In this document: positions 1-43,176 of the stretch, piece by piece
Layout of the letters: each line of letters starts with the position of its first letter
Position numbering within the stretch: position 1 is the stretch's first letter
DNA from: a virus
Strand: one strand, 5' to 3'
Length of the DNA: 43,176 bases
IMG/VR virus record: IMGVR_UViG_3300025778_000028
Location: 1 to 43,176 of that record
Program-made: the position numbers and the translations under genes
Notes under the pieces: generated by a model
Database searches by the model: none
The model's input: only the letters and a program-made list of their open reading frames with translations
Told to the model about the DNA's origin: nothing

Positions 1-411
1 GGTAATACTGGATCAACTGGTTCAACTGGTGCTCAAGGTATTCAAGGAATTCAAGGAACTACTGGTTCAACTGGAGCACAAGGTATCCAAGGTAATACTG
101 GTAACACTGGATCAACTGGTTCAACTGGTGCTCAAGGTATTCAAGGAATTCAAGGAACTACTGGTTCAACTGGAGCACAAGGTATCCAAGGTAATACTGG
201 TAACACTGGATCAACTGGTTCTCAAGGTATTCAGGGTATTCAAGGAACAACCGGTTCGACAGGAGCACAAGGTATCCAAGGTATCCAAGGAAATACTGGA
301 TCAACTGGTTCTCAGGGCATTCAGGGAATACAAGGAACTCTGGGTTCTCAGGGTACGACTGGAACTGTTCCAATACCAAAGACTGCGGCATTCGCACTCA
401 TCTTTAACTAA
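1..411 (+). CDS. Collagen-like tail fibre protein, 3' end only
   Basis: Open from the first base of the window, so the start lies upstream; the visible part is 136 codons and ends in TAA. About 120 residues are unbroken Gly-X-Y triplets, rich in GIQG, GTTG, GSTG and GAQG. A short non-collagen tail ends in [13 protein letters not shown]. Such repeats are expected to form a trimeric collagen-like triple helix in phage fibres. Bases 10-108 and 109-207 are identical 99-nt copies, so the rod has recently grown by duplication. It starts a cluster of fibre and adhesin genes, which supports a tail fibre or adhesin-shaft role. The N-terminal attachment domain is missing, so the exact virion position cannot be given. 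Confidence 0.85.
10..207 (+). repeat. Two perfect 99-nt tandem copies in a collagen-like gene
   Basis: Bases 10-108 and 109-207 are identical. Each copy encodes 33 residues, that is 11 Gly-X-Y triplets. Bases 1-9 look like the end of an earlier copy, and from 208 a third copy begins and diverges after about 12 nt. The unit is a multiple of three and of nine, so gain or loss of copies keeps both the reading frame and the triplet register. Confidence 0.9.
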
Positions 412-439
412 TTACTATTATTAACTCACTCTACTACAA

Positions 440-796
440 ATGGCTAATCCTAACATAGCAGGTCTCACTTACATCTACGGCACGACCACCGTTACGAGCA
501 GCGTCTCAACTTCAGGAAGCACGATCATCTCTTCTGTGCCAAGCAATACTGTCTATAAAGTGGATAGCGTCATTGCAGCAAATAAGACGAGTAGTAATGC
601 TACGATTACTCTCTATATCACTCGAAGCTCAACAAGCTACAACATCGCTTATCAGATTACTGTACCAGCTAATTCAACATTAGTACTTGTCGGCAAAGAT
701 AGCATGTTCTACATGAATGAATCTGACGTACTCACTGCTGTCGCTGGTACATCAACTGCGATCGATATCATTGCTTCTTACGAAGCTATTTCCTAA
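440..796 (+). CDS. Small virion structural protein (118 aa)
   Basis: The protein begins MANPNIAGLTYIYG, is rich in Thr, Ser and Val, and has no Cys or membrane segment. The alternation of short polar and hydrophobic stretches suggests an all-beta fold. Proteins beginning MANPNI of this size recur among T4-like marine phages as hypothetical virion proteins; this is from memory, not a search. The stop overlaps the next start as TAATG, so the two genes are likely translationally coupled. Its place between a collagen fibre and a Gly-rich adhesin suggests a fibre-tip or adhesin-associated part. No specific function can be assigned. Confidence 0.75.
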   Translation: MANPNIAGLTYIYGTTTVTSSVSTSGSTIISSVPSNTVYKVDSVIAANKTSSNATITLYITRSSTSYNIAYQITVPANSTLVLVGKDSMFYMNESDVLTAVAGTSTAIDIIASYEAIS

Positions 797-3147
797 TGCG
801 CTACCTAAAAGGCTCATACCTTAACACATCAACGACACCAGCACTAACAAGTGCGGTTGGTAGGTGGAATCTTGCTGATCAATTTGATGCAGCGAGACAG
901 GGTACTTGGCCAATAATTGGTGTTACCGCAACAGGTGGTACAGCAACATCAGGTAATGGCTACAATCAATGGTCATTTACAACAACAGGCTCTAGCACAT
1001 TTACAGTGAGTACAGGAGGCACTGTCTATTACGCTATTGTTGCTGGTGGGGGTGGAGCTGGCGGAGAACGTGGAGGAGGGGGCGGTGGTGGCGGTGTAGT
1101 TACAGGACAAACAACTTTAACGGCTGGCACATACACTATAATTGTAGGTGCAGGTGGCTCTGGTGGTGCTGGAGGAGGAGGAGAAGGAGCAGGTTCGCAC
1201 GGCAATTCAGGTTCTAATAGCAGTGCTTTTGGTTTTACTGCTGTTGGCGGTGGATTTGGTGGTGCTTGTTCTGGTTCTTCAAATAACTATGGATCATATG
1301 GCGGATCGGGCGGTGGGGCTGGTTTTGGCTCTGGTTCATCAGGTGCTGTTGGCGTTGGTGTAGCTGGACAAGGTTGGTCTGGTGGATCAGGTATTGATTC
1401 AACTCAACGTGGCGGAGGTGGCGGGGGCGGTGCTAATTCAATAGGGACTAATGCAACAAATTCTACATCAGCAGCAGGAAACGGTGGTAATGGTATTGGT
1501 ATTTATTTACCAGTAAGTAATTCTACAGTTTATTATGGAGGTGGAGGTGGTGGCGGTGCAGATTCTCGTACTAGCTCTGTTGCTGGAGCTGGAGGCACAG
1601 GCGGTGGAGGAGCTGGAAACAATACCAGTTCTGGAACAGGTGGAGCTGGATCAACAAACACTGGCGGTGGCGGAGGAGGGTCTGGACTAACAGGAACTGG
1701 TGGAGCAGGAGGCTCAGGCATAGTTATTATATGGTCACCTATAGCTACCCCTTCAAAGACTCCTTATGTGCAATACCTAGCGGTGGCTGGGGGCGGTGGT
1801 GCTGGTTATTATTATGGAGCAGGTGGTGGTGGCGGCGGTGTGCTACAAGGATTATTTCAACCAACAGCTGGAACTACATATACAGTAACCGTAGGATCTG
1901 GTGGGGCTGGTCCTGTAATTCCTAATGCAGGTACTGGAAACAATGGCACTAATAGTTCAATTTCTGGAACAGGATTAACAACAATAACAGCTATTGCAGG
2001 CGGAGGAGGTGGTGGTAGTGCTACTGGTGCTGCTGCTGGATTAAATGGTGGTTCAGGTGGCGGTGGAGGTGGTACATCAGCAGCAAACGGTGGTTTAGGA
2101 ACAACAGGCCAAGGTTATGGTGGTGGAAATTCACCAGGTTTAACTGATGGTGGTGGTGGTGGATATGGAATGGCAGGTGGTTACGGTATATCATCTGGTG
2201 GTAACGGAGGCGATGGATTTACAACCTACATAGCCAACCCATCAACGTATAGCTGGTCTAATCACTTTGATGGTACTAGTTATTTAACAACATCTAGTAT
2301 TTCTGGTATGTCGATTGGAACTGGTGATTACACAGTTGAGTTTTGGTTTTATTTAACAAAACCAGTAACCAACAACGGTTTTTTTCAAATGTGTTCTACG
2401 GCTGGTGGATTGCCTTCTGGTTTTGCAGGTATAGCACTTGGTTTAACAAGTTCTCCAAACACTATTACTTATTATTATAACAATTATAATAATCAAATTT
2501 CTTATACTGCTCCTTTATACACATGGGTTCATGTTGCTGCTGTAAGACATAGCGGTACTAATAATGTTTATATAAATGGTACTTCTATTGCTTCTGCATC
2601 TGATACTAATAGTTATAGTACTAATTACGCAGCTATAGGTGCATATTACTCATCTTCTTATCCTTTTTCTGGTGGTTATATTTCTAATTTTAGAGCTGTT
2701 ATTGGCACTGCTGTTTACACATCTAATTTTACACCACCTACGACACCAATTACAGCTATTAGCGGAACTCAATTACTAAGTTGTCAATCTGGTAGTTTTT
2801 CTGACAGCAGTAGTAATAATGCTACAATAACAACAGTAGGTTCTCCATACATAGCCTCCCAAAACCCATTTGGTGCTTCTTACGCAGGCGGTGGTGGTGG
2901 TCAAGGTAGCGGTTATGGAGGCATGGGCGGTGGTGGGAAAGGTGTTGCTGGTGGTGGTACTAATGCAGGAACTAATACTGGTGGTGGGGGCGGTGGTGAT
3001 TCAGGAGCAGGTGGTTCTGGCGTAGTCATATTAGCCTACCCATCTACCTATACTACTGCTGCTAGCACCACGGGTTCGCCCACACTGACCACTGCTAATG
3101 GTTACAATGTTTACAAATTCACTGCATCTGGTAGTATCACATTTTAA
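796..3147 (+). CDS. Polyglycine-rich adhesin-like tail protein with LamG-like domain
   Basis: 783 residues. Two or three blocks follow the pattern YxIVAGGGGAGG, then GGVxTG, then AGTYTxxVGAGG, then long polyglycine runs. Between about residues 486 and 690 lies a non-glycine domain (FDGTSYLTT, YTVEFWFYL, WVHVAAVRH, NVYINGTS). It reads as a LamG/concanavalin-like jelly roll of the LamG_3 kind, often found in glycan-binding phage proteins. Polyglycine-rich blocks recall the receptor-binding gp38 adhesins of T-even phages, where such runs pack as polyglycine-II helices. Its likely role is host-surface recognition at a fibre tip; this is inference. The start overlaps the upstream stop. It shares its Gly-rich architecture with the protein at 6668-8401. 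Confidence 0.8.
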   Translation: MRYLKGSYLNTSTTPALTSAVGRWNLADQFDAARQGTWPIIGVTATGGTATSGNGYNQWSFTTTGSSTFTVSTGGTVYYAIVAGGGGAGGERGGGGGGGGVVTGQTTLTAGTYTIIVGAGGSGGAGGGGEGAGSHGNSGSNSSAFGFTAVGGGFGGACSGSSNNYGSYGGSGGGAGFGSGSSGAVGVGVAGQGWSGGSGIDSTQRGGGGGGGANSIGTNATNSTSAAGNGGNGIGIYLPVSNSTVYYGGGGGGGADSRTSSVAGAGGTGGGGAGNNTSSGTGGAGSTNTGGGGGGSGLTGTGGAGGSGIVIIWSPIATPSKTPYVQYLAVAGGGGAGYYYGAGGGGGGVLQGLFQPTAGTTYTVTVGSGGAGPVIPNAGTGNNGTNSSISGTGLTTITAIAGGGGGGSATGAAAGLNGGSGGGGGGTSAANGGLGTTGQGYGGGNSPGLTDGGGGGYGMAGGYGISSGGNGGDGFTTYIANPSTYSWSNHFDGTSYLTTSSISGMSIGTGDYTVEFWFYLTKPVTNNGFFQMCSTAGGLPSGFAGIALGLTSSPNTITYYYNNYNNQISYTAPLYTWVHVAAVRHSGTNNVYINGTSIASASDTNSYSTNYAAIGAYYSSSYPFSGGYISNFRAVIGTAVYTSNFTPPTTPITAISGTQLLSCQSGSFSDSSSNNATITTVGSPYIASQNPFGASYAGGGGGQGSGYGGMGGGGKGVAGGGTNAGTNTGGGGGGDSGAGGSGVVILAYPSTYTTAASTTGSPTLTTANGYNVYKFTASGSITF

Positions 3148-3161
3148 TATCACATAACATC

Positions 3162-3638
3162 ATGGCACACTTCGCACAAATCGACATAAATAGTAAGGTT
3201 ATCAATGTACTCGTTGTCCCTGATGATCAAGCATCACGTGGCAGTGATTACTTGTCCAAGGATCTTGGCCTTGGCGGTCTCTGGGTACAAACAAGCTACA
3301 ACACACGTGGTGGTGTTCACTATGGTCCTGATGGCAAGCCTGATGGTGGTGTTGCACTGCGCAAGAACTATGCTGGCTTGGGTTACAGCTACAATGCTAG
3401 CATTGATGCATTTGTGCCACCACAACCATATCCATCATGGATACTCAATACTGATACAGGATTATGGGACGCACCAGTACCAATGCCAACAGCAGTTGAT
3501 GGTTCAATATGGGTCTGGGATGAACCAACAAAAGCATGGGTATCGCAACCTATTCCAATGACTCAGTCCGTACAAGGCGTGCAATCCACTCAAGGAGTAC
3601 AAGGTAGTCAAGGAGTTCAGGGCGTCCAAGGACCTTAA
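3162..3638 (+). CDS. Conserved virion protein with C-terminal collagen tag (158 aa)
   Basis: It begins MAHFAQIDINSKVINVLVV and contains WVQTSYNTRGGVHY, RKNYAGLGYSY, DAFVPPQPYPSWILN and WVWDEPTKAWV. It is clearly paralogous to the protein at 9015-9485, sharing the order of these motifs along the whole length. This family is common next to fibre genes in T4-like marine phages; I know no proven function. The aromatic- and proline-rich repeated WxxxxP pattern suggests a compact beta domain. The last roughly 22 residues are a short collagen-like tag ([15 protein letters not shown]). The tag may dock it to the collagen fibres made by its neighbours, which is inference. Confidence 0.75.
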   Translation: MAHFAQIDINSKVINVLVVPDDQASRGSDYLSKDLGLGGLWVQTSYNTRGGVHYGPDGKPDGGVALRKNYAGLGYSYNASIDAFVPPQPYPSWILNTDTGLWDAPVPMPTAVDGSIWVWDEPTKAWVSQPIPMTQSVQGVQSTQGVQGSQGVQGVQGP

Positions 3639-3646
3639 TTTTCATT

Positions 3647-3654
3647 AATAAATA
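3647..3654 (+). promoter_or_regulatory. Late promoter box AATAAATA
   Basis: The box matches the T4 late consensus TATAAATA except at its first base, the same variant seen at 8442 and 20257. It ends 14 nt before the ATG at 3669, so transcription should begin about 9 nt before that codon. A weak AGGT lies downstream. Confidence 0.55.
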
Positions 3655-3668
3655 GGTAAATAATTTTT

Positions 3669-6665
3669 ATGGCACTCGATTTTCCAAATTCCCCGACCAA
3701 TGGTCAAACATTTACATCCGGAGGTCGTATCTGGACCTGGAGCAGCACTCAGAACTCTTGGCAGAGTAACACTGGAACACAGGGTACTCAGGGCGTTCAG
3801 GGTCTTCAGGGTACACAGGGTATTCAAGGAGCTCAAGGTGCTGGTGGTACGATCGCTTACTGGGGTTCATTCTACGATACCACGAATCAAACCGCAGCGA
3901 ATACCACAACTGCATATCCAGTCAATATTGGAAGCTATGATCCAAACAGCAATGGTGTTCAGATCAATAATGGAAATCAAGTATACTTCGTCCATGGTGC
4001 AACATACAATATTCAGTTCTCGATTCAGTTCGCAAATACAGACAGCGCAGTTGGTAATTCAGAAGTTTGGTTCAGAAAGAATGGAACCGATATCCCAGCG
4101 AGCGCAGGTGAAATTGCAATCCCGTCAAAGCATGGTAGTACGAATGGATTGATGCTGGCTTCTTACAATTTAGTGCTTGCTCTCAATGCAGGCGATTATC
4201 TCCAGCTCATGTGGAGAGTTGATAGCACGTCTGTCACGATTCAGACTCTTGCAGCAGGAACAAATCCAGTTTATCCAGTCAGTCCAGGTGTTATCTTAAC
4301 TGCAACACAAGTGACTTACACTCAGGTAGGACCTCAGGGTACACAGGGTATTCAAGGAAATCAAGGCATCACTGGAGCTCAGGGCATTCAAGGAATCACT
4401 GGCGCTCAGGGTATTCAAGGAATCACTGGTACACAGGGTATCACTGGAGCTCAGGGCATACAAGGTATTCAAGGCGCAAGCGTTCAGGGTATTCAAGGAA
4501 TTCAGGGTATCTCTGGCACAAATGGCGTGCAAGGTATTCAGGGTATCCAAGGTACGCAAGGAACTCAAGGAATCACCGGTGCTCAAGGAATCCAGGGTAT
4601 TCAAGGTAGTTACGGAAATCAGGGTATCCAAGGTATTCAAGGTACAAGCATTCAAGGCACTCAAGGTATCCAAGGCATTCAGGGTTTAACCGGTATTCAA
4701 GGAACTGCAGGTTTCGTCGGTTCGAATGGTAGCCAAGGTATTCAGGGTATTCAAGGATATACCGGACCTCAAGGAACAACTGGAGCTGGAACTCAAGGTA
4801 CCTCAGGTGCTTCCATATTAGGCACGACGAATACATGGACTGGAGCTTCAAATACGTTCAATAATACTATTATCGCAGGTAGCGCACAGATCAACAATGG
4901 TGCTGCATTAATAGATCTGAATAGCACGACTCGATTAAAAATCAATTCTATTTCTACAAATAATAGTGTTGAATTTTGGAAAGATTCGACTCCATCTTAT
5001 GCAGCATCTATAGGATTGGCACCGGCAGGTATCACTACTCCACAAAGTGCTTTAGTTTTTACAGGTTATCCAAGTGGAAGCTGGGTAGAGCAAATGCGTT
5101 TGACGAGTGGTGGAAATTTAGGTCTTGGTACAAATAATCCATCATTAGCTTCTGGAGGAACAGGACTACAAATCACAAATAGTACCTACACTCAGGCTAG
5201 ACTCTCTTCATCTGGATCATCTGCTGGTCTTGAGTTCAATCCTTCTAGCGCACATAATTGGGAGTTTCAAGCTACAAATGATCCTTCGTTTATTCTATAT
5301 GATAGAGGCGCTGGCAAATATAGATTTGTCGTAAGAGGCGATACTGGAAATACGACAATTGGCTATAATAGTGCAGTAGATGTTGGATATAATTTATACG
5401 TTCCTGGTAATATTGGTACAAATGGTATCATTTATGATAATGCCAATACAGCTTATTATGTACAACCTAGCTCATTCTCGAATTTATTAACCTTACGTGT
5501 TGGGAATCGTATTGTGAGACAAACCACTACGATTGACATGAGCAATACGAGTACGTATAGTACAAGTAATTTCTATCCAGTCACAATTCAACTAGATCCA
5601 GCATATACTACAAGAATAAGAATTGAGAATGCGTTAAGTTCAAATGTTCCTAGTTGGTCAACACACCCAAGTGGATTTACTCTTATTCTAGATTGGGAAG
5701 TCAATGGAAGTGGTTGGGGAACTTCACCGGTTTTGAGAAGAATTCATTCGTATGCAGAAGCATTTACTAATTCGACAATATGCGGAGGTATTAGCCAACT
5801 AGGAACTTCAAGTGAAGAAGTCGTTTGGCTTCGAGGCGGTGGGCAATATTACTTCTCAGTGTCAGGATTATACAATAATACCGGATTGGCGATACCAATT
5901 CCTCACTCGACTACCTACACTGCTCAGACTGGTGTAGGTACAGCGGCAGTATCGTCAACTGCGATCAATAATCCTTATCAAGCAGTTTCAGGCGGCGGTC
6001 TTGGCTGTTATAGTTTTTATGCAGTAAATTATTATGATCAGAATAATAGTTATTATCTTCAGCCCGGTGGTACCTCTTCTCTAAACGCAGCAAACTTTGC
6101 TGGTGCAATTAGTTTCCCAGGTGGAAGTAGCATTTCAACCATTGGTGATATCAATTCAAGAAGAAGCAACGGTACTGGTGGAGTATATTACTTTGCAAGT
6201 AATGGTCAAAATTATCTTTACTTTGACGGAACTAATTATCAGTTAAACGGCGGTTCCACCCTTGCAGTAGCTGGTGCTATTACCGCTACAGGTAACATCA
6301 CTGCTTATTACTCAGATGAAAGATTAAAAGACATCGAGGGAAATATTCCAAATGCACTTGATAAAGTAAGATCTCTGAATGGTTTCTACTACACTGCAAA
6401 TGATACAGCAGTTGCACTTGGTTATAAGAAGAAACGTGAGCTGGGCGTTTCTGCACAGGAAGTCGAAAAGATACTTCCTGAATTGATCGAGATTGCTCCG
6501 ATCTCTCAAAAGAAATCTTCTCCAAATGAGGACGAAGTTGTAGATACGAATATACCAGAGTACAAGACTCTTGACTACGGTCGTCTTGTTCCTCTCTTAA
6601 TCGAAGCGATCAAGGAACTCACTGCAAGAGTAGAGCAACTCGAGAACAGTTCTTCTAACAAGTAA
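3669..6665 (+). CDS. Collagen-like tail fibre with C-terminal S74 intramolecular chaperone
   Basis: 998 residues. A short N-terminal domain is followed by a brief collagen stretch (about 33-57) and a beta-rich globular domain (about 58-215, C1q/TNF-like in appearance). Then come a long collagen rod (about 220-381), beta-rich shaft segments and a C-terminal S74 chaperone. The last part has YYSDERLKDIEGNI at about 880-893 and ELGVSAQEVEKILPEL at about 934-949. Both are hallmarks of the endosialidase-type auto-processing domain. Ser882 and Lys887 have the five-residue spacing of the known Ser/Lys dyad. Self-cleavage just before Ser882 would release about 117 residues once the trimer has folded. 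A coiled coil at the very end (ELTARVEQLENSS) fits the family. This is a likely receptor-binding or side fibre. Confidence 0.88.
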   Translation: MALDFPNSPTNGQTFTSGGRIWTWSSTQNSWQSNTGTQGTQGVQGLQGTQGIQGAQGAGGTIAYWGSFYDTTNQTAANTTTAYPVNIGSYDPNSNGVQINNGNQVYFVHGATYNIQFSIQFANTDSAVGNSEVWFRKNGTDIPASAGEIAIPSKHGSTNGLMLASYNLVLALNAGDYLQLMWRVDSTSVTIQTLAAGTNPVYPVSPGVILTATQVTYTQVGPQGTQGIQGNQGITGAQGIQGITGAQGIQGITGTQGITGAQGIQGIQGASVQGIQGIQGISGTNGVQGIQGIQGTQGTQGITGAQGIQGIQGSYGNQGIQGIQGTSIQGTQGIQGIQGLTGIQGTAGFVGSNGSQGIQGIQGYTGPQGTTGAGTQGTSGASILGTTNTWTGASNTFNNTIIAGSAQINNGAALIDLNSTTRLKINSISTNNSVEFWKDSTPSYAASIGLAPAGITTPQSALVFTGYPSGSWVEQMRLTSGGNLGLGTNNPSLASGGTGLQITNSTYTQARLSSSGSSAGLEFNPSSAHNWEFQATNDPSFILYDRGAGKYRFVVRGDTGNTTIGYNSAVDVGYNLYVPGNIGTNGIIYDNANTAYYVQPSSFSNLLTLRVGNRIVRQTTTIDMSNTSTYSTSNFYPVTIQLDPAYTTRIRIENALSSNVPSWSTHPSGFTLILDWEVNGSGWGTSPVLRRIHSYAEAFTNSTICGGISQLGTSSEEVVWLRGGGQYYFSVSGLYNNTGLAIPIPHSTTYTAQTGVGTAAVSSTAINNPYQAVSGGGLGCYSFYAVNYYDQNNSYYLQPGGTSSLNAANFAGAISFPGGSSISTIGDINSRRSNGTGGVYYFASNGQNYLYFDGTNYQLNGGSTLAVAGAITATGNITAYYSDERLKDIEGNIPNALDKVRSLNGFYYTANDTAVALGYKKKRELGVSAQEVEKILPELIEIAPISQKKSSPNEDEVVDTNIPEYKTLDYGRLVPLLIEAIKELTARVEQLENSSSNK

Positions 6666-6667
6666 TC

Positions 6668-8401
6668 ATGTCACTCCCTTCATCAGGCGCTATCTCTTTG
6701 AGTCAGGTCGATACCGAAATGACATTCGGATCGACTGCGCAGATCTCCATGAACGATGCCACAGTGAGGTCGCTTTTCAATAAGCTCTCAGGTGCAATCT
6801 CGTTCTCTGATGGATACGGTAAGTCAAATAGCTTTTCTATTAATTATCTTATCGTAGCAGGAGGTGCAGCTGGCGGCGGTGAAGGTGACGCTGGTAATGA
6901 TCCAGGTGGCGGCGGTGGTGCAGGAGGTATGTTGACTGGATCTGCTACAATATCTGGTGAAACTTCTTATACCATCACGATTGGTGGCGGCGGTGCGGCA
7001 GCTCAAGGAGATGTCTGGGGAAATGGAAACAACTCAAGCGCTTTTGGAAATACTGCAACAGCAGGTGGCGGTGGCGGATTTGAAAACCATAGTGGATCTC
7101 GAGGAGGTAATCCAGGTGGTTCCGGTGGAGGTGGCGGTGGTTACGGATGCGGTAACTCAGGTGGTAGTGGTACTTCTGGACAAGGAAATAATGGTTCTAA
7201 CGCTGGTTGCGGATCCTATGGTGGTGGCGGCGGCGGCGGAGCAGGAGCAGCTGGTGGTAGTGATGGATATGGTGGAGACGGTGGCGCAGGTCTAGCTTCC
7301 TCAATCACAGGCTCATCTGTCTATTACGCAGGTGGTGGTGGAGGTGGAGCTGATACTCGTTTCGGCAATGCAGCAGGAAATGGTGGATCTGGCGGAGGCG
7401 GTTCTGGCGGGGCTTCTTATCAAGGTAACGGAAATAGTGGTTCCGCAGGTACTGGTGGAGGAGGTGGCGGTGCCCCAAATGCAGGTGGTTGTAGCTCTTG
7501 CGGATACGCAGGAAATGGTGGATCTGGAATTGTAATCATATCTTCACCTGCAGCGGCAGCTTCTACAACTGGTTCTCCTTCAGTTACAACCGTAGGAAGC
7601 AATAAAGTTTACAGTTTTACAAATTCTGGCTCGATCACTTTCTTACCTTTTTATACATCTTCTTCATTATCAATCTCAGGCGGAACAGTAAGTACAAGTG
7701 GATCTCATACTCAAGCACTCTTTACCTCATCTGGAACTCTCACAGTCACTGGTTCTGGTACATTGAATTACGCAATCGTAGCTGGTGGTGGATCTGGCGG
7801 TTCAAACAATGGTGGCGGTGGTGGTGCAGGTGGTGTCTTGACTGGCTCGATGTCAGTCAGTGCTGGAACTTATTCAGTCGTAATTGGTGCAGGTGGTGCA
7901 CATACTTCTGGATTCAATAGTACATCTCAAGGAAATAGTTCCACAGCATTAGGTCTTACTGCGGTCTATGGTGGCGCTGGTAACTCGTATCAATCAGGTT
8001 GTACATCAGGTGGATCTGGTGGTGGAGGTGGTTGTGGTGGTACATCCGGCCAAGGTAATGCAGGTTACTCAAGTGGCGGTGGTGGCGGTGGTGGTTGGCA
8101 AGCATCCGCAACTGATTCGGGTGGTGCTGGTGGCGCCGGTGGTAATATCTCTACTACGATCACATCTTACGCAGTTGGCGGAGGTGGTGGTGGCTGTTAT
8201 CCAGACAATAACTCTTACACTTATCCAGCGGGTGGTTATGGTGGAGGCGGAGCAGGAACTGCACGTTGGGGTACTGAATTAGGACAAAATGATTCTGGTT
8301 CAGCCGGCTCAGTCAATACCGGTGGCGGCGGTGGCGGCGGTGGCGGTTATTCAGCTCAGGGCGGTGCCGGTGGCTCTGGTATGGCAGTATTCTGGATATA
8401 A
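6668..8401 (+). CDS. Polyglycine-rich adhesin-like tail protein
   Basis: 577 residues. The N-terminal about 50 residues (SGAISLSQVDTEM, AQISMNDATVRSLF, GAISFSDGYGKS) match a short attachment module seen at the start of many phage tail proteins. Two glycine-rich blocks follow. Each begins with a strand pair (NYLIVAGG or NYAIVAGG), then GGMLTG or GGVLTG, then a Tyr-containing strand, then long polyglycine runs. A bridge at about 300-355 separates them. The architecture is shared with the protein at 796-3147, but the LamG-like insert is absent. Several Cys (GYGCGNSGG, NAGGCSSCGYAG) lie inside the Gly-rich loops. It starts 2 nt after the preceding stop and is probably co-translated with that fibre. 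Receptor-binding adhesin is the best guess. Confidence 0.78.
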   Translation: MSLPSSGAISLSQVDTEMTFGSTAQISMNDATVRSLFNKLSGAISFSDGYGKSNSFSINYLIVAGGAAGGGEGDAGNDPGGGGGAGGMLTGSATISGETSYTITIGGGGAAAQGDVWGNGNNSSAFGNTATAGGGGGFENHSGSRGGNPGGSGGGGGGYGCGNSGGSGTSGQGNNGSNAGCGSYGGGGGGGAGAAGGSDGYGGDGGAGLASSITGSSVYYAGGGGGGADTRFGNAAGNGGSGGGGSGGASYQGNGNSGSAGTGGGGGGAPNAGGCSSCGYAGNGGSGIVIISSPAAAASTTGSPSVTTVGSNKVYSFTNSGSITFLPFYTSSSLSISGGTVSTSGSHTQALFTSSGTLTVTGSGTLNYAIVAGGGSGGSNNGGGGGAGGVLTGSMSVSAGTYSVVIGAGGAHTSGFNSTSQGNSSTALGLTAVYGGAGNSYQSGCTSGGSGGGGGCGGTSGQGNAGYSSGGGGGGGWQASATDSGGAGGAGGNISTTITSYAVGGGGGGCYPDNNSYTYPAGGYGGGGAGTARWGTELGQNDSGSAGSVNTGGGGGGGGGYSAQGGAGGSGMAVFWI

Positions 8402-8441
8402 CAATTCAATAATTTAAAGAAAAACAACGAATCAAACAACT

Positions 8442-8449
8442 AATAAATA
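8442..8449 (+). promoter_or_regulatory. Late promoter box AATAAATA
   Basis: A T4-type late box with an A at the first position. It ends 7 nt before the ATG at 8457, and there is no Shine-Dalgarno sequence in between. The predicted transcript would begin about 2 nt before the start codon. Confidence 0.55.
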
Positions 8450-8456
8450 GTAGACT

Positions 8457-8987
8457 ATGGCAAACACATATTCATGGAAAATCAATAATCTGAAGTATCT
8501 TCAGAGTTATGCTCACCCAAGCGGTTCAACCCTCACAAATGCAGTCGTTCATGTTCAATGGACTTTGACTGGCACTGACTCGAGTGGTAATACTGGTACA
8601 TTTTCAGGCGCAACTCCATTTGATCCATCGCAGATCAATGTCTCAAGCTTTACAAATTACTCATCCCTGACCTCAGCAACGATTGCTAGCTGGTTAGAAA
8701 GCGTAGTCATTGGTTCATACCAAGATCACGTACTCTCTCAGATCCAAGCTCAGATTGATGCAAAGGCAAATCCAATCACGAGTGTTGATAACTCGGCACT
8801 TCCATGGGTACCTTCAACTGGCGCTGGTTCAGGTTCTCCTGCAGGAAATGACGACTCGGTCAATCCTCCTGTTACCGCAACTCTGCAAAGTACTCCAGCT
8901 CCAGCTCCTGCACAAGGCGTTCAGGGAGTACAAGGTACTCAGGGAGTACAAGGTACTCAGGGAACTCAAGGCGTTCAGGGAACATAA
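8457..8987 (+). CDS. Virion-associated protein with C-terminal collagen tag (176 aa)
   Basis: It begins MANTYSWKINNLKYLQSYAHPSG and continues with VVHVQWTLTGTDSSGNTGTFSG. The N-terminal half looks like a small beta domain. A helix follows at about 78-107 (SATIASWLESVVIG, DHVLSQIQAQIDAK), then a Pro/Ala/Ser-rich linker. The last roughly 25 residues are a collagen-like tag of repeated GVQGTQG. Proteins opening MANTYxWKI are frequent in T4-like marine phage structural clusters; no biochemical role is known to me. The final 39 nt, including the stop, are identical to the end of the next gene. Confidence 0.72.
   Translation: MANTYSWKINNLKYLQSYAHPSGSTLTNAVVHVQWTLTGTDSSGNTGTFSGATPFDPSQINVSSFTNYSSLTSATIASWLESVVIGSYQDHVLSQIQAQIDAKANPITSVDNSALPWVPSTGAGSGSPAGNDDSVNPPVTATLQSTPAPAPAQGVQGVQGTQGVQGTQGTQGVQGT
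8949..8987 (+). repeat. 39-nt direct repeat, copy 1, at a gene end
   Basis: Positions 8949-8987 are identical to 9447-9485. Both copies end with the TAA stop of their gene and encode the last collagen triplets. The upstream halves of the two genes are unrelated, so only the tag is shared. Confidence 0.85.
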
Positions 8988-9014
8988 TCCAAATAATCTG
9001 ATCGGAACTATTTT

Positions 9015-9485
9015 ATGGCACACTTCGCTGAAATTGATTCAACTGGAAAAGTACTTCGAGTGCTGGTTGTCGGTGACGATCAGCAACACCGTGGTCAAGA
9101 CTTCCTTGCGAATGATCTTGGCCTAGGTGGAACTTGGGTTCAGACATCGTATAACACATTCCGTGGTATTCATAGAACTGGCGGAACACCAATACGTAAG
9201 AATTACGCTGGACACTCCTATACCTATGACTCTGCTCGTGATGCGTTTATTCCACCTCAACCATTCCCTTCCTGGGTATTAAATGAGGAGACATGCCATT
9301 GGGATCCACCAGTCGCTCGTCCAGATTATGTTCCTGGAAAAGTTTGGGTCTGGAACGAATCAACAACTAGCTGGGATCAACAAAATTACGAAGACGCATA
9401 CAATAAGGCTCATCCAGGTGATGCTTCTCAGGGTGTTCAAGGAACTCAAGGTACTCAGGGAACTCAAGGCGTTCAGGGAACATAA
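9015..9485 (+). CDS. Conserved virion protein with C-terminal collagen tag, paralogue of 3162-3638
   Basis: 156 residues, opening MAHFAEIDSTGKVLRVLVV, with WVQTSYNTFRGIHR, RKNYAGHSYTY, DAFIPPQPFPSWVLN and WVWNESTTSW. The same motifs occur in the same order in the protein at 3162-3638, so one copy arose by duplication inside this fibre cluster. It lacks the DGKPDGG insertion of the other copy. The C-terminal tag SQGVQGTQGTQGTQGVQGT is collagen-like. Two different copies of one domain, each with a tag, suggest that each serves a different fibre. Function is unknown. Confidence 0.75.
   Translation: MAHFAEIDSTGKVLRVLVVGDDQQHRGQDFLANDLGLGGTWVQTSYNTFRGIHRTGGTPIRKNYAGHSYTYDSARDAFIPPQPFPSWVLNEETCHWDPPVARPDYVPGKVWVWNESTTSWDQQNYEDAYNKAHPGDASQGVQGTQGTQGTQGVQGT
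9447..9485 (+). repeat. 39-nt direct repeat, copy 2, at a gene end
   Basis: Exact second copy of 8949-8987, about 500 nt downstream. It could support recombination between the two gene ends. Confidence 0.85.
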
Positions 9486-9494
9486 GGCATTTAC

Positions 9495-9752
9495 ATGTCG
9501 AGTGAGGAATTTCCTTCTATTCCGCAGATGGCAGGAAATGTTGCCTCTGCTGCAGTCGATGCTTTTAAAGCAGCATTGCAGAATAGAGGATTCTTTGCAA
9601 CGGAAGAAGTCGCAAAAGCAAGATTGGAAACATGCCAATCTTGCGAGTTCTTTAAGAAAGAGTCCATTCGCTGCATGAAGTGTGGTTGCTATATGACAGG
9701 TAAAGTAAAAATGACAGCGTCTCAATGTCCTGCTCAGAAGTGGAAGGAATAA
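9495..9752 (+). CDS. Small zinc-ribbon protein (85 aa)
   Basis: The C-terminal half holds a pattern of six cysteines: CQSC, then CMKCGC, then CP followed by QKW, within residues about 45-83. Two CxxC knuckles plus further Cys point to a zinc ribbon. The arrangement CxxC-x(9)-CxxCGCxM-CPxxKW matches small phage and bacterial proteins grouped, from memory, under DUF6171. The N-terminal half is helical (MAGNVASAAVDAFKAALQ) and may be an amphipathic helix. Nearby fibre genes could mean an assembly or adaptor role, but zinc ribbons also bind nucleic acid or host proteins. Function is not assigned. Confidence 0.7.
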   Translation: MSSEEFPSIPQMAGNVASAAVDAFKAALQNRGFFATEEVAKARLETCQSCEFFKKESIRCMKCGCYMTGKVKMTASQCPAQKWKE

Positions 9753-9763
9753 TTATTATTACT

Positions 9764-10066
9764 ATGAAGAAAAAGAATAAAAATCACGGATTCTTAACAG
9801 ATGGTCATGGTAAACCAAGTCATACTCGTTTACTTGTCGTGTTATGTGTTCCAGTTCTGATCTTCACTCCACTCTTTGTCTGGGTTTATATCTGTATCTC
9901 AAAACTCACTTTCGTAGGAATCGATGCCACAGTTCCTCTCTATATTGGAACTGCGAATGGTATCATACTTGGATACGCTGGATTCAAGTCCACACAAGAG
10001 ACTTCGATTCAGTCACTTCCGCCTCCTCCGGCTCCTAAGCCAAAACCTCCTGCAACAACAACGTAA
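9764..10066 (+). CDS. Two-helix membrane protein with proline-rich tail; holin-like candidate
   Basis: 100 residues. A strongly basic N-terminus (MKKKNKN) is followed by a hydrophobic segment at about 23-47 (LLVVLCVPVLIFTPLFVWVY), a short loop and a second segment at about 54-71 (VPLYIGTANGIILGYAGF). The tail is PPPPAPKPKPPATTT. Size, two membrane spans and charged ends are compatible with a small holin or a phage inner-membrane protein, but no lysozyme lies beside it, so the lysis role is only a guess. I chose the ATG at 9764. The in-frame ATG at 9725 would overlap the zinc-ribbon gene by 28 nt and add an unlikely leader. Confidence 0.6.
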   Translation: MKKKNKNHGFLTDGHGKPSHTRLLVVLCVPVLIFTPLFVWVYICISKLTFVGIDATVPLYIGTANGIILGYAGFKSTQETSIQSLPPPPAPKPKPPATTT

Positions 10067-10069
10067 GCA

Positions 10070-12364
10070 ATGTCTACTCCAGTCGATGTCACAGTCACAG
10101 GTAATCTAACTGTTCTTGGAGTCACGACTCTTGCAACAACAGTTGTTGAGGGTCTTGAGCTTACGTCTCTACCTATTGGTTGGTCGATCAATGGTGGAAC
10201 GACTGCAAAGAAGTTAACGCTTACAAATACACTTACACTTTCTGGAACGGATAATAGCACCCTGAACATTGGTTCAGGCTCAAACTTATCCTCAATTGCG
10301 AGTCTCACTTATGCTTCTCCATCTTTTTTAAAGATGACGAGTGCAGGTACGTTTACACTTGATACAAACTCATACGCTCCTGCAACGACCGGTACGACCT
10401 CACAGTTACTCACAAGCAATGGTTCAGGTGGATTCAATAACATTACTCTTGGAACTGGATTAACGCTGACTGGTTCTACACTCACTGCAAGCTCAGCATC
10501 AGTCACAAATGTAACTGTAACGACTGCAAATGGATTCGCTGGTACAGTTTTAAATTCCTCAACGACTCCAGCGATCACACTCACGACGACTGTGACTGGA
10601 ATGTTAAAAGGTGATGGAACTGCAATCTCTGGTGCATACTCTGGAGTCGACTACGCTCCTGCAACTTCTGGAACAAGTATCTTATATGGAAATGGTTCTG
10701 GTGGATTCAGTAACGTAATTCTTGGAAGTGGAATACAGTTTGCGAGTGGAATTTTAAGTTCAACTTCAGTTCCTGGTGTTCAAGGAGCAACTGGTTCTCA
10801 GGGAACTCTAGGCTCACAAGGAGTTCAGGGTATTCTAGGAATCTCAGGTGCTCAAGGCTATACAGGTAATCAAGGCATACAAGGAATCACTGGCGCAACT
10901 GGTCTCCAAGGACTTCAGGGCATCACTGGTATTCAGGGATACTATGGCACTCAAGGATCGACCGGAGCAGGTCTTCAAGGATCACAAGGAATTCAAGGCG
11001 TTCAGGGCTATTATGGAACTCAGGGTCCGGCAGGCGCAGGTTCACAGGGTATTCAAGGTGTGCAAGGCGTACAAGGTTATTATGGAATACAAGGACCTCC
11101 TGGTGCAGGATATCAGGGTATTCAAGGCGTGCAAGGTAATGCTGGTACGAATGGTACAAATGGTGTTCAGGGCTACAGTGGAACAACAGGCTTGCAAGGA
11201 ATACAAGGCATTCAAGGCACAGCAGGAAATAATGGACTAAATGGTTCACAAGGTATCCAAGGAATTCAAGGATATACAGGTGGAACTGGTTCGACTGGTT
11301 CTCAGGGTATTCAAGGCTACACTGGAAGTACTGGAGCCCAAGGAATTCAAGGTATTACAGGAAGCACAGGCTCTCAAGGAATTCAAGGTTATACCGGTTC
11401 CACGGGCGGAACTGGTCTTCAAGGTATCCAAGGTTACACTGGAAGTACTGGTGGAACAGGATTGCAAGGCATTCAAGGTTATACAGGTTCGACTGGTGGC
11501 ACTGGTTCTCAAGGAATTCAAGGATACACGGGTGGAACAGGTGGAACTGGTTCTCAGGGTATTCAAGGATATACTGGAAGCACTGGCTCACAAGGTATTC
11601 AAGGACGTCAAGGTACGAACGGAACGAATGGAACCAATGGTAATCAAGGAATTCAAGGCACACAGGGATATACCGGTTCTACTGGTGGAACTGGTTTACA
11701 AGGTATTCAAGGTACTTCTGGTCCCGGAGCAAATCAAACTCTTAACACGAATTCGTTCGTTACTTTTGCAGGAGTAAGCACAACGTATGGAGTGACTGCA
11801 AGTGGTGGTAACATCAGTGCAACTGGAAACTCCATGTACGCAGGGCTATACTATGATTATAATAACACTGCTTTCTATTCTTGGCCCGGCCAAAATAGTA
11901 ATCTTAATGGAATTTATTGCAATGGCATCGTGTGCTATGGTTCAGTCTCAAAGGCATCTGGATCATTCAGAATACCTCACCCACTTCCTGCTCTTGCTCC
12001 CACAAAACAATTAGTTCATTCATTTATCGAAGGTCCATACTGCGATCTTCTTTATCGAGGAACAGTCGATCTTATCGCAGGAACTGCGACTCTTGATATC
12101 GATGAAACCATTGGTATGACTTCTGGAACTTTTGTCGCTTTATGTAAGAACACTCAGATATTCCTTACAAATCAAACTGATTGGACTCTAGTCAAGGGAT
12201 CGATATCTGGCAGTACTCTTACGATTATTGCTCAAGATCCTACCTCAACTGCTACGATCTCTTGGATGGTCGTTGGAGAAAGACACGATCCACATATTAT
12301 CTCTACGAATTGGACAGATTTAAATGGAAGGCCAATACTTGAGCCCTTAAATCCTACCTCTTGA
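10070..12364 (+). CDS. Long collagen-like fibre protein in the wac (neck fibre) position
   Basis: 764 residues. The N-terminal about 235 residues are beta-repeat rich ([34 protein letters not shown], two LxxNGSGGFxNxxLG-type repeats). Residues about 236-553 are collagen-like, dominated by [11 protein letters not shown] and [10 protein letters not shown] units. A C-terminal domain of about 200 residues ([45 protein letters not shown]) resembles the terminal domain of other phage fibres. It lies immediately upstream of gp13, where T4 carries wac (fibritin whiskers). A neck or collar fibre is possible, though a tail fibre cannot be excluded. The start is 3 nt after the membrane-protein stop. Confidence 0.8.
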
Positions 12365-12379
12365 CGGATAGGTAAAACT

Positions 12380-12387
12380 TATAAATA
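12380..12387 (+). promoter_or_regulatory. Late promoter TATAAATA
   Basis: A perfect T4 late consensus, only 5 nt before the ATG of gp13 at 12393. GAGG follows at 12388-12391 but is too close to the ATG to serve as a normal ribosome site. Transcription would be expected to start at about the A of the ATG. Confidence 0.65.
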
Positions 12388-12392
12388 GAGGT

Positions 12393-13142
12393 ATGTCAAA
12401 GCCCTCTTCTCGACAGTTACTCGCCGATTATTGTCTTCGAAACCTCGGCGCGCCGGTCATAGAGATCAATCTCGACGACGACCAGATCGATGATCGCATC
12501 GATGAGGCGATTCAATTTTACAGGGACTATCATAATGATGCCATCGTGAGGCAATTCCGTAAGCACCAGATAGCACCTCAGGATCTACAGAATAAGTACG
12601 TGGATCTTCCTGACCAGCTACTCTTCGTGTCTCGAGTATTACCTCTGGTGAACAATAACTCTTTCGGATCCAGCATGTGGTCAGCTCGTTATCAGATGAT
12701 GTTAAACGACATATACGACCTACAGTATGCTGGTGCTCTGGTCAACTATGACATGACACGTCAATACCTTGAGCTATTAGACATGATGCTCAATGGAACA
12801 CCTCCAGTTCGCTTCAACCGGCACATGCAGAGACTCTTTATCGATGTGGAATGGGGATACGAATTGAACGTAGGTGACTACATCATCATCGAGGGATATG
12901 AATCAATCGATCCTGACAAGTACACTTCTGTCTATAACGATATCTTCTTAAAGAAATACACCACTGCTTTATTCAAGCGTAACTGGGGAAATAACCTCAA
13001 GAAGTTCGAGGGAATCACGCTTCCAGGCGGTGTTACACTCAATGGTCAACAGATCTACGACGAAGCGGTTGAGGAGATTGCAAAACTTGAAGAAGAGGCA
13101 CAACTTAAGTACGAGATGCCTCCAATGTTTTTTATAGGATAA
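12393..13142 (+). CDS. 13: gp13 neck protein
   Basis: 249 residues (T4 gp13 is 309). The opening SRQLLADYCLRNLGAPVIEINLDDDQIDDRIDEAIQ is split by many Asp, as in gp13 of marine T4-like phages, and FYRDYHNDA follows. gp13 with gp14 forms the head completion and neck complex that closes the portal after packaging and joins head to tail. The immediate downstream partner is gp14, 7 nt away, as in T4. The start is supported by the conserved MSKPSSR opening, even though it sits 5 nt behind a late promoter box. Confidence 0.9.
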   Translation: MSKPSSRQLLADYCLRNLGAPVIEINLDDDQIDDRIDEAIQFYRDYHNDAIVRQFRKHQIAPQDLQNKYVDLPDQLLFVSRVLPLVNNNSFGSSMWSARYQMMLNDIYDLQYAGALVNYDMTRQYLELLDMMLNGTPPVRFNRHMQRLFIDVEWGYELNVGDYIIIEGYESIDPDKYTSVYNDIFLKKYTTALFKRNWGNNLKKFEGITLPGGVTLNGQQIYDEAVEEIAKLEEEAQLKYEMPPMFFIG

Positions 13143-13148
13143 TACACG

Positions 13149-14192
13149 ATGCCACGCAACGTATTCTTCAGTCAAGGCACAAAGTCCGAACAAAATCTTG
13201 TAGAAGATCTTGTGATCGAGGCTTTGAAGATCTACGGATTCGAATTGTACTATCTGCCTAGGAACATGGTCTCTCGTGACCTAATCCTAAATGAAGACAT
13301 CGAGTCACGCTTTGATGAAGCATACATGATTGAGATGTACATCGAGAACACCGAGGGATTTGGTGGAGACGGTATCTTCATGAGTAAGTTTGGCCTTCAG
13401 ATTCGTGAGCAAGCAACATTCGTTGTCTCCAAGAAACAATGGTCCAAGCTCGTTGGCGTCTGGAACAATGGTATCATATCTGACCGTCCAGAGGAAGGTG
13501 ACCTATTATACTTCCCGCTCACGAAGTCTTTCTTTGACATCAAGTTCGTTGAGCATCAATCTCCTTTCTATCAATTAACTCAAGTTCCAGTCTTCAAGTT
13601 ACAGTGCGAACTCTTCGAATACAACAACGAAGTGGTTGATACTGGAAACTCGGAGGTCGACAAGCTCGAACAAAACTTCAGTACAGAAACATACCTCCAG
13701 ATCTCTGGCTCAGGCCAGAAGTTTACGATCGGAGAAATGGTCACTCAAACTCTTTCTCCTGCAACAGAGACAAGCAACTCAGTCGAGATCTATGGAAAGG
13801 TGCTTCGTTATATCCAAGAAGTTTCAACAGATCCATTAAAGGTTGCAATTGGTGAGATCAGCACGAACACTGGAGAATATGGAATGTTCCAGGCAAGTAG
13901 TGGTTCTGCTGATGCTTTAGTTGGTCAGAAGTCTGGAGTCGCTTGGTCAATCACTCGAGTCTATGATATCGCTGATACCGACACCAATCTCACGTTTGTG
14001 AATAACGATCGTCAAGCTCAGAATCGTGACTTCGAAGTTCAGGGTAACTCAGTTATCGATTTCAGCGAGAGCAATCCTTTTGGTGAAGTTAATTTCGTGG
14101 AATCACCTCCAGTTATATCTCCATCTTATGGAGCAGACAGCATCGCATTTACCGCAGACTCTACAATTCTAACAGCAGATACTCAGGAATAA
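13149..14192 (+). CDS. 14: gp14 neck protein
   Basis: 347 residues (T4 gp14 is 256). The N-terminus MPRNVFFSQGTKSEQNLVEDLVIEALKIYGF and the following YYLPRNMVSRDLILNED are the conserved gp14 core. EMYIENTEGFGGDGIFMSKFGLQIREQATFVV continues it. gp14 works with gp13 to complete the head and form the neck. The C-terminal part (about 250-347) is longer and beta/Ser-Thr rich, which may be a family-specific decoration. An AGGA site precedes the ATG. The next gene begins 10 nt later, but it is a collagen protein rather than gp15, an insertion into the usual 14-15 order. Confidence 0.9.
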   Translation: MPRNVFFSQGTKSEQNLVEDLVIEALKIYGFELYYLPRNMVSRDLILNEDIESRFDEAYMIEMYIENTEGFGGDGIFMSKFGLQIREQATFVVSKKQWSKLVGVWNNGIISDRPEEGDLLYFPLTKSFFDIKFVEHQSPFYQLTQVPVFKLQCELFEYNNEVVDTGNSEVDKLEQNFSTETYLQISGSGQKFTIGEMVTQTLSPATETSNSVEIYGKVLRYIQEVSTDPLKVAIGEISTNTGEYGMFQASSGSADALVGQKSGVAWSITRVYDIADTDTNLTFVNNDRQAQNRDFEVQGNSVIDFSESNPFGEVNFVESPPVISPSYGADSIAFTADSTILTADTQE

Positions 14193-14201
14193 TCACTTAT
14201 C

Positions 14202-15410
14202 ATGGCACAACAACTTATCAATATTGGTTCAGCCGCCAACGACAAGTCTGGCGATGCATTACGAACAGCTTTCACAAAGACGAACGCAAACTTCACTGAT
14301 CTTTATAGTCGTGGAGTTCAAGGCGCTCAGGGTATCCAAGGTTTTTCAGGAGCAAATGGAGTACAGGGTACAACTGGTACACAAGGACCTGCTGGATCTG
14401 GAGTTGGTATTCAAGGCATTAAGACGACTCTCTGGGGTTACCCAACAGTAAACACTCAGCGTATATCAAACGCAATCGATGGAGAAGGAATCATTGTTGC
14501 TTCGAGTTCTTCAGCTGCTCTTCGTTGGCATGTTCGTGACCAAGATCCTAGCTTAGGTAGAGCACCAATTTACATCAATGCAGTAACTTCAAAAACTGGA
14601 ACTGGTCCATTTGAAGTCACGTTTGATATTGGAACACAGAGTTCAATTCCTGTCACAGGATATCACTACATCGTTTATGCTGCAGGTGGTTATCCAGGAA
14701 CTTATATGTGCACTGGTTCAACAATAAACAGTGTGACTCTTGAGTATCCAAGCGATCCAGGTGATTTCCTCAATGGTCCCGGTGATGCTTATTTTGTTAC
14801 TCCATCTCTTTATTCTCAAGTTCAAACACTGCCTGATGGCGTTTGGATCAAGAACGCAGACTGGACTGAGAGTCCTACATATGCCTATTATTGGCATTTT
14901 GACAATTCAGGTACTTTAAATTTCCCAATTTCGGCAAATGGAAATGCAAGTTTTGCAAGTCCTAGTGGATTTGAATTTTCTGCAAATACAAGTGTTCTCA
15001 TTTACACTGCAGATGGTAAACTTATTCTTCCACCAAATGGCGATATTCTATACAATAATGGGACATCGATCATTGACGTTCCTCAGAATAAGCAGCTAGC
15101 AAATTATACGCTTCAGCTATCGGATCGTGGTTGCCACATATACGCAAACACTGTCACAAATTATGTAGAGTATCTCATACCAACTAATGCAGTAACTCCA
15201 TTCCCTATAGGATCAAAGATCGTGATTGTCACTGGTCAAACTTGCCCTATCTTTGTAAATGCAGTTACTCCAAGCACAACATATCTCTATGTTTCTGGTT
15301 TAAACTATGCTGCAGGTGGGTATGATGTTCCAGCAAATAGCATGGTGACTCTATTAAAAATTGATACTGACACGTGGATGCTATCTGGATCTGGCGTTAC
15401 GATAGACTGA
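14202..15410 (+). CDS. Collagen-containing virion protein between gp14 and gp15
   Basis: 402 residues. It opens MAQQLINIGSAANDKSGDALRTAFTKTNANFTDLYS, a short helical module seen at the N-terminus of many phage fibre and appendage proteins. It has a short collagen stretch at about 38-70 (GVQGAQGIQG, GTTGTQGPAG). The remainder is beta-rich, with WHVRDQDPSLGRAPIYINAV, YYWHFDNSGTLNFP and YTLQLSDRGCHIYANTV, and may form a trimeric appendage tip. Its place inside the neck cluster suggests a head-tail junction or whisker-like appendage. That is inference from position only. Confidence 0.72.
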   Translation: MAQQLINIGSAANDKSGDALRTAFTKTNANFTDLYSRGVQGAQGIQGFSGANGVQGTTGTQGPAGSGVGIQGIKTTLWGYPTVNTQRISNAIDGEGIIVASSSSAALRWHVRDQDPSLGRAPIYINAVTSKTGTGPFEVTFDIGTQSSIPVTGYHYIVYAAGGYPGTYMCTGSTINSVTLEYPSDPGDFLNGPGDAYFVTPSLYSQVQTLPDGVWIKNADWTESPTYAYYWHFDNSGTLNFPISANGNASFASPSGFEFSANTSVLIYTADGKLILPPNGDILYNNGTSIIDVPQNKQLANYTLQLSDRGCHIYANTVTNYVEYLIPTNAVTPFPIGSKIVIVTGQTCPIFVNAVTPSTTYLYVSGLNYAAGGYDVPANSMVTLLKIDTDTWMLSGSGVTID

Positions 15411-15421
15411 TATAATTATAT

Positions 15422-16405
15422 ATGCTCACGACTCATTTTTATCACGCGACAATTCGTAAGATCGTATCGGTATTCGGTACGGTCTTCAATAACATTTCCG
15501 TGGTTCGGCGTGATCAAACCGGTAAAGTTATTAATATCCAGAGAGTTCCTCTGGCGTATGGACCAAAGCAAAAGTTTCTGGCCCGTATCGATGAACAGCC
15601 AGATCTCAATGCTCCAAAGGTTGCGATCAAGCTCCCTCGCATGAGCTTTGAGATCGTAACGATGGTCTATGACGCCTCGACAAAGATCAATCGTAACAAC
15701 ATGATCTCTGCTGATAACGCAGCTGATCCAATGACAAAGACGACGATTCGTCAATTCGCTCCGTATCGTATGGGCATTGAACTCTCGATCATGGCAAAGA
15801 ATCAAGACGATGCCTTACAGATCGTTGAGCAGATACTTCCTTACTTTCAGCCAGAGTATACAGTTACGATGAAAGACGTTGAGGGAATGGATATTCGAAA
15901 CGATATACCAATTGTTCTCACGAATGTCGTCATGACTGAAGACTACGAGGGCGACTTCATGACTCGTAGAGCGATCATCTATACTCTTACGTTTGAATTG
16001 AGAGTTCGCTTCTATGGACCAACTCAGAGTACGAGTGTGGTCAAACAAGTCATTGCAGATATACTCAATGGTGAAACTGGTCAACCAATCGAGAGAATCA
16101 CTGCGAGTGTGGATCCATTGACGGCCACAGAAGCTCTGTCACATCAGATTTTAAACTCAATCTCTTTCTTTACAAATACCACATCGTTCAATCTTGGAAT
16201 GAGTGCAGGAACTGGATTGTATCTTGATGGAGAACAGGTTCTGGGTACAACATCTGGAACAAACGCTCATGTTGTATCTTTTACAGACGGAGTTCTTTTA
16301 GTCAAAGACGCAACTGGTATCTTTAAGGTCAATGAGACTCTTGTGGGTCAACAGTCAAATACGACTCGAACGATCACTGGAATCACTCCGACCTACGACG
16401 TATAA
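15422..16405 (+). CDS. 15: gp15 tail completion / sheath stabiliser protein
   Basis: 327 residues (T4 gp15 is 272). The conserved start MLTTHFYHATIRKIVSVFGTVFNNI is followed by VVRRDQTGKVINIQRVPLAYGPKQKFLARI and by LPRMSFEIVTMVYD, which identify it. gp15 caps the head-proximal end of the tail tube and sheath and is needed for head-tail joining. The C-terminal about 100 residues beyond the T4 length (SISFFTNTTSFNLGMSAG and following) look like an added beta module. No clear ribosome site is visible; an AT-rich stretch, TATAATTATAT, directly precedes the ATG. Confidence 0.9.
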   Translation: MLTTHFYHATIRKIVSVFGTVFNNISVVRRDQTGKVINIQRVPLAYGPKQKFLARIDEQPDLNAPKVAIKLPRMSFEIVTMVYDASTKINRNNMISADNAADPMTKTTIRQFAPYRMGIELSIMAKNQDDALQIVEQILPYFQPEYTVTMKDVEGMDIRNDIPIVLTNVVMTEDYEGDFMTRRAIIYTLTFELRVRFYGPTQSTSVVKQVIADILNGETGQPIERITASVDPLTATEALSHQILNSISFFTNTTSFNLGMSAGTGLYLDGEQVLGTTSGTNAHVVSFTDGVLLVKDATGIFKVNETLVGQQSNTTRTITGITPTYDV

Positions 16406-16423
16406 CACTGAGAGATCTATATC

Positions 16424-16870
16424 ATGGAAAAATTAACACCAGAAGAGATCAAGAAAAACCTTGAGGAGAACCTTCCTCCGGTAATATCTGCAGCTCAGGC
16501 TCCAGTCGCGATTCCTCAACCTATTAAGGACGAGAAAGACATCGACGATGACTACGAGTTCTCCAGAAAAACTTATCGAGATCTTGTGGACAAATCAAAT
16601 CATGCCATCGATAGCATGATGGAGCTTGCGACAAACTCCGAACATCCAAGAGCATTTGAAGTTCTATCCACAATGTTAAAGAATACTTCTGACATGACTC
16701 AGAAGCTGATGGATCTCCAGAAAGATAAGAAGGCGATCAAGAAAAAGACCGAGGAAAAAGCTCAGGCAACGACCACAACAAATAATAACTTGTTCGTTGG
16801 TTCCACTTCAGATTTACAAAAACATCTCTTAGCAAAACTCTCCACAGATGGCGTCACAGATGTTCATTAA
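16424..16870 (+). CDS. 16: gp16 small terminase subunit
   Basis: 148 residues (T4 gp16 is 164). A central helix pair (DDDYEFSRKTYRDLVDKSNHAIDSMMELA, then HPRAFEVLSTMLKNTSDMTQKLMDLQKDKK) is the conserved oligomerising core. The C-terminus is Lys- and Gln/Thr-rich, ending TTTNNNLFVGSTSDLQKHL. It recognises the concatemeric genome and regulates the gp17 motor. A GAGAGAT site precedes the ATG. The 3' end overlaps gp17 by 23 nt, consistent with coupled translation of the two subunits. Confidence 0.9.
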   Translation: MEKLTPEEIKKNLEENLPPVISAAQAPVAIPQPIKDEKDIDDDYEFSRKTYRDLVDKSNHAIDSMMELATNSEHPRAFEVLSTMLKNTSDMTQKLMDLQKDKKAIKKKTEEKAQATTTTNNNLFVGSTSDLQKHLLAKLSTDGVTDVH

Positions 16871-18464
16871 ACCAGCCCATCTTGGATACCTGGGAAACCC
16901 TCAGGTCAAGCGAGATGGAGTGAACCAGCAGTTCACTGACCAAGAAGTTTCCGAATACCTCAAGTGTATGAAGGATCCGGTCTACTTCGCGAAGACTTAC
17001 GTGAAGGTGATCAGTCTTGATAAAGGACTAGTTCCATTTGAACCGTATCCTTATCAGAAAAGAATGTTCGAGCACTTCAATCAGAATCGATTCTCGATCG
17101 TTCTTGCCTGTCGTCAGTCTGGTAAATCTATCTCCTCAGTCATATACATCCTCTGGTACGCAGTCTTCCAGCCAGATAAGACGATCGCAGTCCTTGCAAA
17201 TAAGGGTTCCACATCACAGGAAATGTTGGCGCGTATTACACTTGCACTTGAGAATCTTCCTTTCTTCTTGCAGCCCGGATGTAAAGCTTTAAATAAAAGG
17301 TCCATTGAGTTCTCAAACAACTCCAGGATCATAGCCTCGGCAACCTCAGGATCCTCTATCCGTGGTCTCTCCGTCAATCTTCTATTCCTGGACGAGTTCG
17401 CTTTCGTTGAGAAGGCAGGCACTTTCTATACCTCGACTTATCCAGTAATTACATCCGGTCAAACCTCTCGAGTCATTATTACATCCACCGCAAATGGTGT
17501 AGGTAACACATATCATAAGCTCTGGGAAGGTGCTGTTCAGGGTACAAATTCATATAAACCATTTCGAGTCGATTGGTGGGATGTTCCTGGAAGAGATGAG
17601 AACTGGAAAGCTCAGACGATCGCCAATACATCACCACTTCAATTTGAACAAGAATTCGGTAATTCGTTCGTAGGAACTGGATCCACACTCATTAATGCTG
17701 AAACCCTTCTTTCTCTTCGAGCAACGAATCCAATTCGAACTATCGAGAAAGCTTGCATATACGAGGATCCGATACCAAGTCATAACTACATCATGACGGT
17801 GGACGTGGCCAAAGGAAGAGGCCAAGATTCATCCACGTTCTCAATAATCGATATCTCGGTCAAGCCTTGTAAGGTGGTCGCCTCATATAGGAATAACCTG
17901 ATGTCTCCACTCTTATTCCCTGATACCATATACAAGTATGCCAAGACCTATAATAACGCTTATGTATTAGTGGAATCCAATGACTCAGGTGGAGTTGTAT
18001 GCAATGGATTATATTACGATCTTGAATACGAGAATATGTTCGTGGAATCTGCAGTAAAAGCCGCTTCTATTGGAGTTACAATGACAAAGAGAACCAAAAG
18101 GATAGGCTGTTCTCATTTAAAGGACATGATCGAGACAAGAAAGCTCGTTGTTACCGATGCTGATACAATCGCTGAATTAAGTACTTTTGAGGAAGATGGG
18201 GATTCCTATGCAGCTTCTGATGGAAACCATGACGATTTAGTCATGAATCTAGTCTTATTTGCTTGGTTTGCCGCCACGGATCATTTTGCTGAAATGGCCA
18301 ACGTGGACCTTAAAACCATGTTATACGCTGAGAGATTAAAGCTCGCTGAGGACGATATCGCTCCAGTCGGCGTATTCTCTGAGAAGGAAGATCTCAAGGA
18401 GAAGTACGAGGTTGATAATGAGGGTAATGTCTGGGAAGAAGTGAACAACAACTGGTTGTTCTAA
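16848..18464 (+). CDS. 17: gp17 large terminase subunit (ATPase and nuclease)
   Basis: 538 residues (T4 gp17 is 610). The N-terminal packaging ATPase has ACRQSGKSIS (Walker A, about 87-96), LLFLDEFAFV (Walker B with catalytic Glu, about 178-187) and SRVIITSTANG (coupling motif). The C-terminal RNase-H-like nuclease has MTVDVAKGRGQD (Asp319), VLVESNDSGG (Glu376) and HDDLVMN (Asp462/463). It pumps DNA into the prohead through gp20 and cuts headful ends. The first ATG gives MASQMFIKPAHLGY; the next ATG at 16860 (MFIKPAHLGY) is an equally plausible start. Confidence 0.93.
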   Translation: MASQMFIKPAHLGYLGNPQVKRDGVNQQFTDQEVSEYLKCMKDPVYFAKTYVKVISLDKGLVPFEPYPYQKRMFEHFNQNRFSIVLACRQSGKSISSVIYILWYAVFQPDKTIAVLANKGSTSQEMLARITLALENLPFFLQPGCKALNKRSIEFSNNSRIIASATSGSSIRGLSVNLLFLDEFAFVEKAGTFYTSTYPVITSGQTSRVIITSTANGVGNTYHKLWEGAVQGTNSYKPFRVDWWDVPGRDENWKAQTIANTSPLQFEQEFGNSFVGTGSTLINAETLLSLRATNPIRTIEKACIYEDPIPSHNYIMTVDVAKGRGQDSSTFSIIDISVKPCKVVASYRNNLMSPLLFPDTIYKYAKTYNNAYVLVESNDSGGVVCNGLYYDLEYENMFVESAVKAASIGVTMTKRTKRIGCSHLKDMIETRKLVVTDADTIAELSTFEEDGDSYAASDGNHDDLVMNLVLFAWFAATDHFAEMANVDLKTMLYAERLKLAEDDIAPVGVFSEKEDLKEKYEVDNEGNVWEEVNNNWLF

Positions 18465-18471
18465 AAGCTTG

Positions 18472-18485
18472 CTATTTATAAATAG
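18472..18485 (+). promoter_or_regulatory. Palindromic late promoter box for gp18
   Basis: TATAAATA at 18477-18484 lies within the perfect palindrome CTATTTATAAATAG (18472-18485), so a late box reads on both strands. Transcription to the right would start near 18490, about 53 nt before the gp18 ATG. No Shine-Dalgarno sequence is obvious before that ATG. Confidence 0.65.
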
Positions 18486-18542
18486 TAGTAATATTGAATT
18501 CCTCGTATTATGTTTCTTATTAACATCTAACTCATCACGAAT

Positions 18543-20252
18543 ATGGCATTTTTAGTTTCTCCAGGAGTTCAGGTCAACGAAGTTGATCTAACCAATGTCG
18601 TACCAGCGGTTTCTACCTCTATTGGTGGATACGCAGGTGCTTTCGAGTGGGGTCCAATCAATGAGTATGTAACAGTCGGATTCGAAAAGGATCTTGTTAC
18701 AAACTTTGGTGCTCCAACAAACACAACAGCAGAATCATTCTTCACCGCAGCTTCCTTCTTGAAGTATGGCAACGCATTAAAAGTAGTCCGTGCTGGTACT
18801 CTTACCGGCGGTTCTACTGTTCTTAATGCTTCAACTGGTCACTCCGGTTCCCATGGCATACTGATCGCAAATCACGATGCTTATGAAGGTCTTACAACTG
18901 GCACAAACACAGTTGGTGAATTCGCAGCAAAATGGGCAGGTACTCTAGGCAATAGCTTAGGTCTCTCCATGTTCCCTGCAAACAACCCAACAGGTTTTAC
19001 AAGCTGGGATTATAAGAGCTTATTCACTGCTGCTCCTGGTACATCTGATTATGCAGCTTCACTCGGCGCTTCAGAAGACGAAGTTCACGTGGTTGTAGTA
19101 GATGTTAACGGAATCTTTACTGGTACTCCAGGAACTGTTCTTGAAACATTCCCATTCCTATCTCTTGCTTCAGACGCAGTTACCTCGGATGGTACTTCAA
19201 ACTACTATGTAAACGTATTGAACTCAGGTTCAAAGTACGCATGGTGGTTAGCACATCCTGTTACTTTCACTAACGCTGGTAGCACAGCTGCTACAGTTGG
19301 TGGCCCATTCTTATCAACTGGTATCTCTCCTGTCACTTATACGTTCTCAGGTGGTACTAACTTAGCTCCTGCAACAGGCGATATCCAAACAGCTCTTCAG
19401 GTCTTAGGTGACGCTGAAACAGTTGATGTAAACTTACTCTTTGCAGTACCAGATTCTGGTGGCGTAATCTCTGGCGAATTAGTCAGTATCGCAGAAGCTC
19501 GTAAGGATGTAGTCGCATTCTTATCACCACCAATCAGTGCAACTGTTAACAACAGCGATCCTGTCACAGCTCTTACAACTTGGGGAAATGCAATCACTTC
19601 CACATCTTATGCTGTAATGGATTCAACTGCTCTAAAGGTTTATAACAAATACAGCGACACTTATATCTGGATTCCAGCTTGCGGACATATCGCAGGTCTC
19701 TGTGCTCATACAGATATGATTGCTGATGCTTGGTTCTCACCAGCAGGTTATAACCGTGGTAATCTCTTAGGAGTCACAAAATTAGCTTATAATCCAAAAC
19801 AAGCTGATCGTGATACTCTTTACAAAGCACGCATCAATCCGATCGTCTCATTCCCAGGTCAAGGTATCCTTCTCTATGGAGATAAGACTGCACAAGCTAA
19901 ACCTTCTGCATTCGATCGTATCAATGTACGTCGCTTATTCATCGTTCTTGAAAAAGCAATCTCGACAGCTGCTAAGTATCAGTTGTTTGAGTTCAATGAT
20001 CAGTTCACGCAAGCAATGTTCCGTAACATGACTGAACCATTCTTACGTGATGTTCAAGGACGCCGTGGTATTACTGCTTTCAAGGTAGTATGTGATAGCA
20101 CAAACAACACACCAAACGTAGTTGATTCGAATCAATTCGTAGCAAGCATCTATATCCAACCAGCTCGCTCGATTAACTTCATCACTCTGAACTTCGTAGC
20201 TACTCGCACAGGTGTGAGCTTCAATGAAATAGCTGGATCAAAATCCGGCTAA
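18543..20252 (+). CDS. 18: gp18 contractile tail sheath protein
   Basis: 569 residues (T4 gp18 is 659). It begins MAFLVSPGVQVNEVDLTNVVPAVSTSIGGYAGAFEWGP, the typical sheath opening in which the N-terminal strand embraces neighbouring subunits. The C-terminal core has RINVRRLFIVLEKAISTAAKYQLFEFND, FLRDVQGRRGITAFKVVCD and IYIQPARSINFITLNFVATRTGVSFNE. These form the conserved sheath fold whose C-terminal strand completes the interlocked mesh. It contracts to drive the tube through the cell envelope. It is followed by the tube gene gp19, as in T4. Its codon use, together with that of gp19 and gp23, favours GCT, GGT and CGT, as expected for highly expressed genes. Confidence 0.95.
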   Translation: MAFLVSPGVQVNEVDLTNVVPAVSTSIGGYAGAFEWGPINEYVTVGFEKDLVTNFGAPTNTTAESFFTAASFLKYGNALKVVRAGTLTGGSTVLNASTGHSGSHGILIANHDAYEGLTTGTNTVGEFAAKWAGTLGNSLGLSMFPANNPTGFTSWDYKSLFTAAPGTSDYAASLGASEDEVHVVVVDVNGIFTGTPGTVLETFPFLSLASDAVTSDGTSNYYVNVLNSGSKYAWWLAHPVTFTNAGSTAATVGGPFLSTGISPVTYTFSGGTNLAPATGDIQTALQVLGDAETVDVNLLFAVPDSGGVISGELVSIAEARKDVVAFLSPPISATVNNSDPVTALTTWGNAITSTSYAVMDSTALKVYNKYSDTYIWIPACGHIAGLCAHTDMIADAWFSPAGYNRGNLLGVTKLAYNPKQADRDTLYKARINPIVSFPGQGILLYGDKTAQAKPSAFDRINVRRLFIVLEKAISTAAKYQLFEFNDQFTQAMFRNMTEPFLRDVQGRRGITAFKVVCDSTNNTPNVVDSNQFVASIYIQPARSINFITLNFVATRTGVSFNEIAGSKSG

Positions 20253-20256
20253 GTCA

Positions 20257-20264
20257 AATAAATA
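20257..20264 (+). promoter_or_regulatory. Late promoter box AATAAATA for gp19
   Basis: The box directly follows the gp18 stop. Transcription should start near 20270 and leave a leader of about 44 nt with an AGGAGA ribosome site at 20301-20306. Confidence 0.55.
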
Positions 20265-20313
20265 CTATCACTAATAATACTATTAACAATCTATAAAATA
20301 GGAGAACACTCAC

Positions 20314-20844
20314 ATGGCAGTTCTAGGAATTAATGACTTTAAGTCAAAACTAATCGGTGGTGGAGCACGTAACAACTTATTCGAAGTTACGTGTAACTTC
20401 CCAGCCTATGCAGGTGGAGATAGCGAACTCGCTTCCTTCCTGATCAAAGCTACTCAGTTACCAGCATCCACAGTTACACCAATCACGATTCCATTTCGTG
20501 GTCGTCACTTAAATATCGCTGGAGATCGTTCATTCGATCCTTGGGGTATCACAATCATCAACGATGCAGATATGTCAATCCGTAATGCTTTCGAGCGTTG
20601 GGTAGGCAATATCAATAACAACGTTGATAATACAGGTCTTGTCGATCCAGCAACTTATATGGTAGACATGGCAGTATCCCAACTCGATAAAGCAGGAGAA
20701 GTTACAAAGCAATACGTTATCCGTGGCGCTTGGCCTTCAGCCGTATCAGCTATCGATTTAAGCTACGATTCAGAAAACGCGATCGAAGAATTCACAGTTG
20801 AATTACAGATGATGTACTGGGAATCTCCAGAATCAGCTGTTTAA
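20314..20844 (+). CDS. 19: gp19 tail tube protein
   Basis: 176 residues (T4 gp19 is 163). Recognised by the opening GINDFKSKLIGGGARNNLFEV, then FLIKATQLPASTVTPITIPFRGRHLNIAGDR, WGITIINDADMSIRNAFERWVGNIN and a C-terminal EEFTVELQMMYWE. The protein forms hexameric rings stacked as the inner tube through which DNA passes. It has one of the clearest Shine-Dalgarno sites in the window (AGGAGA, 7-8 nt before the ATG) and is followed by a strong terminator, as suits a very abundant virion protein. Confidence 0.95.
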   Translation: MAVLGINDFKSKLIGGGARNNLFEVTCNFPAYAGGDSELASFLIKATQLPASTVTPITIPFRGRHLNIAGDRSFDPWGITIINDADMSIRNAFERWVGNINNNVDNTGLVDPATYMVDMAVSQLDKAGEVTKQYVIRGAWPSAVSAIDLSYDSENAIEEFTVELQMMYWESPESAV

Positions 20845-20886
20845 TACAATTGAGTAGAATAAAGTTATAAAAACTTGAATAAATAC

Positions 20887-20924
20887 GGGGGAGGGTTCGA
20901 GAAATCGTCCTCCTCCATTTTTTT
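20887..20924 (+). terminator. Rho-independent terminator after gp19
   Basis: GGGGGAGG (20887-20894) pairs with CCTCCTCC (20909-20916), with one G-U pair. An inner 3-bp CGA/TCG stem closes a GAAA loop, and seven T follow at 20918-20924. A possible late box AATAAATA (20878-20885) sits just before the stem. Confidence 0.85.
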
Positions 20925-20963
20925 CAAAAACAAAAAATACTACTGAACAACTAATACATTATC

Positions 20964-22562
20964 ATGGAATTTTTCGGATTCTCAATCACTCGCAATCCAG
21001 AATCGCCAGAGGAAAAGAAAAAAAAACTGGCAAAACAAGCGGACTCGTTCGTCCCTCCTTCAAGTGAAGATGGCTCATCCGCGATTGCAGCTGGAGGTTA
21101 CTATGGCCAGTATCTGGACATGGATGGTGATGCAGCAAAGTCCGACATCGATCTTATTCGTAAGTATCGTCTCACGGCTGAACAGCCAGAGTGCGATGTC
21201 GCGATCGATGACATCGTAAATGAAGTGGTTGTGACTGATGAAGATGCAGGTCCAGTCGAGTTGAATCTCGATAAGTTAGATCAACCAAATTCAATTAAAA
21301 ACGAGATTCGTGATGAATTCGCGAACATCATTCGTTTACTCAATTTCAATGTCAATGGTACGGATATATTCCGTCGCTGGTACGTCGATGGTAGATTATA
21401 CTATCACATCATCGTTGACCAAGATAATCCAGCAGAAGGTATCCAAGAACTACGAGCTATCGATGCTCTTCGCATGCGTAAGGTTCGTGAGATAAAAGAA
21501 GAGATTGATATCAAGACAGGCGCAAAGATCATTAAGACTCTGGACGAGTACTTCCTCTATCAAGAAGGCGGACTTCAGAAATCAGATATTGGTATCAAGA
21601 TCAATAAAGATGCGATCTGTTACGTACCTTCTGGTATATTAGACTCAACGCGTAAACGTGTTCTCTCAGCTTTACACAAAGCAGTCAAGCCAGTGAATCA
21701 ATTACGATTCATGGAAGATTCTCTCGTGATCTATCGTTTATCACGTGCACCAGAACGCCGTATATTCTATATCGATGTAGGTAATCTTCCAAAGGGTAAA
21801 GCAGAGGAATACCTACGCACTGTCATGAATCAGTATCGCAATAAGATCGTATACGATTCAGCGACTGGTGAGATACGTGATGATCGTAAGCACATGTCAA
21901 TGCTTGAGGACTTCTGGTTACCTCGTCGTGAGGGTGGTCGTGGAACAGAGATCACTACCCTACCCGGCGGTGAGAATCTAGGCCAGATCGATGACATCAT
22001 ATTTTTCCAAAAGAAGTTATATCGGGCTCTCAACGTTCCGATATCTCGTATGGAACCAGAGACTGGTTTCAATATCGGTAAATCCTCAGAGATCACTCGT
22101 GACGAGATCAAGTTCCAGAAGTTCGTGGATAAACTTCGTAAGAAGTTCTCGCTACTATTCATGGAGTTACTCAGAACTCAATTGATCCTAAAGCAGGTCA
22201 TTACCGAAGAAGATTGGCCAATGATCCGTGAGGCGATAGCCATTGACTTCAAGAAAGATAATCATTTCGCTGAATTAAAAGACAACGAGATACTCCAGGA
22301 TCGTATCAACATGTTGACTCAATTGGCTCCATATGTGGGTCAATTCTATTCCCAGAACTGGATTCGCCGTAATGTTCTACGTCAAACCGATGACGAGATC
22401 GAGATTATGGATAAAGAGATCCAGGAAGAGGCAGAGATCATGCAACAGCAGCAGCTTGATGCCGAAGAAGCTCAGCAAGACAATGAGGAAGAAGGAGATG
22501 ACCTAGGAGATGAGTACAAGATAGTGAAAAAGAAGCCTTCCAAGAAGGGTTCAAAGAAATAA
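20964..22562 (+). CDS. 20: gp20 portal vertex protein
   Basis: 532 residues (T4 gp20 is 524). Diagnostic stretches are YRLTAEQPECDVAIDDIVNEVVV, FRRWYVDGRLYYHIIVD, YFLYQEGGLQ, SRAPERRIFYIDVGNLPKGKAEEYL, MLEDFWLPRREGGRGTEITTLPGG and NIGKSSEITRDEIKFQKFVDKLRKKF. Twelve copies make the portal ring that starts prohead assembly, docks the terminase and later holds the neck. The C-terminus is an acidic Glu/Gln-rich helix ending in a Lys cluster (KKKPSKKGSKK). It starts after the gp19 terminator with no obvious ribosome site. Its stop is followed within 4 nt by a late promoter. Confidence 0.95.
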   Translation: MEFFGFSITRNPESPEEKKKKLAKQADSFVPPSSEDGSSAIAAGGYYGQYLDMDGDAAKSDIDLIRKYRLTAEQPECDVAIDDIVNEVVVTDEDAGPVELNLDKLDQPNSIKNEIRDEFANIIRLLNFNVNGTDIFRRWYVDGRLYYHIIVDQDNPAEGIQELRAIDALRMRKVREIKEEIDIKTGAKIIKTLDEYFLYQEGGLQKSDIGIKINKDAICYVPSGILDSTRKRVLSALHKAVKPVNQLRFMEDSLVIYRLSRAPERRIFYIDVGNLPKGKAEEYLRTVMNQYRNKIVYDSATGEIRDDRKHMSMLEDFWLPRREGGRGTEITTLPGGENLGQIDDIIFFQKKLYRALNVPISRMEPETGFNIGKSSEITRDEIKFQKFVDKLRKKFSLLFMELLRTQLILKQVITEEDWPMIREAIAIDFKKDNHFAELKDNEILQDRINMLTQLAPYVGQFYSQNWIRRNVLRQTDDEIEIMDKEIQEEAEIMQQQQLDAEEAQQDNEEEGDDLGDEYKIVKKKPSKKGSKK

Positions 22563-22566
22563 ACCT

Positions 22567-22574
22567 TATAAATA
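22567..22574 (+). promoter_or_regulatory. Late promoter TATAAATA for gp67-gp21
   Basis: A perfect late box that begins 4 nt after the gp20 stop and ends 7 nt before the ATG of the small core gene at 22582. The predicted transcript has a leader of only about 2 nt. Confidence 0.65.
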
Positions 22575-22581
22575 GTATATA

Positions 22582-22752
22582 ATGAATTCAAATGTTACAA
22601 ATTTAGTAACTTCTCTAGCTCAAGGGAAAGTCTCCCAGGCACAGGAATCATTTGCTCGTGCAATGAGCGAAAAGATGAATGCTGCTCTAGATGAACGCAA
22701 AATAGCAATCGCTAGCCAAGTCTACAGCAAACCAGCAACTCCTTCAAAGTAA
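22582..22752 (+). CDS. 67: gp67-like prohead core protein (56 aa)
   Basis: A short gene between gp20 and gp21, the position of gene 67 in T4 relatives. The product begins MNSNVTNLVTSLAQGKVSQA, continues QESFARAMSEKMNAALDERK and ends PATPSK. It is helical, without Cys or Trp. The pattern AxxxFxxAMxEKxxxALDERKIxIA is what I recall from gp67 of marine T4-like phages. T4 gp67 is a minor scaffold protein cut by gp21 during head maturation. A late promoter stands immediately before it, and the gp21 ATG follows 1 nt after its stop, so the two are likely translated together. Confidence 0.75.
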   Translation: MNSNVTNLVTSLAQGKVSQAQESFARAMSEKMNAALDERKIAIASQVYSKPATPSK

Positions 22753-22753
22753 A

Positions 22754-23401
22754 ATGAAACTCATCACAGAAGCAATCGACTCTGGTCTAGGAGTCATTAC
22801 TGAAGGTACCGGTCCTGATAAGAAAGTTTATATCAATGGCATCTTCATGCAGGCCGAGCAAAAGAATCGCAATGGCCGTGTTTATCCAAAGAGCGTTTTA
22901 GCTCCAGCTGTTGCAAAATACGTAACAGAACAAGTCGAAAAAGGACGCGCAGTTGGTGAATTAAATCACCCAGATGGTCCTACAGTCAATTTAGATAAAG
23001 TATCCCATCGCATCACTGAACTCAAGTGGAACGGAAACGATGTGATTGGTAAAGCTTTAATCCTTAACACACCTTGCGGACAGATCGTAAAAGGTCTTCT
23101 CGAGGGCGGTGTTCAATTCGGTGTTTCATCTCGCGGAATGGGTTCTCTTGAACGCATCGGAGAAGTAATGACCGTAAAGAATGATTTTATTCTCGCAACT
23201 GTTGACATCGTACAGGATCCTTCCGCACCTCACGCTTTCGTGAATGGTATCATGGAAGGCGTCGAGTACTTTGTAAAAGGTAACGAGATCATCGCTGAAA
23301 AGATCAAGAATGAGATCCTCAAGACTCCTTCAAATCGTTTAATCGAAGCTCAAATCAAAGCATTCTCTGACTTCTTATTAGAAGTCTCCTCGAAGAAATA
23401 A
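22754..23401 (+). CDS. 21: gp21 prohead protease
   Basis: 215 residues (T4 gp21 is 212). It opens MKLITEAIDSGLGVITEG, with KVYINGIFMQAEQKNRNGRVYPKSVLAPAV, VGELNHPDGPTVNLDKVSH (catalytic His region, about 72-90) and QFGVSSRGMGSL (catalytic Ser, about 122-133). This is the T4 prohead protease family (S80/U9, herpes assemblin-like fold). It sits in the scaffold, removes core proteins and trims gp23 after an (I/L)xE motif. The gene starts 1 nt after gp67, as expected for a coupled core operon. Confidence 0.95.
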   Translation: MKLITEAIDSGLGVITEGTGPDKKVYINGIFMQAEQKNRNGRVYPKSVLAPAVAKYVTEQVEKGRAVGELNHPDGPTVNLDKVSHRITELKWNGNDVIGKALILNTPCGQIVKGLLEGGVQFGVSSRGMGSLERIGEVMTVKNDFILATVDIVQDPSAPHAFVNGIMEGVEYFVKGNEIIAEKIKNEILKTPSNRLIEAQIKAFSDFLLEVSSKK

Positions 23402-23402
23402 G

Positions 23403-23561
23403 ATGAGCGTCAGCGACAAACAATTTTACGTTATGGGTGGGACAAAGGGTATTACTACTAATCATGGTGACGCGACTACAAAGTGCCTAGAGTCAAAATT
23501 GAATAAACAGAGACTGAAATTTAGCTTTTTTACAAGCGAAGGTTTCCTCTCAAAACTTTAA
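23403..23561 (+). CDS. Possible small protein between gp21 and gp22 (52 aa)
   Basis: Open from an ATG one base after the gp21 stop to TAA. The product begins MSVSDKQFYVMGGTKGITTN, continues HGDATTKCLE and ends KFSFFTSEGFLSKL. It is basic, with a single Cys and no membrane segment. The tight spacing to gp21 mirrors that between gp67 and gp21. I recognise no family, and chance opening cannot be excluded at this length. The stretch is otherwise an unusually long gap (about 190 nt) in a dense operon, which favours a real gene. Confidence 0.4.
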   Translation: MSVSDKQFYVMGGTKGITTNHGDATTKCLESKLNKQRLKFSFFTSEGFLSKL

Positions 23562-23593
23562 CCGCTATACAATTATAGTAGGGATAAAACACT

Positions 23594-25057
23594 ATGTCAA
23601 AGAAATCAAAAGATCGCTTCGATCTCATTGAAGACATCACTGTTGAAGAACTACACAAAGATGGACTTGTTGAAGACGTTGAAGTTTCCCACGAGGAACC
23701 ATTCAGCAAGAAAAAGCCAGATGCGGTTGTTGCTGCAAAAGAAATCGAAGTGAAAGCTTCGGTCGATTCTTCAAAAGCAGCTCAGGATGCAACAAAGCCA
23801 GCCCCTCACAATCAGACGAAGGGTGAGCCTACAGCTCCTGCAGAACCAGAAGAGCTCAAAAGAGCGGAAGACGCTATCGCAGCAGGTATCGCAAAAGTTG
23901 CACAGGCACCATTGAATAAAGTTCATGGTAAGCCAACCGACGTAGCGATTCCTAGCGTTTCAGAATCCAATGCTCCAAAGACAAAAGCTGGTCTCATCAA
24001 CGCAGTGTATCAACAGATGTCAGAAATGACGACAGAAGAATTGGCGAATGTATATCAGACCTTGACGAATCCAAGTGATATCGAACAGGCACCATACAAT
24101 CAGCCAAATCCAGAAGATTCGATCGCTCCAAAGCTAAGCGTGCAAACGCCTGGTCAAGTTGCAGAAGAATCGGAAGAAGAAGCTAAAAAAGACGAGGACG
24201 AATCCGAAGAAGAGGAATCCAAAAAGAAGGAAGCTGACGAAAAGAAAGCTGACGACGAGGAATCCGATGAAGAGGAAGAATCCAAGAAGAAAGAAAACGA
24301 CGAAGAGGATAGCGAAGAAGAAGGTAAGAAGATGGACGAGTCAATCGGAAATCTCTTAAATTCAGATTCCAACCTTTCCGAAGAATTCAAATCGAAAGCT
24401 TCTAGCCTATTCGAATCAACTGTCAACGCAAAAGTAGCAGCTAAAGTTCTCCAGCTCGAGGAATCCTACAAGACTCAATTAAACGAAGAGTTAGTGAAAG
24501 CTACTCAAGGTTTAGCTGAAAAAGTCGATAGCTATCTTAGCTATGTAGTATCAACCTGGATGGAAGAGAACAAAGTCGCTATTGAATCTGGCCTTCGCAC
24601 CGAGATCGCGGAAAACTTTATCGCATCCTTAAAGAATGTGTTTAAAGAATCCTACATCGAAGTTCCTGAAGCAAAAGAAAACCTTGTTGATAGCCTCAAC
24701 AAAGAAGTTTCCAAGCTCGAAGAACAGTTGCTCAAGACGACCGAATCAAACATGAAGTTAAATGAGACTGTCAATACGCTAAAACGTACACAGATCCTCT
24801 CTGAAGCTTCAGCTGATCTTGCCTCAACAGAGGTAGTAAAGCTCAAAACACTTGCGGAATCAATCGATTTTGAAGATGAAAATTCTTTCGCTAAGAAAGT
24901 AAAAAGCATCAAAGAATCTTACTTCCGTAAAGTTATTAACTCACCCAAAGAAAACGAAGTAGAAGTAGTATTAAATGAGAGCGGCCAAGAAGTCGAACTC
25001 AATCCAGTAATGGAAGCTTACTCTACAGCAATCTCACGGACTATCAAACAGCCGTAA
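23594..25057 (+). CDS. 22: gp22 major scaffold (prohead core) protein
   Basis: 487 residues, far longer than T4 gp22 (269). The C-terminal half is the recognisable scaffold: helical segments (NLLNSDSNLSEEFKSKASSLFESTV, YKTQLNEELVKATQGLAEKVDSYL, NFIASLKNVFKESYIEVPEAK, LNKEVSKLEEQLLKTTES). The N-terminal half is low complexity, with Ala/Pro/Lys then a block at about 195-250 made almost only of Glu, Asp, Lys and Ser. Position between gp21 and gp23 fixes the identity. It forms the core around which gp23 assembles and is then degraded by gp21. The charged block may be a phage-specific internal packing domain. Confidence 0.9.
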   Translation: MSKKSKDRFDLIEDITVEELHKDGLVEDVEVSHEEPFSKKKPDAVVAAKEIEVKASVDSSKAAQDATKPAPHNQTKGEPTAPAEPEELKRAEDAIAAGIAKVAQAPLNKVHGKPTDVAIPSVSESNAPKTKAGLINAVYQQMSEMTTEELANVYQTLTNPSDIEQAPYNQPNPEDSIAPKLSVQTPGQVAEESEEEAKKDEDESEEEESKKKEADEKKADDEESDEEEESKKKENDEEDSEEEGKKMDESIGNLLNSDSNLSEEFKSKASSLFESTVNAKVAAKVLQLEESYKTQLNEELVKATQGLAEKVDSYLSYVVSTWMEENKVAIESGLRTEIAENFIASLKNVFKESYIEVPEAKENLVDSLNKEVSKLEEQLLKTTESNMKLNETVNTLKRTQILSEASADLASTEVVKLKTLAESIDFEDENSFAKKVKSIKESYFRKVINSPKENEVEVVLNESGQEVELNPVMEAYSTAISRTIKQP

Positions 25058-25090
25058 AAACTACAGTCATAACAAATAACAGGACATAAC

Positions 25091-26443
25091 ATGTTCAACT
25101 CAGAAAACCTAATCAAAAAATGGGCACCAATCCTTGAGCACAAGGATCTCCCAAAGATCAAAGACACATACCGCAAATCAATCACTGCGGTTATTCTTGA
25201 AAATCAGGAAAAAGCACTACGTGAAGAACGCGCTCAATCCTCATTCCAAGCTATCAACGAAACAGCAGCTAATGCTACAACTGGTGGCACAGGCTACATG
25301 GCTAACTGGGATCCAATCCTCATCAGCCTAGTACGTCGTTCCATGCCAAACCTAATCGCTTACGATATCTGCGGCGTTCAACCAATGAGCGGCCCAACAG
25401 GTTTAGTATTCGCGATGAAGAGCAAATACACCTCACAAGGTGGCACAGAAGCCCTTTACCAAGAAGCTAACGATGCTTTCTCCGGTACAGGTTCAATGGG
25501 CGGCGACTCATCTTCACTACCTTCCGTAACTGGTGGTTCTGGTGCAGATGCAGACGGCGTTGATAACTCATTCGCTAATGGTACAGGTATGAGCACATCT
25601 TATGCTGAAGGTCTTGGTACCGGTTCTTCCGGCGCTGGCAGCTTCGCTCAGATGGCTTTCTCAATCGAAAAATCAACTGTTACCGCTACAACTCGTGCCC
25701 TCAAGGCTGAGTACACAATGGAATTAGCACAAGACCTCAAAGCAGTTCATGGTCTTGACGCTGAGTCCGAATTAGCTAACATTCTTTCAGCTGAAATCTT
25801 AGCTGAAATCAATCGTGAAGTTATTCGTACAATCAACGTAAAAGCTATCCTTGGTGCACAACAGAGCGGCATCGCAGTCCCTGGTACATTTAACCTCTAT
25901 ACAGATGCTGATGGCCGTTGGTCAGCAGAAAAGTATCGTGGTCTATTAGTTCAGATCGATCGCGAAGCTAACAAGATCGCTAAAGACACCCGTCGTGGTA
26001 AGGGTAACTTCGTACTCTGTTCATCAGATGTTGCGACAGCCCTCGCTGCTTCCGGTACATTAGACTACGCTCCAGCTCTTTCAACTCAATTAGAAGTTGA
26101 TGATACTGGTAACACCTTTGCTGGTGTATTAAATGGTCGTATCAAAGTATACATTGATCCATATGCAACCGTTGACTATTGCACAATCGGTTACCGTGGA
26201 ACAAACCCATATGATGCTGGTTTATTCTATTGCCCATACGTACCATTAACTATGGTCCGTGCAGTTGGTCAATCAGACTTCCAACCACGTATCGGGTTCA
26301 AGACTCGTTACGGCATGATCGCTAACCCATTCGCTGAATCCCCAACAGCTCCTCAAAACGGCGTTGGTAACAATCGTGCGAACAAGTACTTCCGCATCTT
26401 CGCGGTTAAGGGCGTTCTATCACCTGCTCACCCATCTAACTAA
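25091..26443 (+). CDS. 23: gp23 major capsid protein
   Basis: 450 residues (T4 gp23 is 521). It begins MFNSENLIKKWAPILEHKD, with the N-terminal propeptide ending near INE at 55-57, a fit to the gp21 (I/L)xE cleavage rule; the mature protein would start TAANATTGG. The mature part shows YDICGVQPMSGPTGLVFAMKSKY, KAEYTMELAQDLKAVHGLDAESELANIL, VICSSDVATAL-like FVLCSSDVATAL and FQPRIGFKTRYGMIANPFA, typical of the T4 HK97-fold capsid protein. The ATG has an AGGA site 8 nt upstream. A strong terminator follows. No separate gp24 vertex gene is visible nearby. Confidence 0.97.
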   Translation: MFNSENLIKKWAPILEHKDLPKIKDTYRKSITAVILENQEKALREERAQSSFQAINETAANATTGGTGYMANWDPILISLVRRSMPNLIAYDICGVQPMSGPTGLVFAMKSKYTSQGGTEALYQEANDAFSGTGSMGGDSSSLPSVTGGSGADADGVDNSFANGTGMSTSYAEGLGTGSSGAGSFAQMAFSIEKSTVTATTRALKAEYTMELAQDLKAVHGLDAESELANILSAEILAEINREVIRTINVKAILGAQQSGIAVPGTFNLYTDADGRWSAEKYRGLLVQIDREANKIAKDTRRGKGNFVLCSSDVATALAASGTLDYAPALSTQLEVDDTGNTFAGVLNGRIKVYIDPYATVDYCTIGYRGTNPYDAGLFYCPYVPLTMVRAVGQSDFQPRIGFKTRYGMIANPFAESPTAPQNGVGNNRANKYFRIFAVKGVLSPAHPSN

Positions 26444-26467
26444 TAATTAGATAGTAAGCTAATAATT

Positions 26468-26497
26468 AAGGGATCCTCGAAAGGGGATCCCTTTTTT
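26468..26497 (+). terminator. Rho-independent terminator after gp23
   Basis: AAGGGATCC (26468-26476) pairs perfectly with GGATCCCTT (26485-26493) around an 8-nt loop, and the T run extends to 26497. The next late promoter begins 5 nt later. Confidence 0.9.
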
Positions 26498-26501
26498 GGC
26501 T

Positions 26502-26509
26502 TATAAATA
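26502..26509 (+). promoter_or_regulatory. Late promoter TATAAATA
   Basis: A perfect late box between the gp23 terminator and the ATG at 26516, ending 6 nt before that ATG. No ribosome site lies in between, so the transcript should be leaderless or nearly so. Confidence 0.65.
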
Positions 26510-26515
26510 CAGTAT

Positions 26516-26980
26516 ATGAGTAATTTAACAAGTCAGCTCAACTACCTTTCGCCAACAGGGTTTAAGGTTACAATCAATTCGTCGCAGTTTGCTAATATGG
26601 AGTATTTTTGCATTAAAACCTCAGTGCCTATGATCAGTCTCGCCGAGGTTTCTCTTCCATACAAATCAATGCCGAATTATGTTTCAGGCGAACGTTTGGA
26701 ATGGTCTCCATTTGATATGACTTTTCAAGTATCAGAATTTCTTGAGAACTATCTTGAGCTTTATAATTGGATCACGAAGAACTCTCAGATCGATCAATTC
26801 GTAAAGTCTGATATGATCCTTTCGATTCTTGATTCTCACAACAATGTATCAAAACAAATACGATATGTTGATGCATTTCCTGTTTCAGTAGGATCCATAG
26901 ACTTACATACTCAAAATACAGACGTTGAATACGTGACAGTTGACGCTTCTTTCAGATATTCTTACTTCGAATTCTTATAA
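26516..26980 (+). CDS. Tail-tube-like (gp19/gp54-fold) virion protein
   Basis: 154 residues. The order of elements (PTGFKVTINSSQFANMEYFCIKTSVP, then SLAEVSLPYKSM, VSGERLEWSPFDMTFQVSEFLENYLELYNWITKN, then a C-terminal YVTVDASFRYSYFEF) parallels the gp19 of this phage. gp19 has the same series: FxVT, then FxIKxxxxP, then an IPFRG loop, then ITxxxDxxMxIRNAFERWV, then a terminal EFTVELQMMYWE. A second tube-fold protein in T4 phages is gp54, the baseplate-tube initiator, and the tube terminator gp3 is also usually encoded hereabouts in marine relatives. Either role is possible. It has its own late promoter, so it is virion-associated rather than part of the recombination operon. Confidence 0.65.
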   Translation: MSNLTSQLNYLSPTGFKVTINSSQFANMEYFCIKTSVPMISLAEVSLPYKSMPNYVSGERLEWSPFDMTFQVSEFLENYLELYNWITKNSQIDQFVKSDMILSILDSHNNVSKQIRYVDAFPVSVGSIDLHTQNTDVEYVTVDASFRYSYFEFL

Positions 26981-27007
26981 GAAGTATTTACATTCTCACT
27001 TCTTTTT
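26979..27007 (+). terminator. Weak terminator-like hairpin
   Basis: AAGAAGT (26979-26985) pairs with ACTTCTT (26998-27004) around a 12-nt loop, and T residues run to 27007. The stem is only 7 bp, mostly A-T, and overlaps the stop codon of the preceding gene and the uvsY promoter. Confidence 0.5.
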
Positions 27008-27015
27008 GATATATT
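26987..27015 (+). promoter_or_regulatory. Early/middle promoter for uvsY
   Basis: TTTACA (26987-26992), 17 nt, then TATATT (27010-27015) preceded by TGA, which makes an extended -10. The expected start, near 27022, is 1 nt before the ATG. It overlaps the weak terminator hairpin. Confidence 0.6.
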
Positions 27016-27022
27016 TTATATT

Positions 27023-27469
27023 ATGATAACCCTTGATGAATTGCTTGCGATGTGGAAGAAAGATAGTGCCATAAATGAGATGGCACTTGATGATGCATCT
27101 GTCGATGGAATCAAACTTCACTCAAAGTATCTAGAACTCCATTCAGTTACAAAGCTCCAATTGAAAAGAAAAGAGATGGAGCAGCAAGTATTACTTCGTG
27201 ATAAATGGCTTTACTTCAATGGAAAGATGGATAAATCTGAGATCGATAAGAGAGGCTGGCCTTACGATCCCTTCAATGGACTCAAGATCATGAAATCAGA
27301 TCTCGAGTATTACTTTAATTCTGACCCAGAACTCCAGAAGACTGAGGAAAGAATCGCATATCTCAAAACGATGGTAGATACTCTTGAGGAGATATTAGGA
27401 AACTTAAAGTGGAGACATACGACGATCAAGAACATGATCGATTGGAGACGCTTTACTTCTGGCGGATGA
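27023..27469 (+). CDS. uvsY: UvsY recombination mediator
   Basis: 148 residues (T4 UvsY is 137). It opens MITLDELLAMWKKDSAIN and contains SKYLELHSVTKLQLKRKEMEQQVL, MDKSEIDKRGWPYDPFNGLKIMKSDLEYYF and a C-terminal helix (TMVDTLEEILGNLKWRHTTIKNMIDWRRFTSG). These are the family hallmarks. UvsY loads the RecA-like UvsX onto single-stranded DNA covered by gp32. It is followed, as an ATGA overlap, by a 65-residue gene and then uvsW, a recombination cluster also found in other marine T4-like phages. Confidence 0.93.
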   Translation: MITLDELLAMWKKDSAINEMALDDASVDGIKLHSKYLELHSVTKLQLKRKEMEQQVLLRDKWLYFNGKMDKSEIDKRGWPYDPFNGLKIMKSDLEYYFNSDPELQKTEERIAYLKTMVDTLEEILGNLKWRHTTIKNMIDWRRFTSGG

Positions 27470-27663
27470 ACGAACTTGGACCAAAAGATCAGCTCTGGGC
27501 AAGATGGAATCTCTTGAGTGGAGATGAGAGGCATGCATATTTTGAACACGCTCAAATGCTTGTACAAAAAGGATACCTTGATAATCCAGAGAATAGAGAT
27601 ATACTCGAGATCGCCTTATCGATTTTTGCGGCTAGAAATCCAGTGATAAATAAAGAGAAATAA
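27466..27663 (+). CDS. Small conserved protein overlapping uvsY (65 aa)
   Basis: Starts at the ATG that overlaps the uvsY stop (ATGA). An upstream in-frame ATG at 27409 would require a 61-nt overlap and an unlikely extra N-terminus. The product is MNELGPKDQLWARWNLLSGD followed by ERHAYFEHAQMLVQKGYLDN, mostly helical, with no Cys. Small helical proteins at this place occur in marine T4-like phages, but I know no function. Translational coupling to UvsY suggests expression with the recombination genes. Confidence 0.7.
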   Translation: MNELGPKDQLWARWNLLSGDERHAYFEHAQMLVQKGYLDNPENRDILEIALSIFAARNPVINKEK

Positions 27664-27676
27664 TAATAACTTTATC

Positions 27677-29215
27677 ATGGATGTATTGAAGATCAAGAAG
27701 AAGAATGAAGTGTTTATCACTGTCGATTGCGATTCAGGAGTCGCTCAGGAACTCTCTGAATTCTTTACTTTCTTCGTTCCAGGATATAAGTTCATGCCCG
27801 CTTATCGGAATAAGTTTTGGGACGGTAAGGTAAGATTATTCAATACGAAAGATCGCACGTTATACGCAGGACTCGTTCCATACCTGAAAGAATTTGCCGA
27901 GGTTCGTAAATGTGAACTCGAGTTTCTTGACGATAATTACTATGGAAGGATCGATTCGGAGATCCTTATTCAAGACACTGAACTGAATCAATTCATTCAA
28001 GACTTAAATCTTTATGCCCATAGTAAACAGATTGAGGTAAGGGATTACCAATTAGATGCAGTTGTTCAGGTTCTGACTCATACAAGAAAATTACTTCTAA
28101 GTCCAACTGCTTCTGGTAAATCTCTTATCATTTACATTCTACTTCGTTGGTATCTAAGTAAGATAAAGAGCCAGCATCATGAGAAAGTGCTAATCATTGT
28201 ACCTACAACATCTCTTGTTGAGCAGATGTATAAAGACTTTGGAGATTATTCAACGAATGATGATACCTGGAATCATGAGGAGTCTTGCCATAGAATCTAC
28301 TCAGGAAAAGAAAGAATCAATGTCCAGCAAGAGGTAATTATTACAACCTGGCAATCGATCTACAAGATGCCTCCTACTTGGTTTGAACCATTTCGAATGG
28401 TGATAGGAGATGAAGCCCATAACTTTAAAGCGAAGTCTTTATCCTCGATCATGGAGAAGTTAAGGGATTGTAAGTATCGTATAGGAACAACTGGAACTCT
28501 GGATGGAACTCAAACGCATAAACTCGTGCTTGAGGGTTTATTTGGTCCAGTCTATCAGGTGACGACGACAAAAGCACTGATTGATTCAGATGCCTTGTCA
28601 GAACTTGAGATATCGATTCTCCTACTTAAGTACGATGATAAATACTGTCAGGAATTGAAAAAGAAATCTTATCAAGAAGAAATCGACTTCCTGGTAAGCT
28701 ATATCCCTAGAAACAAATTTATTCGTAACTTAGCTCTTGCACAAGAAGGAAATACTCTTATCCTCTATAACTATGTTGAAAAACATGGCAAGCCTATCTA
28801 CGACATGATACAAAAGAAGCTATTAGAATCAGCCAGACCTTCAGCAGCAAGAAAGCTGTTCTTTGTATCTGGTTCTGTCGAAACCGATGAGAGAGAAAGA
28901 ATTCGTTCCATCACTGAGGGTGAGAAAGATGCAATCATTGTAGCATCAATGGGAACTTTCTCTACAGGTATCAATATTCGAAATCTTCATAATATCATAT
29001 TTGCTTCTCCCTCAAAGTCTCAAATTCGAGTTCTACAATCAATTGGTAGAGGACTTCGTAAAGCAGATAACAATCAAGGAACAAAGGTATTTGATATCGC
29101 AGATGATCTTCATTGGAAGAAACATCGGAACTATACGTTGGATCATGCAGCAGAGAGAATTAAAATCTATTCCAAGGAAAAATTTAGCTACGCAATCCAT
29201 GAGGTAAACATATGA
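27677..29215 (+). CDS. uvsW: UvsW recombination helicase
   Basis: 512 residues (T4 UvsW is 503). The N-terminal domain (FFTFFVPGYKFMPAYRNKFWDGKVRLFN) is the UvsW-specific DNA-binding part. Helicase motifs follow: SPTASGKSLI (Walker A, about 142-151), GDEAHNF (DEAH, 244-250), TTGTLDG (motif III), then in the second RecA domain ASMGTFSTGINIRNLHNII (motif V) and QSIGRGLRK (motif VI). It unwinds R-loops and branched intermediates and helps the switch from origin-dependent to recombination-dependent replication. Its stop overlaps the next start as ATGA. Confidence 0.95.
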   Translation: MDVLKIKKKNEVFITVDCDSGVAQELSEFFTFFVPGYKFMPAYRNKFWDGKVRLFNTKDRTLYAGLVPYLKEFAEVRKCELEFLDDNYYGRIDSEILIQDTELNQFIQDLNLYAHSKQIEVRDYQLDAVVQVLTHTRKLLLSPTASGKSLIIYILLRWYLSKIKSQHHEKVLIIVPTTSLVEQMYKDFGDYSTNDDTWNHEESCHRIYSGKERINVQQEVIITTWQSIYKMPPTWFEPFRMVIGDEAHNFKAKSLSSIMEKLRDCKYRIGTTGTLDGTQTHKLVLEGLFGPVYQVTTTKALIDSDALSELEISILLLKYDDKYCQELKKKSYQEEIDFLVSYIPRNKFIRNLALAQEGNTLILYNYVEKHGKPIYDMIQKKLLESARPSAARKLFFVSGSVETDERERIRSITEGEKDAIIVASMGTFSTGINIRNLHNIIFASPSKSQIRVLQSIGRGLRKADNNQGTKVFDIADDLHWKKHRNYTLDHAAERIKIYSKEKFSYAIHEVNI

Positions 29216-29643
29216 ACGATCTAATCCAAGAAGCCTCATTGATACTTAAACTTGTCTCAGGTGATACACTTATATGCCAAGTGATTAAAGACAGCGATGA
29301 TAACATATTCATACGTGATCCATATCTAATTAATTTGCATCAACAAAATGAAGAAGATGGAGTACATGTCGTTGCCTATTACTCAGAATGGTTCATGTCC
29401 ACAGACTCTCGAATTCATGTAATTAGAAAACAGCACGTCATTTCTGCTGCAATACCAGATTCTAGAACAAAAGAAGACTACCAATTGATAGTGCAAAGAA
29501 AAGAATTAGCAATTCTAAATGCTACAAAGAATAACAATAACGGTAAGACTACTCAATCTTCTTCTCCATTTGAGGATCTCAACTACAAGTTTAATAACCA
29601 TTCGAGTAATAAGAAATATCCTCATGATAGATCAAATAATTGA
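29212..29643 (+). CDS. Sm-like fold candidate protein (143 aa)
   Basis: The first about 90 residues (ASLILKLVSGDTLICQVIKDSDDNIFIRDPYLINLH, then VVAYYSEWFMSTDSRIHVIRKQHVISA) follow the pattern of an Sm fold: a first strand ending in SGD/E, bent strands, then a loop and terminal strands. The protein at 41209-41505 has the same layout (VRLTSGEEILCDL, LKLPAVIIP, LPYARNEAVQISTKYVVFIV). The C-terminal about 50 residues are Asn/Ser/Lys rich (ATKNNNNGKTTQSSSP) and probably disordered. It is coupled to uvsW by ATGA. Sm-like proteins of cyanophage type are known; RNA binding here is untested. Confidence 0.55.
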   Translation: MNDLIQEASLILKLVSGDTLICQVIKDSDDNIFIRDPYLINLHQQNEEDGVHVVAYYSEWFMSTDSRIHVIRKQHVISAAIPDSRTKEDYQLIVQRKELAILNATKNNNNGKTTQSSSPFEDLNYKFNNHSSNKKYPHDRSNN

Positions 29644-29773
29644 TATTCTCCAATTCCTGTATTCTGCTTTTCCCTGTATCACTAGATACAAAATAACGGC
29701 TTTTTAGACAGATGTAAAACTTATTGTAATGTTTTTGAAACGAAACTATTGAATTGAAATTAATACTATAATG

Positions 29774-29802
29774 TTTACAATCTCGATATTTTATAATATA
29801 AT
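29774..29802 (+). promoter_or_regulatory. Early promoter for gp55
   Basis: TTTACA (29774-29779), 17 nt, TATAAT (29797-29802): the strongest sigma-70-like promoter in the window. The start is expected near 29809, leaving a 24-nt leader before the gp55 ATG. The preceding gap (29644-29773) is very AT-rich and holds only a weak 6-bp hairpin at 29675-29690. Confidence 0.75.
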
Positions 29803-29832
29803 GTAGATAATTAACATAGATAGACTTATATC

Positions 29833-30465
29833 ATGCCTATGACTGACAACCAAATTTTAATTAATACACCTCCAAAGAAAACTACGCTAGCTGCAAAGCG
29901 CGAGGGTGTACACTACGTAAACAACAAAGAATTTTCACAGGCAGTCGTAGACTATGTGAAGTCTGTGAAAGCGGCTCAATTAAATAACGTTGAGGTTCCT
30001 CGTATAACCGAATATATTGGCAGATGCTTTCTTCGAATTGCTGAGGGATTATCTCATAAACCAAACTTTATTCGATATACTTATCGTGAGGAGATGGTTA
30101 TGGATGGCGTAGAGAACTGTATTAAAGCCATCATGAATTATAATGTAGAAGCCGCAACACGAACTGGTAATCCAAATGCGTTTGCCTACTTTACACAGAT
30201 TTGCTATTACGCTTTCATACGTAGAATCATGAAAGAAAAGAAGCAGCAAGATATCAAGTTTAGATACATTGAGCACGCTGGAATTGAGAACTTCTTAACG
30301 AATCCTCAAGAAGAAATGAAAGGTGCAAATGCTATGCTTGGTGGAATTGAGAATGGATTCATTGATGTTCTCAAGAAGAGAATTGATAAAGTTAAAACCA
30401 CAGATAAAGCAATTAAAGAATTTAAGAAAGCAAATAAAGCTATCTTAGAATTATTCATGGAATGA
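29833..30465 (+). CDS. 55: gp55 late-transcription sigma factor
   Basis: 210 residues (T4 gp55 is 185). The core FIRYTYREEMVMDGVENCIKAIMNYN, then NAFAYFTQICYYAFIRRIMKEKKQQD corresponds to sigma region 2, which binds the RNA polymerase coiled coil and melts the -10. This is the part of gp55 that reads TATAAATA. Late boxes throughout this window are its expected targets, together with the clamp gp45 as activator. No obvious gp33 coactivator gene is seen here. The basic C-terminal helices (VLKKRIDKVKTTDKAIKEFKKANKAI) fit a core-binding tail. The stop overlaps gp47 (ATGA). Confidence 0.92.
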   Translation: MPMTDNQILINTPPKKTTLAAKREGVHYVNNKEFSQAVVDYVKSVKAAQLNNVEVPRITEYIGRCFLRIAEGLSHKPNFIRYTYREEMVMDGVENCIKAIMNYNVEAATRTGNPNAFAYFTQICYYAFIRRIMKEKKQQDIKFRYIEHAGIENFLTNPQEEMKGANAMLGGIENGFIDVLKKRIDKVKTTDKAIKEFKKANKAILELFME

Positions 30466-31511
30466 AATTAGCTATCTTAAATGATACTCATTCGGGTGTC
30501 AGGAATTCTTCGGATATCTTCCTTGATTATCATGGTAAGTTTTATTCCGAGGTATTCTTTCCATACTGCGAAAGCAATGGGATCAAACAGATCCTGCACC
30601 TAGGAGACTTTTATGATCACCGAAAGTACATCAACTTTCGTGCTCTGAATCATAACCGTAAAGTCTTTCTCGAGCCTATGCGTGAACTTGGTATGACGAT
30701 GGATATCATACCTGGAAATCACGACGTGGTTTATAAGAATACGAATGACCTATGTTCTCTAAAAGAATTATTAGGATTCTTTTTAAAGGATGTGAATATT
30801 ATCATGCATCCTAAAGTGATGAACTATGATGGATGTAAGATAGCATTACTCCCATGGATCAATCCTGAGAACTTAGACGAGTCAATGAAGTTCGTAGAAA
30901 CATGCGATGCTTCAATACTTGCAGCACATTTAGAATTATCTGGATTTGATTATATGCCAGGTATGCCAGCACCACACGGAATGGATCCAGCACTCTTTTC
31001 TCGATTTGAAAGTGTTTGGTCTGGACATTATCACACAAAGTCTGAGAAGGGAAACATACACTATCTCGGAACACAATACGAGATGTCGTGGAGTGATGCA
31101 GGAGATCCTAAGTACTTTCATGTATTCGATACAGATACAAGAGAATTAACTCCAGTTCTGAATCCTCATACGATCTATGCTAAGTTATATTACAATGACG
31201 ACAAGAAGGTCTATTCAAATCTTAAAAATAAGTTTGTCAAAGTAATCGTTACTAACAAGAGCAATCCTGTTGAATTTGACAAGTTTGTGGATCGTATCCA
31301 GAAGCAAGAACCATTTGAAATTAAAATCGCTGAGAACTATGAAGAGTTCCAGGGAGAGAATATAAGTGATGAGGATGTAGAAGTCGTATCAGACACTTCA
31401 GTCTTATTAGATACTTATGTAGATGCAGTTCAAACTGCTTTAAATAAAGATAGAATCAAAACTAAATTACGAGAGTTATACATAGAAGCTCAATCCTCTG
31501 AATTTGCATGA
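30462..31511 (+). CDS. 47: gp47 recombination nuclease subunit (Mre11/SbcD-like)
   Basis: 349 residues (T4 gp47 is 339). All phosphoesterase motifs are visible: LNDTHSG (Asp8, His10), LGDFYDHR (Asp49), PGNHD (85-88), AAHLELSG (His156) and SGHYH (188-191), which coordinate two metal ions. With the ATPase gp46 it resects broken ends and degrades host DNA for recombination-dependent replication. ATGA overlaps join it to gp55 upstream and to gp46 downstream, so late sigma and the nuclease share one message from the gp55 promoter. Confidence 0.96.
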   Translation: MKLAILNDTHSGVRNSSDIFLDYHGKFYSEVFFPYCESNGIKQILHLGDFYDHRKYINFRALNHNRKVFLEPMRELGMTMDIIPGNHDVVYKNTNDLCSLKELLGFFLKDVNIIMHPKVMNYDGCKIALLPWINPENLDESMKFVETCDASILAAHLELSGFDYMPGMPAPHGMDPALFSRFESVWSGHYHTKSEKGNIHYLGTQYEMSWSDAGDPKYFHVFDTDTRELTPVLNPHTIYAKLYYNDDKKVYSNLKNKFVKVIVTNKSNPVEFDKFVDRIQKQEPFEIKIAENYEEFQGENISDEDVEVVSDTSVLLDTYVDAVQTALNKDRIKTKLRELYIEAQSSEFA

Positions 31512-33217
31512 TATTATTTGAAAAAGTGAAATGGAAGAACTTCCTCTCAACAGGAGATAAGTTCACTGAGATTGATCTGAACAATGGAGAATCTACATTA
31601 ATTGTAGGTGCAAATGGTTCAGGTAAATCCACCCTTCTTGATGCAATTGCATTTGCTTTATTTGGTAAACCTCACCGTGACATCAAGAAGAACCAGATCG
31701 TAAACTCAATCAACAATAAAGATTGTGTAGTTGAGGTCGAGTTCTCATTAGGTAATAATCACTTTCGAGTCATTCGTGGAATCAAGCCAAATGTATTTGA
31801 GATCTGGCAGAACGATCAATTACTTAATCAAGAGTCTCATACTCGAGATTATCAGAAGATACTTGAACAAAATATCTTAAAGCTGAACCATAAGTCTTTT
31901 CATCAGATCGTGATGCTTGGATCAAGCTCGTTCATTCCTTTCATGCAGCTTCCTGCACAGCATCGAAGGGAAGTCATTGAAGATCTCTTAGACATCAATA
32001 TCTTTACAAAGATGAATCAGCTCCTGAAAGAGAAGTCCTCGACTCTTAAGGATCAAATCTCTGAGCTTGGATACGAAGCTGATGTGATTGCTGAAAAGGT
32101 AAGAATGCAATACAAGTATATTGCTGATCTCAAGAATCTCGATAAAGAGCAAGACGAGAAGAGACAAGAAAAGATCACTATACTTGAAGAACAAGTAGAT
32201 ACACTTTTAAAGAAGAACCAAGAGCTTACGGTTCTTGTTGAAGAGAACTATTCACATCTCCAGAAACAATTAGATGAATCTACGTCTCTCAAACAAAAGC
32301 TACTCTCAAATAAATCCTCGATTAATACTGATATTGCAGCTATTGTAAAAGAAGCAAAGTTCTATGATAGTAATGATGAATGCCCTACTTGTGCACAACC
32401 AATTGATTTAAACTTTAAGAAAGATAAGATTCATAAATGCAAGAGTAAAGCTTCTCAACTTGCAAAGGATCAAGCTACTCTTGAAAAGACTCTTGAAGAA
32501 GTGAATAAGTCTATTGCAGGTGTCACTGAAAGTATCAACGACGGTAAGACGTTTAACACTGAGATTCTTACAAATAACGTCACGATACGCAACCTCCAGA
32601 AGCAAATCAAAGAATTAGAAAAAGAAGCATCGACAAAAAAGAATATCGATCTCGAAGCTTCAGAGAAAGAACTCCAGACTCTTACACTCAAACAGACTGA
32701 GATAGGAACTCAGAAGAATTCATTATACGAGGAGAGTACGTATAATCAAGCAATCGCAGAGATGTTAAAAGATACTGGCATTAAGACGAAGGTTATTAAG
32801 CAGTATCTTCCGGTGATGAATAAGCTGATTAATCAATATCTTCAAACTTTAGATTTCTTCGTGTCATTTCATTTAAATGAAAGCTTTGAGGAGACCATTA
32901 AGTCCAGGCATCGCGATGACTTCTCATACTCTTCATTCTCGGAAGGAGAGAAGCAAAGAATCGACCTTGCATTATTATTTACTTGGAGACAGGTTGCAAA
33001 GATGAAGAATTCTGTGAGTACGAATCTACTCATTCTTGATGAAACATTTGACTCATCTCTTGACTCAGATGGAGTAGATAATCTTCTGAGAATATTACAG
33101 ACTTTAGATGAAAACACCTCGGTATTTGTGATATCACATAAAACCGATATTTTAGATGGAAAATTTAAGAATAAGATAGAGTTCTATAAAGAGAAAAACT
33201 TCAGCTTTTCTAAGTAG
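31508..33217 (+). CDS. 46: gp46 recombination ATPase subunit (Rad50/SbcC-like)
   Basis: 569 residues (T4 gp46 is 560). ABC-type ATPase head halves flank a coiled coil. The order is GANGSGKSTLLDAIAFALFG (Walker A, about 34-53), a long coiled coil, a zinc hook CPTC at about 292-295, the returning coiled coil, the signature SFSEGEKQRIDLALL (about 475-490), then LLILDETFDSSLD with Asp511 and Glu512 (Walker B). The short coiled coil is normal for phage gp46. It powers the gp47 nuclease during double-strand break resection. Confidence 0.96.
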   Translation: MILFEKVKWKNFLSTGDKFTEIDLNNGESTLIVGANGSGKSTLLDAIAFALFGKPHRDIKKNQIVNSINNKDCVVEVEFSLGNNHFRVIRGIKPNVFEIWQNDQLLNQESHTRDYQKILEQNILKLNHKSFHQIVMLGSSSFIPFMQLPAQHRREVIEDLLDINIFTKMNQLLKEKSSTLKDQISELGYEADVIAEKVRMQYKYIADLKNLDKEQDEKRQEKITILEEQVDTLLKKNQELTVLVEENYSHLQKQLDESTSLKQKLLSNKSSINTDIAAIVKEAKFYDSNDECPTCAQPIDLNFKKDKIHKCKSKASQLAKDQATLEKTLEEVNKSIAGVTESINDGKTFNTEILTNNVTIRNLQKQIKELEKEASTKKNIDLEASEKELQTLTLKQTEIGTQKNSLYEESTYNQAIAEMLKDTGIKTKVIKQYLPVMNKLINQYLQTLDFFVSFHLNESFEETIKSRHRDDFSYSSFSEGEKQRIDLALLFTWRQVAKMKNSVSTNLLILDETFDSSLDSDGVDNLLRILQTLDENTSVFVISHKTDILDGKFKNKIEFYKEKNFSFSK

Positions 33218-33220
33218 TTG

Positions 33221-33236
33221 ATTATCAACAACTTAT
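33221..33236 (+). repeat. 16-bp inverted repeat arm upstream of the VWA gene
   Basis: ATTATCAACAACTTAT here is the exact reverse complement of 35430-35445, which lies just past the end of the VWA gene. Each arm lies 15-25 nt upstream of a promoter-like sequence, so both may be operators. Confidence 0.8.
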
Positions 33237-33250
33237 AATACACATATTTG

Positions 33251-33279
33251 TGTACTTTTTTCGTGGAATTAAGTAATAT
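33251..33279 (+). promoter_or_regulatory. Promoter for the VWA/peptidase-like gene
   Basis: TGTACT (33251-33256), 17 nt, TAATAT (33274-33279), with a start expected at about the ATG at 33286. The sequence CATATTTGTGTACT (33243-33256), which includes the -35, recurs at 35463-35476. CGTGGAATTA (33262-33271) recurs inverted at 35476-35485. Confidence 0.5.
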
Positions 33280-33285
33280 ATTTCT

Positions 33286-35433
33286 ATGAACAAATTACAT
33301 CAAGGCCAATCGGTATTAGCTAAGTTGTTATCCAAAGAGAATATATCTATACAACACGGCAATTTTCAAACCGCTTTCTTCGATGTACAGAACAGAGTTC
33401 TAGGTCTTCCAATTTGGAAGGATGCCGATAAGGATATCTATGACTTATTAGTGGGTCATGAGGTCGGTCATGCTCTTTATACTCCAGTATTTAATCCAGC
33501 TGAGCTTCCATGTCCTAAAGATTACATAAACATCGTGGAGGATGTTCGTATTGAAAAATGCATTCAAGAGACTTATCCTGGTCTTATTGCATGCTTCCGT
33601 AGAGGTTATAAGACTTTAGTCGATCAGAATTTCTTCGGAACACGAAATCGCGATCTTAGCACCTATGGTCTTATCGATCGTATCAATCTTCATGCAAAAG
33701 CAGGTGCTTATCTAAATATCAAGTTTTTACCTGAAGAAAAAGCTATCGTGGATCAAGTCATGAACGTATCGACTTGGGAAGAAGTTATGGCAGCTGCAGT
33801 TGCCCTTCATAAGTTCGCCCATGAGGAGAAGAAAAAGAATCCTGAAAAACCTTCACCATCTAATACTCAATCCTCTGAGCAGTCTCCTTCTTCTCCATCA
33901 GAATCTATGGAGAATGGGGATTCTTCTGAACAAACCGAAACTGATCAAGAATCATCAGAGTCTGAGTCAGGTGATTCTCAAGATGAATCCTCAGAATCTA
34001 AATCTACTTTAGATAAAGCTAGCGCTTCAGAAAAATTAGATGAATCTGAAACTTCACGCCACTTTGAGAATAGTGCTAAAGAATTAATAAAGGATCCAAA
34101 GATTGCAAATCGTACTGCTTATGCCATTGAGCCTTCAATGGAAGATATTAATAATATGATATGCAAATACGAAAAAGTGTTCTCTCTGAGAGATGAAAGT
34201 GAGATTTATAAAGAACTATCTAATTCATCGCAATTTAAAGCTGAATATAAAGAATTTTTAAATAACACCAAGAAGTTTGTTGCAGTATTAGTTAAAGAAT
34301 TTGAAATACGTAAAGCTGCTTATCAATACAGCAGATCTACAACCTCAAAGACCGGAATCCTTAATGTAGATAAGATTCATTCATACAGCTATAGTGATGA
34401 CATATTTCTAAGTGTTACTTCTCTTGCTAATGCCAAGAATCATGGTATGATGATGTTTGTAGATTTTTCTGGTTCAATGGGTAAAGTTCTCCCATATGTT
34501 TTAAAACACCTTATTAATCTATGCTTATTCTGTAAGTCAGCTGGAATTCCTTTTCAAGTTTATAGTTTCTCTGGTGGAACTTATGCCTCACTTGTAGCAA
34601 AGGATCCACGTTATTCCTATTCAAAATACCATTCTTGGGGTGAAGGACGTGAAGGTAAGATCACTACAGAACAAGTTATTCTCTTAGATTTAGTCAATTC
34701 TGAGATGAGTAAGGCTGATTTCAATAGAGCAATTCGTGATTTGTATATTCGTAGCAAGAGACCAGAAAGCGCATGTGCAGCAGTTGAATATCTTGGAGAC
34801 ACACCATTAAACGAAACTATCATTGCTGCCCATAAGCTGGTTCCATTATTCAAAGCCAAACATAATATTCAAAAAATGAATGTGATGTTCCTTACAGATG
34901 GAGAAGGTAATTGTCTTTCTATTAAAAGCGATCCAAACTATAAAAATGTAAAATTCGATAAGTCTTGGAATGATTCTTACAACTATATCGAAATGAAGTT
35001 AAACGGTCAGCACTTCAAATCAGAACTTTATGGAGAATATTGCTCTCAGAAATTATTCAAGCATTTAAGAAAAACGACTGACTGCAATCTAATTGGATTT
35101 TATATACCAAAACAAAAAAGTGTTGCTAAGAAACTTGCTATCGACATCATTCGTGGAAAGAATGGTAACAACTGGCAATCAGCTACAAATATGTGGAACT
35201 CAACTTATCAAGCAAAGTATCGTGCTGATAAATCCATTCATTTTGAGGAGGCTCTTGGATATAACGAATACTTTATCGTGGCAAGTGGCGATGAATTAGA
35301 TACTTCAGATGAGAGCTTAAACATTGACCAATCCATGAGCCGAGGCCTAATGGCTAAAGCATTCTCTAACTTTAATAAAGCCAAAAAGGTTAACCGGGTG
35401 TTTGTGACTAAGTTCGCTGAGGCACTTGCATAA
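33286..35433 (+). CDS. Metallopeptidase-like and VWA-domain protein (CobT-like partner of an AAA ATPase)
   Basis: 715 residues. An N-terminal domain has LLVGHEVGHALYTP, a zinc-peptidase HExxH (His58, Glu59, His62). INIVEDVRIEK at about 81-91 could supply the third ligand, as in gluzincins. Next comes a Ser/Glu/Asp-rich linker (about 184-260), then helices, then a VWA domain. MMMFVDFSGSMGK carries the MIDAS Asp393-x-Ser395-x-Ser397, GDTPLNET offers Thr506, and VMFLTDGEGN ends the site (about 534-542). The layout resembles VWA partners of MoxR/CobS-type AAA ATPases, and such an ATPase is the next gene. The pair probably remodels or cleaves a host or phage target. Real peptidase activity and the substrate are unknown; the cobalt-chelatase name should not be taken as function. 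Confidence 0.75.
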   Translation: MNKLHQGQSVLAKLLSKENISIQHGNFQTAFFDVQNRVLGLPIWKDADKDIYDLLVGHEVGHALYTPVFNPAELPCPKDYINIVEDVRIEKCIQETYPGLIACFRRGYKTLVDQNFFGTRNRDLSTYGLIDRINLHAKAGAYLNIKFLPEEKAIVDQVMNVSTWEEVMAAAVALHKFAHEEKKKNPEKPSPSNTQSSEQSPSSPSESMENGDSSEQTETDQESSESESGDSQDESSESKSTLDKASASEKLDESETSRHFENSAKELIKDPKIANRTAYAIEPSMEDINNMICKYEKVFSLRDESEIYKELSNSSQFKAEYKEFLNNTKKFVAVLVKEFEIRKAAYQYSRSTTSKTGILNVDKIHSYSYSDDIFLSVTSLANAKNHGMMMFVDFSGSMGKVLPYVLKHLINLCLFCKSAGIPFQVYSFSGGTYASLVAKDPRYSYSKYHSWGEGREGKITTEQVILLDLVNSEMSKADFNRAIRDLYIRSKRPESACAAVEYLGDTPLNETIIAAHKLVPLFKAKHNIQKMNVMFLTDGEGNCLSIKSDPNYKNVKFDKSWNDSYNYIEMKLNGQHFKSELYGEYCSQKLFKHLRKTTDCNLIGFYIPKQKSVAKKLAIDIIRGKNGNNWQSATNMWNSTYQAKYRADKSIHFEEALGYNEYFIVASGDELDTSDESLNIDQSMSRGLMAKAFSNFNKAKKVNRVFVTKFAEALA

Positions 35434-35445
35434 GTTGTTGATAAT
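35430..35445 (+). repeat. 16-bp inverted repeat arm upstream of the AAA ATPase gene
   Basis: ATAAGTTGTTGATAAT is the exact reverse complement of 33221-33236. It overlaps the TAA stop of the VWA gene (35431-35433) and lies 25 nt before the -35 of the next promoter. Confidence 0.8.
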
Positions 35446-35470
35446 TAATTGCTTAAAATTATCATATTTG

Positions 35471-35499
35471 TGTACTAATTCCACGGTATTTGTTAGAAT
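35471..35499 (+). promoter_or_regulatory. Promoter for the CobS/MoxR-like ATPase gene
   Basis: TGTACT (35471-35476), 17 nt, TAGAAT (35494-35499) with TGT before it (extended -10). The start is expected near 35506, with a leader of about 32 nt. It shares 14 nt (35463-35476) directly, and 10 nt (35476-35485) inverted, with the VWA promoter region. Confidence 0.6.
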
Positions 35500-35537
35500 C
35501 TTCTTGTTAGTAAATCTTCTTCTTCTTAATCAATAAC

Positions 35538-36677
35538 ATGAATACATACTCCAAACAAATCATTGCTCAACTCCAGAGCAATTTCCCTGATCAAACTCAG
35601 TTCCGTCGTAAAGATATTGATGCAGTTGCAAAGTCTCTAGGCTTTGAGTTTAAGCAATACTCAGAACTTTTAAATGATACTTATAAAGTGCATCGTGGTC
35701 TATACGACTACTCTTCACAACTTAAAGCTGAAATCACTATTCCAGCTGAAGCTGCAATGAAGCTATCGGCGCCTGTCACTTCTGTTCTTAATACAGATAC
35801 GTATATCCCTGCTAAAGATCCAACATACATTAAGTGGGGTGATTATTCAGATATCGCCGACATCATTAAATCAAAAGCTTTTTATCCAATCTACATCGCA
35901 GGTCTTTCAGGTAATGGTAAGACTATGATGGTAGAGCAAGCGTGTGCAAATCTCGATAGAGAATACATACGTGTTCAAATTTCCCCAGAGACGGATGAAG
36001 ACGATCTCATCGGAGGTTTTCGTCTACTCAATGGTGAGACAGTATTCGCGAAAGGCCCCGTAGTAAAAGCTATGGAGCGCGGAGCCATACTTCTCGTGGA
36101 TGAGATAGACCGTTCAACCAGCAAGATTATGTGCCTCCAAGGAGTATTGGAAGGTAAACCGATCATGATTAAGAAGACCGGTGAAGTCATTCGTCCGGCT
36201 CTGGGGTTCAATATTATAGCTACTGCAAACACAAAGGGTAAAGGTTCAGATGATGGAAGATTCGTTACTGCAAGTATCATTGATGAAGCTTTCCTTGAGA
36301 GATTTGTTGCAACATTCGAGCAACCATATCCTACACTTAACGTAGAGAAAAAGATCGTCCTCAATCATATGGACAAATATCGTCGAATTGACGCAGATTT
36401 TGCCGAAAAGCTTGTCACATGGTCTGAGGTTATTCGTAAGACCTATGCAGCTGATGGAGTCGATGAATTAATTTCAACTCGTAGATTATGCCATATTGCT
36501 CAAACATTTGCAATCTTTAACGATCGCATGAAAGCTATTCAACTTTGTATATCACGATTCGATGAAGATACGAAAGTAGCTTTCCTAGATCTATACACCA
36601 AGATAGATGCTTCTTCCACAACAGCAAAAGTGCCAGAAGTTATAGTATCCCCTGAATCAATTGCTCCAGCAAATTAA
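35538..36677 (+). CDS. cobS: MoxR/CobS-type AAA+ ATPase
   Basis: 379 residues. The AAA+ core has AGLSGNGKTMMVE (Walker A, about 121-133), ISPETDEDDLIGGFRLLNGETVFAKGPVVKAM (the MoxR-type pre-sensor region), GAILLVDEIDRS (Walker B, about 182-193), NIIATANTKGKG (sensor 1) and DEAFLERF (arginine-finger region, about 249-256). The N-terminal about 90 residues form a separate helical module. Cyanophage homologues are called CobS after the cobaltochelatase subunit, but MoxR-family ATPases more generally remodel proteins together with VWA partners. The VWA protein directly upstream is that partner. No cobalamin gene is present in the window. Confidence 0.88.
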   Translation: MNTYSKQIIAQLQSNFPDQTQFRRKDIDAVAKSLGFEFKQYSELLNDTYKVHRGLYDYSSQLKAEITIPAEAAMKLSAPVTSVLNTDTYIPAKDPTYIKWGDYSDIADIIKSKAFYPIYIAGLSGNGKTMMVEQACANLDREYIRVQISPETDEDDLIGGFRLLNGETVFAKGPVVKAMERGAILLVDEIDRSTSKIMCLQGVLEGKPIMIKKTGEVIRPALGFNIIATANTKGKGSDDGRFVTASIIDEAFLERFVATFEQPYPTLNVEKKIVLNHMDKYRRIDADFAEKLVTWSEVIRKTYAADGVDELISTRRLCHIAQTFAIFNDRMKAIQLCISRFDEDTKVAFLDLYTKIDASSTTAKVPEVIVSPESIAPAN

Positions 36678-36713
36678 TTCAACACTGAAAGTATTCTCCT
36701 ACACATTTGATTA

Positions 36714-36742
36714 TTTACAAGGTGCAGGACTTAGTGTATATT
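36714..36742 (+). promoter_or_regulatory. Early promoter for the small HTH-like gene
   Basis: TTTACA (36714-36719), 17 nt, TATATT (36737-36742). The expected leader of about 69 nt before 36818 contains two imperfect copies of a GTAAACTT motif (36753-36760 and 36772-36779). Confidence 0.6.
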
Positions 36743-36817
36743 AGAATTTACAGTAAACTTCGATCCCTACTGTAAACTTGAATGAAGGATCGAGCCAACA
36801 TATATAAACGTTATAAC

Positions 36818-37036
36818 ATGAAGACCGCTCGTACAAATCAGAAAACTCGTTTGTTTAACTATCTTACTAAGAATAAGACAGTGACAATCGCTCAAGCACA
36901 AGCTCGTTTGAACATCGCTAATCCATCAGCTGTGGTAGCACACATGCGCAATGATGGCGTAAGCATTCGCACAAGCGTCCGCTTTAACAAGCAGGGCAAC
37001 AAAGTGTTTGAATATTGCTTAGCTTCAACTAAGTAA
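36818..37036 (+). CDS. Small winged-helix/HTH-like protein (72 aa)
   Basis: The product begins MKTARTNQKTRLFNYLTKNKT, continues VTIAQAQARLNIANPSAVVAHM, then RNDGVSIRTSVRFNKQGNKVF. The series helix, then TIAQAQARLNIANPSAVVAHMRNDG, then a beta hairpin fits a winged helix-turn-helix, and it is Arg/Lys-rich (pI clearly basic). Short proteins of this kind are common in marine T4-like phages. An in-frame ATG at 36782 would add MKDRANIYKRYN; I prefer 36818 because the HTH pattern begins there, but cannot exclude the longer form. It follows its own early promoter, so it may be an early regulator. Confidence 0.7.
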   Translation: MKTARTNQKTRLFNYLTKNKTVTIAQAQARLNIANPSAVVAHMRNDGVSIRTSVRFNKQGNKVFEYCLASTK

Positions 37037-37049
37037 TATAAACTGAGAA

Positions 37050-37080
37050 GAGACTGGAGGACTCTATATCCTCCAGTCTC
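37050..37080 (+). other. Perfect 12-bp hairpin without T run
   Basis: GAGACTGGAGGA (37050-37061) pairs exactly with TCCTCCAGTCTC (37069-37080) around the 7-nt loop CTCTATA. AT-rich sequence without a clear T run follows, then the ATG at 37092. A leaky terminator or an RNA processing or stability element are options. Confidence 0.85.
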
Positions 37081-37091
37081 TAATTAATCTT

Positions 37092-37433
37092 ATGGCAAAA
37101 ACAATAGAACCTCCTAAATTAAATTCTATACCAGCTACAGCTGGACGTAAGTTTGATGGAGGTAAGCCGGAATACGGTCTTATTCCTCCCTATGCTCTCG
37201 ATGAACTTGCTGTAGTGTTGACTATTGGAGCTCAAAAGTATGAGAGAGAAAATTGGAGGTATGTTCCAGAAGCAAGTAGGAGATACTACGATGCTTTACA
37301 AAGACACTTATGGGCTTGGAAAAGAGGCGAAAAATTTGATGCCGAAACAGGACGTCACCATCTCGCTCATGCGGCATGTTGCTTATTCTTTTTATATGAA
37401 CATGACATTGGTAAAGCAAATCCTGATATATAG
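37092..37433 (+). CDS. dATP/dGTP diphosphohydrolase-like protein (DUF5664-type)
   Basis: 113 residues. Diagnostic is the run GRKFDGGKPEYGLIPPYALDELAVVLTIGAQKYERENW, then RYYDALQRHLWAWKRGEKFD and TGRHHLAHAACCLFFLYEH. This matches the N-terminal domain family of phage dATP/dGTP diphosphohydrolases (recalled as PF18909/DUF5664), all-alpha nucleotide pyrophosphatases. Glu and His of HLxAW, ETGRHHLAHA and related helices would bind metal and phosphate. A role in adjusting dNTP pools before replication is likely, and gp45 follows directly. The same fold (MazZ) occurs in phages making 2-aminoadenine DNA, but no PurZ or DatZ is seen here. Confidence 0.78.
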   Translation: MAKTIEPPKLNSIPATAGRKFDGGKPEYGLIPPYALDELAVVLTIGAQKYERENWRYVPEASRRYYDALQRHLWAWKRGEKFDAETGRHHLAHAACCLFFLYEHDIGKANPDI

Positions 37434-37445
37434 ACAATCTTTATT

Positions 37446-38117
37446 ATGAAACTATCCGAAACAACATTAGATGTACTGAAAAACTTTTCAGTCATCAATC
37501 CTAACATGGTCTTCAAGCCAGGTAAGACCATTTCAACTATTGCAGAAGCTAAGAATATACTTGCAAATGCAAAGATTGAAGAAGAGATCCCATCACAGTT
37601 TGGTATCTATGATCTTACAGAATTTCTTTCAACACTTTCTCTTGTAGATAATCCTGATATTGAATTCACCGATGATTCAATATCGATTAATGAGGGTAAT
37701 ACCTCAATCCGTTATTATTACTCTGCTCCAGAGTTATTAACTGCACCTACAAAGCCATTGAATATGCCAAAGGCTGAAGTGAAGTTTACTCTATCTGCGG
37801 CAATGATTAATAAGATTAAGAAAGCTGCATCTGTATTAGGTCACGCTACACTACAGATTACTGGTGAAGATGGTAAAATTACTTTATCAGTTAGTGATGT
37901 AAAGAATGCTTCAGCGAATAAGTATTCAATGATAATTGACGAGGATAATTCTTGTAAAGAAACTTTTTCTTTTATCATGGTCATTGGTAACTTAAAGATG
38001 ATGCCAGGCGATTATAACGTTGCAATAAGTTCTAAACTTATCTCTCACTTCGAGAATACAACTATACCAGTTGAATACTGGATAGCTCTTGAAAAAACTA
38101 GCACATACGGTAGCTAA
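37446..38117 (+). CDS. 45: gp45 sliding clamp
   Basis: 223 residues (T4 gp45 is 228). Recognised from MKLSETTLDVLKNFSVINPNMVFKPG, FGIYDLTEFLSTLSLVDNPDIEF, VKFTLSAAMINKIKKAASVLG and a C-terminal strand ending EYWIALEKTSTYGS. Trimeric processivity clamp for gp43, and in T4 phages also the mobile activator of late transcription with gp55 and gp33. The gene precedes the loader subunits gp44 and gp62, as in T4, but here it is separated from them by two small genes and a terminator. Confidence 0.93.
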   Translation: MKLSETTLDVLKNFSVINPNMVFKPGKTISTIAEAKNILANAKIEEEIPSQFGIYDLTEFLSTLSLVDNPDIEFTDDSISINEGNTSIRYYYSAPELLTAPTKPLNMPKAEVKFTLSAAMINKIKKAASVLGHATLQITGEDGKITLSVSDVKNASANKYSMIIDEDNSCKETFSFIMVIGNLKMMPGDYNVAISSKLISHFENTTIPVEYWIALEKTSTYGS

Positions 38118-38122
38118 TCTTA

Positions 38123-38130
38123 TATAAATA
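38123..38130 (+). promoter_or_regulatory. Late promoter TATAAATA inside the replication cluster
   Basis: A perfect late box 6 nt after the gp45 stop. The start is expected near 38136, giving a leader of about 84 nt for the gene at 38220 that contains two hairpins. Confidence 0.65.
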
Positions 38131-38136
38131 ACCATG

Positions 38137-38195
38137 CCGGTGTTCATTCTGAAGCCGGTTAACAATAACTCGGCGTTCAAATTCTTGAGAAGCCG
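38137..38195 (+). promoter_or_regulatory. Two tandem hairpins in the leader of the 38220 gene
   Basis: Hairpin 1: CCGG (38137-38140) and TTC (38143-38145) pair with GAA (38151-38153) and CCGG (38155-38158). Hairpin 2: CGGC (38171-38174) and TTC (38176-38178) pair with GAA (38189-38191) and GCCG (38192-38195). The two units are imperfect sequence repeats that keep the pairing while changing its bases. Confidence 0.55.
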
Positions 38196-38219
38196 AACAA
38201 ACCTATAGGAAAACATAAC

Positions 38220-38522
38220 ATGGCAGACAACATAGTCGATATCAACTCAGCACAACAAGTAGACGCTGCTCCAGCAGACGCAACTCAACCAACAACACCT
38301 CCTCAATTAAGTCTTAATGACTTAGCTGCAACGGTTCAATTGATTGACGTATGCTCAAAGCGTGGAGCATTCGAGGGTCCAGAACTTTCAACAATCGGTG
38401 CACTCCGTCAAAGGATCACTGACTTCCTGAAAGCCGCTGCTCCTCAGCAACCAGCAGGCGATCCAGGCGCAGCTCCAGCAGGTGTAACTGCAGCTCCAGT
38501 AGCAGCAAACATCCAGAGCTAA
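38220..38522 (+). CDS. Conserved small phage protein (100 aa)
   Basis: Ala/Pro/Gln-rich arms (ATQPTTPPQ; QQPAGDPGAAPAGVTAAPVA) flank a conserved helical core at about 30-72 (LSLNDLAATVQLIDVCSKRGAFEG, then ELSTIGALRQRITDFLKAA). Proteins with this core next to gp45 are widespread in marine T4-like phages; the function is unknown to me. The core with a single Cys and many small residues looks like a dimerising helix pair. It has its own late promoter, an AGGAA ribosome site and a terminator, so it is an independent late gene. Confidence 0.78.
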   Translation: MADNIVDINSAQQVDAAPADATQPTTPPQLSLNDLAATVQLIDVCSKRGAFEGPELSTIGALRQRITDFLKAAAPQQPAGDPGAAPAGVTAAPVAANIQS

Positions 38523-38544
38523 TAAGATAGTTCAGCGGACTTTT

Positions 38545-38575
38545 GGGGTGCAGTCTTAAAACAGCACCCTCTTTT
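38545..38575 (+). terminator. Rho-independent terminator after the 38220 gene
   Basis: GGGTGC (38546-38551) pairs with GCACCC (38564-38569) around a 12-nt loop, and CTTTTT follows at 38571-38576. Confidence 0.8.
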
Positions 38576-38604
38576 TATTTTAATCATTTGAAATACATTT
38601 TATC

Positions 38605-38859
38605 ATGAGCAATATTCCTAATAATCCTGAAGACGTTAAAGCAATTAAGATAGCTTTAGATCAAATATCTGAAGCTCTTTCTGAAATTAATACGCAGAGA
38701 ATACAAATCAACGAGATTGCAAAAGCACTCGAGGACAAGTATAAGATTCCTGCTAAAACATTTAGAAAAGTAGCAAATCTCTATCATCGTCAAGCCGTAT
38801 CTCAATTTGAGAATGAAGCTGAAGAGATTAAAGATATGTACAAAACAATCATAGGTTGA
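38605..38859 (+). CDS. DsbA-like double-stranded-DNA-binding protein
   Basis: 84 residues. Two helices (EDVKAIKIALDQISEALSEINTQR) are followed by ALEDKYKIPAKTFRKVANLYHRQAVSQFENEAEEIKDMYKTI. The second part matches what I recall of T4 DsbA (about 89 residues), in which a basic helix with LYHK/R precedes an acidic FExExEE segment. T4 DsbA binds double-stranded DNA near late promoters and modestly affects late transcription. Its presence beside gp45/gp44 is fitting, since gp45 links replication to late transcription. No ribosome site is obvious. Confidence 0.65.
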   Translation: MSNIPNNPEDVKAIKIALDQISEALSEINTQRIQINEIAKALEDKYKIPAKTFRKVANLYHRQAVSQFENEAEEIKDMYKTIIG

Positions 38860-38865
38860 TAATAT
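38837..38865 (+). promoter_or_regulatory. Candidate promoter for gp44
   Basis: TGTACA (38837-38842), 17 nt, TAATAT (38860-38865), with TGA before it. It lies over the end of the DsbA-like gene, and the expected start falls at about the gp44 ATG (38872). Confidence 0.5.
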
Positions 38866-38871
38866 ACATCT

Positions 38872-39819
38872 ATGATAAACAAAGACGAGTTCCTCTGGAC
38901 GGAACGATATAGACCGACGTGTTTAGACGATTGCATACTTCCTGATAATCTAAAAGATACTTTTCAAAAGATCATAGATTCAGGAGAGATGCATAATCTC
39001 ATCTTATCCGGAACGGCAGGTCTAGGTAAGACTACTGTGGCAAGAGCTATGTGCGAAACGCTACAATTAGATTATATTCTTATCAATGGTTCTGAAGAAT
39101 CTGGCATTGATGTATTAAGAACTAAGATAAAACAATTTGCGAGTTCAATTTCATTAATGAATAGTGGCCCTAAGGTCGTGATTCTTGATGAAGCTGATTA
39201 CTTAAATCCTCAATCAACTCAACCTGCTCTTCGTGGATTCATAGAAGAATTCTCGAATAATTGCAGGTTTATACTTACATGTAACTTTAAGAATCGAATC
39301 ATTGAACCTCTTCATTCAAGGTGTGCAGTGATTGAGTTTAATACCTCTAAGAAACAACTTGCAGATCTTGCGAGTAAGTTCATGAAGAGACTTGAAACGA
39401 TTCTGAAGAATGAAGGTGTAAGTTACGAGTCAAAAGTTCTTGCGGATCTCATCTGCAGGTTTGCACCTGATTGGCGTAGAGTGATTGGCGAATGCCAGAG
39501 ATATAGTGTATCCGGTAAGATTGATAGTGGCATCTTAGTGAATCTTTCTGATGTAAGTATAAGTTCACTTATGAAGTCTCTTAAAGAAAAAGACTTTAAG
39601 TCGATGAGGTCTTGGGTAGTAAACAACATGGATCTTGAACCCGCTGCAATATTTCGAAAGATTTATGATAATATGCTCGAATACGCAAAGCCAGATAGTG
39701 TTCCTCAGATCGTATTGGTTCTTGCCGAGTATCAATATAAGAATAGTTTTGTAGCCGATCGTGAAATTAATATGGTCGCTTGCTTAACTGAGCTTATGGC
39801 TTCAACGGAGTGGAAGTAA
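38872..39819 (+). CDS. 44: gp44 clamp loader ATPase
   Basis: 315 residues (T4 gp44 is 319). It opens with FLWTERYRPTCLDDCILP. The AAA+ motifs are LSGTAGLGKTTVARAM (Walker A, about 45-60), KVVILDEADYL (Walker B, 101-111), ILTCNFKNRIIEPLHSRC (sensor 1 and arginine finger, about 134-151). Four copies with one gp62 form the loader that opens the gp45 ring on primed DNA. The stop and the gp62 start overlap by a single base (TAATG). A separate early-type promoter is visible over the preceding gene. Confidence 0.95.
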   Translation: MINKDEFLWTERYRPTCLDDCILPDNLKDTFQKIIDSGEMHNLILSGTAGLGKTTVARAMCETLQLDYILINGSEESGIDVLRTKIKQFASSISLMNSGPKVVILDEADYLNPQSTQPALRGFIEEFSNNCRFILTCNFKNRIIEPLHSRCAVIEFNTSKKQLADLASKFMKRLETILKNEGVSYESKVLADLICRFAPDWRRVIGECQRYSVSGKIDSGILVNLSDVSISSLMKSLKEKDFKSMRSWVVNNMDLEPAAIFRKIYDNMLEYAKPDSVPQIVLVLAEYQYKNSFVADREINMVACLTELMASTEWK

Positions 39820-40214
39820 TGAATCCTTTCGAATATCTAAATTCGATTAATGATACGAAGAAGGATATCATGGTGGACGATATTGCCGAAAAGGCATATA
39901 ACCCATACCTGATAAATCGAGGACTTTCATACTTTCATGATACAATTTTGTTCGCTAACGAGATGAATATACACCATCATCTCGATAATAAACTCCAATA
40001 TCATTTCTGTATAAATAGTATTCGTAAAAAGAAAAGATTCAGCAAATGGGATAAACCTCAGGAGCATGAATCTCTCATGATTGTTAAAGCATATTATGGT
40101 TATAGTAATGAAAAGGCCAAGTCTGCTTTGAGGATCTTGAGTTCAGCTCAAATTGAAGATCTCAAACGAAAACTATTTCAAGGTGGACGCAACAACAAAC
40201 AAAAACCCAAGTAA
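39819..40214 (+). CDS. 62: gp62 clamp loader small subunit
   Basis: 131 residues, shorter than T4 gp62 (187). It begins MNPFEYLNSINDTKKDIMVDD; INRGLSYFHDTILFANEMN, FCINSIRKKKRFSKWDK and AYYGYSNEKAKSALRIL follow. The YxPYLINRxLSYFxDTIxFANEMN block identifies the family. I chose the ATG overlapping the gp44 stop; a GTG nine bases upstream would add only MEV. The protein bridges the gp44 ring. Marine relatives also have short versions of this subunit, so truncation is not implied. Confidence 0.9.
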   Translation: MNPFEYLNSINDTKKDIMVDDIAEKAYNPYLINRGLSYFHDTILFANEMNIHHHLDNKLQYHFCINSIRKKKRFSKWDKPQEHESLMIVKAYYGYSNEKAKSALRILSSAQIEDLKRKLFQGGRNNKQKPK

Positions 40215-40251
40215 TATCACTGAAGAGGTTCCAGTAGATTGGAACCCATCG

Positions 40252-40635
40252 ATGATGCTCGAAATTACGCTGAACGAGCCAGACGACTTCTTAAAAGTAA
40301 GAGAAACACTTACGAGAATTGGCGTTGCTTCTCGAAAAGAAACGAATAAGCTATATCAGTCATGCCATATCCTTCATAAGCAAGGAAGATACTTCATTGT
40401 CCATTTTAAAGAACTATTTTTACTTGATGGTAAGCCATCTAATTTAACGGAGAACGATCTCCAGCGTAGAAATACAATTGCAACTTTATTATCAGACTGG
40501 GGATTAGTTACGATAGTCAATCCTACTCAGGTTCAAGTAAAGGCACCACTCCGTCAAATAAAGATCATTCCACATAAAGAAAAAGCAAACTGGCAACTTC
40601 TACCTAAATATAATATCGGTAATACGGGTAAATGA
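40252..40635 (+). CDS. regA: RegA translational repressor
   Basis: 127 residues (T4 RegA is 122). Clear family signature: EITLNEPDDFLKVRETLTRIGVASRKETNKLYQSCHILHKQGRYFIVHFKELFLLDG is split by many conserved positions, and the end LLPKYNIGN matches T4 LVPKYTIGN. RegA binds the start regions of early mRNAs, including those of clamp and loader, and blocks their translation. The ATG at 40252 fits the family length. An alternative non-ATG start farther upstream would overlap gp62 and adds an unlike N-terminus. No strong ribosome site precedes it. Confidence 0.9.
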   Translation: MMLEITLNEPDDFLKVRETLTRIGVASRKETNKLYQSCHILHKQGRYFIVHFKELFLLDGKPSNLTENDLQRRNTIATLLSDWGLVTIVNPTQVQVKAPLRQIKIIPHKEKANWQLLPKYNIGNTGK

Positions 40636-40643
40636 TATAAATA
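40636..40643 (+). promoter_or_regulatory. Late promoter TATAAATA for hsp20
   Basis: A perfect late box directly after the RegA stop. The start is expected near 40649. That leaves a leader of about 78 nt, which holds two hairpins and a duplicated decamer. Confidence 0.65.
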
Positions 40644-40647
40644 TGTC

Positions 40648-40718
40648 TGACCGGTAATTCCATCGGTCACAGGAATGCTTAACTGGTTCCTGATAACATA
40701 ACCTCGCTTAACTGGAGG
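40648..40718 (+). promoter_or_regulatory. Structured leader of hsp20
   Basis: TGACCG (40648-40653) pairs with CGGTCA (40664-40669), and AGGAA (40671-40675) pairs with TTCCT (40687-40691). The decamer GCTTAACTGG occurs at 40677-40686, within the loop of the second hairpin, and again at 40706-40715, where it runs into the GGAGG ribosome site. Confidence 0.55.
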
Positions 40719-40726
40719 AAATATAC

Positions 40727-41167
40727 ATGACAGCTACAACATATACGTTCCCACGCGCATCCTTCATCGGATTCGATCAACTGTTCAATCAGATTGGAAC
40801 TGCTCTTAATCAAGAGATTCCAAACTATCCACCACACAATGTGGTGAAAATCGATGAGGATCACTACCTAATAGAAATCGCAGTCGCAGGTTTCAAAGAA
40901 GAAAACCTGGACATCGAACAAAAGGAATCGGTACTCACAGTCACCGGTACAAAAGAAGACGACAGGGCTTATATCCATAAGGGTATCTCAAGTCGTAACT
41001 TCATAAGAGTATTCACCTTGAACGAACATGTTCAAGTGACCACGACTACTCTGGATAGTGGAGTACTTACTATCGGACTCGAAAGAGTGATTCCCGAAGA
41101 TCAAAAACCTCGAAAGATCAAGATTGGAACTCTTCCTGAAAAGAAGAAATCATTCTTGAAAGGTTGA
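40727..41167 (+). CDS. hsp20: Hsp20 small heat-shock protein
   Basis: 146 residues. The alpha-crystallin domain spans about 38-132. PHNVVKIDEDHYLIEIAVAGFKEENLDIE, then LTVTGTKEDD, then YIHKGISSRNFIRVFTLNEHV, then SGVLTIGLER, with the typical GVLxI strand, identify it. The N-terminal FPRASFIGFDQLFNQIG and C-terminal IKIG (IxI anchor) are typical. It is an ATP-independent holdase that may protect virion or host proteins during assembly; hsp20 is common in T4-like marine phages. It has a strong GGAGG ribosome site, a late promoter and a structured leader. Confidence 0.95.
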   Translation: MTATTYTFPRASFIGFDQLFNQIGTALNQEIPNYPPHNVVKIDEDHYLIEIAVAGFKEENLDIEQKESVLTVTGTKEDDRAYIHKGISSRNFIRVFTLNEHVQVTTTTLDSGVLTIGLERVIPEDQKPRKIKIGTLPEKKKSFLKG

Positions 41168-41208
41168 TATATACTTTATTCATTAGTCAATCGTAAACCA
41201 AATATATT

Positions 41209-41505
41209 ATGAGCAATATTAAAATCGTGCGTTTAACATCGGGGGAAGAAATTCTCTGCGATCTAGGTGTTTCAGGAGACAAATACGTCCTTAAATTACC
41301 TGCAGTTATTATTCCAACCGGTGACGGCAACATTGGATTTGCGCATTGGCTACCTTATGCTCGCAATGAAGCTGTGCAGATATCGACTAAATACGTTGTA
41401 TTCATTGTCGATCCTACTACACAACTGGCAAACGAATACATAAAGATGCATTCAAATATCATTGTTCCAGAGCAAGCAAATAAAGATATTATCGTTCCTT
41501 CCTAA
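41209..41505 (+). CDS. Sm-like phage protein (98 aa)
   Basis: The sequence IKIVRLTSGEEILCDLGVSGDKYVLKLPAVIIP looks like the Sm1 motif (strand, SGEE turn, bent strands). AHWLPYARNEAVQISTKYVVFIVDP could supply the Sm2-like part. An Sm-like protein of putative cyanophage origin has been crystallised, as far as I recall, and this gene has that layout. A longer relative is encoded at 29212-29643. RNA binding or a ring assembly is plausible but not proven. It follows hsp20, probably on the same late message, and ends at a strong terminator. Confidence 0.65.
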   Translation: MSNIKIVRLTSGEEILCDLGVSGDKYVLKLPAVIIPTGDGNIGFAHWLPYARNEAVQISTKYVVFIVDPTTQLANEYIKMHSNIIVPEQANKDIIVPS

Positions 41506-41529
41506 GAGGAAACTCGTTAATTAAGTTGG

Positions 41530-41566
41530 GCCGGATGTACTTTAAATATGTACATCCGGCTTTTTT
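41530..41566 (+). terminator. Rho-independent terminator before gp43
   Basis: A perfect 11-bp stem GCCGGATGTAC (41530-41540) with GTACATCCGGC (41550-41560), a 9-nt loop and six T (41561-41566). It is the strongest terminator in the window and isolates gp43 from the late hsp20 message. Confidence 0.95.
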
Positions 41567-41576
41567 GTGTTATTAT
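41549..41576 (+). promoter_or_regulatory. Candidate gp43 promoter within the terminator
   Basis: TGTACA (41549-41554) lies in the descending arm of the terminator. After 16 nt follows TATTAT (41571-41576) with TGT before it (extended -10). The start is expected near 41583, about 5 nt before the GTG start of gp43. Confidence 0.5.
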
Positions 41577-41587
41577 CTTGACATAAC

Positions 41588-43176
41588 GTGAAATTCTATA
41601 CAAACGTAAGTAGATTTGGCTCAGACATTCTTTATCGCGGATATGACAATGGGCGTCAGATACGCGAGAAGATTAAATTTAAGCCTACATTGTATCTTCC
41701 TTCTAAGCTTGAGAAAACTCAATGGCACTCGTTGGATGGTACGAATGTGGAGCCAATAGGCTTCGATTCGATGAAAGAAGCAAAATCCTTCGTTGCAAAG
41801 TACGAAGGTATAAGTTCTTTTACAATCTATGGAAATATGAGATGGATTACTCAGTTTATTCAAGATAGATTTCCAGATGAAATTCATTTTGATCGTAATC
41901 TAATTAATGTAGCAGTTCTCGATATCGAAGTCAAATCAAATGATGGTTTCCCTGAGCCAGAGCAAGCACTCCATGAAGTGACTGCGATCACTGTAAACAA
42001 TAATATTGACAATCTATTTCATGTCTGGGGAACGAAACCTTATGATCCTGAAATCTCAGTGTTCAAAGGTAAAGTAGATTATCACCAGTTTAAGACTGAA
42101 TCTGATATGCTCTTGAACTTTATATCATGGTTCTCAAATGGTCCAAATGTTCCTGATATTATCACTGGCTGGAACACTCGTGCATTCGATATTCCATATC
42201 TCTTAAATCGAATCATTCGTATTTTTGGCGAAGAAACTGCAAAGCAACTTTCTCCTTGGTCAAAGATTGAACAAAAAGAAATGGTTGTGAAAGGAAGACC
42301 TCTAAAGATGTGGGATATCACTGGTATCGCGCAGCTTGATTATCTTGATCTGTTTCAAAAATTTACAACTTTGACTTATGGACAACAAGAATCATATAAG
42401 CTTGGGAACATAGCTCATGTCGTTCTTGGTACAACAAAGCTTTCGTATGAAGAGTATGGAAGTCTCTCAAATCTTTATGAACAAGATTTTCAAAAGTATA
42501 TTGACTATAACATCACCGATGTAGAGATCGTTGAGAAGTTAGAAGATAAACTTGGTTTGATTACACTTGTTCTAACTCTATCTTACATGGGTGGAGTAAA
42601 CTATTCTGATGCTCTAGGAACAACTGCAATCTGGGATTCGATCATCTATCGAGATCTCATGAGAAAAAGTGTAGTGATTCCTCCTTCAAAAGATCATGTA
42701 AAAGGAGAATATCCAGGAGGATATGTGAAAGAACCAATGATAGGTCTTCACAACTGGGTGTGTTCATTTGACTTGAATTCATTGTATCCAAATCTCATCA
42801 TTCAGTATAACATGTCTCCAGAAACGATATGTGATGAGGTTGCTTCTGGAGTTTCTCCCGATGTTATACTAAATGGAAAATCTTGGACTCCTGCTCGTGA
42901 AGGAGTAATTACTGCAGTAAATGGCGTACACTTTAGAACTGATAAGATTGGCGTCATACCTCGAATCATTAATGAAATTTACGATAAGCGTGTAATTCTT
43001 AAAAACGCAAAGATCGAAGCTCAGAAGAAGAAAGCTGCACTTCCAAAAAGTGATAAAGTAGAACTTTATAAACTTGAGAGAGATATCTCTCGTTTAGATA
43101 ATCAACAGATTGCAGTAAAGATTCTTTTAAACTCTTTATACGGTGCTTTAGGTAATGCTTACTTTCGATACTTCGA
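41588..43176 (+). CDS. 43: gp43 replicative DNA polymerase, 3' end beyond the window
   Basis: Open from a GTG at 41588 to the window end (529 codons of about 850-900). Upstream the frame closes at TGA (41579-41581), and no ATG is available before the conserved KFYTNVSRFG, so a GTG start is required. The exonuclease motifs are LDIEV (Asp112, Glu114), GWNTRAFDIPYL (Asp201) and YNITDVEIVEKL (Asp311). The polymerase motifs seen are FDLNSLYPNL (motif A, Asp395) and KILLNSLYGA (motif B, Lys511). Motif C with the second metal-binding Asp pair lies past the end. It is a family B polymerase working with gp45. Confidence 0.95.
   Translation, partial: MKFYTNVSRFGSDILYRGYDNGRQIREKIKFKPTLYLPSKLEKTQWHSLDGTNVEPIGFDSMKEAKSFVAKYEGISSFTIYGNMRWITQFIQDRFPDEIHFDRNLINVAVLDIEVKSNDGFPEPEQALHEVTAITVNNNIDNLFHVWGTKPYDPEISVFKGKVDYHQFKTESDMLLNFISWFSNGPNVPDIITGWNTRAFDIPYLLNRIIRIFGEETAKQLSPWSKIEQKEMVVKGRPLKMWDITGIAQLDYLDLFQKFTTLTYGQQESYKLGNIAHVVLGTTKLSYEEYGSLSNLYEQDFQKYIDYNITDVEIVEKLEDKLGLITLVLTLSYMGGVNYSDALGTTAIWDSIIYRDLMRKSVVIPPSKDHVKGEYPGGYVKEPMIGLHNWVCSFDLNSLYPNLIIQYNMSPETICDEVASGVSPDVILNGKSWTPAREGVITAVNGVHFRTDKIGVIPRIINEIYDKRVILKNAKIEAQKKKAALPKSDKVELYKLERDISRLDNQQIAVKILLNSLYGALGNAYFRYF

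Follow-up and report, generated by a model that had tools for sequence, protein, structure and literature searches.

The gene pair and its conserved residues

The window analysed here is a 43,176-nt stretch of DNA from a T4-like phage. Between positions 33286 and 36677 it carries two consecutive genes encoding a 715-residue VWA protein and a MoxR/CobS-type ATPase, with repeats on either side of the first gene. The features of the locus are the following.

33208..33236, + strand: upstream arm of a 29-nt inverted repeat (86%) flanking the 715-aa gene; partner at 35430-35458
33243..33255, + strand: 13-mer CATATTTGTGTAC, with an exact copy at 35463-35475; putative promoter-proximal element of both genes
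33286..35433, + strand: 715-aa ORF, ATG start; zincin-type N-domain, acidic linker and VWA domain; PHROG 459 'peptidase', CobT superfamily
33286..33834, + strand: N-terminal metallopeptidase-like domain, residues 1-183
33457..33471, + strand: HEVGH, residues 58-62; predicted zinc ligands H58 and H62, predicted catalytic E59
33538..33555, + strand: EDVRIE, residues 85-90; E85 is the predicted third zinc ligand; E85, D86, R88 and I89 invariant
33844..34038, + strand: acidic, Ser-rich disordered linker, residues ~187-251
34462..34476, + strand: MIDAS DxSxS (D393, S395, S397); other MIDAS residues T506 and D538
35430..35458, + strand: downstream arm of the 29-nt inverted repeat (86%); partner at 33208-33236
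35463..35475, + strand: the other exact copy of CATATTTGTGTAC, ahead of the ATPase gene
35538..36677, + strand: 379-aa MoxR/CobS-type AAA+ ATPase, ATG start; match to phrog_249 (PHROG 249), Pfam AAA_5 and CbbQ_C
35901..35924, + strand: Walker A of the ATPase, residues 122-129; G122, S124, G125, G127, K128 and T129 invariant

Both proteins matched PHROG profiles over nearly their full length (phrog_459, residues 8-715 of the VWA protein, E 3.4e-176; phrog_249, residues 40-362 of the ATPase, E 1.8e-111). The two families form a cyanophage core pair that is already known, and what is new here is the choice between its published labels. The first-pass annotation had called the function undescribed, which does not hold, since PHROG 459/249 are found in more than 450 phage records, and the architecture, together with a role in virion assembly, was published in 2021 (PMC7824862). 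In that work, a MoxR-vWA system with an N-terminal metallopeptidase was proposed as a virion-assembly peptidase/chaperone of jumbo phages, by analogy with a MoxR-VWA system for tail assembly in an archaeal virus (Iyer et al. 2021, PMC7824862); by the paper's description, the domain order and gene pairing of the group 2.2 jumbo phages (ASV44728/ASV44729) are like those found here. A second paper of 2021 named the pair viral CobT/CobS (PMC8651126), and cobS is counted among the core genes of host origin (auxiliary metabolic genes) in marine cyanophages and serves as a community marker (PMC3037559, PMC9983427). The T4-like cyanophages (Kyanoviridae) carry the same families, labelled 'peptidase' (PHROG 459) and 'porphyrin biosynthesis/CobS' (PHROG 249), in the same gp46-gp45 placement (Syn1); the VWA protein of the window is ~29-42% identical to the cyanophage forms over aligned pieces.

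The alignment of 58 non-identical T4-like relatives revealed that H58, E59, G61, H62, N82, E85, D86 and R88 of the N-domain, and D393, S395, S397, T506, D538 and G539 of the VWA part, are invariant (58/58), which argues that these motifs did not arise by chance. The HEVGH motif, the candidate third ligand in EDVRIE and the complete MIDAS, all noticed earlier from the letters alone, withstood the comparison with these relatives; the linker is likewise acidic and Ser-rich, and its pLDDT below 50 indicates disorder. In the ATPase, Walker A (G122..K128-T129), Walker B (D188-E189), R255 and R315/R316 were invariant among 56 relatives, as expected for the MoxR/CobS-type enzyme with AAA+ motifs that had been proposed, and its profile search matched Midasin, CobS and NorQ. 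In 73 of the 74 IMG/VR loci that extend far enough downstream, the gene immediately 3' of the VWA gene, in the same orientation, is that of the ATPase; the sole exception (L070) is a fragment. Consistently, the genus-name counts in cyanophage records are equal for both genes (365/61/24 each). From these motifs and this linkage, the pair very likely constitutes an AAA+/VWA remodelling system whose two products would form a complex; the architecture anticipated for an ATP-driven machine, MoxR-type AAA+ motifs with a full-MIDAS VWA partner, is indeed encoded.

The N-terminal domain and its relationship to CobT

In the AF2 model of the N-domain (mean pLDDT 89.4), helices span residues 49-65 and 78-96, and the invariant E85 is located on the second of them, after HExxH. 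The minigluzincins ArdC, selecase and PprI/IrrE likewise have HExxH and, after it, a helix that bears an invariant Glu. These proteins were among the top fold matches when the model was compared with the PDB, although at non-significant values (E 0.3-2): the best six were ArdC and selecase (E 0.3-0.9) and PprI ranked 13th. In the window, by contrast, the N-domain belongs to a VWA protein whose gene is paired with that of an AAA+ ATPase. DUF2201 (Pfam PF13203), a putative metallopeptidase of MoxR-linked VWA proteins, had no match in the stretch and was rejected as the nearest cellular family.

The first-pass annotation had proposed that homologues losing HExxH would argue against a peptidase. 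Such losses occur in side branches (the nickieviruses, the Acinetobacter element p5736 and cellular CobT) and none is seen in the 58 close relatives; H58, E59, H62 and E85 are also kept in nearly all full-length forms from rhizobiophages and phage-plasmids. In the nickieviruses and p5736, the gene pair and the MIDAS persist, indicating that peptidase activity is not a universal core function. For the protein of the window, the conserved residues and the model suggest that the N-domain is probably an active zinc peptidase that would bind zinc through H58, H62 and E85.

A direct relationship to CobT was hard to detect. The 715-aa protein gave no Pfam match, even at E < 1, neither to CobT nor to CobT_C, and the best value among 29 relatives was E 0.13 to CobT. 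Weak VWA matches came from NCBIfam alone, a PDB profile search with the T4-like VWA protein retrieved only low-complexity matches on the acidic linker, and hhalign against the canonical CobT N-domain was non-significant (E 0.16 and 0.056), one alignment pairing EDVRIE with EQARVE. The homology of the N-domain and VWA parts to CobT was reached only through intermediate phage families: the T4-like N-domain (A1) aligned with the N-domains of phage CobT-like proteins (A4) at E 3.8e-17, and of the A4 members 21/21 match Pfam CobT_C (PF11775) and 15/21 match CobT (PF06213). A4 also matched PDB CobT at 2.7e-46; the query for the solved CobT was an approximate CobT fragment, and the residues given here come from the PDB chain that it retrieved, which retains a VWA with DxSxS. 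Using the OC-phage CobT as query yielded no additional relatives in viral contigs.

Since the zinc-type N-domain is related by profile to CobT proteins of phages, and these in turn match Pfam CobT, 'peptidase' and 'CobT' are names for one superfamily, and the conflicting published readings can be reconciled as its catalytic and dead members. With the aerobic cobaltochelatase CobS/CobT (PDB 9uka series), the pair shares a CobS-type AAA+ protein and, via the intermediate families, the order of CobT-type N-domain, acidic linker and VWA. It differs in its intact HEVGH, as HExxH is absent from all 80 cellular CobT N-domains sampled (nearly all from Hyphomicrobiales), whose trait is a GDSMALR-type N-domain. 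In the explanation that we favour, the pair is the peptidase-intact branch of the CobT/CobS superfamily.

Gene neighbourhood and promoters

The pair sits between gp46 and gp45 in a block with the order gp55-gp47-gp46-[pair]-gp45-gp44. Among the relatives, gp45 was found no more than 4 kb downstream in 46/46 loci, and gp46 no more than 4 kb upstream in 34/49. Distant relatives of the pair adjoin dnaE, sigma factor, recT/bet, exonuclease or ssb genes, and the superfamily also occurs beside recombination genes on IncA-type, Citrobacter and Methylomonas plasmids, two of which carry an HExxH-VWA protein. Gene linkage of this kind informs on timing and inheritance, not on the target.

Promoters of sigma70/T4-early type scoring at least 10/12 were present in 24/47 and 26/50 upstream regions of relatives, versus 8.7% and 7.9% of shuffles; the pair's own two promoters, scored on a locus with a 100% identical protein (L002), reach just 8-9 of 12. 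The intergenic late motifs of the window precede head and tail genes, and none lies between 28645 and 38123. RNA structure in the gaps around the genes was not convincing (z ~ -1.6 to -1.8). Judging from the linkage and the promoters of relatives, it seems somewhat more probable than its opposite that the pair acts at the replication or takeover stage in this phage. Of the roles suggested initially, host takeover or DNA metabolism agrees more closely with the gene order and the promoters than virion maturation does.

Proposed function and alternatives

We propose, with a confidence evenly divided, that the pair is an early ATP-driven machine of the replication or host-takeover stage that remodels and probably clips its target, and not a cobalt chelatase or a virion-maturation protease. 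A MoxR-type AAA+ ring would work with a VWA partner bearing an intact minigluzincin-type zinc-peptidase domain. By analogy with NorQ-NorD (PMC13036017), the VWA domain would dock on the ATPase pore, its MIDAS would grip one acidic residue on a specific target, and hydrolysis of ATP would shift the VWA domain relative to the N-domain on the other side of the acidic linker; the target would be remodelled, and a segment of it probably presented for zinc-dependent clipping. The analogy draws on a VWA fold match to NorD from NorQD complexes and on the ATPase profile match to NorQ; unlike NorQ-NorD and other MoxR AAA+/VWA chaperones, the pair has no membrane oxidase target gene nearby and possesses the extra zinc-peptidase-type domain. 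Its expression would be early, along with that of the genes for replication and recombination, and it would act on a protein of that stage, candidates being the phage replisome, an Mre11/Rad50-like complex or a host factor.

The role inferred for the jumbo phages, in which the MoxR-VWA pair is a head or tail chaperone and the zinc domain processes structural proteins (Iyer et al. 2021), rests on the archaeal virus analogy and would agree with the Hsp20 gene, a proposed capsid chaperone, in the same region and with the late-type motif that seven relatives have ahead of their VWA gene. We regard it as improbable for this phage: the pair is placed within the gp55-gp44 block, relatives have early-type promoters, the late motifs of the window stand ahead of structural genes and not of the pair, the phage encodes its own gp21 head maturation protease, and the plasmid-borne members lie near recombination genes. 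Our reading would also be mistaken if the AAA+/VWA activity alone mattered and HExxH were a structural zinc site or a vestige. The nickieviruses and p5736, which dispense with HExxH and keep the MIDAS, and cellular CobT, which lacks HExxH and in its solved form retains DxSxS, are compatible with such a pure remodelling chaperone; yet a structural site would need no catalytic Glu, and H58, E59, H62 and E85 are strictly maintained in the T4-like relatives and in nearly all of the full-length rhizobiophage and phage-plasmid proteins, which makes this option unlikely.

A viral cobaltochelatase CobST, which would borrow the host CobN, insert cobalt and boost cobalamin for nucleotide synthesis (Liu et al. 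2021), has in its favour the real homology described above and the fact that cyanobacterial hosts can have CobN, as the Synechococcus elongatus control indicated. We judge it quite improbable, as the T4-like family fails to reach Pfam CobT, HExxH is intact, and CobN was absent from 13 related phage records. Class II ribonucleotide reductase was rejected as the cause of a B12 need: NrdJ gave no match above the cut-off in any of these 13 records and the class I NrdB is encoded in 10, so no B12-dependent reductase of the phages explains it. The early doubt about the label 'CobS' is supported by these results, and the remark that cobalamin genes are missing is correct for the window; in the related records, CobN alone was sought. 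If cobS has this zinc-type VWA protein as its partner and the replication stage is where the two belong, a gene among the most widespread in cyanophages likely carries a wrong cobalamin label.

A more specific version of the remodelling and clipping machine, which we put forward as a tentative and rather doubtful idea, is an early-expressed ATP-driven site-specific protease that remodels and clips either one replication/recombination partner of the phage or a factor of host defence. Such a protease would exemplify a broader, so far unrecognised module, linked to replication and recombination and common to T4-like phages, phage-plasmids and conjugative plasmids; cellular CobT may have arisen from this module by loss of the zinc site. 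Tractable phage-plasmids carry the superfamily and open it to a direct genetic test.

Gene pair, neighbourhood and family

Family and profile matches identify the window as a contig of a T4-like phage, in which the head, neck and tail genes gp13-gp23 are followed by uvsY, uvsW, gp55, gp47, gp46 and the pair, and then by genes for a winged-helix protein, a dGTP diphosphohydrolase-type protein, gp45, gp44, Hsp20 and gp43. The pair comprises:

33286-35433, + strand, VWA/zincin gene, 715 aa (PHROG 459 'peptidase', E 3.4e-176)
35538-36677, + strand, CobS-type ATPase gene, 379 aa (PHROG 249 'porphyrin biosynthesis', E 1.8e-111)

The pair is real and well conserved, and it is already catalogued and has been discussed in print twice, with conflicting readings. 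In 2021, a jumbo-phage MoxR-vWA pair with a fused metallopeptidase was described and virion assembly was proposed (PMC7824862), whereas in the same year cyanophage cobT was said to be 'mistakenly annotated as a peptidase' and hijacking of host CobN was proposed (PMC8651126). Our contribution is evidence that tells these functional readings apart.

Of the 74 IMG/VR loci with enough sequence, 73 have the ATPase gene directly 3' of the VWA gene and in the same orientation. Genus-name counts among annotated phages were identical for both proteins (365 Synechococcus, 61 Cyanophage, 24 Prochlorococcus), as bare counts not matched record by record. In 58 non-identical T4-like relatives of the VWA protein, H58, E59, G61, H62, N82, E85, D86 and R88 were invariant, as were D393, S395, S397, T506, D538 and G539; the C-terminal end was nearly so (F710 and A715, 98%). 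The Walker A, Walker B and arginine residues of the ATPase were invariant in 56 CobS relatives.

Predicted zinc site in the peptidase/CobT superfamily

The T4-like family profile matched CobT-like proteins from rhizobiophages and phage-plasmids over the N-domain (E 3.8e-17), with the HExxH and E-D...I-E motifs aligned. These proteins in turn matched Pfam CobT_C (21/21), Pfam CobT (15/21) and the VWA domain of solved CobT (2.7e-46). By this chain of matches, 'peptidase' and 'CobT' label the same superfamily.

Its members differ in the predicted zinc site. This is intact in 58/58 T4-like members, in two plasmid VWA proteins and in almost every full-length member of the rhizobiophage and phage-plasmid types. 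HExxH is replaced by S/AEISK or SEVSK in the CobT-like proteins of nickieviruses (loci L086, L094-L100) and by QEVAK in that of Acinetobacter p5736 (L092), with the MIDAS and the ATPase neighbour kept; it was not found in any of 80 sampled cellular CobT N-domains, which carry GDSMALR. Since these side branches lose the site and keep the MIDAS, the predicted peptidase activity would be an addition that can be separated from the AAA+/VWA core, which stays constant. The nickievirus and p5736 proteins are natural dead-peptidase variants, useful as controls.

Proposed stage of action and mechanism

The evidence on timing argues against the role in virion assembly that PMC7824862 proposed, and for an early role. 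gp45 lies within 4 kb downstream of the pair in 46/46 relatives' loci, and gp46 within 4 kb upstream in 34/49. The window has the late motif (A/T)ATAAATA in the gaps before the fibre, gp13, gp18, gp19, gp20 and gp21 genes, but in none of the gaps across 28645-38123. When promoters were scored out of 12 against TTTACA-N16-18-TATAAT, matches of at least 10 were present upstream of the two genes in 24/47 and 26/50 relatives; dinucleotide shuffles reached this score in 8.7% and 7.9% of cases. Matches of at least 11 were present in 11/47 and 14/50 relatives, and in 0.5% and 0.7% of shuffles. The pair or its relatives also adjoin dnaE, sigma factor, recT/bet, exonuclease or ssb genes in unrelated elements (RHph_N1_10, phiK7B1, p7.2.1, p5736, pE51_001, an IncA plasmid and pFW12EY). 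Assembly finds some favour in a late-type motif upstream of the VWA gene in seven relatives; because of these motifs, and because the window's own promoters for both genes are weak, we only infer early expression in this phage. Other results speak against cobalt chelation: CobN was not found among six related IMG/VR contigs and seven related phage genome records, and of these 13, 10 have a gene for NrdB, the class I reductase subunit, and none passed the cut-off for class II NrdJ. It is possible that the pair is a viral CobST that borrows host CobN (PMC8651126).

In the full-length model of the VWA protein (pLDDT 76), the N-domain is helical apart from a small region of strands, residues 187-251 form a disordered linker, and a VWA domain follows. 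The PDB fold matches of this model were VWA domains, among them NorD from NorQD complexes. Modelled alone (pLDDT 89), the N-domain has strands at 21-25, 31-33 and 38-42, the HEVGH helix at 49-65 and the E85 helix at 78-96. ArdC and selecase occupied ranks 1-6 of its PDB fold search and PprI was 13th; as E-values were 0.3-2, the predicted likeness is a consistent hint, short of proof.

In NorQD cryo-EM structures the VWA finger sits in the AAA+ pore and the C-terminus of the VWA protein touches the ATPase; the MIDAS was suggested to grip substrate, and ATP-powered rotation stretches the linker joining VWA and N-domain (PMC13036017). The phage VWA protein is built from the same kinds of parts, among them the nearly invariant C-terminal end, with a zinc-type N-domain beyond its flexible linker. 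From this combination we propose that the pair would remodel one partner protein, and probably clip it as well, at the replication or takeover stage.

Flanking repeats and related loci

On the Citrobacter pE51_001 (L090), Salmonella IncA (L091) and Methylomonas pFW12EY (L093) plasmids, a MoxR ATPase and DUF3150 adjoin recT/bet and exonuclease genes, and two of the three carry an HExxH-VWA protein (HEAAH...EDLRIE / EDVRIE); this set is possibly a recombination-linked version of the module.

The gaps on either side of the window's VWA/zincin gene (33208-33285 and 35430-35540) hold copies of one element. Paired copies likewise occur in relatives' loci L014 (9879/12219; 30-nt direct), L010 (9888/12246; 33-nt inverted), L020 (7949/10258; 47-nt direct) and L045 (9881/12342). 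Within one phage the copies match exactly or almost exactly, between phages they differ, and none was found elsewhere in the loci scanned; the element may be a shared promoter/operator or a recombination scar. A strong terminator-like hairpin of 13 pairs (37049-37081) separates the winged-helix and dGTP diphosphohydrolase-type genes. Two window genes match the phrog_45 tail-tube family (20314-20844 and 26516-26980), one at the usual place and the other after gp23.
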